Assembly: GCA_016126655.1 (NCBI GenBank)
Contig: CP065955.1
Location: 124,001-188,000, forward strand
Source: Aerococcaceae bacterium zg-1292
GTDB taxonomy: Bacteria; Bacillota; Bacilli; Lactobacillales; Aerococcaceae
Reading direction: 5' to 3'
DNA length: 64,000 nt
Below, piece by piece: positions 1-64,000 of the stretch. Position 1 is the first letter of the stretch. Every line of letters starts with the position of its first letter. The position numbers and the translations under genes were made by a program. The notes under the pieces were generated by a model, which saw only the letters and a list, made by a program, of their open reading frames with translations, did no database searches and was not told where the DNA came from.

Positions 1-891
1 ACTAAGGCAGATTATCAAGTGTCTATTGCAGAAACCTTTGAACAATCTCTTCAAACGGGTAAGCAACCAGCAGTGACGATTTCCCAGATTAAAGGCAAAT
101 CGATTAAAGAGGCGCATTCGATTAAAATGTACATGAATCAGTTAGTTGCAGCGGTGGCTGAAACCACCCGATTGCAGTCAATTGTGAAAGAAAACAATGA
201 AAATGCAGCGGTTGTTGAACGAATCATCCACGATGCGCAACAAGCGGCTAACAATATTCAGTATGGAATGGAAAAAATTGATGGACGTGATGCTTTATCA
301 GGCGCCCAATATTTTTCAGTGACGACATTGGGCTACATCTTTATAATTATTATATCGTCTGTAATAGTAGCTAGCGTCAAACCTGAACTGAGTGGTATCC
401 GTAAACGCATTGCGTTACTGCCATTAAGTAGTATACAGCGAACATTATTTGATTTAGGTTCATCGATAGTGATTTATACAATGTTGAGCAGTCTGTACCT
501 ATTACTCTGGAAAATCATTAACCCAGAAACATTTAGTGGCAATGGTTTCCTAATAATCGGTTGGGTATTAACATTAATTATTTTTGTCACGTCGATTGGC
601 GGTTTAATCAGTCAATGGGTAACGGAGCGTTGGAGCACAGTGATTCTTACCGGGCTTTCCTTAGTGTGGGTGGTCTTTTCCGGATCGATTCCATTTAATC
701 GTCTCAGTAGTCATCCGCTATTTGAACTGTTAGGTAAAAATTGGATTTATAACATTTTCTCTGAGCCGTTTATGACAATTATAAAAGGGGAATCATTTGC
801 TCGACACATAGGTCTGCTATGGATGATTCTCATCATTAGTTTAATAAGTGTTATTGGTCAGATAATCGTACGCAAAAGTAGAGAGGTGTAA
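1..891 (+). CDS. ABC-2 type transporter permease (5' end outside window)
   Basis: The reading frame is open from the first base, so the gene starts before the window; the GTG at 19 is only an internal codon. What remains is a polar, helical, extracytoplasmic-like stretch (about 100 residues) followed by about six hydrophobic segments. This is the usual layout of ABC-2/YhgE-Pip-like export permeases, with a large loop between TM1 and the C-terminal TM block. It lies 3 nt upstream of a second permease of the same type, so the two probably form a heterodimeric exporter with an ATPase encoded upstream. The substrate cannot be read from the sequence. Confidence 0.7.
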   Translation, partial: TKADYQVSIAETFEQSLQTGKQPAVTISQIKGKSIKEAHSIKMYMNQLVAAVAETTRLQSIVKENNENAAVVERIIHDAQQAANNIQYGMEKIDGRDALSGAQYFSVTTLGYIFIIIISSVIVASVKPELSGIRKRIALLPLSSIQRTLFDLGSSIVIYTMLSSLYLLLWKIINPETFSGNGFLIIGWVLTLIIFVTSIGGLISQWVTERWSTVILTGLSLVWVVFSGSIPFNRLSSHPLFELLGKNWIYNIFSEPFMTIIKGESFARHIGLLWMILIISLISVIGQIIVRKSREV

Positions 892-894
892 GCT

Positions 895-2007
895 ATGGTT
901 TTGTTTGAAGTACTGAAATTTCATATTCGGCGTATTATTACGACGCCGTCCATTATTGGAATGCTTATCGGGATGCCGCTGGCCATGATATTATTAATGT
1001 CATTTTTAATGAAAGACGATGCGTCAGGAAAGGATACCGTTGAAAATGCAACAGAACCGAGTGAACAAGTCGCGACCGTTGTGTTATTAGAAAAAAATAA
1101 TGAAACATTGAAGCAGGCGCTTATTGATGCGGAGTTCGGTGAAAATTTATGGCTAGATAAGGAAAAAGCCCAACAATATTTAGCCCAAGGTAAAATCGGT
1201 GTTGTTTACACAGTGCCAGAAAATTACTTAATGAATCTGCAACCGATTAAGGTGCAAGCTCGTAATAAACACCATCGGTCTAATACATTTGAAGAAACGT
1301 TAAGACATATTGTTTATCGTCACAAACTCAGTCAAACATTGGAACGTCATCAATTGAAGACAGATGCGGCAAATCAAACGGTTGACACACAGCATTTGGT
1401 GGCGATTGAAGAGCAAAAAGGGCAATCAATAGCGGACTTTGTTAATGCCGGTGTATTAATTATCGTGCTAGTCATTTATATTATGATGGCTGGAAATATA
1501 ATTGGTACAGATTTAGTCACGTTACGTTCAAATAATGTATTGCGTCGTTTAATCACAACGCCTAATCAAGGTTGGAAAATTATTGGAGCTATTTTATTGA
1601 GTTATACGGCCGTGTTGCTAGTGCTTAATTCGTTGATTTTATTCTATATTCATTTGATAACAGATATATCTACGACTTTATTGCTGAGAAGTATCTGGAT
1701 TATTATATTAGCGATTCTATTTTGCCTCAGCTATGCGGTTGCTGTGTTTAGAGCGTTCAAAAATCCAAATCTGTCAATGAATATCGGTATGGTTGGTTTT
1801 ATGATGTTAGTTGGTTTAAGTTTTATTGATAACTTAACGGATATTCAATGGGTCAAAAATCTTTCCTATTTGTCACCGGTCAAATGGATGTTGGATATTT
1901 TAGATACTGGAAATTGGTTAGTCGGTACTTTGATAATCCTCTTGTTATCAATCGTTTTATTTACAGCGGGGTCCTATAAGTTAGAAAATTATGTGAAGCG
2001 TGCTTGA
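895..2007 (+). CDS. ABC-2 type transporter permease
   Basis: This 370-residue membrane protein has one N-terminal TM helix (about residues 12-40), a soluble domain of about 150 residues, then five or six TM helices from about residue 180 to the end. That is the ABC-2 (DrrB/YhaP-like) permease layout. It starts 3 nt after the preceding permease stop with GAGAGGTG as ribosome binding site, so it is translationally coupled. It is probably the second half of a heterodimeric exporter for a drug, peptide or lipid. No ATPase is in the window, so the substrate stays unknown. Confidence 0.75.
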   Translation: MVLFEVLKFHIRRIITTPSIIGMLIGMPLAMILLMSFLMKDDASGKDTVENATEPSEQVATVVLLEKNNETLKQALIDAEFGENLWLDKEKAQQYLAQGKIGVVYTVPENYLMNLQPIKVQARNKHHRSNTFEETLRHIVYRHKLSQTLERHQLKTDAANQTVDTQHLVAIEEQKGQSIADFVNAGVLIIVLVIYIMMAGNIIGTDLVTLRSNNVLRRLITTPNQGWKIIGAILLSYTAVLLVLNSLILFYIHLITDISTTLLLRSIWIIILAILFCLSYAVAVFRAFKNPNLSMNIGMVGFMMLVGLSFIDNLTDIQWVKNLSYLSPVKWMLDILDTGNWLVGTLIILLLSIVLFTAGSYKLENYVKRA

Positions 2008-2008
2008 T

Positions 2009-2103
2009 GCTGGTTCGCTTGGCATAATGTGACGTTTTCTTGAGGAAATCCTTTTGTGCGCAGCTCGCTTACGGGTATTTCCTTGAGTAGTTCAAGTGGA
2101 GAC
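2009..2103 (-). repeat. Decayed copy of the 120-bp structured repeat
   Basis: Read on the minus strand, this shares the landmarks of the intact copies further right: TTCAAG arm, GCGCAC-like core, GACGT, and the terminal GAACCAG-like end (CTGGTTCGCTTGG on the plus strand). It is diverged and lies opposite to both flanking genes. The next about 70 bases (2104-2176) look like further scrambled remnants. Confidence 0.5.
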
Positions 2104-2210
2104 ACCTTTGTTCAGTGATTCAAGGCTAAATGTCTGCTCACACACTGTGTCTTCCATTGGATTAAGGTAGGTCCTCTGCCGTCACGCAGTGTTTGGATTA
2201 TCAATTTATC

Positions 2211-2239
2211 AAAACAGTCGGGCATACCGGCTGTTTTTA
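2211..2239 (+). terminator. Rho-independent terminator after the ABC permeases
   Basis: ACAGTCGG / CCGGCTGT form a short GC-containing stem with a GCATA loop, followed by TTTTT. It separates the ABC transporter genes from the str operon. Confidence 0.75.
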
Positions 2240-2242
2240 TGT

Positions 2243-2341
2243 TTGGTTCAACATGTTGAAAAGATGTCCTCTTGAGAAACTTCCTTTGTGCGCAGCACGT
2301 ACGGCGGAAGTTTTCATTAGTGGTTCATTTCATAGCGTTCG
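2243..2341 (-). repeat. Decayed copy of the 120-bp structured repeat
   Basis: On the plus strand it reads GATGTCC..., TTGTGCGCAGCACGTAC, then TTAGTGGTTCATTTCATAGCG. The last part is the reverse complement of the class-2 left arm (TGAAATGAACCACT) of intact copies. It is more diverged than the copies at 34-62 kb and is oriented against rpsL. Confidence 0.55.
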
Positions 2342-2417
2342 TTATCGTGAGATTGATTGAGAGAAGATAATGTGTACAAAAAATAAATGATTATCATAAA
2401 AAAGTTTAGATAAGCTG

Positions 2418-2606
2418 TTGACGCCTCTAGGTATTTATGGTACCTTTATAAAGGTGTTTTTATTTGACAGATTCCTGAATTCCAGTCGTGCTGACTGTGA
2501 TAAAAACCCGTTCGTAGCGAGCAACATTAGTTGCCAATAATTTTTTACATAAAAATGACACACTTGGATGTGTGGACTAAGATTTTAAGAGAGGAGGACC
2601 TTTTAA
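2418..2606 (+). promoter_or_regulatory. Candidate promoter and leader of the str operon
   Basis: TTGACG at 2418 and TTGACA at 2464 are the best -35 candidates. Neither has a consensus -10 at 16-18 nt (TACCTT lies 17 nt from the first), so the exact promoter is uncertain. The leader before rpsL holds two small hairpins, GCAAC/GTTGC (2521-2534) and ACACA/TGTGT (about 2559-2574), then the AGAGAGGAGG ribosome binding site. A ribosomal-protein autoregulatory role is possible but not shown. Confidence 0.4.
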
Positions 2607-3026
2607 ATGCCTACAATTAACCAATTAGTCAATAAACCGCGTAAGTCAAAAACGACTAAATCAAATTCACCGGCTTTAAATAAAGGTTACAACAGTTTCA
2701 AAAAAGCTCAAACAAATACATTCTCACCTCAAAAACGTGGTGTATGTACGCGTGTGGGTACGATGACACCTAAAAAACCTAACTCGGCTTTACGTAAGTA
2801 TGCCCGTGTACGTTTATCTAACTTAATGGAAGTTACCGCTTATATCCCAGGGATTGGCCACAATTTACAAGAACACAGTGTGGTATTAATCCGTGGTGGA
2901 CGTGTGAAAGACTTACCAGGGGTACGTTATCATATCGTTCGTGGTGCATTAGATACCGCAGGTGTTAACAACCGTATGCAAGGTCGTTCTAAATACGGAA
3001 CAAAACGTCCAAAAGACAAAAAATAA
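2607..3026 (+). CDS. rpsL: 30S ribosomal protein S12 (uS12)
   Basis: This 139-residue protein of the decoding site is first gene of the str operon. It shows the uS12 signature [11 protein letters not shown] (about residues 54-64) and the loop [11 protein letters not shown] (about 98-108). Lys is present at the positions whose mutation gives streptomycin resistance in other bacteria (TPKKPN and RVKDLPG), so the sequence looks streptomycin-sensitive. The N-terminus is slightly extended with Lys/Ser, as in many Firmicutes. The start follows GAGGAGG by 8-9 nt. rpsG follows 41 nt downstream. Confidence 0.98.
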
Positions 3027-3067
3027 TCATAAAATAAATTTACAGAATTCAGAAAGGAGGATTTTGA

Positions 3068-3538
3068 ATGCCTCGTAAAGGAGCTATTGCAAAACGTGAA
3101 GTTTTAGCAGATCCGTTATACAACTCAAAATTAGTTACTCGTACAATTAACCGTTTAATGGTTGATGGAAAACGTGGAAAGGCTGCAACTATCTTATATT
3201 CAGCTTTTGATATTATCCGTGAACAAACAGGCCAAGATCCATTAGAAGTTTTTGATCAAGCAATCGAAAATATTATGCCATTATTAGAAGTTAAAGCTCG
3301 TCGTGTTGGGGGTTCTAACTACCAAGTACCAGTTGAAGTACGTCCTGAGCGTCGTTATACTTTAGCGATTCGTTGGTTAGTAAGCTATTCTCGCTTACGT
3401 GGTGAAAAAACAATGGAAACTCGTTTAGCGCGTGAAATTATGGACGCTGCTAACAATACAGGTGCTTCTGTTAAAAAACGTGAAGACACACATAAAATGG
3501 CAGAAGCGAACAAAGCGTTTGCTCACTATCGTTGGTAA
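3068..3538 (+). CDS. rpsG: 30S ribosomal protein S7 (uS7)
   Basis: This 156-residue primary 16S rRNA-binding protein of the small-subunit head has the normal family length. It starts [21 protein letters not shown] and carries the typical [16 protein letters not shown] motif (about residues 78-93). Its ribosome binding site is AAAGGAGG. In many bacteria S7 is the translational repressor of the str operon; the hairpin just after this gene may belong to such control, but that is inference. Confidence 0.98.
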
Positions 3539-3546
3539 AATTTTTA

Positions 3547-3585
3547 ATGACCGCATTCAACAAGTATTTTGGCGAATGCAGTCAT
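3547..3585 (+). promoter_or_regulatory. rpsG-fusA intercistronic hairpin
   Basis: ATGACCGCATTC and GAATGCAGTCAT pair as an 11-12 bp stem with one mismatch and a loop of about 15 nt. No U-tract follows, so it is more likely an mRNA structure or regulatory site in the str operon than a terminator. Confidence 0.5.
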
Positions 3586-3627
3586 TTGTTGACATCTACT
3601 CAATGAACGAAAGAGAGGTAAATTTAG

Positions 3628-5718
3628 ATGGCAAAACGAGAGTTTTCTCTTGAAAAAACACGTAATATCGGTATCATGGCCCACATCGATGCTGGTAAAA
3701 CGACAACGACTGAACGTGTATTATACTACACAGGTCGTATTCACAAAATCGGTGAGACTCACGAAGGTGCTTCTCAAATGGACTGGATGGAGCAAGAACA
3801 AGAACGTGGTATTACAATCACTTCCGCTGCTACGACCGCTCAATGGAACAACCATCGTATTAACATCATCGATACACCAGGGCACGTGGACTTTACTGTT
3901 GAGGTAGAACGTTCTCTACGTGTATTAGATGGTGCAGTAGCCTTATTAGACGGTCAGTCAGGGGTTGAACCTCAAACTGAAACTGTATGGCGTCAAGCGA
4001 CAACTTACGGTGTGCCACGTATCGTTTTCGTAAACAAAATGGATAAAACAGGGGCAGACTTCTTATACTCTGTTCGTACCATCCACGATCGTTTACAAGC
4101 GAATGCACACCCAGTTCAATTACCGATTGGTGCTGAAGATAACTTCACTGGTATCATCGACTTAATTGAAATGAAAGCTTACAACTACACAAACGACTTA
4201 GGTACAAACATCGAAGAAATCGAAATTCCTGCTGAATATAAAGAATTAGCTGAGGAATGGCGTGCTAAGTTAGTAGAAGCAGTTGCTGATACTGATGAAG
4301 AATTAATGATGGCTTACCTAGAAGGTGAAGAAATTGAAATCCCTGCTTTGAAAGCAGCTATCCGTAAAGCAACGGTTGCTGCAGAATTCTACCCAGTATT
4401 CTGTGGATCAGCTTTCAAAAACAAAGGTGTTCAATTAATGTTAGATGGTGTTATTGATTACTTACCAGCACCAACTGACGTACCAGCAATTAAAGGTACA
4501 TTACCAGGAACTGAAGAAGAAGTAGAACGTCATGCAGATGATAATGAACCATTCTCAGCCTTAGCGTTTAAAGTTATGACTGACCCATTCGTAGGTCGTT
4601 TAACATTCTTCCGTGTATACTCTGGTACATTACAATCAGGATCATACGTTCAAAACTCAACAAAAGGTAAACGTGAACGTGTAGGACGTATCTTACAAAT
4701 GCACGCGAACTCACGTCAAGAAATTCCTGAAGTATTCTCTGGAGATATCGCTGCGGCGGTAGGTCTTAAAGATACAACAACTGGGGATACTTTATGTGAT
4801 GACAAAAACGAAGTTATTTTAGAGTCAATGGAATTCCCTGACCCAGTTATCGAAGTTGCGATTGAGCCAAACTCAAAAGCTGACCAAGATAAAATGAGTA
4901 TCGCTTTACAAAAATTAGCTGAAGAAGATCCAACATTCCGTGCGTCTACAAACCACGAAACAGGTCAAACAATTATCGCTGGTATGGGTGAGTTACACTT
5001 AGATATCATCGTTGACCGTATGAAACGTGAGTTCAAAGTTGAAGCAACTGTTGGTGCGCCACAAGTTTCTTACCGTGAAACATTCCGTGGCTCAACTCAA
5101 GCTGAAGGTAAATTCGTTCGTCAATCAGGTGGTAAAGGTCAATACGGTCACGTATGGATTGAATTCTCACCAAACGAAGAAGGTGCCGGATTTGAATTTG
5201 AAAATGCAATTGTCGGTGGTGTGGTTCCTCGTGAATACATCCCAGCAGTTGAAGCTGGATTGAAAGATGCAATGGAAAATGGTGTCTTAGCTGGTTTCCC
5301 ATTAGTTGATATTAAAGCTAAATTATATGATGGATCATACCATGATGTCGATTCATCAGAAACTGCCTTCAAAGTAGCCGCTTCTATGGCATTGAAAGCA
5401 GCAGCTAAAAAAGCAAACCCATCTATCTTAGAACCAATGATGTCTGTTGAGATTACAGTGCCTGAAGAATACTTCGGAGATGTAATGGGACACGTTAATG
5501 CGCGTCGTGGACGTGTTGAAGGTTCTGAAATTCGTGGTAATGCTCAAATCATTAAATCAATGATTCCATTATCTGAAATGTTCGGATATGCAACAACATT
5601 ACGTTCAGCAACACAAGGTCGTGGTACATTCTCTATGACATTTGATCACTATGAAGATGTTCCAAAATCAATTGCTGAAGAAATCATTGCAAAATATGGT
5701 ACAAAATCTGCTGAATAA
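3628..5718 (+). CDS. fusA: Translation elongation factor G
   Basis: This GTPase drives translocation of tRNA and mRNA on the ribosome. The 696-residue length is normal for bacterial EF-G. G1 is AHIDAGKT (residues 18-25), G3 DTPGHVDF, and G4 NKMDKTG. Domains II-V follow without gaps (for example GMGELHLDI in domain III and [12 protein letters not shown] in domain IV). The start has GAGAGG upstream. Codon use is strongly biased, as expected for a highly expressed gene. It is third gene of the str operon. Confidence 0.99.
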
Positions 5719-5757
5719 TCTAAAAAAATAGAATATTTAGTACAAATCAATACGCAG

Positions 5758-5800
5758 AATGGATAGTAATGATTGAAATTACTTTCCGTTCTGGTATAAT
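5758..5800 (+). promoter_or_regulatory. tuf promoter overlapping a hairpin
   Basis: TTGAAA (5773-5778), a 16-nt spacer and TATAAT (5795-5800) make a strong sigma-A promoter for tuf. An inverted repeat, AGAATGGATAGTAAT / ATTACTTTCCGTTCT (5758-5792), brackets the -35 element. In transcripts arriving from fusA it would form a long hairpin. Confidence 0.8.
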
Positions 5801-5862
5801 AACTTATGATAGATTAACTAATCTATAAATATAGATTTCATTCTTAGGAGGAATTTAATAAA

Positions 5863-7050
5863 ATGGCAAAAGAAAAATTTGACCGCTCTAAACCACACGT
5901 AAACGTTGGTACATTAGGACACGTTGACCACGGTAAAACTACATTATCTGCAGCGATTGCTACAGTATTAGCTAAAAAAGGTTTTGGACAAGCTCGTGCT
6001 TACGACCAAATCGATAACGCTCCAGAAGAAAAAGAACGTGGAATCACTATCAACACTTCTCATATCGAGTATGAAACAGAAACTCGTCACTATGCACACG
6101 TTGACTGCCCAGGACACGCGGACTACGTTAAAAACATGATTACTGGTGCTGCTCAAATGGACGGTGCGATCTTAGTAGTATCTGCTGCTGATGGTCCAAT
6201 GCCTCAAACTCGTGAACACATCTTATTATCACGTCAAGTAGGTGTACCTTACATGGTAGTATTCTTAAACAAAGTTGACATGGTTGACGATGAAGAATTA
6301 TTAGAATTAGTTGAAATGGAAGTTCGTGATTTATTATCAGAATACGAATTCCCTGGAGACGATGTTCCAGTAATCGCTGGTTCAGCTTTACGTGCTTTAG
6401 AAGGCGACGCTGATTACGAAGCTAAAGTATTAGAATTAATGGACGCTGTTGATTCTTATATTCCAGAACCAGAACGTGACACTGAAAAACCATTCATGAT
6501 GCCAGTTGAGGACGTATTCTCAATCACTGGTCGTGGTACAGTTGCTACTGGACGTGTTGAACGTGGACAAGTTAAAGTTGGTGACGAAGTTGAAATCGTT
6601 GGTATTGCTGAAGAAACAAGCAAAACAACTGTAACTGGTGTTGAAATGTTCCGTAAATTATTAGATTACGCTGAAGCTGGAGATAACATTGGTGCATTAT
6701 TACGTGGTGTTACACGTGACGATATCCAACGTGGTCAAGTATTAGCTAAACCAGGAACAATCACTCCTCACACTAAATTCGAAGCTGAGGTTTACGTATT
6801 GTCTAAAGAAGAAGGTGGACGTCACACTCCATTCTTCGCTAACTACCGTCCTCAATTCTACTTCCGTACAACTGACGTTACAGGTGTTGTTGAATTACCA
6901 GCTGGTACAGAAATGGTAATGCCTGGTGATAACGTTTCTATGACAGTAGAATTAATTCACCCAATCGCTATCGAAGACGGAACTCGTTTCTCAATTCGTG
7001 AAGGTGGACGTACTGTAGGTGCAGGTACTGTATCTAAAGTTATCGCTTAA
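5863..7050 (+). CDS. tuf: Translation elongation factor Tu
   Basis: This 395-residue GTPase delivers aminoacyl-tRNA to the ribosome. G1 is GHVDHGKT (residues 19-26), switch [10 protein letters not shown], and G4 NKVDMV. Domains 2 and 3 are complete, ending [11 protein letters not shown]. It has its own promoter and an AGGAGG ribosome binding site, so it can be made in excess over EF-G. Codon use is highly biased. A terminator follows directly. Confidence 0.99.
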
Positions 7051-7066
7051 TTCATAAATTAAGTCT

Positions 7067-7100
7067 AAAGTCAGTAAACAATGTTTACTGGCTTTTTTTG
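7067..7100 (+). terminator. Terminator after tuf
   Basis: AAGTCAGTAAAC / GTTTACTGGCTT forms a strong stem with an AAT loop, followed by a run of seven T. Confidence 0.9.
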
Positions 7101-7346
7101 CTTATGTTTGCTATAATTATTACAAATTTTCTGAATTAGTCGGTAGTGTCGATTAAACAGATAACGATCCAAATAATTGGAAAAACGGTTAAAATCAGTT
7201 GCGAATAACGATTAACGGATAAGTATAGTATGAAAAGTGAAATGATTGAATAACTAGAATGAATATCAGCATGGCACAAGGATATCTAAAATGGAAGGTC
7301 ATTTCAGCTTCATTAAAACAAAAGGATTAGTTGAGGAGATTAAATT
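7101..7346 (+). other. Intergenic region upstream of the channel gene
   Basis: TATAAT at 7112-7117 is a possible -10 without a good -35, giving a leader of about 230 nt. The ribosome binding site is TTGAGGAG before the ATG at 7347. I see no gene or repeat here. Confidence 0.35.
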
Positions 7347-8609
7347 ATGAATTTAGAAAACTTTTTTGATAAAGTAATGTCTGCATTGCCTGGATTACTG
7401 GGTGCGGTGCTATTATTAGTTATTGCACTATTTATCGCATTTATCTTAAAAAAATTATCGAGTAAAGGATTAGAACGTATTGATTTTGATGGCAAACTAC
7501 AGCGTTGGGGGATGTCAAAAAATATTGAAGAATCCAACACCTTTATCGAAACGATAGGTTCTATTATCTATTTTGCAACTATCTTGCTATTCACGCCATT
7601 TATTTTAAAAGGAATGAATATGTCCGGTGTAGTTGACCCAATTTTAGTAATGATGACGCGCTTCTTTAATTTCATTCCAAATTTATTAGCCTCGGGATTG
7701 ATTTTGTTTACGGGTTCATATTTATGTAAGTTTATAAAATCATTGATGCAAAACTTATTTGAAGGAATTAATGTCGACCGTTGGTATCGTAAGCTGATTG
7801 GACGCGTGCAAGAAGACGGTGAAGTGTTAGAGACACGCTTAGCGGAAGTATTATCTTCTATTATATATGTACTGATATTTATTCCGATTTTAACAGCTGC
7901 CTTAAAATTATTGGGGATTCGTAGTATTTCAGACCCAATTGTGTTAGTGCTAAATAATATCGTTAATGCCATTCCAAATATTTTGGCGGCGGTTGCTCTT
8001 GTGGTGATTGGGAACTTTATCGCGCAGTTAGTTGGTGACTTAGTAGAAAGTATGTTGCGTACATCTGGTATTGATAAATATTCTCAATACTTGAACTTTA
8101 AAGGGGAGACAACTATCTTAATCTCCAATGTCTCCGCGCAAATTTTAAAAGCAGTCTTGTTTATGTTCTTCTTAATTGAAGGGTTATCCGTATTAGAACT
8201 AGATGTCATCAATTCAATTGGTAATTCAATTATTGATTATTTGCCATCTATTATTAGTTCGCTAATCATTCTTGCGACAGGTATTATTGGGGGCAATATT
8301 TTAGCAACATTTTTAGCTAAAGTATCCGGTAGTAAATTGTTTGGCGAGATGATTCGTTATGGTATTATCATTTTTGCGGTATTTATGACACTTGAACAGC
8401 TACAATTTGCTAAATCAATTGTCAATAACAGTTTTACGATTATCTTAGGTGCGTTTGCGTTTGCGTTTGCCTTAGCCTTTGGACTAGGCGGCAAAGAATT
8501 TGCGGCTAAGCAATTAGAAAGAGCCGACCAAGCGTTTAAACAAGAGTCCGAAGAACAACAACTACTTATCGCCAAAAAAGATATGATTGATAAACAGAAT
8601 ATTGATTAA
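7347..8609 (+). CDS. Conserved-TM-helix mechanosensitive-channel-like membrane protein
   Basis: This 420-residue integral membrane protein has repeated amphipathic/TM units. Motifs such as PGLLGAVLLLVIALFIAF, PNLLASGLILFTGSYL and PNILAAVALVVIGNFIA recur about every 90-110 residues. It ends with FAFALAFGLGGKEFAAKQLE and a charged tail of about 40 residues. The repeated P-N-(I/L)-L-A unit and the GLGGKEFA motif match the 'conserved TM helix' (PF05552, CmpX-like) proteins, usually annotated as mechanosensitive ion channel family. It is a single-gene unit between tuf and the S10 operon, and its physiological role is unknown. Confidence 0.7.
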   Translation: MNLENFFDKVMSALPGLLGAVLLLVIALFIAFILKKLSSKGLERIDFDGKLQRWGMSKNIEESNTFIETIGSIIYFATILLFTPFILKGMNMSGVVDPILVMMTRFFNFIPNLLASGLILFTGSYLCKFIKSLMQNLFEGINVDRWYRKLIGRVQEDGEVLETRLAEVLSSIIYVLIFIPILTAALKLLGIRSISDPIVLVLNNIVNAIPNILAAVALVVIGNFIAQLVGDLVESMLRTSGIDKYSQYLNFKGETTILISNVSAQILKAVLFMFFLIEGLSVLELDVINSIGNSIIDYLPSIISSLIILATGIIGGNILATFLAKVSGSKLFGEMIRYGIIIFAVFMTLEQLQFAKSIVNNSFTIILGAFAFAFALAFGLGGKEFAAKQLERADQAFKQESEEQQLLIAKKDMIDKQNID

Positions 8610-8615
8610 CAATGT

Positions 8616-8645
8616 GAGCGGTGATTCCTAAAAGAGTCATCGCTC
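8616..8645 (+). terminator. Possible terminator after the channel gene
   Basis: GAGCGGTGATTC / GAGTCATCGCTC pair with wobble positions into a 12-bp stem with a 6-nt loop. The T-tract after it is poor (GTCTATTATTG), so termination is plausible but not certain. Confidence 0.5.
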
Positions 8646-8812
8646 GTCTATTATTGTAAAAAATGACGGAAATGATTATCGTTTGCGCATAAAATCACTG
8701 CGGTTAAAAATATGTTTGTAGTGTCTCAGAGCTTATTATTCCAACGGATTATCGTGGCGCGAAAAATCATGAAAATGAAAACGAAAACACTGAAAAACTT
8801 TTAAAAAAAGGC

Positions 8813-8841
8813 TTGATATTGGGATTTTGTTCCCTTATAAT
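8813..8841 (+). promoter_or_regulatory. Promoter of the S10-spc-alpha operon
   Basis: TTGATA (8813-8818), a 17-nt spacer and TATAAT (8836-8841) give a near-consensus sigma-A promoter about 180 nt before rpsJ. No comparably strong promoter is evident further down the cluster, so it may drive most of it. Confidence 0.85.
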
Positions 8842-8848
8842 AATGATT

Positions 8849-9006
8849 GTGTCTGTTTGTAGGGCGTTGTGTGCCCAAAATTGACAGGCCCCTTGTAAAT
8901 GCAAGGAGACAGCTAAGAAGCGAGAGGTTGTGACACACTAGGGTGAGTTGCCACAGCATAGTGAGTTAGAAATTCTTGTGGAGCAAGTCATATTTTAAAT
9001 TTGACG
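8849..9006 (+). promoter_or_regulatory. Structured S10 operon leader
   Basis: The untranslated leader has GC-rich local hairpins, including GGGC/GCCC (about 8862-8876) and CCTTG/CAAGG (about 8892-8906). It also has a conserved-looking GCGAGAGGTTGTGACACAC stretch. Firmicute S10 operons carry long leaders, some with L4-dependent control. Position and structure fit, but a specific RNA class cannot be assigned by eye. Confidence 0.5.
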
Positions 9007-9020
9007 AAGGAGGAAACAAA

Positions 9021-9329
9021 ATGGCAAAACAAAAAATCCGTATTCGTTTGAAAGCATATGAGCATAGAGCTTTAGATGTTTCTGCGAACAAGATTGTAGA
9101 ATCAGCACAGAGAACAGGAGCGAAGACAGCTGGACCAATTCCGTTACCAACAGAACGTTCATTATATACTGTCATTCGTGCGACACATAAATACAAAGAT
9201 TCTCGTGAGCAATTCGAAATGCGTACACACAAACGTTTAATCGACATCATTGAGCCAACTGCTAAAACAGTAGATGCGTTAATGAAATTAGATTTACCAA
9301 GTGGTGTAGACGTAGAAATTAAATTATAA
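9021..9329 (+). CDS. rpsJ: 30S ribosomal protein S10 (uS10)
   Basis: This 102-residue small-subunit protein (also the NusE antitermination factor) is first gene of the S10 operon. The ATG at 9021 was chosen because it follows GAAGGAGG at normal spacing and gives the standard [15 protein letters not shown] start; an in-frame extension to 8976 has no ribosome binding site. The motif [35 protein letters not shown] is fully conserved by eye. Confidence 0.97.
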
Positions 9330-9355
9330 TCAATTAATAAAATGGAGGTGTACTC

Positions 9356-9991
9356 ATGACCAAAGGAATCTTAGGAACAAAAGTAGGGATGACACAATTT
9401 TTCACTGAAAATGGCGAGTTAATTCCAGTTACTGTAATCGAAGCTGCTCCAAACGTTGTTTTACAAGTTAAAACCGTTGAAACAGATGGTTACGAAGCTG
9501 TGCAATTAGGTTTCCAAGATATGCGTGAAGTATTGTCAAACAAACCTGCTAAAGGTCATGTAGCAAAAGCAAATGCTACTCCTAAGCGCTTCATTCGCGA
9601 GTTTCGTGATGTAGAGCTTGGAGAATATCAAGTAGGACAAGAAATCACAGTAGAAACATTCGCGGTGGGTGACATCGTCGATGTAACAGGAACATCAAAA
9701 GGTAAAGGATTCCAAGGTGCAATTAAGCGTCACGGACAAAGTCGTGGTCCTATGGCACACGGTTCTCGTTACCACCGTCGTCCTGGTTCAATGGGTATGG
9801 CATCAGATGCTTCTAAAGTATTTAAAGGTAAAAACTTACCTGGACAAACTGGTGGCGACCGCGTAACAATCCAAAACTTAGAGATTGTTGCTGTTGACGT
9901 AGAAAACAATGTAATTTTAATTAAAGGTAATGTTCCAGGAGCTAAAAAATCTTTAGTTGAAGTTAAACAAGCAGTTAAAACAGTTAAATAA
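9356..9991 (+). CDS. rplC: 50S ribosomal protein L3 (uL3)
   Basis: This 211-residue early assembly protein near the peptidyl-transferase centre has the normal length. It starts [16 protein letters not shown] and holds the long internal extension with [23 protein letters not shown] sequence (about residues 128-147). The ribosome binding site is TGGAGGTG. It lies 26 nt after rpsJ in the canonical order. Confidence 0.98.
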
Positions 9992-10018
9992 TTAGATTAA
10001 GGAAGGAGGAACGAGAAA

Positions 10019-10642
10019 ATGCCAAAAGTTACGTTATTTAAACAAGACGGTTCTACAGCAGGAGAAATCGAATTAAACGAAGCAGTATTTGGAATTGAAC
10101 CTAACGAAGGTGTTATGTTCGATGCAGTAATTATGCAACGTGCGTCATTACGTCAAGGTACTCACGCTGTGAAAAACAGAAGTGCAGTCCGTGGTGGTGG
10201 ACGCAAACCTTGGAGACAAAAAGGAACAGGACGTGCGCGTCAAGGTTCAACACGCTCTCCACAATGGGTTGGTGGTGGAACTGTATTTGGTCCAACACCT
10301 CGTTCATATAGCTACAAATTACCGAAAAAAGTTCGTCGTTTAGCATTACAATCAGTGCTTTCACAAAAAGTTTTAGAAGGTAAATTAGTAGTTGTCGATT
10401 CATTATCATTCGACGCACCAAAAACAAAAGAGTTTAAACAATTCTTAAACAACATCAACGTTGACGCTAAATCATTATTAGTATTGGAAGGCGACAACGC
10501 AAATACTTATTACTCAGCTCGTAACATTGAAAACGTAAAAGTTATCGACGATAACAACGTCAATGTGTTAGATGTAATGAATCATGATACATTAATCATT
10601 ACAAAAGCTGCACTTACTACAGTAGAGGAGGCTTTAGCATAA
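10019..10642 (+). CDS. rplD: 50S ribosomal protein L4 (uL4)
   Basis: This 207-residue large-subunit protein has a loop reaching the peptide exit tunnel ([29 protein letters not shown], about residues 60-88), where macrolide-resistance changes occur; nothing unusual is seen there. In several bacteria L4 also represses its own operon. The ribosome binding site is GGAAGGAGG. The stop codon overlaps the rplW start by one base (TAATG). Confidence 0.98.
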
Positions 10643-10938
10643 TGCAATTATCAGAAGTAGTATTACGTCCGATTATTACAGAACAAACTGTTCGTTTAAT
10701 GGATGAAAACAAATATACTTTCGAAGTTGACCGTCGCGCGAACAAAACTCACGTGAAACAAGCGGTTGAAGCAATGTTCGAAGGTGTTAAAGTTGCTAAA
10801 GTAAACACAATTAATGTTGACGGAAAAGCTAAACGTATGGGTCGTTATCAAGGTTTCACTCGTCGTTACAAAAAAGCTATCGTTACATTAACACCAGAAT
10901 CAAAAACAATCGAATTGTTTGGCCAAGAAGCTGAATAA
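10642..10938 (+). CDS. rplW: 50S ribosomal protein L23 (uL23)
   Basis: This 98-residue protein sits at the tunnel exit and docks trigger factor and SRP. The start overlaps the rplD stop by one base, implying translational coupling, and GAGGAGGC lies within the end of rplD. The family pattern [38 protein letters not shown] is evident. Confidence 0.97.
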
Positions 10939-10977
10939 TTTAATTCTAGAAATATGAAGAAATAGGAGGGAATTTAA

Positions 10978-11808
10978 GTGGCTATTAAACATTACAAACC
11001 GACCTCTAACGGCCGTCGTAATATGACAGGCTATGATTTCTCAGAAATTACAGCTTCTAAGCCAGAGAAATCTCTATTATCAAGTCAAAAACAAAGAGCA
11101 GGTCGTAATAACCAAGGTAAAATCACAGTTCGTCACCAAGGTGGGGGAAATAAACGTGCTTACCGTGTTATTGACTTCAAACGTAATAAAGATGGCGTTA
11201 TCGGTACAATCGCTACCATCGAGTACGATCCAAACCGTTCAGCAAACATCGCCTTAGTACATTACGAAGATGGTGTCAAAACATATATTATCGCACCTAA
11301 AGGCTTGAAAGTAGGTCAAAAAATTGAATCAGGTGCCAAAGCAGATATCCAAATCGGAAATGCATTGCCATTAGCAAACATTCCAGTAGGTTCTGTTATC
11401 CATAACATCGAATTAAAACCAGGTAAAGGTGGTCAATTAATTCGTTCAGCAGGTACAAGCGCACAAGTATTAGGTCACGAAGGAAAATACACATTAGTTC
11501 GTTTGAACTCTGGTGAAGTGCGTATGATTTTATCAACTTGTCGTGCAACCATCGGTACAGTGGGTAATGAACAACACGAATTAATTAACATTGGTAAAGC
11601 TGGTCGTGCTCGTTGGATGTCAAAACGTCCAGAAGTACGTGGTTCTGTAATGAACCCGAATGATCACCCACACGGTGGTGGTGAAGGACGTGCGCCTATC
11701 GGTCGTAAATCTCCAATGTCACCATGGGGCAAACCAACACTTGGTAGAAAAACTCGTAATACTAAGAAAAAATCTAGCAAGTTAATCATCCGTGGTCGTA
11801 AAAAATAG
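10978..11808 (+). CDS. rplB: 50S ribosomal protein L2 (uL2)
   Basis: This 276-residue protein is needed for subunit association and peptidyl-transferase activity. A GTG start follows ATAGGAGGG. It carries the C-terminal signature [23 protein letters not shown], including the conserved His-rich loop, and a basic C-terminus ([14 protein letters not shown]). The N-terminal [17 protein letters not shown] is standard. Confidence 0.98.
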
Positions 11809-11848
11809 AAACTAGATAATATCGAAAAAACCGAAGGGAGGCTACACT

Positions 11849-12130
11849 GTGAGTCGTAGTTTGAAAAAAGGGCCTTTCGTTGATGCTCATTTAATGAAAA
11901 AAGTTGAAGAGCAAAATGAAAGCAGCAAAAAACAAGTAATCAAGACATGGTCACGTCGTTCAACAATCTTCCCTAACTTTATTGGGTTAACCATTGCTGT
12001 ATACGATGGACGCAAACATGTACCAGTGTATGTTCAAGAAGACATGGTTGGACATAAATTAGGTGAATTTGTCCCAACTCGTACATATAAAGGACATGCT
12101 GCTGACGATAAAAAGACTAAGAAACGCTAA
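11849..12130 (+). CDS. rpsS: 30S ribosomal protein S19 (uS19)
   Basis: This 93-residue protein of the 30S head uses a GTG start after AAGGGAGG. It begins [19 protein letters not shown] and holds the signature [30 protein letters not shown]. Length and order are canonical. Confidence 0.98.
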
Positions 12131-12148
12131 TTGAAGGAGGAATAAAAG

Positions 12149-12505
12149 ATGTCAGAACAAATTACATCTGCAAAAGCAATCGCTAGAACAGTTCGTATTG
12201 CACCTCGTAAGGTTCGTTTAGTAGTCGATCTTATTAGAGGTAAGCAAATTGGTGAAGCAATGGCTATTTTAAAATTCACGCCAAGAGCTGCTTCTCCAAT
12301 TGTAGAAAAAGTATTAAAATCAGCAATTGCCAACGCTGAACATAACTATGATTTAGATTTAGAAAACTTATACGTAAGTGAAGCGTACGTTAATGAAGGA
12401 CCAACTATCAAACGTTTCCGTCCACGTGCGAAAGGATCAGCTTCGCCAATCAATAAACGTACAAGCCACATTACAGTTGTGGTATCAGAAAAAGAGGAGG
12501 CTTAA
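12149..12505 (+). CDS. rplV: 50S ribosomal protein L22 (uL22)
   Basis: This 118-residue protein has a beta-hairpin that lines the exit tunnel ([25 protein letters not shown], about residues 88-112). It starts [32 protein letters not shown] and has GAAGGAGG upstream. rpsC starts 3 nt after its stop. Confidence 0.97.
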
Positions 12506-12508
12506 TCA

Positions 12509-13165
12509 ATGGGTCAAAAAGTACATCCAATTGGTATGCGTGTAGGCATCATCCGTGATTGGGATGCTAAATGGTATGCTGATAAACAGTATGCTGAATT
12601 TTTACACGAAGATTTACGCATCCGTAAATTCTTATACAAAAAATTAGCAGATGCCTCTGTATCAACAATTCAAATCGAACGTGCATCTAACCGTGTTGTT
12701 GTGACTATCCACACTGCTAAACCAGGTATGGTTATCGGTAAAGGTGGCGCTGAAGTTGATGCAATTCGCGCTGAATTAAATAAATTAACAGACAAAAAAG
12801 TACACATTAACATTGTGGAAATTAAAAAACCTGAATTAGACGCTAAATTAGTTGCAGAAGACATTGCGCGTCAATTAGAAAACCGTGTAGCATTCCGTCG
12901 TGCTCAAAAACAAGCTATTCAACGTACAATGAAAGCTGGCGCTCAAGGTATTAAAACAATGGTATCTGGTCGTTTAAATGGTGCAGATATGGCTCGTACT
13001 GAAAGCTATTCTGAAGGAACTGTTCCTTTACATACATTACGTTCAGACATTGATTATGCATGGGAAGAAGCAGATACTACATACGGTAAATTAGGAGTTA
13101 AAGTTTGGATTTGTCGTGGCGAAATCTTACCACAACGAAACAATGCTGAGAAAGGAGGGAACTAA
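12509..13165 (+). CDS. rpsC: 30S ribosomal protein S3 (uS3)
   Basis: This 218-residue protein of the mRNA entry site starts [26 protein letters not shown]. Its KH-type GKGG loop ([11 protein letters not shown]) lies near residue 75, and the C-terminal domain ends [11 protein letters not shown]. The GAGGAGG ribosome binding site is inside the end of rplV. Confidence 0.98.
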
Positions 13166-13168
13166 TCA

Positions 13169-13603
13169 ATGTTAGTACCAAAACGTGTAAAACACCGTCG
13201 TGAATTCCGTGGAAAAATGCGTGGAGAAGCAAAAGGTGGTAAACAAATCGATTTCGGGACTTATGGTTTACGTGCGGTTGAATCTCACTGGATTACAAAC
13301 CGTCAAATCGAAGCAGCCCGTATTGCAATGACTCGTTACATGAAACGTGGTGGGAAAGTATGGATTAAAATCTTCCCTCACAAATCATATACTGCAAAAG
13401 CTATCGGGGTTCGTATGGGTTCTGGTAAAGGGGCACCTGAAGGTTGGGTAGCACCAGTTAAACGCGGTAAAATTATGTTTGAAATCGCTGGGGTTTCTGA
13501 AGAAGTGGCACGTGAAGCATTACGTTTAGCTTCTCATAAATTACCATTGAAAACTAAATTCGTAAAACGTGAAGAATATGGTGGTGAATCGAATGCAAAT
13601 TAA
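13169..13603 (+). CDS. rplP: 50S ribosomal protein L16 (uL16)
   Basis: This 144-residue protein organises the A-site side of the 50S subunit. It begins [24 protein letters not shown] and holds the family pattern RVGSGKG as [19 protein letters not shown] (about residues 81-99). Its end overlaps the start of rpmC by 11 nt. Confidence 0.98.
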
Positions 13604-13787
13604 AGAAATTAGAGAATTATCCACTGCTGAAATGGTAGCGAAAGAACAAGAATTCAAGAAAGAATTATTTAATCTTCGATTCCAATTAGCAACTGGACAA
13701 TTAGAAAACACTGCCCGTTTACGTCAAGTACGTAAAACAATTGCTCGTATCAAAACAGTCTTGCGTGAGCAAGAGTTGTCTAAGTAA
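13593..13787 (+). CDS. rpmC: 50S ribosomal protein L29 (uL29)
   Basis: This 64-residue helical-hairpin protein sits at the exit tunnel. The ATG at 13593 was chosen because it gives the standard [14 protein letters not shown] start and has GGTGGTG 7 nt upstream; an upstream in-frame extension lies inside rplP. The motif [31 protein letters not shown] is characteristic. Confidence 0.96.
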
Positions 13788-13814
13788 CCACAGGCAAAAG
13801 GAGGCACATAAAGT

Positions 13815-14081
13815 ATGACTGAAACACGCAATCAACGTAAAGTATACCAAGGTCGTGTTGTATCTGACAAAATGGATAAAACAATTACTGTTCAAGTAGA
13901 TACTCGTAAAACACATCCTAAATATGGTAAACGTGTTAAATATTCTAAAAAATACAAAGCACATGATGAATTAAACAGTGCAAAAGAAGGCGACATCGTA
14001 CGTATTATGGAAACACGTCCATTATCTGCTACGAAACGCTTCCGCTTATTAGAGATTGTTGAAGAAGCAGTAATCATCTAA
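13815..14081 (+). CDS. rpsQ: 30S ribosomal protein S17 (uS17)
   Basis: This 88-residue OB-fold 16S rRNA-binding protein is recognised by [26 protein letters not shown] and [30 protein letters not shown]. The ribosome binding site is AAAGGAGG. Confidence 0.97.
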
Positions 14082-14092
14082 TATACAGTTAA

Positions 14093-14482
<390 letters not shown>

Positions 14483-14507
14483 AACTAAACGAAGGAGGAA
14501 ACTAAAC

Positions 14508-14810
14508 ATGCGTATCAAAAAAGGCGACAAAGTACAATTAATCGCAGGTAAAGATAAAGGTAAACAAGGTACAGTCATTAAAACTTTACCTAAGCAAGAT
14601 CGAGTTGTAGTTGAAGGCTTAAATATTGCTAAAAAACATGTAAAACCATCACAAAATGGTACAGGCGGAATTGAAGAATTCCCAGCACCAATTCACGTAT
14701 CTAATGTTATGCTAGTAGATTCAAAAGGCGAAGCTACTCGTGTAGGATACCGCTTCGAAGATGGTAAAAAAGTTCGTTATTCTAAAAAATCAAACGAAAC
14801 AATTAACTAA
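14508..14810 (+). CDS. rplX: 50S ribosomal protein L24 (uL24)
   Basis: This 100-residue KOW-motif protein initiates 50S assembly. The KOW segment [22 protein letters not shown] lies at residues 4-25, and [16 protein letters not shown] follows. The ribosome binding site is GAAGGAGG. Confidence 0.97.
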
Positions 14811-14834
14811 TCTAAGAAGGGAGGATAACAAACA

Positions 14835-15377
14835 ATGGTAAATCGTTTAAAAGCAAAATTTACTGAAGAAGTAACACCTAAATTAGTAGAACAATTTGGA
14901 TACACTTCAGTTATGCAAGTTCCAAAAGTAGAAAAAATCGTTGTTAACATGGGTGTTGGTGATGCTGTTTCTAATGCTAAAAACTTAGAAAAAGCAGTAG
15001 ATGAATTAACCTTGTTAACAGGTCAAAAACCACTCATTACTAAAGCGAAAAAATCAATTGCTGGTTTCCGTTTACGTGAGGGAATGCCAATTGGTGCAAA
15101 AGTAACTTTACGTGGTGAAAGAATGTATGACTTCTTAGATAAGTTAATTACTGTTTCATTACCTCGTGTACGTGACTTCCAAGGTGTGTCAAACAAAGCG
15201 TTTGATGGACGTGGTAACTACACATTAGGTGTTAAAGAACAATTAATTTTCCCAGAAGTTAACTATGATCATGTTGATAAAGTACGTGGTATGGATATCG
15301 TTATTGTAACGACAGCTCGTACAGATGAAGAAAGTCATGCTTTATTAAAAGAATTAGGCATGCCATTCAAGAAATAA
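14835..15377 (+). CDS. rplE: 50S ribosomal protein L5 (uL5)
   Basis: This 180-residue 5S rRNA-binding protein of the central protuberance shows [22 protein letters not shown], the [25 protein letters not shown] loop, and the C-terminal [26 protein letters not shown]. The ribosome binding site is AGGGAGG. Confidence 0.98.
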
Positions 15378-15396
15378 GATAAGGAGGCGAATTTAA

Positions 15397-15582
15397 TTGG
15401 CTAAAACATCAATGGTTCAAAAGAACAAACGTCAACCTAAGTTTAAAGTGCAAGAGTATACACGTTGCGAACGTTGTGGACGTCCACACTCAGTTTATCG
15501 TAAATTCAAACTTTGCCGTATTTGCTTCCGTGAACTTGCTTATAAAGGTCAAATTCCTGGCGTTAAAAAAGCTAGTTGGTAA
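15397..15582 (+). CDS. rpsN: 30S ribosomal protein S14, zinc (C+) type
   Basis: This 61-residue S14 has two CxxC pairs (CERC and CRIC, about residues 24-43), so it is the zinc-binding short form (often called rpsZ). A TTG start follows AAGGAGGC at good spacing. A zinc-independent long paralogue may exist elsewhere in the genome, but none is in the window. Confidence 0.97.
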
Positions 15583-15611
15583 TTTCAGAGTAAAAGAGGA
15601 GGTAAACAAAT

Positions 15612-16010
15612 ATGGTTATGACAGATCCAATTGCAGATTTCTTAACACGTATTCGTAACGCGAATAGTGTAGGTCATAAGACAGTTTCTGCTCCATCTTC
15701 AAACATGAAAGTAGCGATTGCTGAAATCTTAAAAAATGAAGGTTTCATCAAAAACTACGAAGTAACTGAAGATGATAAACAAAATGAAATCAAAATTTTC
15801 TTAAAATACGGACGTAATAACGAAAAAGTTATTACTGGTATCAAACGTATTTCTAAACCAGGTTTACGTGTATATGCTAAAAATGAAGAATTACCTAAAG
15901 TATTAAATGGTTTAGGTATTGCTATTATCTCTACATCAAACGGTATTATTACTGATAAACAAGCGCGTCAAGCGGGTGTAGGTGGCGAAGTTTTAGCTTA
16001 CGTATGGTAA
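15612..16010 (+). CDS. rpsH: 30S ribosomal protein S8 (uS8)
   Basis: This 132-residue 16S rRNA-binding protein is the spc-operon repressor in E. coli. It starts [18 protein letters not shown] and ends with the canonical [19 protein letters not shown]. The first ATG fits AAGAGGAGG spacing; an ATG two codons later is possible. Confidence 0.98.
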
Positions 16011-16050
16011 TCTAAATAAAAATAATAAAAATATAAGGAGGTGCAGCCCT

Positions 16051-16587
16051 GTGAGTCGTATCGGTAAAAAACCAGTCGTAATCCCAGAAGGCGTAACCGT
16101 TGAATTAAATGGTCATACAGTGACCGTTAAAGGACCTAAAGGCGAATTAACTCGTGAATTAGCTCCAAGTATTAATGTTGAAATCGAAGGAAATGTTGTA
16201 ACATTCACTCGTCCAGATGATTCTAAAGTAAACCGTTCATTACACGGAACAACCCGTTCAGTGTTCAATAACATGGTTGAAGGTGTATCAACTGGTTTCA
16301 AAAAAGAATTAAACTTAGTCGGTGTTGGTTACCGTGCTCAAAAAGCTGGTAATAAATTAACATTAAGTGTTGGTTTATCTCACCCGGTTGAATTTGAAGA
16401 AGTTGAAGGCGTTGGCTTTGAAGTTCCAAACAATACAACAATTATTGTTGAAGGATTTAATAAAGAAAAAGTTGGCGAATTAGCAGCGAATATTCGTGCC
16501 GTTCGTCCACCTGAACCATATAAAGGTAAAGGTATTCGTTATTCTACTGAAGTTGTACGTCGTAAAGAAGGTAAAACTGGTAAATAA
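16051..16587 (+). CDS. rplF: 50S ribosomal protein L6 (uL6)
   Basis: This 178-residue two-domain protein lies near the factor-binding site. A GTG start follows AAGGAGGTG. It has [17 protein letters not shown] and the C-terminal [34 protein letters not shown]. Order and length are canonical. Confidence 0.98.
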
Positions 16588-16640
16588 TCCAGTTCTCTTC
16601 GTTTTCATTTTAAAAATATATAATATAAGAGGTGACAATT

Positions 16641-16994
16641 GTGATTACTAAACCAGATAAAAACAAAGTGCGTCGTAAACGTCACGCACGTGTAAGAAAT
16701 CGTATCTCTGGTACTGCTGAGCGCCCACGCTTGAACGTATTCCGTTCGAATACACACATCTACGCTCAATTAATTGATGACGTAGCGGGTGTGACGCTTG
16801 CAAGTGCCTCTAGTAATGAAAAGTCAGTAGCAGGAACTAAAGTTGAACAAGCTGCTGCTGTCGGAAAATTAGTAGCTGAACGCGCTGTAGAAAAAGGTCA
16901 TAAAGTAGTTGTATTTGATCGTGGTGGATACTTATACCATGGTCGTGTCAAAGCTTTAGCTGACGCTGCACGTGAAAACGGCTTAGAATTTTAA
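16641..16994 (+). CDS. rplR: 50S ribosomal protein L18 (uL18)
   Basis: This 117-residue 5S rRNA-binding protein was given the GTG start at 16641, because AAGAGGTG lies 6-7 nt upstream and the product begins [22 protein letters not shown], the normal length. A GTG at 16632 overlaps the ribosome binding site. It ends with [23 protein letters not shown]. Confidence 0.96.
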
Positions 16995-17014
16995 GAAAAG
17001 GAGGACATCGATTC

Positions 17015-17518
17015 ATGGTATTTATTAATCCAGCTAATTTAGAAAATCTTGAAGAGCGTTTAGTTACGATTAACCGTGTTACTAAAGTAGTAAAAGGTGG
17101 ACGTCGTTTACGTTTCTCTGCATTAGTAGTAGTCGGCGACCGTAATGGTCACGTTGGTTTCGGGACAGGTAAAGCTCAAGAAGTTCCTGAAGCTATCCGT
17201 AAAGCTGTTGAAGATGCTAAAAAGAACTTAATCGCTGTACCAATGACAGGAACAACCATTCCTCATGAAGTAATTGGTGAATTCTGTGGTGGTCGTGTAC
17301 TTCTTAAACCAGCAACAGCCGGTTCTGGAGTTGCAGCCGGAGGTCCTGTTCGTGCCGTTGTCGAATTGGCAGGTGTAGCGGATATTACTTCTAAATCATT
17401 AGGTTCAAACACACCAATCAACATGATTCGTGCAACTGTTGAAGGATTGAAACAATTAAAAGTTGCTGAAGAAGTTGCTGCATTACGTGGTAAATCAGTA
17501 GAAGAAATCTTAGGTTAG
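17015..17518 (+). CDS. rpsE: 30S ribosomal protein S5 (uS5)
   Basis: This 167-residue protein affects accuracy and mRNA unwinding. The double-stranded-RNA-binding-like N-half is [40 protein letters not shown], followed by [18 protein letters not shown]. The ribosome binding site is AAAGGAGG. rpmD follows 12 nt later. Confidence 0.98.
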
Positions 17519-17530
17519 GAGGACAATTAA

Positions 17531-17710
17531 ATGGCGAACTTATCAATCACATTAAAACGTAGCTTAATTGGACGTCCTAAAAACCAAATCGCAACTGCTA
17601 AAGCATTAGGTTTAACAAAATTACATAAAACAGTTGTTAAACCTGACAACGAAGCAATTCGTGGTATGGTGAATACGATTAGTCATTTAGTAGAAGTTAA
17701 AGAAGCATAA
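17531..17710 (+). CDS. rpmD: 50S ribosomal protein L30 (uL30)
   Basis: This small 59-codon gene lies between rpsE and rplO, with TTAGGAGG 9 nt before its ATG. The product begins [28 protein letters not shown], which is the L30 signature, and ends [13 protein letters not shown]. Position and length are as expected for the spc operon. Confidence 0.96.
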
Positions 17711-17742
17711 TTTAAAATATTTGAACAAGGAGGTGCCCAAGG

Positions 17743-18183
17743 ATGAAACTACATACATTAAAACCGGTAGAAGGCTCACGTAAAGAACGCAACCGTGTTG
17801 GTCGTGGTCAAGGTTCAGGTAATGGTAAAACAGCTGGACGCGGTCAAAAAGGTCAAAAAGCACGTTCTGGTGGTGGCGTACGTTTAGGATTTGAGGGTGG
17901 ACAAAACCCATTATTCCGTCGTTTACCAAAACGTGGATTCAACAACATCAACCGTAAAGAATATGCGATTGTTAACGTTGAAACATTGAACCGTTTTGAA
18001 GATGGCACAACAGTAACACCAGCTTTATTATTTGAAGCAGGCATTATTAAAAAAGAGCTTTCAGGTGTTAAAATTCTAGGTGAAGGACAACTGGAAAGAA
18101 AATTAACTGTTCAAGCAGTTAAATTCTCCAAAGGTGCAGAAGAAGCAATTACTGCAGCTGGTGGATCAATCGAGGTGATCTAA
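17743..18183 (+). CDS. rplO: 50S ribosomal protein L15 (uL15)
   Basis: This 146-residue late assembly protein has the basic, Gly-rich N-terminus [33 protein letters not shown] (about residues 12-44), which threads into the 50S subunit. The globular C-terminal half ends [12 protein letters not shown]. The ribosome binding site is AAGGAGGTG. secY begins 1 nt after the stop. Confidence 0.98.
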
Positions 18184-18184
18184 G

Positions 18185-19486
18185 ATGTTTACCTTTTTGA
18201 AAAATGCATTTGCGAGCAAGGATATTCGTAACAGAATATTCTTCACGCTATTCATTTTCGCAGTATTCAGATTAGGTTCTCATATTCCAGTTCCTGGTGT
18301 CAATGCGGCCGCAATTAAAACGTTAGCGTCTGGCGGTGTGTTAGGACTACTTAATACATTCGGCGGGGGAGCGTTAGCGCGGTATTCGATTTTTGCACTT
18401 GGGGTTTCACCGTATATCACCGCATCCATCATTATTCAATTATTACAAATGGATATTGTACCGAAATTTACGGAGTGGGCGAAACAAGGTGAAGTTGGTC
18501 GCCGTAAGTTAAATCAAGCGACTACTTACGCAGGGATTTTAATTGGATTTGCTCAAGCATACGGACTTTCTCTCGGTTTTAACCAATTATCACGGTTAAA
18601 CTTAATCAAAAATCCGGGCATGTCAACGTACTTAACGATTGCACTAGTATTAACTGCTGGAACAATGTTCTTAGTATGGTTGGGTGAACAAATTACGCGT
18701 AACGGTATCGGAAATGGCGTGTCAATGCTGATTTTTGCAGGTATCGTTGCCGAAGTACCAAAGCAGTTTTATAGTTACTTCCAAACTTATTTGACAAATG
18801 CTGGGACTAAATTGACCCGTAACTTATTGTTACTGGCGTTATTAATCTTAGTGATTGTGATATTGATTATTATTGTCGTATTGATGGAACGTGCACAATT
18901 ACGTATTCCAATCCATCATTCGAAAAAAGCATCTGGAGCAAAACATACCGCTCATTTACCATTAAAAATTAATTCAGCCGGAGTTATTCCTGTAATCTTT
19001 GCGACTTCAGTTATTTCAACTCCACAAACAATTATGGGATTCTTTAAGTTCGGTAGTGAAGGTGGATGGAAACAAGTAGTAGCAAATATTTTTAACTTGC
19101 AACATTTATATGGAGCAATTTTCTATACGATACTACTGATTTTATTCTCATACTTTTACTCATTAGTTCAAGTAAACCCAGAGAAAGTAGCTGAAAATTT
19201 ACAAAAACAAGGTGGCTACATCCCGAGTGTACGACCTGGTAAAGATACAGAAAACTTCTTAACTAGAACGATTAATCGTTTAAGTGGATTAGGAGCTTTG
19301 TATTTAACATTAATTGCCGTGTTACCAATTATCGGAAGTTTCTTATGGAAAATTCCTTCTAACATCGCATTGAGTGGTACAAGTTTATTAATCGTTGTAG
19401 GGGTTGCGATTGAAACAGCTAAACAAATTGAAGGTCGTATGGCGAAACGTCGTTATACTGGATTTTTACAGCTAGACAAGCAATAA
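18185..19486 (+). CDS. secY: Protein translocase subunit SecY
   Basis: This 433-residue, ten-TM core channel of the Sec translocon starts MFTFLKNAFASKDIRNRIFFTLFIFAVFRLGSHIPVPGV. It carries the family motifs FALGVSPYITASIIIQLL, GNGVSMLIFAGI and QIEGRMAKRRYTGF at the C-terminus. It is tightly coupled to rplO, and GAGGTGATC at the end of rplO serves as ribosome binding site. It is the canonical last gene of the spc portion. Confidence 0.98.
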   Translation: MFTFLKNAFASKDIRNRIFFTLFIFAVFRLGSHIPVPGVNAAAIKTLASGGVLGLLNTFGGGALARYSIFALGVSPYITASIIIQLLQMDIVPKFTEWAKQGEVGRRKLNQATTYAGILIGFAQAYGLSLGFNQLSRLNLIKNPGMSTYLTIALVLTAGTMFLVWLGEQITRNGIGNGVSMLIFAGIVAEVPKQFYSYFQTYLTNAGTKLTRNLLLLALLILVIVILIIIVVLMERAQLRIPIHHSKKASGAKHTAHLPLKINSAGVIPVIFATSVISTPQTIMGFFKFGSEGGWKQVVANIFNLQHLYGAIFYTILLILFSYFYSLVQVNPEKVAENLQKQGGYIPSVRPGKDTENFLTRTINRLSGLGALYLTLIAVLPIIGSFLWKIPSNIALSGTSLLIVVGVAIETAKQIEGRMAKRRYTGFLQLDKQ

Positions 19487-19501
19487 AAAGGAAGCGATAG
19501 T

Positions 19502-20152
19502 ATGAATATCTTATTAATGGGATTACCAGGCGCTGGTAAAGGCACACAAAGTGAATTTATTACGCGTGATTATGAAGTGGTACATATTGCGACAGGTGAT
19601 ATGTTCCGAGAAGCGATAAAAAATGAAACACCGCTTGGTTTAAAAGCGAAATCATATACTGATCAAGGTAACCTTGTTCCTGATGATGTAACGAATGGCA
19701 TTGTTCGTGAACGTTTATCTCAACAAGATGTTGCTGAAAAAGGATTTATGTTGGATGGTTATCCACGCACAAGTGCTCAAGCCGAAGCTTTAGATGCCAA
19801 CCTTAAAGATTTAAATACGCAAATTGATGCTGTTATTTATATCAAGGTTGATCCTGAAGTGTTAAAAGAACGTTTGAGTGGTCGCATTATTTGCCGTAAT
19901 TGTGGTGCGACTTACCATAAAATTTATAATCCACCAAAAGTTGAGGGTGTATGTGATGTCTGTGGTTCAACAGATTTCTACCAACGAGAAGATGACAAAC
20001 CTGAAAAGGTAGCGCATCGAATTAATCTCCAAATGGAATCTATTCGACCTATACTTGATTATTATGACCAACGTGGATTGCTTCATACGATCGAAGGCGA
20101 TCAAACAATTGAAGAAGTTTACCGTGAAGTTCGTTCTATTTTAGAAAAGTAG
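19502..20152 (+). CDS. adk: Adenylate kinase
   Basis: This 216-residue cytosolic enzyme interconverts ATP + AMP and 2 ADP. The P-loop GLPGAGKGT is at residues 7-15 and the AMP-binding DGYPRT motif near residue 84. The long LID carries a Cys4 zinc site (CRNC...CDVC), typical of Gram-positive enzymes. It lies 15 nt after secY with GGAAGCGA as a modest ribosome binding site. Confidence 0.98.
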
Positions 20153-20204
20153 GACGGCGAGGATCATGACTTTGAGTATTATAAGGTAAGAGGAGGAAGT
20201 ATGA

Positions 20205-20423
20205 ATGGCTAAAGATGATGTAATTGAAGTTGAAGGTACAGTCATTGAAACTTTACCGAATGCAATGTTTAAGGTTGAATTAGAGAACGGGCATGAAATT
20301 TTAGCTCACGTTTCAGGTAAAATTCGTATGAACTACATTCGAATCTTGCCGGGAGATAAAGTTACGATTGAACTATCTCCATACGATTTGACACGTGGTC
20401 GAATTACATACCGCTTTAAATAA
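20205..20423 (+). CDS. infA: Translation initiation factor IF-1
   Basis: This 72-residue OB-fold factor binds the 30S A site during initiation. The sequence [53 protein letters not shown] is the standard IF-1 signature. GAGGAGG lies upstream. map, which sits here in some Firmicutes, is absent. Confidence 0.98.
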
Positions 20424-20454
20424 CCATCAGGTTTAAATTTAAGGAGGGAAATCA

Positions 20455-20568
20455 ATGAAAGTTAGAGCATCAGTAAAACCAATCTGTGAAAAATGCAAAA
20501 TTATTAAACGTAACGGTAAAGTTATGGTAATTTGCGAAAATCCAAAACATAAACAACGTCAAGGTTAA
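20455..20568 (+). CDS. rpmJ: 50S ribosomal protein L36 (bL36), zinc type
   Basis: This 37-residue gene lies between infA and rpsM with AAGGAGGG upstream. The product begins [23 protein letters not shown] and has the zinc ligands Cys11, Cys14, Cys27 and His32 (C+ form). Confidence 0.97.
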
Positions 20569-20591
20569 TATAAAGGAGGTGCACAAGTTAT

Positions 20592-20954
20592 ATGGCTCGT
20601 ATTGCAGGAGTAGATATTCCACGTGAAAAACGTGTAGTTATTTCATTAACATATATTTATGGTATCGGTAAAGTAACTGCTCAACGTATTTTAGCTGAAG
20701 CAAATGTATCTGAAGATACACGTGTAAAAGACTTAAGTAACGATGAGTTAGACCGTATTCGTGCTATTATCGATGGTATTAAAGTTGAAGGTGACTTACG
20801 TCGTGAAGTTTCTTTAAACATTAAACGTCTTCAAGAAATTGGTTCTTATCGTGGGTTCCGTCACCGTAAAGGATTACCTGTACGTGGACAAAATACAAAA
20901 AATAATGCACGTACTCGTAAAGGACCTAAGAAAATGGTCACAGGTAAAAAATAA
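20592..20954 (+). CDS. rpsM: 30S ribosomal protein S13 (uS13)
   Basis: This 120-residue protein of the 30S head contacts P-site tRNA and the intersubunit bridge. It begins [26 protein letters not shown] and has the basic tail [17 protein letters not shown]. The ribosome binding site is AAAGGAGGTG. Confidence 0.98.
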
Positions 20955-20986
20955 TTAAGAATTTAGGATAAGGAGGTAAATAGTTA

Positions 20987-21379
20987 ATGGCAAAGAAACA
21001 ACAAGCTCGTCGTCGTCGTCGTGTGAGAAAGAATATTGAAAAAGGCGTAGCACATATCCGTTCTACATTCAATAACACAATCGTGATGATTACTGACGTT
21101 AATGGTAACGCAATTTCTTGGTCTTCAGCAGGATCATTAGGTTTCCGTGGATCCAAAAAATCAACTCCATTTGCTGCTCAAATGGCATCTGAAGTTGCAG
21201 CTAAAGGCGCAATGGATCATGGTATGAAATCCGTTGAAGTAACTGTTAAAGGGCCAGGTGCTGGTCGTGAATCAGCTATCCGTTCTTTACAAGCAACAGG
21301 ATTAGATGTTACAGCAATTCGTGACGTAACGCCAATTCCACATAACGGTTGCCGTCCTCCAAAACGTCGCCGTGTATAA
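20987..21379 (+). CDS. rpsK: 30S ribosomal protein S11 (uS11)
   Basis: This 130-residue platform protein has the signature [32 protein letters not shown] and the C-terminus [18 protein letters not shown]. The N-terminus [20 protein letters not shown] is strongly basic. The ribosome binding site is AAGGAGG. Confidence 0.98.
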
Positions 21380-21460
21380 TGGGATTTACTCATTAAGCTA
21401 CATGTAATGCTACAAAATTATCATTACAACAAAACGTTTTGAAAGGGGATATGATAATCA

Positions 21461-22405
21461 ATGATCGAGATTGAAAAGCCAGAAATTAGAACGATTGAAG
21501 TCAGTGACGATTCCAAATTTGGTAAAATCGTGATTGAGCCACTAGAACGTGGATATGGAACAACCCTTGGAAACTCATTACGTCGTATTTTGTTATCTTC
21601 GTTACCTGGAGTTGCTGTTACTAGCATCCAAATTGATGGAGTATTACATGAATTTGCTACCGTGAAAGGCGTTGTTGAAGACGTCCCAACGATAATTCTT
21701 CATTTGAAACAGTTAGCATTAAAATTGCATTCTCAAGAATCAAAAGTGATTGAATTGAACGTCGTAGGACCGAAAACAGTCACTGCTGCTGACATTATTC
21801 ACGATAGTGAAGTACAAATTTTGAATCCTGATTTATATATTTGTACGTTGGCAGAAGGTGCTGAGTTAAATATGCAAATTAATGTAGCAACTGGTCGCGG
21901 TTATGTTCGTGGAGAACATAATAAACGTGAAGATATGCCGATTGGAGTATTACCGATTGATTCGATTTATACACCTATTCAAAAAGTAAATTATCAAGTT
22001 GAGAACACGCGTATTGGGCAAAAAAATGTCTATGACAAATTAACGATGGATATTTGGACCGATGGTTCAATTAGCCCAGAAAAATCTTTAAGTTTAGCAG
22101 CAAAAATTTTAACTGAACATTTAAATATTTTTGTTAACTTAAATGATGAAGCCCGTCATACTGAAATTATGGTCGAAAAAGAAGAAGCAGAAAAAGAAAA
22201 AATGCTTGTGATGACCATTGAAGAACTTGACTTATCAGTTCGTTCATATAACTGCTTGAAACGTGCCGGTATTAATACGATTCAAGAGTTAACGAATAAG
22301 AGCGAAGCTGAAATGATTAAAGTACGTAACTTAGGTCGTAAATCGTTAGAAGAAGTGAAGCAAAAACTTGAAAACTTAGATTTAAGTCTACGTCAAGATG
22401 ACTAA
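21461..22405 (+). CDS. rpoA: RNA polymerase subunit alpha
   Basis: The 314 residues comprise an N-terminal assembly domain ([17 protein letters not shown] ... [22 protein letters not shown]) and a C-terminal domain with [18 protein letters not shown] and [11 protein letters not shown], which contacts UP elements and activators. Length is normal. The ribosome binding site is AAAGGGG. An overlapping out-of-frame ATGATAATCAATG precedes the start. Confidence 0.98.
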
Positions 22406-22436
22406 TAAATAGACAATGTAAAGGAGGAAACCAAGC

Positions 22437-22817
22437 ATGGCATACCGTAAATTAGGACGTAAAAGTGCTCAACGTAAAGCAATGCTACGTGATTTAACAA
22501 CCGATGTATTAATTAACGAACGTATCGAAACGACTGAAGCACGTGCTAAAGAAGTACGTAAATTCGTTGAAAAAATGATCACTTTAGCTAAACGTGGTGA
22601 TTTAGCATCACGCCGTCAAGCAGCTGCTTTCTTACGCAATGAAATTGCAGATGCGCGTATTGAAGGTGAAGAAGTTGTTGTAGAACGTGTTTTACAACGT
22701 TTATTCGATACATATGCAACTCGTTACGCAGAACGTAATGGTGGTTACACACGCATCCTTAAAAAAGGACCTCGTCGTGGTGATGGCGCACCAATGGTAA
22801 TTATCGAGTTAGTATAA
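22437..22817 (+). CDS. rplQ: 50S ribosomal protein L17 (bL17)
   Basis: This 126-residue protein of the tunnel exit begins [41 protein letters not shown] and ends [24 protein letters not shown]. The ribosome binding site is AAAGGAGG. It is the last gene of the continuous ribosomal run. Confidence 0.98.
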
Positions 22818-22890
22818 TTATTGCTTTATTAACAGTAACTTTTATGATGGGAGTGTTATGATTATTACGTTTACGTAATGGTCTAGCTCT

Positions 22891-22952
22891 AAGCACACCG
22901 ATAAATTCGGAAAAGTCAAGGTATCTGATTTAAAGATACCTTGACGTGTGCT
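22891..22952 (+). other. Three-helix RNA-like structure downstream of rplQ
   Basis: AGCACAC (22892-22898) pairs with GTGTGCT (22946-22952). Inside this outer stem lie a small CCG/CGG hairpin and a perfect 11-bp hairpin, GTCAAGGTATC / GATACCTTGAC (22915-22925 with 22935-22945). The helices stack into a compact three-way arrangement. AAAAGCTTTTTTT follows at about 22971. It could be part of the operon 3' end or a separate small RNA; no known class is recognised. Confidence 0.5.
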
Positions 22953-22980
22953 AACATCGTAAAAGCTTTTTTTATTCTTT

Positions 22981-23006
22981 CGGCTACAGTTCTGTAGCCG
23001 TTTTTT
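22981..23006 (+). terminator. Terminator of the ribosomal operon
   Basis: CGGCTACA / TGTAGCCG is a perfect 8-bp stem with a GTTC loop, followed by six T. Confidence 0.9.
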
Positions 23007-23089
23007 GGTAGGTGTTGGTATATTTTTTGGATGCGATAGACTGCCAGCTCTAAAAGCATTGGTATAAAATGCGAAAGTTTCAAGGCACA

Positions 23090-23122
23090 AAAGCACCCCC
23101 TAACTGTCGAAAGGGGATGCTT
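23090..23122 (-). terminator. Terminator of the NisT-like gene
   Basis: On the minus strand AGCATCCCC pairs with GGGGGTGCT and is followed by TTTTG. It lies just after the stop of the ABC exporter gene. Confidence 0.7.
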
Positions 23123-23137
23123 GGAATCGTTATTCGT

Positions 23138-24898
23138 CTAGGATTGAGAATACGGTTCTGCTTGCAATTGATATAATTCTCGGTAGTAATCATTGGTTTG
23201 CATCAATTCATCATGGCTAGAAAAGGCGAGCACTTCTCCTTGTTTGATTAGCAGTACTTTGTCGGCTTTTTTGACACTAGATAAGCGATGGGTCACGAAA
23301 ATGACAGTTTTACCTGAGGCTAACTCTAAAAATTGTTTGTAAATTTCGTTTTCAAGTTTAGCGTCAATAGCAGCAGTCGGTTCATCGAGTATGAGTAGCT
23401 CCTTATTTGCAAAAAATGCACGGGCTAAAGCGATTTTCTGCCATTCTCCGCCAGATAAATCAGTCGCATTAGCAAAAATTTTTCCTAATTGCTGTTCTAA
23501 CGGGATAGTTGCCTTTTCAGGATAAAAACCACTCTTCGTAAGGGCGGTGACAATATCAGTTTTACTAGTATTTGTTAAATCTGCAATATTAACATTTTCT
23601 TTTAGAGTAAAATTATAGCGACAATAGTCTTGAAATACCGTAGTAATCAATGAGCGATACTGTGTCATATCCAATGCATTAATATTGATGTCATCAATTT
23701 TTATCGCATTGTCTGGTGCTTGATATAATCCGCATAATAATTTGACAAGGGTGGTCTTGCCCGACCCATTTTCACCAACGATAGCAATTTTTTGCCCTTT
23801 TTCGATGTCAAAGCTAACCTGCTTCAAAACATTTTCGCTGGTGTTTGGATAGTGGAATGACAAGTTATTAACCCGAATCGCTGAAAAGGACGGAATAGGT
23901 ATCGCTTGATGAGACGAAGTAATCGGTGTCGCCATAAAGTTAAAATAGCGCTCCATATAGAGTAAGGTATCATACAACAAGCTACTTTCTTCAATGACTC
24001 TGGACATACTTTGCATCGTAAAAACAATAGCACTGGAAAAAATCAGTATAGAACCAGCAGCAAATACCCCCTTGGTTACACCATTTAATACATAGATAAA
24101 GCCACCGACACTGATGAGTGCTGTTACAAACAAGAAAGTGATTGATATACTAAATTGTTTCAGACGATTATTCTTCACGCCAACAATAATTTTTTTGTAT
24201 GTATCCAAGTATTTATTTTTAATAAATCCATGCATTTGATACATTTTTACTTCCTTAATGGCTTGATTAGACAAACTCAAACTACCGTAATAATTGAGTT
24301 TTCGAGATTCCGGGCTATTTGAGACTAATGTTTCAAAGGCTTGTTGCTGAATTTTGTAAAACATCATCCCTTGCGGTATTAAGACAATTAATATTGCCAA
24401 CGCAATGACTAAATGGAAATCTACGAGCAGCCACAGCATCGAAATCAAGGTAATCAAATTTCCGATAACACTTGACCCAAAAACAATGAGATTGACAGGA
24501 CGCCAACTGGCTTCGGATTGTATCACATTAATATCATCATAAAATTCAGCATCTTCAAATAATTCAATGGTTTTCATTGCTTTTGCTTTATCCATCAAAC
24601 TGGTGTTTAAATGAAGAGTTAGCTTGTCGGTTAGCTGACCTTGTAAAAAGACGTTTAGTGGCACCGTTAAATTATTCAGAACAAATAAGACGCTCCAAAC
24701 AATTAAATAAAAATTAATAGCTGAAAATTGCTGTTGTGCAACTAAATTTATTAAGACATTGGATACCCAAACATTTAGTGTAGGAATCAGATATTGAATG
24801 GGGACAATCAATAGAATGAGTAAAGTTACTTTTGCATCAGCTTTAAAAATCAGTTGTAGACTCTTAGAATATAATTTGAAATATTTTTTTAGCTTCAT
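23138..24898 (-). CDS. ABC exporter, fused permease-ATPase, NisT/SpaT-like
   Basis: This 586-residue half-transporter has an N-terminal membrane domain of about five or six TM helices (residues 15-320) and a C-terminal ATPase with Walker A GENGSGKTT, signature LSGGEWQKIALARAF, Walker B LLILDEPTAAID and H-loop TH. The signature form with EWQK and the FEDAEFYDDI stretch after TM2 resemble lantibiotic exporters (NisT/SpaT type), without the N-terminal C39 peptidase domain. Start 24898 follows GGAGAAACG. It is monocistronic and antisense to its neighbours, and no peptide precursor or modification enzyme lies nearby, so the substrate is unknown. Confidence 0.8.
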   Translation of the reverse strand: MKLKKYFKLYSKSLQLIFKADAKVTLLILLIVPIQYLIPTLNVWVSNVLINLVAQQQFSAINFYLIVWSVLFVLNNLTVPLNVFLQGQLTDKLTLHLNTSLMDKAKAMKTIELFEDAEFYDDINVIQSEASWRPVNLIVFGSSVIGNLITLISMLWLLVDFHLVIALAILIVLIPQGMMFYKIQQQAFETLVSNSPESRKLNYYGSLSLSNQAIKEVKMYQMHGFIKNKYLDTYKKIIVGVKNNRLKQFSISITFLFVTALISVGGFIYVLNGVTKGVFAAGSILIFSSAIVFTMQSMSRVIEESSLLYDTLLYMERYFNFMATPITSSHQAIPIPSFSAIRVNNLSFHYPNTSENVLKQVSFDIEKGQKIAIVGENGSGKTTLVKLLCGLYQAPDNAIKIDDININALDMTQYRSLITTVFQDYCRYNFTLKENVNIADLTNTSKTDIVTALTKSGFYPEKATIPLEQQLGKIFANATDLSGGEWQKIALARAFFANKELLILDEPTAAIDAKLENEIYKQFLELASGKTVIFVTHRLSSVKKADKVLLIKQGEVLAFSSHDELMQTNDYYRELYQLQAEPYSQS

Positions 24899-25198
24899 AA
24901 TCGTTTCTCCTCGAAATAGAAAATAAAATATCAACTTCTTTTTCCCTAATTATTTTATCATTATACGCAAAAAAAAACAAATTTACTTTAGTGTTGGATA
25001 AAAATACTTATCAATTATTTTTTCTTTAACCCCCGAGTATTTTTCCTTTTATTTTTTAGAATCGGAAAAGTATCAACATAAAAGATTTCTGTGTTATAAT
25101 TATACGTATGTTATGAGTTAGAATGTAATGAACATAGTCTGGCTAAAGGTAGCGACTATTGTCATATAAATAAACAATAAAAGTTGAGGAGTATGATT
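24899..25198. other. Divergent promoter region
   Basis: The gap between the exporter (minus) and ecfA1 (plus) is AT-rich. An extended -10 (TGTTATAAT, 25092-25100) points toward the ecf genes, about 100 nt ahead of ecfA1. The minus-strand promoter is not obvious. No repeat copy or gene is seen. Confidence 0.45.
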
Positions 25199-26038
25199 GT
25201 GTCAGAGTCAATTTTTGAAATCAAAGATTTGTCATTTAAATATTTTGATTCGGAACACCTAGCCTTGTCGGATGTTTCATTTTCAATTAATAAAGGAGAA
25301 TGGATTGCGATTATTGGGCCAAATGGTTCGGGCAAATCAACATTAGCCAAAATATTAAATGGATTGTTAGTGCCAGATGCTGGTGTTGTATATGTGAACG
25401 GTGTGTTGCTGGATGAACAAACCGTATGGGATGTGCGCCGAACGGTTGGGATGGTTTTCCAAAATCCTGATAATCAATTTGTTGGGGCAACGGTAGAAGA
25501 TGACGTGGCTTTTGGGCTAGAAAACCATGGTGTGCCACGTGCGCAGATGATTCAACGTATCGAAGAAGCCTTAATGGAAGTGCGTATGGAGTCCTACCGT
25601 AAAAGTGAACCAGCCCGTTTATCGGGTGGTCAAAAACAACGGGTTGCGATTGCCAGTGTGTTAGCATTACGTCCGGATGTGATTATTCTAGATGAAGCAA
25701 CGGCGATGTTAGATCCATTGGGGCGCCGTGAAGTGATTGAAGCCATAAAAAAAGTCAAAGAACATCATCATTTGACCGTGATTTCTATTACACATGATAT
25801 TGATGAAGCTAGTTATGCTGACCGCATTTTAGTGATGAATCAAGGGCATTTAGTGGAGCAGAATACACCGGATAAGATTTTTGAGCGCGGTGATGAATTG
25901 ATTCAGATTGGTTTGGATGTTCCATTTGCGCAAAAATTAAAAGATGGTTTGGCTGCTAGAGGGATTGAAGTGCCCGATGACTATTTATCAGAGGAGGCGT
26001 TACTTGAATGGTTAACAACATCGTATTTGACCAAGTAA
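25199..26038 (+). CDS. ecfA1: ECF transporter ATPase EcfA1
   Basis: This 279-residue ATPase belongs to the energising module shared by group II ECF vitamin transporters. Walker A is GPNGSGKST (about residues 40-48), Q-loop VFQNPDNQFVG, signature LSGGQKQRVA, and Walker B IILDEATAMLD. The GTG at 25199 was chosen since TTGAGGAG lies 8 nt upstream; the ATG at 25193 is too close to it. It overlaps ecfA2 by 31 nt. The module would serve substrate-binding S components such as the BioY encoded at 42.1 kb. Confidence 0.95.
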   Translation: MSESIFEIKDLSFKYFDSEHLALSDVSFSINKGEWIAIIGPNGSGKSTLAKILNGLLVPDAGVVYVNGVLLDEQTVWDVRRTVGMVFQNPDNQFVGATVEDDVAFGLENHGVPRAQMIQRIEEALMEVRMESYRKSEPARLSGGQKQRVAIASVLALRPDVIILDEATAMLDPLGRREVIEAIKKVKEHHHLTVISITHDIDEASYADRILVMNQGHLVEQNTPDKIFERGDELIQIGLDVPFAQKLKDGLAARGIEVPDDYLSEEALLEWLTTSYLTK

Positions 26039-26889
26039 GCTATACGTATAATGCCAATTCACCCTTTGAGTACCGTGCATTATATGATATTAATCTTGAA
26101 ATACCGGCTGGTAAAATTACGGCAATTGTTGGCCATACTGGTTCTGGTAAATCAACGTTACTGCAGCATTTAAATGTATTAGTAAGACCGACAACCGGTT
26201 CAGTGACGATAGCGGGCGAGAAGGTGACTGCTACATCGAAGCATGAATCGCTAAAACCATTACGTAAAAAAGTGGGTGTCGTTTTTCAATTTCCGGAAGC
26301 ACAACTCTTTGAGGAAACGGTACTTAAGGATGTTATGTTTGGACCGTTGAATTTTGGAGCAACTGAAGACGAAGCTGCACGTATTGCGCGTGAAAAGCTG
26401 GCATTAGTTGGGATTTCTGAAGCTTTGTTTAATCGTTCGCCCTTTGATTTGAGTGGCGGTCAAATGCGGCGTGTAGCGATTGCAGGAGTATTGGCATTGG
26501 AACCAGAAATTTTAGTATTGGATGAGCCGACAGCCGGTTTAGACCCGATGGGGCACTTTAATATGTTGGAAATGTTTGTCAATTTACAAAAGACGCAAAA
26601 ATTAACGATGGTAATGGTCACTCATCATATGGAAGATGTGGTGGCATATGCAGAGCATGTCATTGTGATGAATCAGGGGACCAAACTAACCGAAGGGTCG
26701 CCAGAAGCATTGTTCAAAGATGACACATGGTTGAATGATTATCAATTGGGCTTGCCGAATACCTTGCAGTTTATGAAACGGTTGGAGCAGCAATTAGGGC
26801 TTATGCATACCTATTATCCATTATCCGTTGAAGCATTAATTGATGCGATTATTGCATTGAAAGATGAGGGGGCAGCCGATGTTAGATAA
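26008..26889 (+). CDS. ecfA2: ECF transporter ATPase EcfA2
   Basis: The 293-residue second ATPase of the ECF module has Walker A GHTGSGKST (about 42-50), Q-loop VFQFPEAQLFE, signature LSGGQMRRVA and Walker B LVLDEPTAGLD. The family-typical C-terminal extension of about 60 residues is present. GAGGAGG lies inside the end of ecfA1, so translation is coupled. It overlaps ecfT by 11 nt. Confidence 0.96.
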   Translation: MVNNIVFDQVSYTYNANSPFEYRALYDINLEIPAGKITAIVGHTGSGKSTLLQHLNVLVRPTTGSVTIAGEKVTATSKHESLKPLRKKVGVVFQFPEAQLFEETVLKDVMFGPLNFGATEDEAARIAREKLALVGISEALFNRSPFDLSGGQMRRVAIAGVLALEPEILVLDEPTAGLDPMGHFNMLEMFVNLQKTQKLTMVMVTHHMEDVVAYAEHVIVMNQGTKLTEGSPEALFKDDTWLNDYQLGLPNTLQFMKRLEQQLGLMHTYYPLSVEALIDAIIALKDEGAADVR

Positions 26890-27682
26890 AATATTACTAG
26901 GGCGTTATATCCAGTCCGATTCCTTTATCCATCGTTTGGATCCACGAACCAAATTAATAGGTAGTTTTTACTTTATTGGAATTATCTTTTTAGCCAATAA
27001 TTTATGGGGTTATGGGCTATTAATGCTTTTTACCTTTTTGGCGATTGCGCTGACAGGCATCAAATTATCTTACTTTATTAATGGTGTGAAACCGATGATT
27101 TGGCTCATCTTATTCACCGTCGTCTTTCAAATCTTTTTCACGACCGGTGGCGATGTGTATTTTCAATGGGGTCCAATATTAATTACTTCATTGGGAGTAC
27201 TCAATGCGGTCTATATCTTTTTACGTCTGGTATTAATTATAATGATGTCGACTATTTTAACTTTAACGACGGCGCCATTAGAATTAGCGGATGGGATTGA
27301 GCATTTACTTCGACCATTAGAAAAAGTGGGCTTTCCCTCGCACGAAATTGCTTTAATGTTGTCGATTGCTTTACGTTATGTTCCCACATTGATTGATGAG
27401 GCACAAAAAATCATGAATGCGCAACGCTCGCGTGGAGTGGAATTTGACCAAGGCAGTTTTATTCAACGGATGAAAGCTGTTGTTCCAGTACTGGTGCCAT
27501 TGTTTGTAAGTGCGTTTAACCGTGCGGAAGAAATGGCGACGGCTATGGAAGCGCGTGGTTACCGTGGCGGTGAAGGCCGAACGAAGTTTAGACAATTGCA
27601 GTTCACACGCCGTGATTTGTGGGTTGTCGTGGCATTTTTATTAGTGACTATCGTGTTGATAGCATTACGTATTTATGTGTAA
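26879..27682 (+). CDS. ecfT: ECF transporter transmembrane subunit EcfT
   Basis: This 267-residue membrane scaffold couples EcfA1/EcfA2 to S components. It starts MLDKILLGRYIQSDSFIHRLDPRTKL and has about five or six TM helices. The two coupling Ala-Arg-Gly-type motifs appear as NAQRSRG and AMEARGYRG. ATG 26879 follows GAGGGGGC; an earlier in-frame start lies within ecfA2. Confidence 0.96.
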   Translation: MLDKILLGRYIQSDSFIHRLDPRTKLIGSFYFIGIIFLANNLWGYGLLMLFTFLAIALTGIKLSYFINGVKPMIWLILFTVVFQIFFTTGGDVYFQWGPILITSLGVLNAVYIFLRLVLIIMMSTILTLTTAPLELADGIEHLLRPLEKVGFPSHEIALMLSIALRYVPTLIDEAQKIMNAQRSRGVEFDQGSFIQRMKAVVPVLVPLFVSAFNRAEEMATAMEARGYRGGEGRTKFRQLQFTRRDLWVVVAFLLVTIVLIALRIYV

Positions 27683-27691
27683 GGGGATAAT

Positions 27692-28459
27692 ATGCCGAGA
27701 TATGCAATAAAATTACAGTATGATGGGACAAACTATGTAGGTTATCAAGTGCAACCGAATGGTCCAACAATTCAAGCCGCTTTAGAAAAAGCACTGGCGA
27801 CAATGGCCAAGTTAAAAAAAGGGGAACATATACCAACAGCCAGTTCAGGTAGAACTGACTCTGGTGTACATGCGTTAGGACAAGTGGTGCATTTTGATTA
27901 TCCCGCAATGATTCAACCGGAGGCTTTAAAAAGGGCACTCAATAGCTTGTTGGACGAGTCGATTAATGTTGTCGCAGCTAGTCAAGTAGCGGATGATTTT
28001 CATGCACGCTATCATAGTGTGGCTAAAGAATATATTTACCGAGTGGATATTGGTCAGTTTCCCGATCCATTTAAGCGACAGTATACGACGCATCATGGCT
28101 ACCGTTATGATTTGAACCGGATGCAACTAGCGATTCAAGCAGTGATTGGCACGCATGATTTTACGAGTTTTTGCTCGACAAAGACAGATAAAGAAGATAA
28201 AGTACGTACGATTTATGAAGCACAAGTCTTTGAAGATACTGCCAATCGTGAATTGGTATTTCGTTTTTATGGCAATGGTTTCCTATATAATATGATTCGA
28301 ATTCTTGTCGGCACATTGTTGCAAATTGGCGATGGCTTAAAACCAGTCGATGAATTAGCCCGTCTAATTAAGGTGAAAAATCGTAATCAAGCAGGTCCGA
28401 CAGCGCCGCCGCAAGGTTTATATATGAAGCGCGTGGTGTATAAGACTGAAATTTTTTAA
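27692..28459 (+). CDS. truA: tRNA pseudouridine synthase A
   Basis: This 255-residue enzyme converts U38-40 of the tRNA anticodon arm to pseudouridine. The catalytic Asp is in the motif GRTDSGVHALGQVVHF (about residues 52-67), and the C-terminal FLYNMIRILVGTLLQIG is typical. It is 9 nt after ecfT and follows the ecf genes as in most Firmicutes. rplM-rpsI, which often follow, are not here. Confidence 0.97.
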   Translation: MPRYAIKLQYDGTNYVGYQVQPNGPTIQAALEKALATMAKLKKGEHIPTASSGRTDSGVHALGQVVHFDYPAMIQPEALKRALNSLLDESINVVAASQVADDFHARYHSVAKEYIYRVDIGQFPDPFKRQYTTHHGYRYDLNRMQLAIQAVIGTHDFTSFCSTKTDKEDKVRTIYEAQVFEDTANRELVFRFYGNGFLYNMIRILVGTLLQIGDGLKPVDELARLIKVKNRNQAGPTAPPQGLYMKRVVYKTEIF

Positions 28460-28465
28460 TAAGAT

Positions 28466-28599
28466 TAGCCGCTATCGTTGGTTGATAATGGCTTCAATGA
28501 GTAAAATAGCCGTATACGGTGTACTGCTGGCATTCTGGCTGAGGCCTGTTAGTTCATTGATGCATGAGGTAAAAGACGAACGATGCGGCTATTTTTTTG
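28466..28599 (+). promoter_or_regulatory. Long terminator or attenuator-like structure before xpt
   Basis: TAGCCGCTATCGTT (28468 on) pairs with AACGATGCGGCTA (28579-28591) and is followed by TTTTTT, forming a terminator with a large structured loop. An alternative upstream arm, AAAATAGCCG (about 28503-28513), can pair with the same CGGCTATTTT. Inside lies TCAATGA/TCATTGA. Two competing partners for one terminator strand suggest attenuation, but no known riboswitch consensus is recognised and it may simply be the truA terminator. Confidence 0.5.
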
Positions 28600-28695
28600 C
28601 GCATTTTCAAGATTTTGTGGCACTTCGTGTTTGTTTCAGGCATAATAAAGCGTATAGAGACATACGTTTAATTAAGTTGAAAGGATTTGTCCAGT

Positions 28696-29277
28696 ATGAG
28701 TTATTTAAAAGAACGCATTTTAAAAGATGGCAAAGTGTTACCAAATAATGTCATCAAAGTGGATTCGTTTATGAATCATCAAATCGATCCGCAAATTATG
28801 CAGGAAATTGGAATTGATTTTTATTATCGTTTTCGTCAAGCGGGAGTTACCAAAGTGCTGACAATTGAAGCATCAGGAATTGCTCCGGCAATTATTACTG
28901 CGGCGCATTTTAAAGTACCGATGTTATTTGCCAAAAAAACACAGCCATCAACATTAAACAATCAAGAACGTTATGAAACAGATATTCATAGTTATACGAA
29001 AGATGTGACGAGTCGTGTCATTATCTCTAAACAATATTTAAGCGCAGATGACCGTGTCTTAATTATTGATGACTTTTTAGCTAATGGCGAAGCGGCATTA
29101 GGATTGATTGACTTGGTGGAACAAGCGGGTGCAACGGTTGTAGGTGTCGGTATTTGTATTGAGAAATCATTTCAAGTAGGTCGACAAAAGCTAGAAGCAA
29201 AAGGGGTACCGGTACATTCGATTTGCCGTATTGCGTCATTGGAGAATCAACAAATTGAGTTTTTAGAAAGTAATTAA
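28696..29277 (+). CDS. xpt: Xanthine phosphoribosyltransferase
   Basis: This 193-residue salvage enzyme makes XMP from xanthine and PRPP. The PRPP-binding motif VLIIDDFLANGEA (about residues 113-125) and the ASGIAPA loop (about 54-60) identify the Xpt/PurR-like PRT family. ATG 28696 was chosen because GAAAGGA lies 11 nt upstream. It stands alone, without the usual pbuX permease, and has no recognisable guanine riboswitch. Confidence 0.93.
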   Translation: MSYLKERILKDGKVLPNNVIKVDSFMNHQIDPQIMQEIGIDFYYRFRQAGVTKVLTIEASGIAPAIITAAHFKVPMLFAKKTQPSTLNNQERYETDIHSYTKDVTSRVIISKQYLSADDRVLIIDDFLANGEAALGLIDLVEQAGATVVGVGICIEKSFQVGRQKLEAKGVPVHSICRIASLENQQIEFLESN

Positions 29278-29284
29278 TGATGAT

Positions 29285-29320
29285 GGGGGGAGCCTGGTTA
29301 TTGGCTCGCCCCTGTTATTA
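29285..29320 (+). terminator. Terminator after xpt
   Basis: GGGGGGAGCC / GGCTCGCCCC forms a strong GC stem followed by TGTTATTATT. Confidence 0.8.
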
Positions 29321-29406
29321 TTACTGAGACGGTCAGAGCTATTACTTTACTTTGTTAATTATATAAATTATAATGAAAGCGTAATTATAAAAAGGAGATG
29401 ATGTAG

Positions 29407-30258
29407 ATGACTGAAAAAGTAACATTTCATAATGGAATTATTATGCCAAGCATCGGTTTTGGTACATGGCAATTGCCAGAAAAAGATAATGTGGCTTATG
29501 ATGCGGTATCCCACGCGCTCAAGGTTGGGTATCGCCATATTGATACGGCACAAGCGTATGGGAATGAAGCGGCGGTAGGGTCTGCCATTAAAGATAGTCG
29601 ATTAGCAAGAGAAGAAATTTTCGTGACGACAAAAGTGTGGAATAATCAGCGTGGTTATGACAAGACGAAACAATCAATTGAAGAGTCTTTGGAAAAATTA
29701 CAGTTAGACTATATTGACCTTGTGCTCATTCACTGGCCGAATCCAAAAGCCTTACGTGATATCTCACCTGATGAGTGGAAGACAGCCAATGCAGAGTCAT
29801 GGCGCGCGATGGAAGACTTGTATGATGCTGGTAAAATTCGTGCTATCGGTGTGTCGAATTTTATGGTGCATCATTTAGAATCGTTGAAAGAACAAGCGCG
29901 TGTGCAACCGATGGTTAATCAAATATTATTAGCACCTGGTTTATTGCAACAAGAAGTGGTTGACTATTGTAAAGCGAACAATATTGTTTTGGAGGCCTAT
30001 AGTCCATTCGGCAGTGGTAAATTATTTAATAATGAAGTGGTTGCAGCGATGGCAGAACGTTATCAACGTTCAGCAGCACAAATTGCCTTGCGTTGGAGTT
30101 TAGATCATGGTTTTGTTCCGTTACCACGTTCAAGTTCAGCTGAAAATATTGAAAATAACTTAAAGGTTGATTTTGAATTAGCGCAAGAAGACCGTAAAAT
30201 CTTGGATACATTAGACGGCATTGCAGAATATCATAATCCGGATGAACGCGATTTTTAA
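29407..30258 (+). CDS. Aldo/keto reductase
   Basis: This 283-residue NADPH-dependent oxidoreductase is a TIM barrel. The catalytic tetrad is present: Asp46, Tyr51 (AYGNE), Lys76 (TTKVWN) and His109 (IHWP). The cofactor-binding C-terminal part contains VPLPRSSSAENIENNL. It resembles bacterial AKR5-type (2,5-diketogluconate or methylglyoxal reductase-like) enzymes, but the natural substrate cannot be told. AAAGGAGATG lies upstream. Confidence 0.88.
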   Translation: MTEKVTFHNGIIMPSIGFGTWQLPEKDNVAYDAVSHALKVGYRHIDTAQAYGNEAAVGSAIKDSRLAREEIFVTTKVWNNQRGYDKTKQSIEESLEKLQLDYIDLVLIHWPNPKALRDISPDEWKTANAESWRAMEDLYDAGKIRAIGVSNFMVHHLESLKEQARVQPMVNQILLAPGLLQQEVVDYCKANNIVLEAYSPFGSGKLFNNEVVAAMAERYQRSAAQIALRWSLDHGFVPLPRSSSAENIENNLKVDFELAQEDRKILDTLDGIAEYHNPDERDF

Positions 30259-30269
30259 TCCAATCAGTA

Positions 30270-30306
30270 ATAAGCCTCTTAAAGTAAATAAACTTTAAGG
30301 GGCTTA
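30270..30306. terminator. Bidirectional terminator
   Basis: AAGCCTCTTAAAGT / ACTTTAAGGGGCTTA is a long stem between the convergent aldo/keto reductase and galT genes. Confidence 0.75.
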
Positions 30307-30311
30307 TGTGA

Positions 30312-31817
30312 TTATTGGTGTTGTTGATTAAAGGCGTCGATAAAGCGTTTAAGGGCAGCAATCCCTTGTTCGTCTTGTTTGAAGACTCCTGCATCTTCTA
30401 ACACACGGCCGAATTTATCGGTGACTGCTTGTTCAATAATTGCCTGAATATTCGACTTGTCAGCATCAGGGTGCGTTGCTTTCAACGTCTCTGCCCATTC
30501 TTGATGCATTGGGGCAACGGAAGTAATTGGCGCAGCATCTAATAAATATTGTTTAACAGCGTCTAACTCACCGACTAAGCGTGGTGGTAAAATAGCCAGA
30601 CCCATCACTTCGATTAAGCCGATATTTTCTTTTTTAATATGCTGTACATCACGATGTGGATGGAATAGCCCGTCTGGATGGTCATGCGTAGTACGATTAT
30701 TTCTAAGAACGATATCCAATTCAAAGGCAGCACCACGACGACGTGCTACGGGAGTGACGGTATTATGTGGCGTATCGTCGGTATAAGCAAGGACTGCTAC
30801 ACTTTCGTCTGAATAGTCACGCCAGAAATTTAAAATCGCTTCGCCAGCTTCCGCAACATCATGACGATTATCGGCAGTTAGACGAATTACCGTCATCGGC
30901 CATTTGACGAGTTGGGCATTTACATTGGTGTGTTGCGCTAGTTCAACGGTATCATAGACTGATGCACGTTCCATTGGAAATGTATAGCGTCCTCCTTGAT
31001 AGTGGTCATGCGCAAGGATAGAGCCACCCACAATCGGTAAATCAGCATTTGAACCAGCAAAATAATGCGGTAAACGCTCGACAATGGCGAGTAAATTGTC
31101 AATCGCTTTGCGGTCAATTTTCATCGGTGTGTGCTGTTCGCTTAAGAAAATACTGTGTTCATTATAATAGACATAGGGTGAATACTGCATACCGTAGTTA
31201 CGACCGTCTAAGTCGAGTCGAACCAAACGGTGTTGTTGACGTGCCGGATGATTATTCCGGCCTTTGTAGCCTTCGTTTTCCATGCAAAGTAAACACGATG
31301 GGTAATTAGATTGCTTAGCGGTTTTTGCGAGCGCAATTTCTTTAGGGTCTTTTTCGGGTTTGGATAAGTTAATAGTAATATCTAAATCACCGTACGCTTT
31401 GTATGGAGCGCTAAATTGAATATTTTTAGCGATATTACGCGTTTTAATGTAGTCATTCGTTTGAGATAAATGATAAAAATAGTCCGTTGCTTTTTCTGGG
31501 TCATCTTGGTACAGTGTCCAAAACGTTTCGTTTAATTGTGACGGACGCGGCGTAATCAAGTCCATAACGGCAGCTTCGAATTGTTCTTTGGCGTAGCCGA
31601 TGTCTTCAATTACTTTATTTTCAACAGCATATTGCGTCATTTCATCCATTAAAGTGAGTAAATGCGTTTCATTACTCGTATCGGTCGTTAATTCATCAAG
31701 ATGGACTAATGACATGAGTCGATTAGTGACGTAGTGACGGTCAAGTAGGTGAATTAAGCGTTGCTCAATTGCACTGTTGACAAAGTTATTAATGGTTACA
31801 GAGATGGCATTTATCAT
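30312..31817 (-). CDS. galT: UDP-glucose--hexose-1-phosphate uridylyltransferase, Firmicutes (type 2)
   Basis: This 501-residue Leloir-pathway enzyme moves UMP from UDP-glucose to galactose-1-phosphate. The long Firmicute type is clear from YPSCLLCMENEGYKGR, LRLDLDG-like RLVRLDLDGRNYGMQYSPYVYYNEH and GGSILAHDHYQGG (catalytic His region). Gene start 31817 has AGGAGGC upstream on the minus strand. galK and galE are not adjacent, which is unusual but not rare. Confidence 0.95.
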   Translation of the reverse strand: MINAISVTINNFVNSAIEQRLIHLLDRHYVTNRLMSLVHLDELTTDTSNETHLLTLMDEMTQYAVENKVIEDIGYAKEQFEAAVMDLITPRPSQLNETFWTLYQDDPEKATDYFYHLSQTNDYIKTRNIAKNIQFSAPYKAYGDLDITINLSKPEKDPKEIALAKTAKQSNYPSCLLCMENEGYKGRNNHPARQQHRLVRLDLDGRNYGMQYSPYVYYNEHSIFLSEQHTPMKIDRKAIDNLLAIVERLPHYFAGSNADLPIVGGSILAHDHYQGGRYTFPMERASVYDTVELAQHTNVNAQLVKWPMTVIRLTADNRHDVAEAGEAILNFWRDYSDESVAVLAYTDDTPHNTVTPVARRRGAAFELDIVLRNNRTTHDHPDGLFHPHRDVQHIKKENIGLIEVMGLAILPPRLVGELDAVKQYLLDAAPITSVAPMHQEWAETLKATHPDADKSNIQAIIEQAVTDKFGRVLEDAGVFKQDEQGIAALKRFIDAFNQQHQ

Positions 31818-31981
31818 AAAAAAGCCTCCTAAATTTTTTAAAATCTAAATTAATTATACAACGCGAGGGCATCGCTTTCAAGGATGAGGGGAGAATAGAT
31901 TGCCATGTGATAGAACATTATGTGACAAGGTGCGTCTTATAATGAAGTATGATGCGAGAGAAGGTGTTCTGTCTTGAATTA

Positions 31982-32115
31982 TGTTGCGGAAGTAATTGAG
32001 CGCTTTAACAGCTAGGGGAAGTGGACAATAAGCTGGTTCAAACGAGCCGAAAACAAATGCTGACTGCATAGAGGATGTTTTGAAGTGGATGGCTTGGCAA
32101 CCAAAGTGAATCAAA
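31982..32115 (+). repeat. Decayed 120-bp repeat remnants
   Basis: Two right-half remnants are visible in the gap between galT and the phosphoesterase gene. One has AGCGCTT ... GGAAGTGGAC. The next has GCATAGAGGATGTTTTGAAGTGGATGG, which matches the TTTTGAAGTGGA core of intact copies. The arms no longer pair well. They point away from galT. Confidence 0.5.
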
Positions 32116-32136
32116 GTAAGGACACAATAGTATAGA

Positions 32137-32170
32137 AACAGCAGCCAATCGGATGGAATGGCTGCTGTTT
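32137..32170. terminator. Terminator downstream of the phosphoesterase gene
   Basis: AAACAGCAGCCA / TGGCTGCTGTTT is a perfect 12-bp inverted repeat with a 10-nt loop. In fact it is placed to end transcription from the galT side or as an element between two minus-strand genes; on the minus strand it lies just past the stop at 32211. Confidence 0.65.
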
Positions 32171-32210
32171 GTGTTTGGGGCTTAGAGTAGGTGGCTTCAT
32201 TATTCAAAAC

Positions 32211-33524
32211 TTACCACATCCTCTCAATCGGTGCTGCAAAATCAGGTTGGTCTTGTTCAATTTGTTGAAGGTAACGTTTAAAGAATTGACTACTATTTTC
32301 TTCGATTAGTTGACGTACGTGGTTTAAATCGTTAAAGCTACTTAAATCAAAGGACTCAAGTGGTTTTCCTGCAAAAAAAGCCAAATTGACGAGTGCTACA
32401 TAATCAGCAACGTCTTCAAGGATGGGTTCGTCATCATGATACCAACCGCCTTCAATCATCTCACGAAAGGCCATTTGTCGACTGCTAATGTTGAACAACT
32501 CTGCCATATAAGTTGAATACTCCGTCAAATGTTTATCGGTCTGCTGAGTACGTTTCGCCCATTGTTCTACATTGACAGGTTCGGCAGTATAGCGGATGCT
32601 TTCGTTGTTGATACGATATTTGCCGATATAGGATGGATAAGAAGCAAAGGCTCCGGTTACAATATCCGTTAGCGTATGTCCACGTTCTTCAATTTGTGCG
32701 ACATGCTGAGTATGGATATGACCACTAATTGTTATCGGAATATTGTATTGGAATAATAACTCTCGAAAATCAACGGCATTGTCAAGTGTATAATTTTTTT
32801 CTAATTGTGAGAAATGAGTCAGTGTATTATGATGCACAACCGGTAATATATGCACCTGTTTTTCTTTGGCTTGTTTCAAGATGGATTCAATCCATGTAAG
32901 CGTACCTTTTTTGATAATGCCATTAGTCGGCGGCGCGCCATTGCCCTTAGTCTGTGAATAGACATTGCTATCAATCATCAGTAACCATGTAGAATCATTG
33001 AGTGCGACCGCGTAGCTGAGACTCTGGTCATCGTGGTCGAATGCTTCGTTATAACCATGATTAGCAAATAATGCTTTAAAATCGCTTGGCAATACTTGAC
33101 GAGTGCGAATAAAATCCTCGCCAGCAAATTTGCGTGCCCAACCACTGGAAATGTCATGATTACCAGGGATGACGTAGACTTGTGTACCTAGTGCTTCGAT
33201 GCGGTCAAAATATTTTGCTAAATCGACCATGCTTTGATACTCGCCATTTAAACTTAAATCGCCGGATACAATTAAACTATCCGGTTTAGCGGATTGAACT
33301 TCGCTAATGAGTGCCTCCATGCGTGCTGCACCATAGTCAAAGTCTTTTCCAGCGCTTGTCTTTTGAATATGTTGATAGGCTTCACCTTTATCGTGTAACG
33401 ACGGTGATAGATAGTGGACATCGGTGATGACCCATACACTCGTATCTGCTTGTGCTGAGACTGGCGTAGCTATTTGCCAGAGGAGCATTGCGAGTAGAAA
33501 TGCGGTTGTATATTTATTTAACAT
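32211..33524 (-). CDS. Secreted metallophosphoesterase
   Basis: This 437-residue protein has a Sec signal peptide (MLNKYTTAFLLAMLLWQIATPVSAQA, cleavage near residue 24). The two-metal phosphoesterase motifs are complete: DVHY (Asp35, His37), GDLSLNGE (Asp90), GNHD (residues 122-125), VHH (His232/233) and GHIH (269-272). About 120 residues follow the catalytic domain. It is probably a cell-surface nucleotidase or phosphodiesterase, but the substrate is unknown. It has no lipobox or LPXTG motif, so it may be released. Confidence 0.85.
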   Translation of the reverse strand: MLNKYTTAFLLAMLLWQIATPVSAQADTSVWVITDVHYLSPSLHDKGEAYQHIQKTSAGKDFDYGAARMEALISEVQSAKPDSLIVSGDLSLNGEYQSMVDLAKYFDRIEALGTQVYVIPGNHDISSGWARKFAGEDFIRTRQVLPSDFKALFANHGYNEAFDHDDQSLSYAVALNDSTWLLMIDSNVYSQTKGNGAPPTNGIIKKGTLTWIESILKQAKEKQVHILPVVHHNTLTHFSQLEKNYTLDNAVDFRELLFQYNIPITISGHIHTQHVAQIEERGHTLTDIVTGAFASYPSYIGKYRINNESIRYTAEPVNVEQWAKRTQQTDKHLTEYSTYMAELFNISSRQMAFREMIEGGWYHDDEPILEDVADYVALVNLAFFAGKPLESFDLSSFNDLNHVRQLIEENSSQFFKRYLQQIEQDQPDFAAPIERMW

Positions 33525-33889
33525 AAGAAACTCCTTAGTTAGACGTGAATGAGTTGAAAAGATACCTCATTGTCGCACGGTGTTTTATAGATGATATGAA
33601 AATTTTATCAGACAATGGGAACCATGTGCAAAAATTATGGATTAATTGCTGCACAAAGACTAGATGAATCACTCATCTACCTTGTTAAAAGTCTTCATAC
33701 TTCTTGCTTTCTGAATATGCCATAAAAGAAGAATTAAGCAAATGAAGAATTATTGATGGGATAAGATTGCTTTGCTATATAATATTTGTTGCCCAGCCAC
33801 ACTAACGACGGTTAGGGGTGAGTGCTATGCGTACGGAAGAGCTCTTCATACTTATCTTCATGTGAAACGGATAATTTGAAAGCAGAAAG
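33525..33889. other. Intergenic region upstream of the thiamine operon
   Basis: The gap holds the minus-strand promoter region of the phosphoesterase gene and a small hairpin, CACTAAC/GTTAGGGGTG (about 33795-33821). The phrase CTTCATACTT occurs twice (about 33693 and 33845). No gene is seen. Confidence 0.35.
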
Positions 33890-33918
33890 TAGACACCCTA
33901 TTGTAAAATTGTTATACT
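33890..33918 (+). promoter_or_regulatory. Promoter of the TPP-riboswitch operon
   Basis: TAGACA (33890-33895), a 17-nt spacer and TATACT (33913-33918) lie a few bases before the riboswitch aptamer. Confidence 0.65.
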
Positions 33919-33924
33919 TAACGT

Positions 33925-34018
33925 AACACACAAGGGGTGCCATTGGCTGAGATGAGTGATATTACTTGAACCCTTATAACCTGATCGAGTTAGTACTTGC
34001 GTAGGAATGTGGTTTGTT
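33925..34018 (+). promoter_or_regulatory. TPP (thiamine pyrophosphate) riboswitch
   Basis: The THI-box core is unmistakable: AGGGGTGCC, GGCTGAGATGAG, ACCTGATCGAGTTAGTAC and TTGCGTAGGAATGT. It precedes a thiamine-precursor ABC operon. Binding of TPP would favour the terminator at 34045-34087. Confidence 0.96.
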
Positions 34019-34044
34019 TAAGTATATATAGCGAAACAGATGAC

Positions 34045-34087
34045 ACCTATCTTGTACTCTAAAATGGGGTATAGGATAGGTTTTTTG
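34045..34087 (+). terminator. Riboswitch expression-platform terminator
   Basis: ACCTATCTTGTAC pairs with GTATAGGATAGGT and is followed by TTTTTT. Its position right after the TPP aptamer indicates transcription attenuation. Confidence 0.85.
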
Positions 34088-34151
34088 TGTGATTCTACAA
34101 AGAGAAGGAAGATGAGTAGCAGCAGAAGAATCATAAAAATATAATGGAAAA

Positions 34152-34269
34152 ACATGGTGTGGTTGCGGGCGCTCTGGCTTGAACCACTGGAGAAAACAGA
34201 CGATGTGCGAGGAGCGCATAGAGGAGGATTTTGAAGTGGATGTCAAGCCAGCCCAAGCGAACCAAAATA
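34152..34269 (+). repeat. 120-bp structured repeat, class 1 outer arm / apical hairpin A
   Basis: Outer arms GGGC (left) and GCCC (right), inner arms GGCTTGA / TCAAGCC, anchor ACCACT / AGTGG, and apical hairpin ATGTGC / GCGCAT. It ends GAACCAAAATA and is directly followed by a second copy. Both lie between the TPP terminator and the first gene of the operon. Confidence 0.9.
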
Positions 34270-34389
34270 GACATGGTGAGAGAGAGGACGCTCTGACTTG
34301 AACCACTGGAGCAGAGTGTGCAGAAGCGCAAGAGCGCTTCAAGCGCTAAGCGAAGTGGATGTCAAGGCAGTCCGAACGAACCAAAATAG
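34270..34389 (+). repeat. 120-bp structured repeat, class 1 / hairpin B
   Basis: Outer arms GGAC / GTCC, inner arms CTTGA / TCAAG, anchor ACCACT / AGTGG, and apical hairpin GAAGCGC / GCGCTTC. The right end GAACCAAAATAG abuts the GGAGGAG ribosome binding site of the permease gene. Confidence 0.92.
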
Positions 34390-34403
34390 GAGGAGTGTCT
34401 TAA

Positions 34404-35189
34404 GTGAACATTAATGTGCAGTGGAAAAAGATGATGCCAGCTACCTTAATGAGCATTATATTAGTAGGACTATGGGAGTTTATGCAAAAGCAAGGATGGT
34501 TGCCACGTTTTATTATTCCAGCACCATCTGAAATTGTCCACGTCTTTAGACATGAATGGAGAGTTTTGTGGGATAACAGTGTCGTGACGCTGACGCAAGC
34601 ATGGCTAGGCTTACTCATTGGGATTGCATTAGCCTTTGTCTTAGCGTTTATTATGGATTTAGTGTCATGGCTCAATCGGGCAATCTATCCGTTACTGATT
34701 ATTTCGCAAACCATTCCAACCGTAGCGATTGCGCCAATATTAGTCTTGGCGTTGGGATACGATATGACACCTAAAATTGTCCTCGTTGTATTGACGACCT
34801 TATTTCCCATTGTTATCAGTTTACTCAATGGGTTTGCTCATGCAGATAAACAAGCAATTCAATTATTAGAGCTGATGGGTGCCAGTCGTTGGGCGATTTT
34901 ATGGCATGTAAAATTACCTGAAAGTATGTCCTATTTTTTTAGCGGATTACGTGTGAGTGTTTCTTATGCCTTTGTCAGCTCCGTTGTAGCGGAATGGTTA
35001 GGTGGCTTTGTCGGATTAGGTGTGTATATGATTCAATCACGTAAAGCGTTCTCCTACGATAAAATGTTTGCGGTTATCGTATTAATTTCGCTACTAAGTT
35101 TATTTTTTATGAGTTTAGTCAGTGTTGTCGAACGTTGGTTATTACCATGGCAATACCAAGAGAAAAAGCGAAGACGATGGATAGGATAA
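34404..35189 (+). CDS. thiX: Thiamine-precursor (HMP) ABC transporter permease
   Basis: This 261-residue permease of the SsuC/TauC/ThiX family has about six TM helices and the cytoplasmic coupling loop ELMGASRWAILWHVKLPESMSYFFSGLRVSVSYAFVSSVVAEWLGG. The GTG start follows GGAGGAG by 8 nt. It is the first gene after a TPP riboswitch and is followed by a THI5-like binding protein and an ATPase. Uptake of a thiamine pyrimidine precursor is therefore the most likely role; the symbol is by context. Confidence 0.85.
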   Translation: MNINVQWKKMMPATLMSIILVGLWEFMQKQGWLPRFIIPAPSEIVHVFRHEWRVLWDNSVVTLTQAWLGLLIGIALAFVLAFIMDLVSWLNRAIYPLLIISQTIPTVAIAPILVLALGYDMTPKIVLVVLTTLFPIVISLLNGFAHADKQAIQLLELMGASRWAILWHVKLPESMSYFFSGLRVSVSYAFVSSVVAEWLGGFVGLGVYMIQSRKAFSYDKMFAVIVLISLLSLFFMSLVSVVERWLLPWQYQEKKRRRWIG

Positions 35190-35221
35190 GGTTAAGTTGA
35201 GTAAAGAGAGGGATTTATAAA

Positions 35222-36199
35222 ATGAAAAAACGCATTGGATTAAAAATAATGGTATTTAGTATGTTATTAAGTCTATTTACCGTCAATGTATCGGCAGCAA
35301 CAACCGTTGATTTAATTTTAGACTGGGTACCTAATACGAATCATACTGGATTATATGTTGCTAAAGCAAAAGGTTATCTTAAAGAAGCAGGCGTTGATTT
35401 AGCGATTCGCCGTCCTCCAGAGGGAAGTACGACTGAGTTGGTTGGCTTAGGTCAAGCACAATTTGGTATTAGTTTTCAAGATTCATTGGCGCACCGTTTT
35501 GCTAAAGGATTGCCAGTGACAGCTGTTGCGGCGATTTTAGAACACAATACATCCGGTGTGATTGCGAATAAAGACACCAATATTAAGTCTCCGAAGGATA
35601 TGGCAGGGTTTAAATATGGCACGTGGAATGACCCGACTGAATTGGCGATGTTAAAATATATTGTCGAGTTAGATGGTGGCGATTTTAGTAAAATTAAACT
35701 AATTCCCAACCAAGCTGATAATTCTGTGATTGGTTTAGCGAATAAGATGTTTGATTCTGCGTGGATTTATTATGCGTGGGATGGCATTATGTCGGAATAC
35801 CAAAAAGTACCGACGAATTTCTTCTCTTTTAAAGATTATGCAAAAGAATTAGATTTTTATTCGCCAGTTATTATTGCCAACAATGATTACTTGAAAAAAC
35901 AACCAGAACAAGCCAAAGCGATTCTGCAAGCGATAAAAAAAGGATACCAGTATGCTGCAGAGCATCCAGAAGAAGCAGCAGATATTCTTATTCAAGCAGC
36001 ACCTGAGTTAAAAGACAAACGTGACTTTGTGGTTGCATCTCAAAAATGGATTGCTAAACAATATGCAGAAGATTTGTCTAAATGGGGTGTGATTGATGAA
36101 TCGCGTTGGAATACTTTTTATCAATGGTTAGTCGACCATAAGTTAGTTGATAAATCATTATTGGACGGCAAGCATTTTGACAATTCATTTGTGCAATAA
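35222..36199 (+). CDS. thiY: Thiamine-precursor-binding protein (NMT1/THI5-like)
   Basis: This 325-residue exported binding protein has a signal peptide (MKKRIGLKIMVFSMLLSLFTVNVSAATT). The mature part starts VDLILDWVPNTNHTGLYVAKAKGYLKEAGVDLAIRRPPEGST, the hallmark of HMP-precursor-binding THI5/NMT1-like proteins. No Cys follows the signal region, so the usual lipobox of Gram-positive binding proteins is missing; how it stays at the cell surface is unclear. It is the second gene of the riboswitch operon. Confidence 0.88.
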   Translation: MKKRIGLKIMVFSMLLSLFTVNVSAATTVDLILDWVPNTNHTGLYVAKAKGYLKEAGVDLAIRRPPEGSTTELVGLGQAQFGISFQDSLAHRFAKGLPVTAVAAILEHNTSGVIANKDTNIKSPKDMAGFKYGTWNDPTELAMLKYIVELDGGDFSKIKLIPNQADNSVIGLANKMFDSAWIYYAWDGIMSEYQKVPTNFFSFKDYAKELDFYSPVIIANNDYLKKQPEQAKAILQAIKKGYQYAAEHPEEAADILIQAAPELKDKRDFVVASQKWIAKQYAEDLSKWGVIDESRWNTFYQWLVDHKLVDKSLLDGKHFDNSFVQ

Positions 36200-36285
36200 G
36201 ATAGTGGTAGAAATATTTAGTGCGATAACGAGTGCTTCGCAAGGAACCGCTGTAAAGATGTGTGAGACGAAGACATCTAGATTGT

Positions 36286-36356
36286 TGTGAAAGCCGGCAG
36301 TGTGTGAATCGCACAGAGGTGGCTTATGAAGGGGATGTTAAGGCAATCCGAACAGA
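36286..36356 (+). repeat. Decayed 120-bp repeat
   Basis: GTGTGTGAATCGCACAGAGG and GGGGATGTTAAGGCAATCCGAACAGA recall hairpin A and the right arm of intact copies. The left arm is largely lost. It is in the thiY-thiZ gap, oriented with the operon. Confidence 0.55.
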
Positions 36357-36448
36357 GAAGCCGAGAGCGTGTGTTATGATATTAAAATAGAGTAATGTTT
36401 AGCGCGTGGGATAAAATTTAAAACGAACGACGTGCGAGGAGGTAACAG

Positions 36449-37180
36449 ATGTTAAAAGTAGAAGCAGTGAGCTATGCTTATGATCATCATGACGTGTTAG
36501 CGGATATTCATTTGACTGTTGAAAAAGGTCAAACGGTGGCGATTTTAGGTCGTAGTGGTGTCGGTAAAACCACTTTGTTCAATCTAATTGCAGGACATTT
36601 GCCTATTCAAACTGGCTGTATTTCGATTGAGGGACAAACGGCGATAAAAGGCAAAGTGAGTTATATGCTACAAAAAGATATGTTGTTACCGCATAAATCG
36701 GTGGTAGAAAATATTATGCTACCGCTATTACTGCAACGAGTGTCGAAAAAGGAAGCATACAGACAGTCTATTGACTTGTTAAATCAATTCGGTTTAGAAA
36801 AATGGACGGACTATTACCCAAGTGCGCTGAGTGGTGGGATGCGTCAGCGAATTGCTTTTTTACGCACCGCCAACTTTAAACGGGATTGGGTGCTGTTGGA
36901 TGAAGCCTTTAGCGCACTAGATGCAGTGACTCGTCGTGAGATGCATCGGTGGTTTATTGCCTATCGTCAAGTGATGAATTGGTCGACATTGCTTATTACA
37001 CATGATGTTGAAGAAGCACTATTATTAGCAGATAAGGTTTACGTATTAAATGGACAGCCTGGTCGAATTACGACCGAACTCACTGTCACAGGTGAGCGTG
37101 ATAATTTTGAAGAAGTTGTTTTTCAGCCCGAATTTTTAGAACAAAAACGCGTCCTTCTTCAAGCGCTTGACACTAAGTAG
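36449..37180 (+). CDS. thiZ: Thiamine-precursor ABC transporter ATPase
   Basis: This 243-residue ATPase has Walker A GRSGVGKTT (about residues 33-41), Q-loop MLQKDMLLPHKSVVENIMLP, signature LSGGMRQRIAFLRT, and Walker B WVLLDEAFSALDAVTR. It is of the SsuB/TauB/ThiZ type that pairs with THI5-like binding proteins. AGGAGG lies 8 nt before the ATG. A 249-nt gap with a decayed repeat separates it from thiY, yet it is clearly the third operon member. A terminator follows. Confidence 0.87.
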   Translation: MLKVEAVSYAYDHHDVLADIHLTVEKGQTVAILGRSGVGKTTLFNLIAGHLPIQTGCISIEGQTAIKGKVSYMLQKDMLLPHKSVVENIMLPLLLQRVSKKEAYRQSIDLLNQFGLEKWTDYYPSALSGGMRQRIAFLRTANFKRDWVLLDEAFSALDAVTRREMHRWFIAYRQVMNWSTLLITHDVEEALLLADKVYVLNGQPGRITTELTVTGERDNFEEVVFQPEFLEQKRVLLQALDTK

Positions 37181-37186
37181 CGATAT

Positions 37187-37213
37187 AGTCCGGTTTCGGC
37201 CGGACTTTTTTTC
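37187..37213 (+). terminator. Terminator of the thiamine-precursor operon
   Basis: AGTCCGG / CCGGACT forms a GC-rich stem with a TTTCGG loop region, followed by TTTTTTT. Confidence 0.9.
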
Positions 37214-37540
37214 ATACTTGCGTGCAGTATTATCTAAAATTGTACGCAGTAATAAATTTAGATAAAGGTCGTCAAAATGTTGTTGCACCAATGTTTTATT
37301 GACCTTTTTTGTGTAGTAAGTGTCAAAAATAAGGCTTGGTTTTATTCTAGGATTTATGATGTTTTTCGAGATATAACGATAGTTGGTTAGTTGAAAGATA
37401 GATACTGATAATTGTTTGCTTGCAGTTGTGTTGATTAATATAAACATTGATAGCAGGATGGTTGTTTATACAGCGTGCATTCAGATGTTTTCTGTCATTA
37501 GGCAAGTACGAGTGTTTTTAGGTTCAATCAATATAGCATT
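37214..37540. other. Gene-free AT-rich gap
   Basis: No plausible gene, repeat or known RNA is seen between the thi terminator and the decayed repeat at 37541. Confidence 0.4.
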
Positions 37541-37658
37541 AGGTGAGTGCGAGGAATTTCGTTTGAACCACTAGAAGAAGTCGCTGGGGTGGATGAAGCG
37601 TACAGAAGCGCTATCTAAAGTGGAAGTCGAGTCAACTTAAGTGAACTGTCAATAGGAT
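37541..37658 (+). repeat. Decayed 120-bp repeat, class 1 / hairpin-B-like
   Basis: GTGAGTGCGAGG, TTTGAACCACTAGAAG, ACAGAAGCGC, AAAGTGGAAGTCGAGTCAACTTAAG follow the order of intact copies, with several mismatches. It lies between convergent genes, so it does not precede a start codon. Confidence 0.65.
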
Positions 37659-37686
37659 AGTGAGTGGAAGTATCGAGTAAATGCTA

Positions 37687-37714
37687 TAAAAAAAGCCTCG
37701 CAGTGAGCGAGGCG
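37687..37714 (-). terminator. Terminator of the secreted-protein gene
   Basis: On the minus strand GCCTCGC / GCGAGGC with an ACTCA-like loop is followed by TTTTTTTAT. Confidence 0.88.
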
Positions 37715-37731
37715 TCTATTGGTTATAAAAA

Positions 37732-39389
37732 TTACTGGAACGGAATCAAATTAGCAACTTGTTGCGCTTGGTCTTCAAATTGTTTCCAGAAATCATTGGT
37801 TTTAAATGTTAAGTGAACGGAATCATTGTCTTTTACTTTGACAGTTGTTTCACCATTCATTGTCTCATACGTTACATCGGTCAATTCGACTAATTTTAGC
37901 TTATCATCACCGAGAGTTTCTTTTAACGACTTCAATTGAAGCGCTGCTTCAGGGGATAACGACTCTGGTTGTGGGTCAACCGATACATTTTTGTTATCAT
38001 TCCATTGCTCTAAGTTTGCAGTAGATTGATAGACAAGGTATAACTTATTAAAATCAAATAAGTAACCTACTTGCTCTCCAGCTGCTTCCATGGTATAGCT
38101 TGCACTTTGATAAGGCATATTTTGTAAATCAGCCATATTAATACGGTAATTCACAACTTTGTCCTTTTGAATCATGGACCATAAAATATTATTTTGACCA
38201 TTGTTAAAAGATAAATACACCGTCTCGTTGATAGTTTCGCCAGGTTTAATCACTGTTTTTTCTACCTTTTCAGTCATATTTTCTGCTGTCTCAAAAGATT
38301 CTTCTTTCTTCAATTCATATTTACCCGCGGTTAATATATCGGTAAGTTCACCGTCTTTTTGAGTAAATGAGCTATTAGAGAGTAATGAACGTTGGCTAGA
38401 TTGGATATCTTTTTTAGTATTATTTGTATAATCATAGTTAATGCCAAGTAAGTAGTTATCCGTTTGATTTCCGGCTTCTCCTGGTACTAAAAGATATACA
38501 CGTTTAATGGTGTATTCTTCTTCGCCTAAAGAGAAATGCAACTCGCCTTTTAAGTCAATCACTTCTTTATCAACCTTGGTTGTAGCTTCTAAGATTTTTT
38601 CTTGGTTTTTCTTATTTTGTTCGAGTTGTTGTTGTTGCTCTTCTTTATTAATATTGGTTATTTCTTTGAAGTACTCAGGAAATGTTTGCATGAAAAAATA
38701 GCTAATCGTTCCATAGTCACCGCCTGTAATATGTGTCATATAATATTTGACAGCACCTTCAAAAAATGTTTCAGTAGGAATTTTTGAGATAATCTCATCG
38801 GAGATACCCGTAATTTTTAAAAAGTCAGGAATCATTTTGTCTAAACCAGTATTTTTTACTCGTTCTTCTGCACCGGCTCTGTCTGGTAATGTTGGTGGTG
38901 TTAAGTCTTCAACTTGTGATGAAGCATTGGACTCGGATGTAGTATTTAAGCCAAGTGCATCTTCAATAGAGCTGAAATCAGAATGGATTTGATAGCTGAA
39001 ATAAGCGTTAAACAGTTTAACGTCATCAACCAAATTAAGTTTTTCTTGAGGGACATTGTGTTTAGTTATTAATTCCTGTTTAATATTATCAATAAATGGC
39101 TTAAATGCAGCGGGATGTTGAGTAACAGCAGCATCAAAAAATTTATCAGGATTTGGCACATCAATGTATCCAACGCGATAGCGTTCCCACTCTGATAGTG
39201 GAAGACTATTCCACATTTCTTCTGTCAACGGTGTACTTGAAATTAGCCAACTTTTTAGCTCTTGTAATTCAGGGGTCATTTCCTGAGCATACACTACGCC
39301 TTGTATCTCTTGAAAAGTAAGTGATGGATTAATACCAGTTGCCAATGATAACGCCATTATACTTGATGTTAACAATAATTTTTTTTCAT
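37732..39389 (-). pseudogene. Secreted protein of unknown function, frame broken at an A8 tract after the start
   Basis: From 39375 to the stop at 37732 the frame is open for about 547 codons. The true start appears to be ATG 39389-39387, with GAGGAG 9-10 nt upstream. It is followed by eight A, so it reads M-K-K-N-Y-C-stop. One extra A would give MKKKLLLTSSIMALSLATG and a good Sec signal peptide ending VYA-QE. The mature part is acidic, about 510 residues, with a Gln/Glu-rich coiled-coil-like stretch (EEQQQQLEQNKKNQEKI). No known domain is recognised. It could be phase-variable, a fresh pseudogene or a sequencing error. A TTG at 39375 lacks a ribosome binding site. Confidence 0.7.
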
Positions 39390-39692
39390 GTGCTTTACTC
39401 CTCGTAACAATAATATTCTTTTAACACCAGTAATTGTAGCATCTATGAAATATAAATGCAACAAAAAAACAATGAAATAGAAATTTTTGACTCATACTTA
39501 TAACAGGGCAAATAACAATGAGTGTTAGTGGTTTCGTTCGATGGCTGGTGGATAATAATGAGTTGTACCCCAAAAAAACAATAATTTAAAGCCAATTTCA
39601 TTTGTATTTTGGTATAATGTAAGTATAAAAAGTAGTGATTAATTTTTCTGAATAAAGTAATATGAGATAATGCATAGGGAAGAAATTTAATA
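39390..39692. other. Divergent promoter region
   Basis: TTGGTATAAT (39609-39618) is a good extended -10 for the regulator on the plus strand, giving a leader of about 70 nt. The minus-strand side holds the GAGGAG ribosome binding site of the secreted protein. No short pheromone-like reading frame is convincing. Confidence 0.45.
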
Positions 39693-40604
39693 ATGGTGAT
39701 TGAGATGATAATTCAACTTTCAAACAAAATTAAGAGTTTAAGACAAGAAAAAAATTTGTCGCAGAGCGAGTTAGCTAAAGGTGTTTGTAGTCAAGGTTTT
39801 ATATCTAAAATTGAGAGAGGAGAAGTGGCGCCAGATATTGTAATGCTCACGAAATTAGCAAGAAAATTAGATGTCACTGTCGGCTATCTCATCGATGAAG
39901 TGTCCCTACCCAATCCGGCTAGAGTAAAGGATAAAGAATTAGATAAATATAAAGTAGACTTATCTGCTCTATTAGTCCATAAGTATTTTCAAGAAGTAGA
40001 AAGTACTGATAATAACAACACTATGGGAAATAATGCTGTTTTTGGGTATGATGCGCCATACTTTAATTGGTTAGAAGACTTAGTGAAAGACATGAATGAT
40101 TGTAATATTGGGGAAGTTATCGAAGAAATTCAAGGCGCTATCAAGATATTAAGCCCATCTTATCAACTTTCTAAAGAGGATATTGATTTAAAATTCAACT
40201 TATATAATATATTGGTTTGTCTAATGACACTGCAAAAAAAGTTCGAGCAGTCGATAGAATTAGCGTTACAATGTTATGCTTTACCAGAATTTCCCGAGAG
40301 TAATGCAGAAATTCAAATTCAAATACTGTACAGTGTAGCGCGCTCGTATTTTATGCTAAATCAGTGGATGGATTCCAATTTCTATGTTCAAAAATCAATT
40401 TACACATCTACGAAAACATCAAATTTCCTATTACTAGAGAAACTTTACGCATTAGCAGCTGAAAATTATTTAAACTTGCAAGATGATAATCTTGCGAAAG
40501 AATATGCGGATAAGGCACTGTTAATTGCTGAGATAAAAAATAATGAGTGGGTAATGCTATACATTAAAGAACTAGTGACGAGGATAGAAATGAACGAAAA
40601 GTAG
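39693..40604 (+). CDS. XRE-type regulator with TPR-like C-terminal domain
   Basis: This 303-residue protein has an N-terminal helix-turn-helix (IKSLRQEKNLSQSELAKGVCSQGFISKIERGEVAPDIVMLTKLARKLDV, about residues 12-61). The C-terminal part of about 200 residues is all-helical with TPR-like periodicity (for example QILYSVARSYFMLNQWMDSNFYVQKSI). This is the Rgg/PlcR (RRNPP) layout, which senses short peptides in other Firmicutes. No cognate peptide gene is seen. It is divergent from the secreted protein gene, its likely target by position only. AGGGAAGAA lies 8 nt before the ATG. Confidence 0.8.
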   Translation: MVIEMIIQLSNKIKSLRQEKNLSQSELAKGVCSQGFISKIERGEVAPDIVMLTKLARKLDVTVGYLIDEVSLPNPARVKDKELDKYKVDLSALLVHKYFQEVESTDNNNTMGNNAVFGYDAPYFNWLEDLVKDMNDCNIGEVIEEIQGAIKILSPSYQLSKEDIDLKFNLYNILVCLMTLQKKFEQSIELALQCYALPEFPESNAEIQIQILYSVARSYFMLNQWMDSNFYVQKSIYTSTKTSNFLLLEKLYALAAENYLNLQDDNLAKEYADKALLIAEIKNNEWVMLYIKELVTRIEMNEK

Positions 40605-40665
40605 TGGTATTAAATGAATGAAGTTCATTATGTGTGATTGATTACAAATTGAATACCAACACAAA

Positions 40666-40691
40666 ACAGCCCCGCCATTACACGGGGCTGT
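40666..40691. terminator. Bidirectional terminator
   Basis: ACAGCCCCG / CGGGGCTGT is a perfect 9-bp stem between convergent genes. Confidence 0.85.
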
Positions 40692-40702
40692 AAGTTTTAT
40701 TA

Positions 40703-42004
40703 TCACTTACCCAACGCATCAAATTTTTCTTTCATTGTAGGGTTATTGCGGGTTAATTTTTTAACGGTTAAATCTTCCGCCTTATTGTTCGCCAGACGCA
40801 AATTATTTTCAGATGATAATAGTGCTTGTTTAGTTTTCTCTAGATGCGTAATGGTTTTGTCAATTTCATCAATAGCAGTTTTAAATTTCCGGCTTGCTAA
40901 TTCATAGTTTTTTGCAAAGGCTTGTTTGAAAAGATTTAAGTCGTCTTCAAAATGCGCAATGTCGATATGTTGTTCACGCATTAATGCGACTTCTTGTTTA
41001 TACTGCAAGGAATTAAGTGCAGCATTACGCAAGAGAGTAATCATCGGAATGAAAAATTGCGGTCGGATAACATACATTTTCTCATAGGCATAGGATACGT
41101 CAACGATACCTCCATTATATAATTCACTATCTGCTTCCAGTAAGCTGACTAAGATGGCGTACTCGCATTGTTTTTCACGGCGGTCTTTGTCTAATTCTTT
41201 AAAGAAATGTTCGTTTTTCTTCTTCGTCGCTGTTTCATCACCTTCATTTTTCATCTCAAACATAATCGAGATAATTTCCGTGCCTTTATCATCAAATTCA
41301 CGGTAAATATAGTCGCCTTTACTGCCAGTTTTTGCATCATTATCTTTGCCAAATACTGCTTTAGGAAAGGCTGTAGTACGCAAGCGGTTGAATTCGATTT
41401 CGCAATGTTGTTCTAAACTCTCACCAATCATTTTTGTCGATTGTTTTGCCTTGAAATCTTTGTAAAATGCAATGGTTTCGTCCTTTTGTTTGAGCTGTAA
41501 TTCATATTTTTCTTTTAGGCTACTTTGTTCTAGTGCTACTTCTTTTTCGTGTAGTTGCAGCTGAGCAGTTAAGGCATCAATTTGTTTATCCTTTTGTGAT
41601 TGCATTTCCAGTAAAGTTAATTGATTTTGTTGATTAATTTGTTGCAGTTGATGCTCTAATTGTTGGAGTCTTTGTTCTTTGTCGTGCAACTGTTTGGCGT
41701 AGTCTTGCTCTAGTTTTTGCGTAGTTGCCACCAGTGCTTGACTATTTTTTTGCTTTTCTAAGTCTAAGGTATGAGTTAATTCGTTATAGGCTTGTTGCTG
41801 TTTAGTAAGTTCTTGTTGAAAATGTGTGTGTAACTGTTCCTCTTTTAAGGCAATATCTTGTTGATGGGCTTGTTCAATCTGAGTTAAGCGTTGATGGATT
41901 TCCATATCAAATTCTTGTGTACGTACTTGACTCACAATTGCAGCATAATGCGTCTTATCAATTTGAAATGTTTCGCCACAATGTGGACATTTAATGGCTT
42001 GCAT
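40703..42004 (-). CDS. DUF2130 domain protein with zinc ribbon and coiled coil
   Basis: This 433-residue protein starts [15 protein letters not shown], a CxxC zinc-ribbon half. A long Gln/Glu/Lys-rich coiled coil follows (about residues 25-190), then the DUF2130 core with [53 protein letters not shown] and a second helical tail. The core resembles a nuclease-like fold (D...E-K pattern), but function is unproven. Start 42004 was chosen for GGAG 7-8 nt upstream. Confidence 0.82.
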
Positions 42005-42064
42005 AAGTATATCTCCTTCGAATTTTTCTTTGAAAATAGTGTAACACAAAAGCGTAAATGGACG

Positions 42065-42092
42065 CAAAAAAACACCTTGTCATACAAGGTGC
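42065..42092 (-). terminator. Terminator of birA-bioY
   Basis: On the minus strand CACCTTG / CAAGGTG with a TATGA loop is followed by TTTTTTT. Confidence 0.88.
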
Positions 42093-42101
42093 TATCAATG
42101 G

Positions 42102-42638
42102 TTATAATTTGCGTTGTAAATATGGATAAACACGTTGAGCAATTAATATTGCGACGATAATTTTTATTAAGTCACCCAGTAAAAATGGTGTGAGGCCAAT
42201 CGCTAAAATTTCGCTAACAGATTTGCCTAAGTTCATGACATAGTTCAGGAAATAACCTAAATAAGGCACACCGATTGCATAAATCAAGAGACTCGCTAAG
42301 AGGCAGTATAAAAATAAAGTCTTGTAATTTTGACGAGACGTGGATTTAAGACCGATACTCATCAATAATGTTGCCGGGATAAAGCTAATTGAAAAGCCTA
42401 ATGTTGGCAACATCGGACCGGATTTAAAGCCGGCAAAGACAGGTAGGCCGATAATACCGAGTAATACATAACTAATCGTGATAATGGCGGCTTGTTTTGG
42501 GGTGGCGAGCATACCAATGAGTAATACGACGAGTGTCTGCAAGGTAATAGGCACTGGCCACATTGGGATGGATAGTTGTGAGCAGACGATAAGTAAAGCG
42601 AGTAATAGTGCGGTTAATGTTAATTCTTTTGTTTTCAT
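42102..42638 (-). CDS. bioY: Biotin transporter S component BioY
   Basis: This 178-residue protein with about six TM helices binds biotin for ECF-type uptake. The pattern QLSIPMWPVPITLQTLVVLLIGML and GLPVFAGFKSG is typical of BioY. The start at 42638 follows GGAGAAATT; an upstream in-frame start has none. It lies 19 nt after birA and would use the EcfA1/A2/T module at 25-27 kb. Confidence 0.94.
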   Translation of the reverse strand: MKTKELTLTALLLALLIVCSQLSIPMWPVPITLQTLVVLLIGMLATPKQAAIITISYVLLGIIGLPVFAGFKSGPMLPTLGFSISFIPATLLMSIGLKSTSRQNYKTLFLYCLLASLLIYAIGVPYLGYFLNYVMNLGKSVSEILAIGLTPFLLGDLIKIIVAILIAQRVYPYLQRKL

Positions 42639-42657
42639 GATAATTTCTCCTTGCCAT

Positions 42658-43665
42658 TTAATCGATTTTTTTTGCAAATTGTTTACTGTCAAAATGTATT
42701 TCTTGACCGACTAATGTATGAATATTGCCGGCATCATCTTCGACGATTAAGTGTCCGTATTCATTAATGCCTCTAATCGTACCGTAGTGACTAGTTTGTA
42801 GTTGCTGATAATGGATACGCTGATTAATGCCGAGCAAATGTTGTTGATAATAAGCTAAATACTCACGCGCATCAACGTGTTGATGGTAGCCAACAAATAA
42901 TTGTAAAAAGCGTTCCAGTAATTGGATATAATTAAATTGTTCAGGCAAGGTGTCGCCAAACAAGGTGCCGGCAACTTGTTGCGTGGTGGTATCTGCTTGA
43001 CTAAAGTCACCAGCTAGATTCAAGCCGATACCGATAATAATTCCATTAACTTGTCCGGACTCCATATCCATAATGGATTCGCATAATATCCCGCCGACTT
43101 TACGGTAATTATAAAAGAGGTCATTGACCCATTTAATTTGCATCGGTTGATTGACAAATTCAGATAATGCTTGTCCCATCGCACTAGCGCTTAGTAAGGT
43201 GTAGAGTGGAATATCTTGTAGTACTTTTGTGTTAGGCTTAACCACGAGCGATAAATATAATCCGTCTTTAATGGATGAATGGAATTGGCGACCATGACGA
43301 CCGCGTCCTTTAGTTTGTTCTTTTGCGATAATTAAGGCAGGTTGATTTGGGTGCTTCCCTAAATGAATTTTTGCTAAATCATTGGTAGAAGATACTTGGT
43401 CATATAATTGAACGTGTAATGCTGGCCAAATCGCTTGCAGTGAATACGTTAGTTGGGCTTGATTTAATGTATTGGGTAAGGCTATTAACGCATAGCCGCG
43501 TTTATGAAATTGTTCGATAGCATAACCTTGGTTTTTCAACTCTTTGATGGCTTTCCAGATAGTATTACGCGAAACGTGTAATTGGTCGGCAATGTACTGA
43601 CCGGATACGGCATCCGGAAAGGCTTCAAGTAAATAGGTTAAGACCTGTTGTACAGTAGGTGACAT
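42658..43665 (-). CDS. birA: Biotin--protein ligase / biotin repressor
   Basis: This 335-residue bifunctional protein has an N-terminal winged HTH (about residues 5-60, SGQYIADQLHVSRNTIWKAIKEL) and a biotin ligase domain with the BioAMP loop GRGRHGR (120-126), KWVNDLFY and GGILCE. The C-terminal SH3-like domain is present. It attaches biotin to carboxylases and may repress bioY, with which it forms an operon. No clear BirA operator is seen upstream; that region is filled by the repeat array. Confidence 0.95.
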   Translation of the reverse strand: MSPTVQQVLTYLLEAFPDAVSGQYIADQLHVSRNTIWKAIKELKNQGYAIEQFHKRGYALIALPNTLNQAQLTYSLQAIWPALHVQLYDQVSSTNDLAKIHLGKHPNQPALIIAKEQTKGRGRHGRQFHSSIKDGLYLSLVVKPNTKVLQDIPLYTLLSASAMGQALSEFVNQPMQIKWVNDLFYNYRKVGGILCESIMDMESGQVNGIIIGIGLNLAGDFSQADTTTQQVAGTLFGDTLPEQFNYIQLLERFLQLFVGYHQHVDAREYLAYYQQHLLGINQRIHYQQLQTSHYGTIRGINEYGHLIVEDDAGNIHTLVGQEIHFDSKQFAKKID

Positions 43666-43697
43666 TGTCGTTACTCCTCTTTTTGGATTTAATGAGC

Positions 43698-43740
43698 GGC
43701 AATGGTGTTCGTTTTAAAGCGCTCCTTGTCGCACGATGTT
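43698..43740 (-). repeat. Left-end fragment of the 120-bp repeat
   Basis: Read on the minus strand it begins AACATCGTGCGACAAGGAGCGC like the class-2 copies next to it, then diverges. It is the sixth and truncated member of the array upstream of birA. Confidence 0.7.
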
Positions 43741-43860
43741 GGATTCTGGCTCGTTCGGACTGCCTCGACATCCACTTCAGAAGTCTGTTCTGTGCGCTAC
43801 TCGCACGCCACTGACTTCCTCCAGTGGTTCGAGTCAGAACGTCCTCTCTCGCACTATGTT
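43741..43860 (-). repeat. 120-bp structured repeat, class 1 / hairpin A (array member 5)
   Basis: On the minus strand: outer arms GGAC / GTCC, inner arms CTCGA / TCGAG, anchor ACCACT / AGTGG, apical hairpin GTGCG / CGCAC. It is exactly 120 bp and near-identical to the copies at 43981 and 44221. Confidence 0.93.
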
Positions 43861-43980
43861 GGATTCCGGCTCCAAGTCGCTGAAATGACGTCCACTTCGC
43901 ATAACTCTTGAAGCGCCTGAGCGCTTCAGCGCCTTCTGCTCCAGTGGTTCATTTCAGAGCGCTCCTTGTCGCACGATGTT
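43861..43980 (-). repeat. 120-bp structured repeat, class 2 / hairpin B (array member 4)
   Basis: On the minus strand: outer arms CAAG / CTTG, inner arms TGAAATGA / TCATTTCA, anchor ACCACT / AGTGG, apical hairpin GAAGCGC / GCGCTTC. It is exactly 120 bp. Confidence 0.93.
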
Positions 43981-44100
43981 GGATTCTGGCTCGTTCGGAC
44001 TGCCTCGACATCCACTTCAGAAGTCTGTTCTGTGCGCTACTCGCACGCCACTGACTTCCTCCAGTGGTTCGAGTCAGAACGTCCTCTCTCGCACTATGCT
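43981..44100 (-). repeat. 120-bp structured repeat, class 1 / hairpin A (array member 3)
   Basis: Same sequence as 43741-43860 apart from single-base changes near its outer end (GCACTATGCT instead of GCACTATGTT on the plus strand). Confidence 0.93.
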
Positions 44101-44220
44101 AGATTACGGCTCCAAGTCGCTGAAATGACGTCCACTTCGCATAACTCTTGAAGCGCCTGAGCGCTTCAGCGCCTTCTGCTCCAGTGGTTCATTTCAGAGC
44201 GCTCCTTGTCGCACGATGTT
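44101..44220 (-). repeat. 120-bp structured repeat, class 2 / hairpin B (array member 2)
   Basis: Same as 43861-43980 except a few bases at the right terminus (GTAATCT instead of GGAATCC on the minus strand). The 240-bp period with members 3 and 4 indicates duplication of a two-repeat unit. Confidence 0.93.
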
Positions 44221-44340
44221 GGATTCTGGCTCGTTCGGACTGCCTCGACATCCACTTCAGAAGTCTGTTCTGTGCGCTACTCGCACGCCACTGACTTCCT
44301 CCAGTGGTTCGAGTCAGAACGTCCTCTCTCGCACTATGTT
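44221..44340 (-). repeat. 120-bp structured repeat, class 1 / hairpin A (array member 1)
   Basis: First member of the array on the minus strand, identical in plan to 43741-43860. The minus-strand left end AACATAGTGCGAGAGAGG is intact. Confidence 0.93.
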
Positions 44341-44413
44341 ATACTGCTAAGATTATAAGGTAATTGAGTTTTTGTCAACCGTTTTATTAGAAAAGGTGAC
44401 GAAAAACATATAG

Positions 44414-44447
44414 GAAAAAGACGCATACTTATCATTAAGTATGCGTC
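44414..44447 (-). terminator. Terminator of the M24 peptidase gene
   Basis: On the minus strand GACGCATACTT / AAGTATGCGTC is an 11-bp perfect stem followed by TTTTTCC. Confidence 0.9.
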
Positions 44448-44456
44448 AAAATTTTG

Positions 44457-45551
44457 TTATTTTGGTTGGATAATCTGTAAATCTTTTGGTGCCTCGTTGA
44501 GAACGCGGCAGCCATCTTCGGTAACGACAACTAAGTCTTCAATTCGCACTCCCAATTTTCCAGGTAAATAAATGCCTGGCTCAATGGAAAAGACATTACC
44601 TACTTTGACAGTATCTTGATTAAATGGACCAACATCACCGGGCTCATGGACTTCAATCCCGATGCTATGTCCAGTACGATGTGTAAAGTATTGACCATAA
44701 CCCGCAGCTTCAATGACGTCGCGGGCTGCTTTATCGATTGAGGCAAAAGTGACACCAGGTTTAACTTGGGCAATTGCATTTAAGTTTGCTTTTAACACAG
44801 TTTGATATACTGTCCTTGCTTCGTCAGATGGCTCACCGTAAAAGACAGTTCTGGTCATATCGCTAGCGTAGCCATCGTAAAAGCTACCGATATCGATAAT
44901 GACACTGTCACCGATTTTAGGTGTATCATCATTGGTGATGTGGTGAGGGTCTGCGCCATTTGCGCCGTAAGCAATAATCGGGTCAAATGAAAAACCATCA
45001 CAGTCATGTTGACGATATAAAGTTGCAAGTTCACCAACTAGAGTCGATTCGGGCAGTCCACTAGGGATTTTTTCAATAATTTTAGCCATCACTTGGTCGT
45101 TGCGGTGAGATGCTTCGAGCATCGTTTCAATTTCTTCCGCTGATTTGATACCGCGTAAACCATCGCTGATAGGACTACCGTTAGCAAATGTTGCGTCAGG
45201 TTTCAATGCCATTAATGCCAATAAAAAGCGGCTAGGCCAATCTTTGTCGATACCAATTGCCGCATTAGTTGCCATTGATTCTGCAAGTGGTTTTAGTGCG
45301 GGTTCGCCATCATAATGATAAATAACCGCTGTATTATCCGGTAAGGCGATAGGTTCAGGGAATAGACGGTTGAGGTGTAATGTTAAGTTACCATGTGCTG
45401 AAATATGCAAAACATAGAAGCGTTCACCGGGGTGTAAATTTTCATATCCTGTCAAATAAAAGATAGTTGTCGGGTTACTAATGATGAGGTCGGTTAATTT
45501 TTGTCGATTTAACTCTTCAACGAGCGAGGAAATACGTGTATAATGAATCAT
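44457..45551 (-). CDS. M24 family Xaa-Pro peptidase (PepQ/PepP-like)
   Basis: This 364-residue metallopeptidase has an N-terminal creatinase-like domain (residues 1-130) and a C-terminal pita-bread domain. Metal ligands are visible in DIGSFYDGYASDMTRTV (two Asp), HRTGHSIGIEVHEPGDV (His), SIEPGIYLPG (Glu) and GVRIEDLV (Glu). It likely cleaves X-Pro peptides in the cytosol. ATG 45551 was preferred because AAGGAG lies 8 nt upstream; an ATG two codons earlier is too close. Confidence 0.92.
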   Translation of the reverse strand: MIHYTRISSLVEELNRQKLTDLIISNPTTIFYLTGYENLHPGERFYVLHISAHGNLTLHLNRLFPEPIALPDNTAVIYHYDGEPALKPLAESMATNAAIGIDKDWPSRFLLALMALKPDATFANGSPISDGLRGIKSAEEIETMLEASHRNDQVMAKIIEKIPSGLPESTLVGELATLYRQHDCDGFSFDPIIAYGANGADPHHITNDDTPKIGDSVIIDIGSFYDGYASDMTRTVFYGEPSDEARTVYQTVLKANLNAIAQVKPGVTFASIDKAARDVIEAAGYGQYFTHRTGHSIGIEVHEPGDVGPFNQDTVKVGNVFSIEPGIYLPGKLGVRIEDLVVVTEDGCRVLNEAPKDLQIIQPK

Positions 45552-45728
45552 AAGCATTCTCCTTAATGTAAACTATTACTATTATTATAGTAGAATGATA
45601 TGAAAAAAGAAACTCAAAACCAAACGACTATCCAGCTAAATGCTGTAACGATAAGCTAACAATTGATTATGAAAAAGAAATGTGCTTTTAGTAGACGAAT
45701 GAGTGTTCTAACAGTCAAATGTAAATAA

Positions 45729-45770
45729 ACATAGTGAGAGCGCGGGCGTTCTGACTTGAACTACTGGAAT
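45729..45770 (+). repeat. Left half of a split 120-bp repeat
   Basis: ACATAGTGAGAGCGCGGGCGTTCTGACTTGAACTACTGGAA is a complete left half (outer GGGC, inner GACTTGA). Its right half continues at 45895 after an inserted copy. Confidence 0.8.
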
Positions 45771-45893
45771 ACATAGTGTGTGAGAGAGGGTGTTCTGGCT
45801 TGAATCACTGGAGAAAGTTACCGGCGTGCGAGCAACGCACAAAGGGGACTTTTGAAGTGGACGTCAAGCCAACCCGAACGAACCGGCATTCAA
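45771..45893 (+). repeat. 120-bp structured repeat, class 1 / hairpin A, inserted in another copy
   Basis: Outer arms GGGT / ACCC, inner arms GGCTTGA / TCAAGCC, apical hairpin GTGCG / CGCAC. It is complete from CATAGTGTGTGAGAG to GAACGAACCGG and separates the two halves of a second element. Confidence 0.88.
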
Positions 45894-45894
45894 A

Positions 45895-45969
45895 ATACCG
45901 GCGTGCGAGTCATCGCACAGAGGCAGCTTTTGAAGTGGAGGTCAAGTCAACCCAAGCGAACCAGAATAG
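45895..45969 (+). repeat. Right half of the split 120-bp repeat
   Basis: Starts in the apical region (GGCGTGCGAGTCATCGCACAG, hairpin GTGCGA / TCGCAC). Its right inner arm TCAAGTC matches the GACTTGA of the left half at 45729, not the GGCTTGA of the inserted copy. It ends GAACCAGAATA at the AGGAG of the next gene. Confidence 0.82.
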
Positions 45970-45971
45970 GA

Positions 45972-46583
45972 GTGTTTACAATAGGTATTTCATTAAAAAA
46001 GAAGCGATTAATTATTCGAGTGACTACAATTATCGGTATTATCTTAGCCTTGGTTGGTTCGTATTTTATCGCTAAATCAAGTTATTTTAAGCCGAATGGT
46101 GGCTTTTATGTATTATTATTAAAAATTGGTCCTTGGGCGCCGATTATCTTTATTTGTTTGCAAATTTCTCAAATTATTTATCCGATGATTCCCTTTGGTT
46201 TAACAAATGTGATTGGAAATTTAGTATTTGGTACAGGATGGGGATTTTTGTTTAATTGTATTGGTATGCTGATTGGCTCGAGTATCAACTTTTACTTAGG
46301 ACGTCGGTATGGCGAACATGTAATTAAAGCATTTATTTCGGATGAAAAATTTGATGAGTATGTGCATAAGATGAATGACAGTCATGCCTTTGAAAAATTA
46401 TTGGCTATCGGATTTATATTACCTGTCTTTCCAGATGATTTATTTTGTATGTTTTCAGGAATGTCCAATATGACATTTAAAAAATTCTTCCGCCTAGTTA
46501 TTTTATATCGTCCAATTTCATTGTTTGTCTTTACCTATGCGTGGGCGGCGATTATTCAATACATCGCAAGTTTTATCCACTAA
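45972..46583 (+). CDS. VTT/SNARE-associated (TVP38/DedA-like) membrane protein
   Basis: The membrane protein of about 200 residues has about five hydrophobic segments and the VTT core [41 protein letters not shown], with [26 protein letters not shown] downstream. The family includes putative lipid transporters/scramblases. The start is unclear. GTG 45972 is the nearest legal codon but overlaps the AGGAG. ATA at 45981 is at the ideal distance. Longer reading would begin inside the repeat. TMs begin at about [16 protein letters not shown]. Confidence 0.8.
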
Positions 46584-46612
46584 TGAGTTGCAGAGAGAAA
46601 GAAGGCATTAAT

Positions 46613-46861
46613 GTGAAAAAAGTAATTCAAGGCTCGGTTCATTTGTATCAAAAGTACATTTCACCAGCCTTTCCACCGTCGTGTCGGTATTACCCATCGT
46701 GTTCAAATTATATGCTAGATGCAGTAGAAAAGCATGGTGCCATCAAAGGTGGAGTCATGGGTATGGCACGCATTTGTCGTTGTCATCCATTTGTAAAGGG
46801 AGGCCGTGATGAAGTGCCAGATTATTTTACATTGCGTCGCAATCCGCACCAACGACAATAA
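46613..46861 (+). CDS. yidD: Membrane protein insertion efficiency factor YidD
   Basis: This 82-residue protein has the conserved core [50 protein letters not shown], including the family Cys residues. The GTG at 46613 gives the usual MKKVIQ start and has AGAAAGAAGG upstream; the overlapping ATG at 46611 is out of frame. It lies 29 nt after the VTT gene. Confidence 0.93.
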
Positions 46862-46867
46862 TTATTT

Positions 46868-46916
46868 TATCGCTAGATTAGTTCTTGATATATGAAGGAC
46901 TATTCGGCGATTTTTT
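46868..46916 (+). terminator. Terminator after yidD
   Basis: ATCGC ... AGT-C-T / A-GACT ... GCGAT pair across about 45 nt with a small internal bulge, followed by TTTTTTG. Confidence 0.65.
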
Positions 46917-46983
46917 GATATTAAGAGATGAAATACTACCAAAATATTTCAGTAGATATTTGCGGACGGAGTCAATAAGTTTG

Positions 46984-46992
46984 TGATATAAT
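46984..46992 (+). promoter_or_regulatory. Extended -10 promoter upstream of cdaA
   Basis: TGATATAAT is an extended -10; no good -35 is visible. Transcription would start near 47000 and run through three repeat copies (about 430 nt) before cdaA. Confidence 0.5.
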
Positions 46993-47061
46993 AGGATGTA
47001 CAAGTTGGAGCTGAGCAATCAATGCTCAGCACTATTCTGTTGTTTTCATTGATAAAGACAA

Positions 47062-47182
47062 ACCATAGTGAGAGAGAGGGCGTTTTGCCTCGAACCACTG
47101 GAGAAAGATGACGGCGTGTGCGAAAGCGCACAGAGGAATCTTTTGAAGTGGACGTCGAGGCAGCCCGAACGAACCAGAATAA
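47062..47182 (+). repeat. 120-bp structured repeat, class 1 / hairpin A
   Basis: Outer arms GGGC / GCCC, inner arms GCCTCGA / TCGAGGC (a distinct covarying pair), anchor ACCACT / AGTGG, apical hairpin GTGTGC / GCGCAC with one G-U pair. Confidence 0.94.
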
Positions 47183-47302
47183 ACCATAGTGAGAGTACGG
47201 GTGCTCTGACTTGAACCACTGGAGAAAGATGACGGCGTGTGCGAAAGCGCACAGAGGAATCTTTTGAAGTGGATGTCAAGTCAACCCGAACGAACCAGAA
47301 TA
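47183..47302 (+). repeat. 120-bp structured repeat, class 1 / hairpin A
   Basis: Apical half is identical to the preceding copy, but the arms differ and still pair: outer GGGT / ACCC, inner GACTTGA / TCAAGTC. Confidence 0.94.
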
Positions 47303-47422
47303 AACCATAGTGTGACAAGGAGTGCTTTGAAATGGACCACTGGAGCAGAGTACGCCGAAGCGCTGAGGCGCTTCAAGGACTATGTGAAGTGGAGACATTT
47401 CAATGACTTGGAACCAGAATAA
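47303..47422 (+). repeat. 120-bp structured repeat, class 2 / hairpin B
   Basis: Outer arms CAAG / CTTG, inner arms TTGAAATG / CATTTCAA, apical hairpin GAAGCGC / GCGCTTC. The end GAACCAGAATAA abuts GGAGG of cdaA. Confidence 0.94.
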
Positions 47423-47434
47423 GGAGGGGAAACA

Positions 47435-48283
47435 TTGATTGATTGGATAGTCCAATATATGGGCGATCAAACATTGGCTAAAGTATTAGATATACTCATC
47501 GTGTGGTTTTTGATTAACCAAATTTTAGTTTGGGCCCGTGGTACGCGTGTGATGAATATCTTAAAAGGTGTAGCCTTAATTTTCATTGCCCGTGCATTAA
47601 GTTCCATGCTTGGTTTGCAAACAATCGATTGGTTGCTAAATCAGGTTATTTCATGGGGTGTAGTAGCAGCGATTATTTTATTTCAGCCAGAGATTCGTAA
47701 AGCGTTGGAAAATCTCGGGCGCAATATGTTTCGTAATCGCAAAAATAATCAAAATCCAAGTGATAAATTGATTGCAGATATTGAAAAATCTGTTCAATAT
47801 ATGTCGCGTCGTAAAATTGGAGCGCTAATTTCGATTGAAGCGGAAGATAGCTTAGAAGAGTTTGTGAAAACAGGTATTGCGATGGATTCGTATGTCAGTA
47901 ATCAATTATTGATAAATATCTTTATTCCCAATACACCGCTACATGATGGGGCAGTGATTATTTCAGATTATCGCATTGCGTCAGCATCCAGCTATTTGCC
48001 ATTATCTGAAAGTACATTAATCCCTAAAGAATTAGGTACGCGTCACCGCGCGGCGATTGGTTTGGGTGAAGTAACGGATGCACTAACTGTTATTGTCTCC
48101 GAAGAAACAGGGGCAATTTCGCTCGTAAAGCGTGATCACCTACACCGTGATGTGACTGCGCAGGAATTGAATGAGTTATTGCATCAATATCTAGCCACCG
48201 AAACACCAGAAGAAGAAAAATCCTTTATGCAATTAGTAAAAGATTTCTTTTCTAGTATGACTCAAAAGGGGGAATCTTCATGA
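47435..48283 (+). CDS. cdaA: Diadenylate cyclase CdaA
   Basis: This 282-residue membrane-bound enzyme makes cyclic di-AMP from two ATP. Three N-terminal TM helices (about residues 10-85) are followed by the DAC domain with the catalytic DGAVIIS (about 170) and RHRAAIG (about 204-210) motifs. A TTG start follows AAGGAGGGG. It overlaps cdaR by 4 nt (ATGA). It is the first gene of the conserved cdaA-cdaR-glmM operon, with three repeat copies in its leader. Confidence 0.97.
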   Translation: MIDWIVQYMGDQTLAKVLDILIVWFLINQILVWARGTRVMNILKGVALIFIARALSSMLGLQTIDWLLNQVISWGVVAAIILFQPEIRKALENLGRNMFRNRKNNQNPSDKLIADIEKSVQYMSRRKIGALISIEAEDSLEEFVKTGIAMDSYVSNQLLINIFIPNTPLHDGAVIISDYRIASASSYLPLSESTLIPKELGTRHRAAIGLGEVTDALTVIVSEETGAISLVKRDHLHRDVTAQELNELLHQYLATETPEEEKSFMQLVKDFFSSMTQKGESS

Positions 48284-49326
48284 AAAAAAGTCCTTTTGAT
48301 AATATTTGGGTAATGCGTGCGGTCTCTTTATTTTTCGCAATATTATTGTTCGTGTCTGTAGCTAATGAAAATGGTAGCTCACGTACACGTCAACAAGCGA
48401 ATAATTCGGCAAGTGTCGAGTCAAGTGTTACTATATCCAATGTGCCAGTTACACTGGGTAAACATGAAGAAGGAACGTTTGTTAGTGGAATGCCTGAAAC
48501 GGTATCCGTCCGCTTAACCGGGCCTAAAAATATCATTAATCAAATATCGGCTGAGAATTTGAATGTGACCACCGAATCAATTGTGGGTGTAAAATCGGGT
48601 GTTAAAGCAATTCGTTTTGTTGTGAATGGTCTACCGAAGAGTGTCGAATATAAGGTGACGCCAGATTTATTTTATGGAACGATTTCAACAAAAGAGACGA
48701 AGGCACATCCAATAGAGTATGAAATTGCCAACAATGCGATTGCTGAAGGCTATGAAGCTACTAATGTTAAATTGTCAGCGCAAGAAGTAACATTGACTGG
48801 TGACCAAAATGAGATGGCCAAAGTTGCACGTGTCGTTGCGGTGATTAGTTCACAAACACCTCAAACCACGAACTTTACCAAACGTTATCGATTACAAGTG
48901 TTGGATAAAGAGGGGAAATTATTGGATGTCAATGTTTCGCAACCAGAAGTTGAAGCGGCGGTTGAAGTCACACAAAAAGTTCAAACTGTACCGTTGCGTT
49001 TGGTTCCAATGGGACAACGCTCAGAGTTTGCCTACCAATACGAGTTTGTTGGAGAATCGGTTGTGACACTAAAAGAAGCGAATCCATCAGTCGTGACATT
49101 AGATGTCTATGTGGATGTCAGTGATTTGACTGAATCCGGGACAGTAACAGGATATATTGACCAAAACAGTGGAGTGACAAATCCAACGACAGTATCAGTT
49201 AAGGTGACGATGACACCCGTTGAGCCAGCGAATCGTCATGAGGAAACAACTACCACGACAGAAGAAACGACGGATGAAGTAGAAGAAACGGCGACTGAAC
49301 CGAGTGAAGAAACAACAGAAAATTAA
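48280..49326 (+). CDS. cdaR: CdaA regulator with YbbR domains
   Basis: This 348-residue protein has one N-terminal TM segment (about residues 10-26) and an extracytoplasmic part with three or four YbbR repeats of about 80 residues. It ends in an acidic Thr/Glu tail (ETTTTTEETTDEVEETATEPSEETTEN). It controls CdaA activity in related species. The 4-nt overlap with cdaA implies coupled translation. Confidence 0.93.
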   Translation: MKKSPFDNIWVMRAVSLFFAILLFVSVANENGSSRTRQQANNSASVESSVTISNVPVTLGKHEEGTFVSGMPETVSVRLTGPKNIINQISAENLNVTTESIVGVKSGVKAIRFVVNGLPKSVEYKVTPDLFYGTISTKETKAHPIEYEIANNAIAEGYEATNVKLSAQEVTLTGDQNEMAKVARVVAVISSQTPQTTNFTKRYRLQVLDKEGKLLDVNVSQPEVEAAVEVTQKVQTVPLRLVPMGQRSEFAYQYEFVGESVVTLKEANPSVVTLDVYVDVSDLTESGTVTGYIDQNSGVTNPTTVSVKVTMTPVEPANRHEETTTTTEETTDEVEETATEPSEETTEN

Positions 49327-49341
49327 ATTTAATGATGAAAA

Positions 49342-49462
49342 GAATATAGTGTGACAATGGGAGTTTTGAAATGAACCACTGGAGAAAGATGATGGCGTGC
49401 GCCCAAGCGCACAGAGGCAACTTTTGAAGTGGACGTCATTTCATCCCATTGGAACCGGAATA
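49342..49462 (+). repeat. 120-bp structured repeat, class 2 / hairpin A
   Basis: Outer arms CAATGGGA / TCCCATTG, inner arms TGAAATGA / TCATTTCA, apical hairpin GTGCGC / GCGCAC. It starts 16 nt after the cdaR stop. Confidence 0.95.
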
Positions 49463-49581
49463 AACAAGGTGTGAGCGCGGGTGTTCTGGCTTGAACCACT
49501 GGAGCAAAGGTCGTAGAAGCGCCAAGGCGCTTCAAGAGCGATGTGAAGTGGACGTCAAGCCAACCCAAGCGAACCAGATTA
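49463..49581 (+). repeat. 120-bp structured repeat, class 1 / hairpin B
   Basis: Outer arms GGGT / ACCC, inner arms GGCTTGA / TCAAGCC, apical hairpin GAAGCGC / GCGCTTC. It lies between two near-identical class-2 copies. Confidence 0.95.
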
Positions 49582-49702
49582 AAACATAGTGTGACAATGG
49601 GAGTTTTGAAATGAACCACTGGAGAAAGATGACGGCGTGCGCTCAAGCGCACAGAGGCAACTTTTGAAGTGGACGTCATTTCATCCCATTGGAACCGGAA
49701 TA
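49582..49702 (+). repeat. 120-bp structured repeat, class 2 / hairpin A
   Basis: Near-identical to 49342-49462, with GTGCGC / GCGCAC around TCAA instead of CCAA. It ends GGAACCGGAATA, abutting the AAGGAG of glmM. Confidence 0.95.
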
Positions 49703-49713
49703 AGGAGAAACTA

Positions 49714-51069
49714 ATGGGTAAATATTTTGAAACAGATGGTGTACGAGGCGTAGCCAATACCGAGTTAACACCAGAATTAGCATTTAAATTAGGTCGTTGT
49801 GGAGGACATGTATTGCGTCAACACGCACCGGAAATTGAACATCCGCGCGTTTTGGTTGGTCGTGACACACGTATTTCAGGACAAATGCTTGAAAATGCCT
49901 TAATTGCAGGATTATTATCAGTAGGAATTGAAGTGATGCAGTTAGGTGTGATTTCGACTCCAGCAGTGGCTTATTTAACACGCACACAAGGTGCAGTAGC
50001 AGGGGTGATGATTAGTGCGTCGCATAATCCAGCGCAAGATAATGGCATTAAGTTTTTCGGAGCGGATGGATTTAAATTATCAGATGACCAAGAATTAGAA
50101 ATCGAAGCCTTATTAGATGCACCGGTAGATGAGTTGCCACGTCCAAGCAGTAGTGGTTTAGGAACTGTCGAAGAATTTAATGAAGGTGCTATCAAATATA
50201 TTCAATATTTACAAACGACTATTTCGAGTGATTTATCAGGCATTACTGTTTGTTTAGATGCAGCGAATGGGGCAACAAGTCCATTAATTAATCAATTATT
50301 TGCTGATTTAGAAACAGACTTTTACACGATGGGAGACCGACCAGATGGTATTAATATCAATGACCATGTAGGGTCTACGCATCCAGAAGCATTACAAGCA
50401 TTTGTAAAAGAAAAAGGTGCAATGGTTGGGCTAGCATTTGATGGTGATGGCGACCGCTTAATTGCAGTGGATGAAAATGGCGAAATTGTTGATGGTGACA
50501 AGATTATGTTCATCTGCGGTAAACATTTAAAATCAAAAGGACGTTTGGCGGAAGATACGATTGTATCCACTGTTATGAGTAATATTGGTTTCCATAAAGC
50601 TGTGGAAGCCAATGGCATGGTTGCGTTGAAAACTGCTGTAGGCGACCGTTATGTTGTAGAAGAAATGCGTCGTGGCAACTATACCTTAGGTGGCGAACAA
50701 TCTGGACACATTGTTTTCTTAAACTTAAATACAACGGGCGACGGTTTATTGTCAGCGATTCAATTATTATCTGTAATGAAAGAAACAGGTAAATCATTAT
50801 CTGAATTAGCGTCTGAAGTCGAAATTTTCCCACAATTATTGGTAAATATTCGCGTGCGTGATAAACATACAGTAATGGATGAACCTGAAGTAAAAGCTGT
50901 CATTGAAGAAGTAGAAGCTGAGATGAATGGGGATGGTCGTATTTTAGTCCGTCCAAGCGGGACAGAGCCTTTATTACGTGTGATGGCAGAAGCTTCAACA
51001 GATGAAAAGGTGCATAACTATGTTCATAAAATTGCAGATGTTATCCGCCGTGTTCGTGGATTAGAGTAG
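49714..51069 (+). CDS. glmM: Phosphoglucosamine mutase
   Basis: This 451-residue enzyme converts glucosamine-6-phosphate to glucosamine-1-phosphate for peptidoglycan precursors. It begins [21 protein letters not shown]. The phosphoserine loop is ISASHNP (about residues 100-106), the metal loop FDGDGDR, the sugar loop GGEQSGH, and the phosphate loop [12 protein letters not shown]. The ATG at 49714 follows AAGGAG; an upstream in-frame extension lies in the repeat. It is the third gene of the cdaA operon, here separated from cdaR by three repeats. Confidence 0.98.
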
Positions 51070-51103
51070 TTGACAGGCAGTATTCAATAAGATAAGAAAA
51101 TGA

Positions 51104-51157
51104 GGTCGAGTTAGGACAAGGATATTTTCCTTTATGTTCTAGCTCGACATTTTTTTG
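51104..51157 (+). terminator. Terminator after glmM
   Basis: GTCGAG...AG-ACA / TGT-CT...CTCGAC forms a long hairpin with an inner AAGGA/TCCTT stem, followed by seven or eight T. Confidence 0.88.
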
Positions 51158-51289
51158 CGCGAGTTGCTTTGTGTGAAAGCGATACTTAATTTCATAAAGT
51201 TGATGTGGTACAATGTTTGTAAGATAGGTGGTATCTAGATGATGCGCCATTAAGGGAAAGTATTCAAACGAAGGAATGGAGTCAAAGGT

Positions 51290-52156
51290 ATGAAACAATC
51301 AAAAAAAGAACGAACACAACTATGGTTACAAGACCATCATGCTGAACAGTGGTTGCGTTGTATCCATTGTGATGCACCACTTCATTTCGAATCGTATTCA
51401 CTCCATTGTGATAATGGACATCGTTTTGATGGAGCAAAGCAAGGGTATTATTATTTAACAACTAAACAATTACTCGCAACAAAATATGACCATGCACTCT
51501 TTGAGGCAAGACGTTATGTTATTACAAAGACAGGTTTTTATCGGACGTTGCATGAGGTGTTGATTGATTTTGTTAATCAGTATCAACCGTCAGTTATCTT
51601 AGATGCAGGAAGTGGTGAGGGTAGTCATTTAGCTGCGATAACAGCAGCGGCTAAATATGATTTAACAGCAATCGGTGTTGATTTAGCAAAAGATGGGATA
51701 CAACTTTCGACAACGTATAATGGGTCACTGTTATCATTAGTCAGTGATTTGGCATATATGCCGATTGCTGATGGTCAAGTAAATCTTATATTATCAATAC
51801 TCTCGCCTGCAAATTATCAAGAGTTCAATCGTATTTTAGCGCCTGGTGGTAAAGTCTTAAAAGTGGTTCCTAATGCAGATTACCTTGTTGAGATTCGGCA
51901 AGCGTTACAACCGTATCATGATAATCCCGTGGAAATATATGATAATACACAAGTGATTGATGTATTTCAAAAGGCGTATCCGAATAGTCACATCATCCGC
52001 GTGCACGATGATGTGAGGATGGATAAACAAGCCAAACAAATGTTAGTTGCGATGACACCGTTAGCATGGCAATTGTCGCAAGCAGAAAGGCAACAAGTTG
52101 TTGAAGCACTGCCAGAGACAATCACGTTGGATGTAAGTGTATTGATGAATGAGTAA
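51290..52156 (+). CDS. rlmA: 23S rRNA (guanine-N1)-methyltransferase, RlmA family
   Basis: This 288-residue SAM-dependent enzyme has an N-terminal zinc site (CIHC ... CDNGH, about residues 24-46) and a methyltransferase domain with motif I LDAGSGEGSH (about 106-115). The combination fits RlmA, which in Gram-positives (RlmAII/TlrB) methylates G748 near the tylosin site. GAATGGAG lies upstream. It is a single gene after the glmM terminator. Confidence 0.88.
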   Translation: MKQSKKERTQLWLQDHHAEQWLRCIHCDAPLHFESYSLHCDNGHRFDGAKQGYYYLTTKQLLATKYDHALFEARRYVITKTGFYRTLHEVLIDFVNQYQPSVILDAGSGEGSHLAAITAAAKYDLTAIGVDLAKDGIQLSTTYNGSLLSLVSDLAYMPIADGQVNLILSILSPANYQEFNRILAPGGKVLKVVPNADYLVEIRQALQPYHDNPVEIYDNTQVIDVFQKAYPNSHIIRVHDDVRMDKQAKQMLVAMTPLAWQLSQAERQQVVEALPETITLDVSVLMNE

Positions 52157-52165
52157 AATTATACC

Positions 52166-52560
52166 ATGTGCGACAAAGAGTAGGTTGAAATGAATTAGCC
52201 ATACACAGAATGTAGTCTCAGGTGTTTTGTCTTGAGTCATTGGAAAACAGAGTGTAGTCTCAGGTGTTTTGCTTGAATCGCTGGAAAACAGAGGATGAGC
52301 TCAGGTGTATTGCCGTGAACCACTGGAACATAAGGTGTGAGCCTATGTGCTTTGTCTTGAACCGCTGAAAAACAGAGTGTGAACTAAGGTGCTTTACGTG
52401 AATCGCGAAAAGCAAGCACCATTGCTTTGCACTACTGGAACACAAAGTGTAGGCGATTATAGCCTTGAATTGCTGGAGTTGCCGTCTTAGTAGTCTGCGG
52501 GCGCTTCAAGCGCTATGCGAATTAGCCGTCAGAACTGCCTGGGTAAATCAGAACAAACAA
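52166..52560 (+). repeat. Ladder of decayed left halves of the 120-bp repeat
   Basis: About six or seven truncated left halves of 50-60 bp follow each other. Each has the pattern (C/A)AGAGTGTGAG-CTCAGGTG-TTTTG-CTTGAATC-CTGGAA with much drift. The last is extended to GGGCGCTTCAAGCGCTATGCGAA, TCAGAACTGCC and AAATCAGAACAA. No right arms pair with them. No gene is plausible here. Confidence 0.75.
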
Positions 52561-52643
52561 GCGTTGGCATGCGATAAGATGCAGAAAAAATCTTTAACAT
52601 AGACTTTGTATCAGCGGATTGAAGTTGAAAAGGGGGAATATAA

Positions 52644-53234
52644 TTGAATATGCAAACCATTATCCGGGAAATTATTAGTACCATTATTACTTTTGTAGTG
52701 ATTTTTGCGGTTGTATGGGGGATTCAAAAAACGATTGTACAGCCATTTAAAGTGGATGGACATTCAATGGATTATACTTTACAACATGATGAACGATTAT
52801 TTATGTGGAAATTAGCGAAGATTGACCGTTTTGATGTTGTCGTTTTAAAAGCGCCATTCAATTCAAAAGAATTATATGTGAAGCGTGTTATTGGTTTGCC
52901 GGGCGATACCGTTGAAGTAAAAGATAATCAATTAATATTGAATGGTAAAGCAATGGACGAGCCGTACTTAGCGCAAAAACAAGCAGAGTATCCAGGAAAC
53001 TTTACGGAAGACTTTAACTTAGAATCAATTACCGGTAAAGCAAAAATTCCCGAAGGCTATGTCTTTGTAATGGGGGATAATCGACGGAATTCAGTAGATG
53101 GACGCAGTTTTGGTCTAACATCGATTGAAGATATAGTCGGTGAAGCAGATGGTGTGATATGGCCATTGGATAAATGGGGGGTTCTAACTAAATATAAGTT
53201 AAATGATGCTCAAGATGCTATTGTCGAGCGTTAA
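52644..53234 (+). CDS. lepB: Signal peptidase I (first of two tandem copies)
   Basis: This 196-residue membrane peptidase cleaves Sec signal peptides. One N-terminal TM helix (about residues 9-30) is followed by catalytic Ser41 (DGHSMDYTL) and Lys80 (YVKRVIGLPGD); MGDNRRNSVDGRSFG is box E. The TTG at 52644 aligns with the start of the next copy and has AGGGGG at good distance; the ATG two codons later is possible. It is about 84% identical by eye to the paralogue at 53643. Confidence 0.95.
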   Translation: MNMQTIIREIISTIITFVVIFAVVWGIQKTIVQPFKVDGHSMDYTLQHDERLFMWKLAKIDRFDVVVLKAPFNSKELYVKRVIGLPGDTVEVKDNQLILNGKAMDEPYLAQKQAEYPGNFTEDFNLESITGKAKIPEGYVFVMGDNRRNSVDGRSFGLTSIEDIVGEADGVIWPLDKWGVLTKYKLNDAQDAIVER

Positions 53235-53518
53235 TGGTCGAGTGGATGTCGGTGGTTTCAGGCATCTGTATTTTATTAAATGCGTGCAGATGTGAGTATT
53301 TAGCTTGGAAATACAGTAACAGAGGACATGGTGGCATCGCAACGTTGTTTTTTCGCTATAGAGCTTCAGTAATCATTGCAATTTGAAAAGTGAACCGGTA
53401 GAATAAAAAGGGATAAAAAGCGACTAGGTCATAAGGATATTTTTGCTGGTGATTGCATTGGATAATGTAACGGCTGTAATACCATAGGAAAGTCGTTAAA
53501 GTACTAGAAAATATAGTG
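53235..53518. other. Gap between the signal peptidase genes
   Basis: No gene or clear terminator is visible. Short shadows of the repeat family begin near 53519. Confidence 0.35.
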
Positions 53519-53632
53519 TGACAATGAGTAAGCTGAAATAAAGCTTTATAAGAAGTCTTCACCGTTTGGATGGCGTATGGAGAGAGTTCATGAAGTTTGT
53601 GTCAGTTTAATGCATTAGAGCCAGAATCGGAG
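53519..53632 (+). repeat. Decayed 120-bp repeat, class 2
   Basis: GTGACAATGAGTAAGCTGAAATAAAGC ... GTCAGTTTAATGCATTAGAGCCAGAATCGG keeps the two class-2 ends, with weak CAATG / CATTA pairing. The apical part has changed. It ends at the GGAG of the second lepB. Confidence 0.7.
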
Positions 53633-53642
53633 TGATTATTAG

Positions 53643-54236
53643 ATGAAAGCACGAGCAATTATTCGGGAAATCATTAGTACCATTATTACCTTTTTAGTGG
53701 TCTTTGCGGTCGTATGGGGGATTCAAAAAACGATTGTTCAGCCATTTAAAGTGGATGGACATTCAATGGATTATACTTTACAACACGGTGAACGATTATT
53801 TATGTGGAAATTGGCTAATATTGACCGTTTTGATGTGGTGATTTTAAAAGCACCGTCAAATCCGGAAGAAAAATTATATGTGAAGCGTGTCATTGGTTTG
53901 CCAGGTGACACTGTTGAAGTAAAAGATAATAAATTAATATTGAATGGTAAAGCAATGGACGAGCCGTACTTAGCACAAAAACAAGCAGAGTATTCAGGGA
54001 ACTTTACGGAAGACTTTAATTTAGAATCAATTACCGGTAAAGCAAAAATTCCCGAAGGGTACGTCTTTGTAATGGGAGATAATCGACAAAATTCATTAGA
54101 TGGACGTAGTTTTGGATTAATTCCAATGGATTATATTATCGGTGAGGCGGACGTCGTCATGTGGCCGGTTAATAAATTAGGAATGCTAACCAAATATAAA
54201 TTAAATGATACCCAAGATAAAATTGTCGAACGGTAA
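53643..54236 (+). CDS. lepB: Signal peptidase I (second tandem copy)
   Basis: This 197-residue paralogue has an intact catalytic dyad (Ser41, Lys81) and box E MGDNRQNSLDGRSFG. About 30 residues differ from the first copy, mainly at the extreme N-terminus, in the 72-76 loop and after box E (GLIPMDYIIGEADVVMWPVNKLG). Those are regions that can affect substrate choice. It probably arose by tandem duplication and both copies look functional. Confidence 0.95.
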   Translation: MKARAIIREIISTIITFLVVFAVVWGIQKTIVQPFKVDGHSMDYTLQHGERLFMWKLANIDRFDVVILKAPSNPEEKLYVKRVIGLPGDTVEVKDNKLILNGKAMDEPYLAQKQAEYSGNFTEDFNLESITGKAKIPEGYVFVMGDNRQNSLDGRSFGLIPMDYIIGEADVVMWPVNKLGMLTKYKLNDTQDKIVER

Positions 54237-54240
54237 CTAA

Positions 54241-54274
54241 ACACGGTGTGACAATGAGCGTATTGATACGAAGG
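54241..54274 (+). repeat. Left-end fragment of a class-2 repeat
   Basis: ACACGGTGTGACAATGAGCG then TATTGATACGAAGG matches only the left end of class-2 copies. It starts right after the lepB stop. Confidence 0.55.
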
Positions 54275-54295
54275 TCTTTAAATATCAACTTAGGC

Positions 54296-54324
54296 TTGTG
54301 TTTTAAAAATAGAGTCGCTATAAT
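54296..54324 (+). promoter_or_regulatory. Promoter of the proS T-box transcript
   Basis: TTGTGT (54296-54301), a 17-nt spacer and TATAAT (54319-54324) lie just before the T-box leader. Confidence 0.75.
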
Positions 54325-54329
54325 AGTGA

Positions 54330-54553
54330 CAGATATAGATTAGTAATCTTTCATGTACATCGCTAGAGAACGTTGTCTGAGGCTGGAAACAACGGATGGA
54401 TGGTTAGATGAACCTACTATAAGGTAATCAGTTGGGCGGACACCCTTATCAGTCATAAGTTGGTTTATCTATAAGGATAAACAAATAAGGTGGTACCGCG
54501 GAGTAGCTGTTCTTCGTCCTTAATTTCTAAGGATGAAGAACAGCTATTTTTAA
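54330..54553 (+). promoter_or_regulatory. T-box leader, proline-specific
   Basis: Hallmarks in order: AGAGAACG at the base of stem I, GAGGCTGG loop, GAACCTAC on the 3' side of stem I with CCT (Pro) as the specifier, and the T-box AAGGTGGTACCGCGG (54487-54501). The terminator AGCTGTTCTTCGTCCTT / AAGGATGAAGAACAGCT followed by ATTTTT ends it. Uncharged tRNA-Pro should allow read-through into proS. Confidence 0.93.
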
Positions 54554-54554
54554 C

Positions 54555-54596
54555 ATAGTGCGAGAGAGGGCGTTCTGCCTTGAACCACTGGAAAAC
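54555..54596 (+). repeat. Left half of the 120-bp repeat
   Basis: AACATAGTGCGAGAGAGGGCGTTCTGCCTTGAACCACTGGAAAA is a full left half with no right half. It directly follows the T-box terminator. Confidence 0.8.
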
Positions 54597-54715
54597 ACGG
54601 TGTGAGAGAGGGTGCTCTGACTCAGACCACTGGAGCAGAGGTCGTAGAAGTGCATAAGCACTTCAAGAGCTATGCGAAGTGGAAGTCAAGTCAATCCAAG
54701 CGAGCCCAAATATAA
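54597..54715 (+). repeat. 120-bp structured repeat, class 1 / hairpin B
   Basis: Outer arms GGGT / ATCC (one G-U), inner arms weakened (GACTCAGA / TCAAGTC). The apical hairpin is GAAGTGC / GCACTTC, a compensatory change from GAAGCGC / GCGCTTC. It is followed by another left terminus leading into a CGGGAAA / TTTCCCG hairpin (54723-54743) before proS. Confidence 0.85.
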
Positions 54716-54767
54716 CATAGTGCGGGAAATGGCATTTTTCCCGAAGCAAAAAAGGAGCGAAAGAAAA

Positions 54768-56207
54768 ATGGTAACACGTCGAGAAGATTTTTCAAAATGG
54801 TATTTACAAACCATTCAACAAGCAAATTTAATGGATTATTCACCTGTTCGTGGCTGTATGATTTTTAAACCAGATGGTTATGAAATTTGGGAACATATTC
54901 AAAAAGCGATGGACACGCGTTTTAAAGCAGAGGGTGTGCGTAATGCGTACTTTCCAATGTTGATTCCGGAATCGTTTTTCCAAAAAGAGAAAGACCACGT
55001 AGAAGGTTTTAGTCCAGAATTACCATGGGTAACTGAAGCGGCAGGCGAACAATTAGAAGAACGACTAGCATTGCGTCCAACGTCAGAGACGATTATTGGC
55101 GATGCATTCAGCAATTGGATTCAGTCTTATCGTGATTTACCGATGGAAATTAATCAATGGGCCAATGTGTTCCGTTGGGAAAAGAGAACAATGCCGTTTT
55201 TACGGACATCAGAATTTTTATGGCAAGAGGGCCATACTGCTCACGCAACAGCAGAAGAAGCGGTTAATCGTACGATGCGTATGTTGAATATTTATCGTGA
55301 AGTGGTAGAGGGTACATTAGCCATTCCAGTCTTTATGGGTGAAAAAACACCGTCAGAACGCTTTGCCGGTGCTGAACAAACATTTTCAATTGAAGCAATG
55401 ATGCAAGATGGTAAAGCGGTTCAAGCCGGAACCTCTCATTATATGGGAACACGGTTTGCGCAAGCGTTTGATATTAAGTTTTTAAATACGGATAATGAGC
55501 ATGTGCATGCGTATACTACTTCTTGGGGAACATCCACACGTTTAATTGGTTCGATGATTATGACGCATAGTGATGACCAAGGGCTAGTATTGCCACCAGC
55601 AGTAGCGCCAACACAAGTGGTCTTTATTCCTGTAGGACCTTGGCAAAAACAACCTGCGATTATGGAGAAAATAACGGCTTTAAACGCTGAGTTGGTTCAA
55701 GCTGGTATTCGTACGAAAATTGATGATACGGATAATCGCCCTGGTTTCAAATTCAATGAATGGGAATTACGTGGTGTACCAGTGCGCATAGAGGTTGGAC
55801 CACGTGATTTGGAAAATAATCAAGCGATGTTAAAAGCGCGTGATGCACAAGAAAAAGTAGCAGTATCTCTTGATAACTTTACAACAAGTATTCAAGCAGA
55901 GTTACAAACCATGCAAGAACGTTTATTAGAAAAAGCGCGTCAAATGAATCAAGAAAATATTTATACAAACATTGAAACATTGGATGAATTGAAAGCACAT
56001 ATTGAGGAAAAACGTCAAGCAGGTGAAGTACCAGGATGGATTTTAGCAGGTTGGGATGGTACAAAAGAAAGTGAAGCGAAGATTAAAGAAGAAACTGGAT
56101 TTACGACACGTAACATACCATTTGCCGCTCAAGTAGAGGACAAAGCAACGTGTATCGTTACTGGAAAACCAGCCAAACATACTGTTTGGTTAGCGCGGGC
56201 CTACTAA
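54768..56207 (+). CDS. proS: Prolyl-tRNA synthetase, archaeal/eukaryotic-like short type
   Basis: This 479-residue class II synthetase has motif 2 FRWEKRTMPFLRTSEFLWQEGHTAH and motif 3 GTSTRLIGSMIMTH, with the C-terminal end VWLARAY. It lacks the about 180-residue INS editing insertion of ordinary bacterial ProRS, and its length and terminal Tyr match the archaeal/eukaryotic-like type found in some bacteria. ATG 54768 follows AAAGGAGCG. It is controlled by the Pro T-box upstream; about 215 nt of repeat sequence separate the terminator from the start. Confidence 0.93.
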   Translation: MVTRREDFSKWYLQTIQQANLMDYSPVRGCMIFKPDGYEIWEHIQKAMDTRFKAEGVRNAYFPMLIPESFFQKEKDHVEGFSPELPWVTEAAGEQLEERLALRPTSETIIGDAFSNWIQSYRDLPMEINQWANVFRWEKRTMPFLRTSEFLWQEGHTAHATAEEAVNRTMRMLNIYREVVEGTLAIPVFMGEKTPSERFAGAEQTFSIEAMMQDGKAVQAGTSHYMGTRFAQAFDIKFLNTDNEHVHAYTTSWGTSTRLIGSMIMTHSDDQGLVLPPAVAPTQVVFIPVGPWQKQPAIMEKITALNAELVQAGIRTKIDDTDNRPGFKFNEWELRGVPVRIEVGPRDLENNQAMLKARDAQEKVAVSLDNFTTSIQAELQTMQERLLEKARQMNQENIYTNIETLDELKAHIEEKRQAGEVPGWILAGWDGTKESEAKIKEETGFTTRNIPFAAQVEDKATCIVTGKPAKHTVWLARAY

Positions 56208-56291
56208 TTAACAAGTATGAGAATGGCGGTAAAATCATTTTCGTTGTCTTATAAACACAAATAAACCAGTGGATAAGAGTGCGTTGAAAAT

Positions 56292-56346
56292 AAAAATCGC
56301 CAGAGAGAATCTTGATTTATCAAGGACCGACTGGTGATTTTTATAT
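56292..56346 (+). terminator. Terminator after proS
   Basis: AAAATCGCCAG / CTGGTGATTTTT form the outer stem and CTTG / CAAG an inner one, with a T-rich end. Confidence 0.8.
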
Positions 56347-56821
56347 ATTTTTAAATTTTACGACTAAAAAAGAGAGGGGATTCCTGTATAACCTAAACTC
56401 CCCAATAATGGCACTTTATGTTCAGATGTCGTTACTCACGCAAGTATCGGTTCGCGTGTTCAAAAATAACTAATCAAATCACAGACCACCTAAGCAGTTG
56501 GTTGCCTAAAAAAACGGTTTTTAAAAAACAAGGGGAGTTTACCTATTTTTAGGAAATGAAGAGAAAAATCAATAACAAAACAAGCTTTTTCCGTAAAAAT
56601 TGCGAGAAAAGACGTGATTTCTTATATAGTTTTGATGCTTTTCTATGAGAATTTCCTTAGAAAAAGTCCGAAGCGCGAATACATTGATGCTAGAAAAGTT
56701 GCTTTTTACTAGAAAATATACTATGATATCATCTATATTGAGAAGATTTATAGTGAATGGCTCGTCTTATAACATACTGCATTGCAAAAAAAATAAACGA
56801 CTCAAGTAAGAGTTTTAAATA
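56347..56821. other. Gene-free gap with a 10-bp inverted repeat
   Basis: TAAACTCCCC (56394-56403) and GGGGAGTTTA (56532-56541) form an inverted repeat enclosing about 130 bp. No coding frame is convincing. The rest is AT-rich without recognisable elements. Confidence 0.4.
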
Positions 56822-56943
56822 AACCATAAAGTGAGAGAGGCTGTTCTGGCTTGAACCACTGGAGAAAAAAACGCAGGAGAGCGTCAAGCGCTCCAAGAGT
56901 TTTTCGAAGTGGACGTCAAGACAAGCCGAACGAACCAGAATAA
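56822..56943 (+). repeat. 120-bp structured repeat, class 1, divergent apical hairpin
   Basis: Outer arms GGCT / AGCC (a fourth pairing variant), inner arms CTTGA / TCAAG, anchor ACCACT / AGTGG. The apical hairpin is altered to GGAGAGCG / CGCTCC. The end GAACCAGAATAA abuts AAGGAGTG of the next gene. Confidence 0.9.
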
Positions 56944-56959
56944 AAGGAGTGTACAAACC

Positions 56960-58354
56960 ATGGACCCCTCGGGGAATTCGTTATTTAATCAACTATTGAT
57001 TATTATTGTGTTAACTGCTGTCAATGCTTTTTTTGCCGCTAGTGAAATGGCTTTTGTATCAGTCAATCGCAAACGTATTGCGTCATTAGCTGAAGAAGGT
57101 AATAAAAAAGCGGTCAAAGTTTTACGTCTATTGGATAATTCGGAGGATTTTTTAGCGACAATTCAAGTTGCGATTACATTAGCAGGATTCTTATCATCAG
57201 CTCAAGCGGCGACAAGTTTTGCGCGCTACTTTAAAAATTGGCTACCGGCATTTCTGGGTGCGGAGTCAGTAGCGATTTTTATCGTGACGATGATTTTATC
57301 TTATATTACACTCGTATTCGGTGAGTTGTTTCCAAAACAAATTGCACTCCAAATGCCTGAAAAAATTACCCTTTGGACAGCAGGAACCATCCAAACGATA
57401 CAAGTGGTATTTAAACCGTTCGTATCCTTATTATCTGCTTCAACTGGCTTGTTACGTAAAGTGACGCCAATTGATTTTTCGGAGCGAGAAGAGAAATTTA
57501 CGCGTGAAGAGATGAAAGCCATCTTGGCAGAAAGTAGTTTAGAAGGAACGATTGATGAAGCTGAGTTAACCATGTTAGAGGGTGTTTTATCACTTGATTC
57601 GAAATTGGCTCGTGAGGTAATGGTGCCGCGAACCGATACGGAAATGGTTGATATTGAAGATGATTATCAAGACATTTTAGACGAGCTATTAAATAGCCCT
57701 TTTTCACGTATTCCTTTGTATGAAGCGGAAAAAGATAATGTCATTGGTGTTATCCACATGAAAAATGTGATTAAGGCAGCGAGTGAACATGGATTCGATA
57801 ATATTGATTTTAGAGCAATTGCCACGGAACCATTGTTTGTGCCATCAACAATTTATATTGATGATTTATTGGTTGAGTTTAAACGCGAGCAAACCCATTT
57901 AGCTATTTTACGTGATGAATATGGTGGAGTTGAAGGGATAGTTACCTTAGAAGACTTACTTGAGGAAATCGTCGGTGATATTGAAGATGAGTCAGACATC
58001 GCAAGTTCAGGTGACATTCGTAAAATTGATGAAGAAAATTACTATATTAATGGTGGTTTGTCAGTTGAAAAATTCAATAATTACTTTGAAGAATCTTTAA
58101 GTGATGAAGAAGTCGATACGATTGCGGGTGCGATTATTTATGAAATTGGTTATGTGCCAGACGATAATGAGCGAGTCACCGTTCGTGCCAATGATTATGT
58201 GATGACAACAAGTCACGTCGAAAACGGCCGTATTCGTGGCGTCCACGTCCAAGTCGATAAGGACCACACCATTGAAACTGCCTTTAATTTATACGATGAG
58301 GATACCAAAGCCTATGTCCCAATGAAAGAAGTCCTAGAAGAACTAGCAGAGTGA
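56960..58354 (+). CDS. CNNM/CBS/CorC-HlyC family membrane protein
   Basis: This 464-residue protein has a CNNM (DUF21) membrane domain with about four TM helices (residues 8-190, including FFAASEMAFVSVNRKRIASLAEEG), a CBS pair (about 215-345, with VPRTDTEMVDI and FKREQTHLAILRDEYGGVEGIVTLEDLLEEIVGDIEDE) and a C-terminal CorC/HlyC domain (about 365-445). The family includes magnesium/cobalt efflux proteins and so-called hemolysins; ion transport is the likelier role. ATG 56960 follows AAAGGAG; an upstream in-frame start lies in the repeat. Confidence 0.93.
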   Translation: MDPSGNSLFNQLLIIIVLTAVNAFFAASEMAFVSVNRKRIASLAEEGNKKAVKVLRLLDNSEDFLATIQVAITLAGFLSSAQAATSFARYFKNWLPAFLGAESVAIFIVTMILSYITLVFGELFPKQIALQMPEKITLWTAGTIQTIQVVFKPFVSLLSASTGLLRKVTPIDFSEREEKFTREEMKAILAESSLEGTIDEAELTMLEGVLSLDSKLAREVMVPRTDTEMVDIEDDYQDILDELLNSPFSRIPLYEAEKDNVIGVIHMKNVIKAASEHGFDNIDFRAIATEPLFVPSTIYIDDLLVEFKREQTHLAILRDEYGGVEGIVTLEDLLEEIVGDIEDESDIASSGDIRKIDEENYYINGGLSVEKFNNYFEESLSDEEVDTIAGAIIYEIGYVPDDNERVTVRANDYVMTTSHVENGRIRGVHVQVDKDHTIETAFNLYDEDTKAYVPMKEVLEELAE

Positions 58355-58360
58355 TAAAAA

Positions 58361-58462
58361 GTGCGACAATGAGCGATTTGATAGGATGCACTGGACTTTG
58401 AGATTTTGCATCGAAATCACGTCTGAAGTGGAGTCGTTTTAGATTTATAGAGCGACAATATA
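58361..58462 (+). repeat. Decayed 120-bp repeat, class 2
   Basis: GTGCGACAATGAGCGATTTGA ... CACTGG ... CTGAAGTGGAGTCGTTTTAG ... AGAGCGACAATA follows the plan of class-2 copies, with the apical part rearranged. Confidence 0.6.
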
Positions 58463-58482
58463 AAAAGCGAATGACACTAAAA

Positions 58483-58517
58483 TAAGAGAGTTGAACTGTT
58501 GACTCTCTTATTTTTTG
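58483..58517 (+). terminator. Terminator after the CNNM gene
   Basis: AAGAGAGT / ACTCTCTT is an 8-bp stem followed by ATTTTTT. Confidence 0.88.
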
Positions 58518-58813
58518 TGTTTTGACATTTTGTAGGTCCTCATAGGTTATCGGCGCAGCAGAAAAAGGAGTGCTCAAAAAATTGCTGATGGCAGTCCATC
58601 CATAAAGCAATCAAACGCGAATACGTTTATGTTTAGGAATTGCGTAATGAGCTGTTGATAGTCTAATAATTTCTCAAAAATCATGCTAAAGTCGCATTGT
58701 CTCTCGTCAACGATAGCCGTAAGATAAAAATAAGTAGTGTAAAACAACACCAAGCAATTTGAACGCAAATACTGCAAATATTCGGTTAAACTGCGTATCT
58801 TCGTTACCCATGC
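58518..58813. other. Gene-free gap
   Basis: No gene is convincing on either strand; open frames here lack ribosome binding sites. No repeat copy is seen. Confidence 0.4.
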
Positions 58814-58842
58814 TAGCCAAACGCGGGAATAATCGCTATAAT
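58814..58842 (+). promoter_or_regulatory. Promoter of the sugar transferase gene
   Basis: TAGCCA (58814-58819), a 17-nt spacer and TATAAT (58837-58842). A leader of about 100 nt follows, with an imperfect hairpin ACTTCAGT / ACTGAAGT (about 58873-58898). Confidence 0.6.
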
Positions 58843-58947
58843 ATGAATATTATAACGTAAGAATGTTTTAGTACTTCAGTCAGTGGTGTCACTGAAGTTT
58901 GGTAAAGTATCAAAAATGAAAGATTAATGTTAAGAGAGGAAATGAAT

Positions 58948-60339
58948 GTGAATAATCGATATGAGTGGAATACACTACTGAAACTCGGTGCCGTTACATT
59001 TGGGTCAATTGTGGCTTTAGTGAGCGTGTATCTATCATTTGTAGTGAAATTTTCGGGTGTGATTCCCGATAAAAACATTGTTGCATTGCATCAAAGTTGG
59101 TTATGGATTATTTTAGGTTTTATAGTGATAAATTTATTGTTTGGAACCTATATTTTTTACAATAAATCCAAGACAGATTTATTATACTTTACATTACTGA
59201 GTCAAATTGTATTATCAGTATATATCATGGCATTAACTCATGCTGCGAATTGGGATATGTTTGCCCGCTCGGTAGTGTTGTGGAATGTGCTGATAGGGAC
59301 AATATTAATGTTCTGCTATAATATGAGTGTTTATTGGCTATATCATCGTTTGAGGGGTCAAAAGAAAATACTGGTCGTCGGACAGCCGGAGCGTGTGCTG
59401 GAAGCGGTACGTAATTTTGACTGTATGGGCAATAAACGTCATAGAGTTACTCATGTGATTTTGAGTAATTACTATCGTAATGTGCAAAAATGGGCGGAAG
59501 CAGTCGATATTGTTTATTTAACTGGGTATATTGAAGAAAATGAACGCCTGAAAATCTATGAGTTCTTAATGAAGAAAAATACGAAGCTGTTTATCAGTAC
59601 TGAGTTTGAAAACTTAATGATGGTTAACCCCAATATTATGAGCTTTGAAGATGAAAGTATTATCGAAGTGTCACCCTTTAAGATTTCAGCTGAGGATGCA
59701 TTAATTAAGCGTCTTGTCGATATTATTGTAGCGTTGGTGTTAATTATCATTACGGCGCCGATTATGCTTGTGACGATGATTGCTATAAAATTAGATTCAC
59801 CCGGACCGGTCTTTTACAAGCAAGAACGGGTAACGTTAGGGCATCGCCCATTTAATATATTAAAATTCCGATCAATGGGAGCGACAGCGGAAAAAGATAC
59901 TGGACCTGTATTAGCTGCAGCGGTTGACAATCGGGTGACTCGTGTCGGTAAAGTCATTCGTAGTTTGCGGATAGATGAATTACCCCAATTATTCAATGTC
60001 TTAGTGGGGGATATGTCATTGGTAGGACCAAGGCCAGAGCGACCATTTTTCGTCAGTCAATTTCAAGAGCAAAACCCGTATTATGCGTTACGACATCACG
60101 TGCGCGCCGGTATTACAGGATATGCGCAAGTTTACGGCAAGTACAGTACGGATTTTAATAACAAGCTCAACTTTGATTTGTTATATATAAAAAATTACTC
60201 GTTGGCATTTGACTTTAAATTACTATTTCAAACAGTAAAAATATTATTTGATAAAGTCAGTTCGCGTGGTTTGGACGAAACTACGATTAAAACGGCTAAA
60301 TGGCAGGATTATCGAGATAAAATGATTATTATCGAGTAA
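58948..60339 (+). CDS. Polyprenyl glycosylphosphotransferase (sugar transferase)
   Basis: This 463-residue membrane protein has about four N-terminal TM helices and a central soluble domain. A fifth hydrophobic segment (about residues 265-285) precedes the bacterial sugar transferase domain (IKLDSPGPVFYKQERVTLGHRPFNILKFRSM ... LRIDELPQLFNVLVGDMSLVGPRPERP). It would transfer a sugar-phosphate to undecaprenyl phosphate, the first step of capsule/exopolysaccharide or glycoprotein synthesis. No other polysaccharide genes adjoin it. GTG 58948 was chosen since GAGAGGA lies 8 nt upstream. Confidence 0.92.
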   Translation: MNNRYEWNTLLKLGAVTFGSIVALVSVYLSFVVKFSGVIPDKNIVALHQSWLWIILGFIVINLLFGTYIFYNKSKTDLLYFTLLSQIVLSVYIMALTHAANWDMFARSVVLWNVLIGTILMFCYNMSVYWLYHRLRGQKKILVVGQPERVLEAVRNFDCMGNKRHRVTHVILSNYYRNVQKWAEAVDIVYLTGYIEENERLKIYEFLMKKNTKLFISTEFENLMMVNPNIMSFEDESIIEVSPFKISAEDALIKRLVDIIVALVLIIITAPIMLVTMIAIKLDSPGPVFYKQERVTLGHRPFNILKFRSMGATAEKDTGPVLAAAVDNRVTRVGKVIRSLRIDELPQLFNVLVGDMSLVGPRPERPFFVSQFQEQNPYYALRHHVRAGITGYAQVYGKYSTDFNNKLNFDLLYIKNYSLAFDFKLLFQTVKILFDKVSSRGLDETTIKTAKWQDYRDKMIIIE

Positions 60340-60421
60340 TAATTGGCAATATAAACACGAATGTTTACTCAATTTAATCATATAAGCGTGAGGCTTCTGA
60401 CACAGCGTTTTGCTAAAAATG

Positions 60422-60430
60422 TGATATAAT
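60422..60430 (+). promoter_or_regulatory. Extended -10 promoter
   Basis: TGATATAAT with a preceding TG lies 39 nt before the secreted-protein start. No good -35 is seen. The same string occurs before cdaA. Confidence 0.6.
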
Positions 60431-60468
60431 GGAAGTGTAATCAAAAATTACAGGAGGAGTTGTACAAA

Positions 60469-61560
60469 ATGAAAAATTGGAAGAAAAAATTAGTCGCCTT
60501 AACTGCAACAACATTATTGGTGGGTGGACCTGCATTAAGTACGGTTTCGGCACAAGAAACGTATGATAAAGCATTCTTCACTGAACTGATTAAAGCTAAC
60601 CAAAGCTACTCTGCGTTAAAATTTGACGGAACTGTTAAAGTTTCAGCAATGTCTGATGGACAATCAGCAGATTTTGGTGTGATTAAATACGAGGGACGTT
60701 TTAATGCGGACCCATTAACAGCAGCATTCAATGGTACTGTTACCTCATTATTCTTGCAAGGGAAAAAATTAGAATTTAGTGGATTCTTAAAAGATAACAT
60801 TGCGTATGTAAATGCACCAGACCCAACATCGGAATCAGCAGAAACAAAATGGCATGCTGTGGATATTGCAACTCAAATTGAAGAAGTGAAAAAACAATAT
60901 GAAATGCAAATGAAGCAATACAATGAACTCAGTGGACAAACTGCGGAGTTAAATGCGAAATATACTGATGTCACTGAAACAGATACTGAATACATCGTTA
61001 CCTTGAAAAAAGATATCAATGCGGACGAATTTTGGGAAGATTTATCTAAAATTGTTGATTTCAAAAAACTTGCTGCAGATGCAGTTAAACAAGTAGAAAT
61101 GCAAACAGGCGAAAAAATTGATGATAAACAACGTGAACAAATTGAAAGTTTATACAGCAAAGAAAACATAGCGAAATTCTTATCATGGAATCCTGTTGCC
61201 GAATCGCATTATGATAAAAAAACCAAAGTATTAACTGCAATGCATTTAAAACTCAAAGTAAATACAAAAGATGTTATCCCACAAACGGATAATAAAGAAA
61301 ATGCTATGGAAATTCCGGAAACAATTGAAGTGACTGTCGATATGAAATTCTCTGAACATGGTGTTAAACAAACCATTGATGTACCAGAAGAAGCATTAGC
61401 AGCTGAAGTTGAAAAACCACAAATGGAAACTACTACAGAATCAGAATCAGATACTGATAGTGAAACAGAAACTGAGTCTGAAATGGAAGAAGAAACAGAA
61501 ACCATGACCGAATCAGAATCTGAAACAGCAGAAGAAGAAACAACAGAAGCCGCAGAATAA
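60469..61560 (+). CDS. Secreted protein with acidic low-complexity tail
   Basis: This 363-residue protein has a Sec signal peptide (MKNWKKKLVALTATTLLVGGPALSTVSAQE, cleavage after SA at about residue 27). A domain of about 270 residues resembles LolA-fold/DUF6612-like lipoproteins in pattern (repeated beta stretches such as FDGTVKVSAMSDG and MHLKLKVNTKDV), though it has no lipobox. The last about 55 residues are T/E/S/D repeats (ESESDTDSETETESEMEEE). AGGAGGAG precedes the ATG. Function unknown; the DUF assignment is tentative. Confidence 0.75.
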   Translation: MKNWKKKLVALTATTLLVGGPALSTVSAQETYDKAFFTELIKANQSYSALKFDGTVKVSAMSDGQSADFGVIKYEGRFNADPLTAAFNGTVTSLFLQGKKLEFSGFLKDNIAYVNAPDPTSESAETKWHAVDIATQIEEVKKQYEMQMKQYNELSGQTAELNAKYTDVTETDTEYIVTLKKDINADEFWEDLSKIVDFKKLAADAVKQVEMQTGEKIDDKQREQIESLYSKENIAKFLSWNPVAESHYDKKTKVLTAMHLKLKVNTKDVIPQTDNKENAMEIPETIEVTVDMKFSEHGVKQTIDVPEEALAAEVEKPQMETTTESESDTDSETETESEMEEETETMTESESETAEEETTEAAE

Positions 61561-61575
61561 TTTATTAAAACCCGA

Positions 61576-61610
61576 AAACACATTTAGTTTGACTAAGTGT
61601 GTTTTTTTAT
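61576..61610 (+). terminator. Terminator after the secreted-protein gene
   Basis: AACACATTTAG / CTAAGTGTGTT with a TTTGA loop is followed by TTTTTT. Confidence 0.88.
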
Positions 61611-61697
61611 CTGGAAAACAAGAGCCTTTCCTTGACTTTGGATATTATAATACGTATCATTGTATTTTGTAAAAGTAACGATTACCATCATTTGGAA

Positions 61698-61816
61698 TAA
61701 CATAGTGCGACAACGAGCGATTTGAAATGAACCACTGGAGAAAGCCAACGGCGTGCGAGAAGCGCACAGAGGCGGCTTTTGAAGTGGAGTCATTTCAGCG
61801 AGTTGGAGCTGGAATA
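61698..61816 (+). repeat. 120-bp structured repeat, class 2 / hairpin A
   Basis: Outer arms CAAC / GTTG (a third class-2 variant), inner arms TGAAATGA / TCATTTCA, apical hairpin GTGCG / CGCAC. It ends GGAGCTGGAATAA at the AAGGAG of the ATPase gene. The left flank also reads TGGAATA, suggesting an earlier tandem copy. Confidence 0.93.
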
Positions 61817-61830
61817 AGGAGCAAAACAGC

Positions 61831-62526
61831 ATGCGATTATTAACAGTGAAGGATTTATCCTTCTACTATGACCGTGAAAAAGTATTAAATAATGTTAATT
61901 TTCATGTGGATGCCGGAGAGTTTGTCATTTTAACAGGTGAAAACGGCGCGGCCAAATCAACCTTAATAAAAAACATTTTAGGTTTACTAAAACCAGCAAC
62001 TGGTACCATTGAAATGGCGCAAACCAATGCTGCAGGCAAAAAATTATCCGTTGGCTATGTGCCGCAAAATGTAACAGCCTTTAATGCCGGATTTCCATCG
62101 ACTGTTAAAACATTAGTTGAGTCTGGGCGATATAGTAAAAATCGTTGGTTTAAAGCACTGGATGAGCATGATAAGGAGCATGTTAATCGGGCTTTAAGTG
62201 CAGTTGGCATGGCGCATTTAATGCATAAAAAAATTGGAGAATTATCCGGGGGACAAAAACAACGGATTAATCTTGCCCGTGTCTTTGCGACGGACCCGGA
62301 CTTTTTTGTATTAGATGAACCGACGACAGGGATGGATGTAGAATCTAGACGTTCATTTTACGATTTATTAAAACATAGCTGTGAATATCATGGGAAAGCG
62401 ATTTTGATGGTGACACATGCCGATACAGAGATAGAGGGTTATTATCATCGTGAAATTCGTTTGGTCAGAGAGGAGGGTTCGCCGTGGAGATGTTTCAGTA
62501 TGACTTCATCCAAAGGGCATTCTTAG
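61831..62526 (+). CDS. adcC: Zinc/manganese-type ABC transporter ATPase (AdcC-like)
   Basis: This 231-residue ATPase has Walker A GENGAAKST (about residues 35-43), the AAK form typical of streptococcal AdcC, not a defect. The signature is LSGGQKQRINLARV and Walker B FFVLDEPTTGMD. It ends in the start of the permease gene (43-nt overlap). AAGGAG precedes the ATG and a repeat fills its leader. The binding protein (adcA) and regulator (adcR) are not adjacent. Confidence 0.87.
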   Translation: MRLLTVKDLSFYYDREKVLNNVNFHVDAGEFVILTGENGAAKSTLIKNILGLLKPATGTIEMAQTNAAGKKLSVGYVPQNVTAFNAGFPSTVKTLVESGRYSKNRWFKALDEHDKEHVNRALSAVGMAHLMHKKIGELSGGQKQRINLARVFATDPDFFVLDEPTTGMDVESRRSFYDLLKHSCEYHGKAILMVTHADTEIEGYYHREIRLVREEGSPWRCFSMTSSKGHS

Positions 62527-63299
62527 CCGGTGGCGCTATTTCTATCATCACACCGATTTTAGGACTCTTATTAATATTACGACGTCAATCGCTCTTGGCG
62601 GATACATTAGCGCATATTTCTTTAGCGGGTGTTGCGTTGGGGATGATGTTAAAAGTCAGTCCAACCTATACGACTTTGTTTGTGGTGGTTCTTTCGTCAA
62701 TAATTATCGAATATTTGCGGATGGTGTACCGAGATTTTTCAGAAATTTCAGTTGCTTTAATGACAGCGACTGGAATGGCGGTAGCTTTAGTTTTAGTGAG
62801 TTTGAATACCAATGCCGTGAATTTTCGTATTGAGCAATATTTATTCGGCTCGATTATTTTAATCACGAATCAAGAAGTTCGACTGTTAATAATATTAGCC
62901 GTATTAATGTTGGGGTTATACATTGTATTTAGACGTCCGTTATATGTATTAACTTTCGATGAAGCCACGGCGAAAACGGCTGGCTTGCCGGTTAAGTTGA
63001 TGTCAATCATATTTTCAGTAGTGACCGGTGTCGCAATTAGTATTATGATGCCGATTGTTGGTAGCTTATTGGTATCAGCCTTAATCGTTATCCCGTCAGC
63101 GACTGCGATTAAAATATCCAATAGTTTCACCAAAACGATTATTATTGGTATACTCATAAATTTAGTGGGTATTTTTTTAGGATTGACGATGTCATATCGT
63201 TTTGATACGCCACCAGGTGCATCGATTACGTTATGTTTTGTGGTGATATTTGTGATAGTATCTGGTATCACACGTTTAAAAACGATAATCCGAAAATAA
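62484..63299 (+). CDS. adcB: Zinc/manganese-type ABC transporter permease (AdcB-like)
   Basis: This 271-residue protein of the ABC-3 family has seven or eight TM helices, with the pattern LLILRRQSLLADTLAHISLAGVALG (about residues 27-51) and PIVGSLLVSALIVIPSATA. GTG 62484 follows GAGGAGGG inside the ATPase gene. The pair makes the membrane part of a metal importer; zinc is likely because of similarity to AdcCB, but the metal cannot be proven from sequence. Confidence 0.9.
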   Translation: MEMFQYDFIQRAFLAGGAISIITPILGLLLILRRQSLLADTLAHISLAGVALGMMLKVSPTYTTLFVVVLSSIIIEYLRMVYRDFSEISVALMTATGMAVALVLVSLNTNAVNFRIEQYLFGSIILITNQEVRLLIILAVLMLGLYIVFRRPLYVLTFDEATAKTAGLPVKLMSIIFSVVTGVAISIMMPIVGSLLVSALIVIPSATAIKISNSFTKTIIIGILINLVGIFLGLTMSYRFDTPPGASITLCFVVIFVIVSGITRLKTIIRK

Positions 63300-63307
63300 G
63301 TAAAAAT

Positions 63308-63353
63308 GGCTCTAATAGTTGGTTATGATTGACCCTATTAGGGCTGTTTTTTT
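63308..63353 (+). terminator. Terminator after adcB
   Basis: GGCTCTAATAG / CTATTAGGGCT pair around a 16-nt loop and are followed by seven T. Confidence 0.85.
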
Positions 63354-63454
63354 GAGATGATTCATGTGAAATGTAAGCGTCCAAAACTCAGGTATCTATT
63401 CACCGACTAAATAACCTCTTATACTAGCGGTATCACTAATTAGGAGGAAACTCA

Positions 63455-63652
63455 ATGACAAAACAAACAATTGTTCCAATCAAACATAATCCGCACCCTA
63501 TTCAACATAACAAGTATGATAATCGGAAAAATAAACCACAACTAAAGATTCGTATCCAACAGATAGAAATAACTTTTTACGATTCATTAAATTTTGAGGT
63601 TATGAGTCAACTATTAGACAAGGTACTTACTTATGGCATTGAATCTCACTGA
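63455..63652 (+). CDS. tnpA: IS66 accessory protein, small first frame
   Basis: This 65-residue basic protein lies at the position of IS66 tnpA. It starts MTKQTIVPIKHNPHPIQHNKY with AGGAGG upstream and overlaps tnpB by 20 nt. It is shorter than common IS66 TnpA proteins and lacks a clear helix-turn-helix, so the assignment rests on context. Confidence 0.6.
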   Translation: MTKQTIVPIKHNPHPIQHNKYDNRKNKPQLKIRIQQIEITFYDSLNFEVMSQLLDKVLTYGIESH

Positions 63653-63983
63653 TTTAGGACAAGTCTATCTGGTATGCGGAAAAACAGATATGCGTCAAGG
63701 GATTGATTCACTTGCCATCATCGTGAAAGAACAGTTAGCGTTAGACCCCTTTTCAGGTTCCGTCTTCTTGTTCTGCGGAACCAAAAAAGATCGTTTTAAA
63801 GCTCTTTATTGGGATGGACAAGGATTCTGGTTATTATATAAACGTTTCGGTAATGGTCGGCTTCAATGGCCGAATACCGTTGACCAAGTGGAACAACTTT
63901 CAAATCAACAAATTGAATGGCTCATGAATGGTTTTTCCATTTATCCTAAAATTAATACAGCTACCCAGCGAGATTTTTATTGA
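63633..63983 (+). CDS. tnpB: IS66-family TnpB protein
   Basis: This 116-residue protein has the IS66 Orf2/TnpB signature: VYLVCGKTDMRQGIDSLAIIVKEQLALDPFSGSVFLFCGTKKDRFKALYWDGQGFWLLYKRFGNGRLQWP. Its role in transposition is required but biochemically unclear. It overlaps the preceding frame. The window ends 17 nt after its stop. Confidence 0.93.
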   Translation: MALNLTDLGQVYLVCGKTDMRQGIDSLAIIVKEQLALDPFSGSVFLFCGTKKDRFKALYWDGQGFWLLYKRFGNGRLQWPNTVDQVEQLSNQQIEWLMNGFSIYPKINTATQRDFY

Positions 63984-64000
63984 ATTCCGCTGGGTGCTTG

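What the first reader, a model, noticed from the sequence alone, without database searches (positions are those of the whole stretch)
47062..49702. Arms and apical hairpins recombine as independent modules
Two outer-arm classes (1: CTTGA/TCAAG type; 2: GAAATGA/TCATTTC type) and two apical hairpins (A: GTGCGC; B: GAAGCGC) occur in all four combinations: 1A (47062, 47183), 1B (34270, 49463), 2A (49342, 49582, 61698), 2B (47303, 43861). Within a copy the arms always match each other, while the hairpin is free. This resembles the modular boxA/B/C layout of pneumococcal BOX elements but with covarying arms. It suggests exchange at the conserved ACCACTGGAG / GAAGTGGA anchors.
Basis: seen in the sequence. 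Interest (0 to 1): 0.7.

Follow-up and report, generated by a model that had tools for sequence, protein, structure and literature searches.

The report
Modular BOX-like repeats that swap hairpins
This bacterium carries about 300 copies of a small folded repeat, mostly just in front of genes, whose outer stem and inner hairpin have been shuffled against each other like interchangeable parts while each part keeps its own base-pairing; relatives of the repeat occur across much of the order.

Summary
In the 2.42 Mb genome I collected 300 copies of a ~119-nt unit. Hairpins fall into two clusters of 148 each. Among copies with matched arms, all four combinations are common (1A 105, 1B 119, 2A 33, 2B 15). 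With one copy per array, 5'-arm and 3'-arm distances correlate (r 0.67), as do the hairpin halves (0.77), but arms versus hairpin barely do (0.046). Exchange at the anchors is supported: at a locus shared with a sister species, unit 1 kept its 5' arm and hairpin but took its neighbour's 3' arm, with the break at GAAGTGGA. Other chimeras and 21 half-units also break at the anchors. The anchors are a helix plus a GGA/GA internal loop of an RNA fold; in Aerococcus the helix changes with full compensation while the loop stays. Units lie in gene orientation, typically ending right before the ribosome-binding site. Homologues occur in 14 of 54 sampled genera of the order; Rfam has no model. Best reading: a BOX-like modular repeat, constrained as RNA and reshuffled by recombination at shared anchors. 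Movement and function are untested. New variant of a known kind.

The parts
47061..47180 (+). unit, arms class 1 (GCCTCGA/TCGAGGC), hairpin A
47182..47301 (+). unit, arms class 1 (GACTTGA/TCAAGTC), hairpin A identical over 42 nt to the previous unit; arms differ at 11 positions, largely by compensated pairs
47303..47421 (+). unit, arms class 2 (GAAATG/CATTTC), hairpin B; ends at AATAAGGAGG before the start of cdaA (47435)
49342..49460 (+). unit, class 2, hairpin A
49462..49579 (+). unit, class 1, hairpin B
49582..49700 (+). unit, class 2, hairpin A; followed at once by AAGGAG and the glmM start (49714)
34150..34268 (+). unit, class 1, hairpin A
34269..34387 (+). unit, class 1, hairpin B; ends before AGGAGG of the next gene (34404)
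43741..44341 (-). five-unit array, alternating 1A-2B-1A-2B-1A, upstream of a BirA-type biotin ligase gene (42658-43665, minus); the same site in sister species G003 is 27 nt without an element
45730..45770 (+). 5' half-unit: leader, 5' arm and anchor (here ACTACTGGA) followed directly by the next leader
45771..45886 (+). unit, class 1, hairpin A, followed by a 3' half-unit
52205..52382 (+). about four degenerate 42-nt copies resembling 5' half-units only
54551..54592 (+). 5' half-unit
54593..54710 (+). unit, class 1, hairpin B
56822..56940 (+). unit, class 1, hairpin of B type (among the weakest folds of the set)
61698..61813 (+). unit, class 2, hairpin A; ends at AATAAGGAG upstream of an ABC-transporter ATPase gene (61831)

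Best explanation
These are copies of a non-coding, BOX-like interspersed repeat of about 119 nt that folds as RNA into one long hairpin: leader GUGNGA, outer and inner arm helices, a 5-bp anchor helix, a GGA/GA internal loop and an apical hairpin. SHOWN: arms and hairpin assort almost independently between loci; one exchange at the 3' anchor happened since the split from the sister species; the anchor helix is a real, compensated helix in Aerococcus; units follow gene orientation. INFERRED: because this genus has homogenised the anchors to CCACTGGA(G) and GAAGTGGA, neighbouring and distant units exchange hairpins or arms by recombination or template switching with breakpoints in these 8-9 nt blocks; one exchange gives mismatched arms, a second restores matching; mismatched forms are rare because the folded RNA is under selection, so what survives looks like free swapping of a self-matched hairpin inside self-matched arms. 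INFERRED: the repeat is largely selfish, multiplies locally by tandem duplication, and persists in 5' leaders because the compact hairpin leaves the ribosome-binding site free; it may also tune mRNA stability or translation.
For: Independence: Mantel 5' arm-3' arm 0.67, hairpin halves 0.77, arms-hairpin 0.046; contingency. Swaps: 171095/171216 share an identical hairpin with arms differing at 11 nt; 2058245/2058364 have identical arms with opposite hairpin class. Breakpoints: G000 1079142 has the same 5' arm and near-identical hairpin as its G003 orthologue but the 3' arm of its neighbour (0 differences), at a shared locus; G003 L128:14080 = 2X2, 14198 = 1Y1, 14316 = 2X1, L130:212 = 1Y2; 21 half-units end at the 5' anchor. 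RNA level: G.U pairs exceed A.C mismatches 128:21 in copies co-directional with replication and 19:9 in the others; in a motif-only search of genome G045 all 51 units form all four free anchor pairs (shuffles: mean 14, maximum 23), with at least six different helices. Orientation: where both flanking genes point the same way, elements are co-oriented 89 to 6. Placement: SD-like sequence follows 71 of 114 arrays with a co-directional downstream gene (examples). Array-specific junction letters repeat at inner junctions, as expected from local duplication.
Against: Double exchange with matched arms was never caught in the act. Inner-arm G.U excess is 34:12 in co-directional copies but 3:7 in the others, so arm matching alone does not prove RNA-level selection; DNA-level palindrome correction could contribute. 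Breakpoints cannot be placed more finely than the conserved block itself. In Aerococcus, linkage of arms and hairpin (r 0.61 and 0.51) could reflect descent of subfamilies rather than anchor mismatch; within anchor groups r ranges from 0.13 to 0.88. No transposase, promoter, transcript or phenotype was shown.
Confidence: 0.65

Rival explanations
1. Folded-DNA mechanism: the unit is a hairpin of single-stranded DNA (IS200/IS605- or REP-like, or a replication template-switch substrate). Arms are kept matched by copying one arm from the other on the same strand, and hairpins are replaced as whole folded-out blocks.
For: Arm mismatches follow strand bias rather than RNA rules (34:12 against 3:7). 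Units go with the replication direction 248 to 51. Left flanks often carry (G)AATA(A), like the unit's own 3' end.
Against: No Y1 transposase correlates with copy number: G000 has only a decayed one, while G045, G050 and G055 have none yet dozens of units. Orientation tends to follow genes also on the lagging strand (8 of 10 arrays). Anchor and hairpin helices keep the G.U excess in both orientations.
Confidence: 0.15
2. Host-adopted cis-regulator: the units are a dispersed regulatory RNA bound at GUGNGA and GGA/GA by a conserved protein or small RNA; arms and hairpin are free spacers, so their independence reflects neutrality and not a recombination mechanism.
For: Invariant leader and internal loop across families of the order; precise abutment to the ribosome-binding site; gene orientation; some arrays conserved between species.
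Against: Copy number varies from zero to hundreds among close relatives; many orthologous sites lack the unit; long identical hairpins inside different arms require sequence transfer, not drift.
Confidence: 0.13
3. Ordinary concerted evolution of tandem repeats only: hairpins are homogenised between neighbours by unequal crossing-over, with no special role for the anchors.
For: Adjacent units are often identical (34 of 115 adjacent pairs) and next-nearest units too; at 1015374/1015492 each species has its own homogenised pair.
Against: Near-identical hairpins with very different arms also occur between distant arrays (42 of 97 pairs with arm distance of 8 or more); visible breaks and half-units cluster at the anchors.
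Confidence: 0.07

Closest known systems
BOX elements of Streptococcus pneumoniae (boxA-boxB(n)-boxC; Croucher et al. 2011, PMC3049150)
   Same: Modular interspersed repeat with outer modules forming a stem around an inner module, over 100 copies, lone or partial modules, predicted RNA fold, co-transcription effects proposed.
   Different: BOX varies the number of boxB modules; here there is one hairpin per unit and whole units are tandem. BOX has terminal inverted repeats and target duplications and is over-represented between convergent genes; here no terminal inverted repeats are evident and arrays abut ribosome-binding sites in gene orientation.
BOX-type repeats of Streptococcus suis (boxA/C and boxE/F around a common boxB; PMC3049150)
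   Same: Two different outer-module pairs surround the same type of inner module: the closest published precedent for arm/hairpin reassortment.
   Different: There the outer pairs differ greatly in length and boxD can be added; no independence test or breakpoint evidence was found in the paper's section on them.
EFAR repeats of Enterococcus faecalis (from memory; no paper on them found in the held library)
   Same: Recalled as miniature insertion sequences of variable modular assembly folding into stem-loops in the same order.
   Different: Recalled as about 170 bp with two independent stem-loops inserting into stem-loop targets; sequence relation not tested.
REP/BIME elements and RAYT (IS200/IS605) systems
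   Same: Intergenic, structured, high copy, tandem clusters.
   Different: No associated Y1 transposase; head-to-tail, not alternating orientation; units several times longer (general knowledge of REP length).

Membership tests
BOX elements | Composite of outer A and C modules that pair, around inner module(s) | tested here: met
   5' and 3' arms pair around a separate hairpin; modules assort independently
BOX elements | Variable number of inner boxB modules | tested here: not met
   One hairpin of 39-44 nt between the anchors in every one of the 300 units collected (the search itself allowed 36-50 nt, so longer inner arrays would have been missed); number varies by whole units or half-units
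BOX elements | Sequence homology to pneumococcal boxA | tested here: inconclusive
   BOXA1R primer sequence (recalled) not found in the window with up to 3 mismatches; a weak test, the full boxA model was not available
BOX elements | Terminal inverted repeats and target-site duplication | tested here: inconclusive
   5' end AACATAGTG and 3' end CCAGAAT(AA) are not inverted repeats by inspection; 2-nt flanking identities are seen in some arrays only
BOX elements | Over-representation between convergent genes | tested here: not met
   114 of 137 arrays have a co-directional downstream gene, 17 lie at the 3' end of a gene facing a convergent one
REP/RAYT (IS200/IS605) | Associated Y1 transposase gene | tested here: not met
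   PF01797: only a decayed copy in G000, none in G045, G050, G055
Known RNA family (Rfam 15) | Match to a curated covariance model | tested here: not met
   Only a TPP riboswitch in the window; only weak sub-threshold matches in Aerococcaceae loci
MITE of a DDE insertion sequence | Terminal inverted repeats shared with a resident insertion sequence | not tested
   No terminal inverted repeats evident; resident insertion sequences were not surveyed
EFAR (Enterococcus faecalis repeats) | Sequence and L-shaped two-stem-loop fold | not tested
   No EFAR sequence or paper in the held library

The most novel reading that the evidence does not exclude
An order-wide mobile RNA or ssDNA element family in which a conserved leader (GUGNGA) and GGA/GA internal loop are the recognition core for an unknown factor, while arm and hairpin cassettes are exchanged combinatorially at shared anchors, continually generating new 5' leaders in front of many genes.
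Probability: 0.2. Interest if true: 0.78.

Novelty: new variant of a known kind. Interest (0 to 1): 0.58.

Why it matters
BOX-like repeats have long been described as modular, but how modules mix has been hard to see. Here hundreds of copies in two complete sister genomes, with near-uniform anchors and two freely mixing modules, make the process measurable: module linkage, breakpoint position and loss of mismatched forms can all be counted. The anchors' RNA role (covarying helix, invariant loop) gives a direct structural test, and the exact placement at ribosome-binding sites makes an effect on translation or mRNA decay easy to assay.

Tried and rejected
Named-genome pattern scan gave only two chance-like matches (near relatives may be left out). 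Plasmid and phage searches with the window units gave nothing; an Aerococcus unit hit an Aerococcus tenax plasmid, naming the genus. Y1 transposase as partner: rejected by lack of correlation. Rfam families: none. Replication direction as the sole cause of orientation: disfavoured by lagging-strand genes, 8 of 10 arrays co-oriented with the genes. A first regular expression for motif-only units failed and was redone. Pairing of the anchor helix was imposed by the search; one search repeats it without any pairing requirement. Target-site duplication: looked for, not resolved.

Full report
WHAT IS THERE. The window is positions 124001-188000 of a single-contig genome of 2,424,983 bases. The cited copies are present as described. 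A unit runs from AACATAGTGNGA to GA(A/G)CCAGAAT, about 119 nt, and folds into one long hairpin; the 12 window units folded lie 2.1-6.5 SD below dinucleotide shuffles. Rfam finds only a TPP riboswitch in the window. The anchor pattern CCACTGGA-N(36-54)-GAAGTGGA occurs 244 times in the genome, against 0 for the reversed control; allowing one mismatch per anchor I collected 300 units in 146 arrays from stretches around the hits.

INDEPENDENCE. Hairpin cores cluster into two groups of 148 with three outliers. Counts with matched arms are 1A 105, 1B 119, 2A 33, 2B 15 (odds ratio 0.40, nominal p 0.007); after removing near-identical copies 62/73/16/9 (p 0.13). With one copy per array, Mantel correlations are 0.67 for 5' arm with 3' arm, 0.77 for the two hairpin halves and 0.046 for arms with hairpin, null about -0.03 to 0.04. 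Adjacent units show both kinds of swap: identical hairpins with different arms (171095/171216, that is window 47061/47182) and identical arms with opposite hairpins (2058245/2058364). So modules do assort almost freely. The p values above treat copies as independent, which they are not; the effect sizes carry the argument.

EXCHANGE AT ANCHORS. The sister species G003 (complete genome, same genus) shares some arrays. At one of them (G000 1079142-1079261; G003 L129 7351-7470, flanked by the same gene start) unit 1 of G003 has matched arms (ACCTCGA/TCGAGGT). In G000 unit 1 has the same 5' arm and a near-identical hairpin, but its 3' arm equals that of unit 2 without a difference. This is one exchange after the species split with the break at GAAGTGGA. 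In G003, four units in nearby arrays have the forms 2X2, 1Y1, 2X1 and 1Y2. In G000, 216573 and 1866207 combine a class 2 5' arm with the hairpin and 3' arm of a neighbour. Twenty-one 5' half-units stop right after the CCACTGGA anchor and continue with a new leader. The single-exchange products have mismatched arms; they are a few per cent of copies. A hairpin swap with matched arms needs two such steps or a conversion tract between the anchors. That the intermediates are rare implies removal or repair: inference.

WHAT THE ANCHORS ARE. Covariance searches find the unit in 29 of 60 genomes sampled from the family and in 14 of 54 sampled genera of the order. An Aerococcus tenax plasmid carries a unit 81% identical to one from genus g9, so g9 is very probably Aerococcus and the family Aerococcaceae (inference). 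In G045 and G055 (g9) the 5-bp anchor helix takes many forms (CCTCT/AGAGG, TGACT/AGTCA, TCCTT/AAGGA, TCGTT/AACGA and more). Searching with leader, GGA, GAA and tail motifs only, all 51 units of G045 form all four free anchor pairs (shuffles at most 23) and 38 of 45 do in G055. The GUGNGA leader and the GGA/GA loop also recur in other families of the order, though the search motif there included them. Hence the anchors are a helix and a conserved internal loop of an RNA fold. In the window's genus the helix is uniform and modules mix freely; in g9 it is subfamily-specific and arms and hairpin stay linked (r 0.61 and 0.51; G003 0.37). This fits the idea that shared anchors permit exchange, but subfamily descent explains it as well.

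RNA OR DNA. G.U pairs exceed A.C mismatches 128:21 in copies running with replication and 19:9 in the others; without the inner arms the numbers are 94:9 and 16:2. Inner arms alone are 34:12 and 3:7, so there a strand-dependent mutation bias is visible. The apical hairpin and anchor helix look constrained as RNA; arm matching may have a DNA-level share.

PLACEMENT. Between genes of one direction, arrays point with the genes 89 to 6; on lagging-strand genes 8 to 2. Of 114 arrays with a co-directional downstream gene, 71 show an SD-like sequence directly after the last unit, typically CCAGAAT-A(A)GGAGG-start, as before glmM and cdaA in the window. Gene calls there are simple ORF calls, so these numbers are approximate. 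Orthologous sites in G003 are often empty, for example a 605-bp stretch against 27 bp upstream of the BirA-type gene. Inner junctions of an array repeat array-specific letters, which fits local tandem duplication. No terminal inverted repeats are evident and a target duplication is unresolved. A Y1 transposase does not track with copy number.

COMPARISON. Croucher et al. 2011 (PMC3049150) describe BOX as boxA-boxB(n)-boxC, with terminal inverted repeats and target duplication, enriched between convergent genes, and in S. suis two outer pairs (A/C and E/F) around the same boxB. The present repeat works like that in being modular and is closest in spirit to the S. suis case, but fails several BOX criteria tested here, so it is BOX-like, not BOX. 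EFAR of Enterococcus faecalis is a lead from memory only.

VERDICT. Observation confirmed; interpretation supported with the refinement that exchange is stepwise and the anchors are structural. I judge it a new variant of a known kind. Movement and function remain inference.

Noticed in passing
window 52205-52382: A degenerate tandem array of about four 42-nt copies resembling only the 5' half of the unit (leader, 5' arm, anchor); no hairpin or 3' arm.
   Followed up: partly
L186, L187, L195, L204-L223 (genomes G055 and G045, genus g9): Arrays made of several unit subfamilies with different anchor helices in succession; up to 107 units per genome. The compensation in the anchor helix is very strong and would make a good Rfam seed.
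   Followed up: partly
L224-L234 (genomes G185, G110, G124; another family of the order): Nearly identical units (GTGAGACAAAAAGCGTTTAGACCCGAATCACTGGA...) recur as dispersed copies in three genomes of that family, hinting at recent spread or horizontal transfer.
   Followed up: no
G000 1015374-1015492 and G003 L127:5211-5330: A shared two-unit array in which each species has its own homogenised pair: concerted evolution at one locus.
   Followed up: partly
G001, G002 (same genus): Only 1-2 units in these draft genomes against hundreds in G000 and at least 140 in G003; draft assembly or a real difference is not settled.
   Followed up: no
window 33923-34024: A TPP riboswitch lies shortly upstream of the two-unit array at 34150-34387 and an ABC-transporter permease gene.
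   Followed up: no
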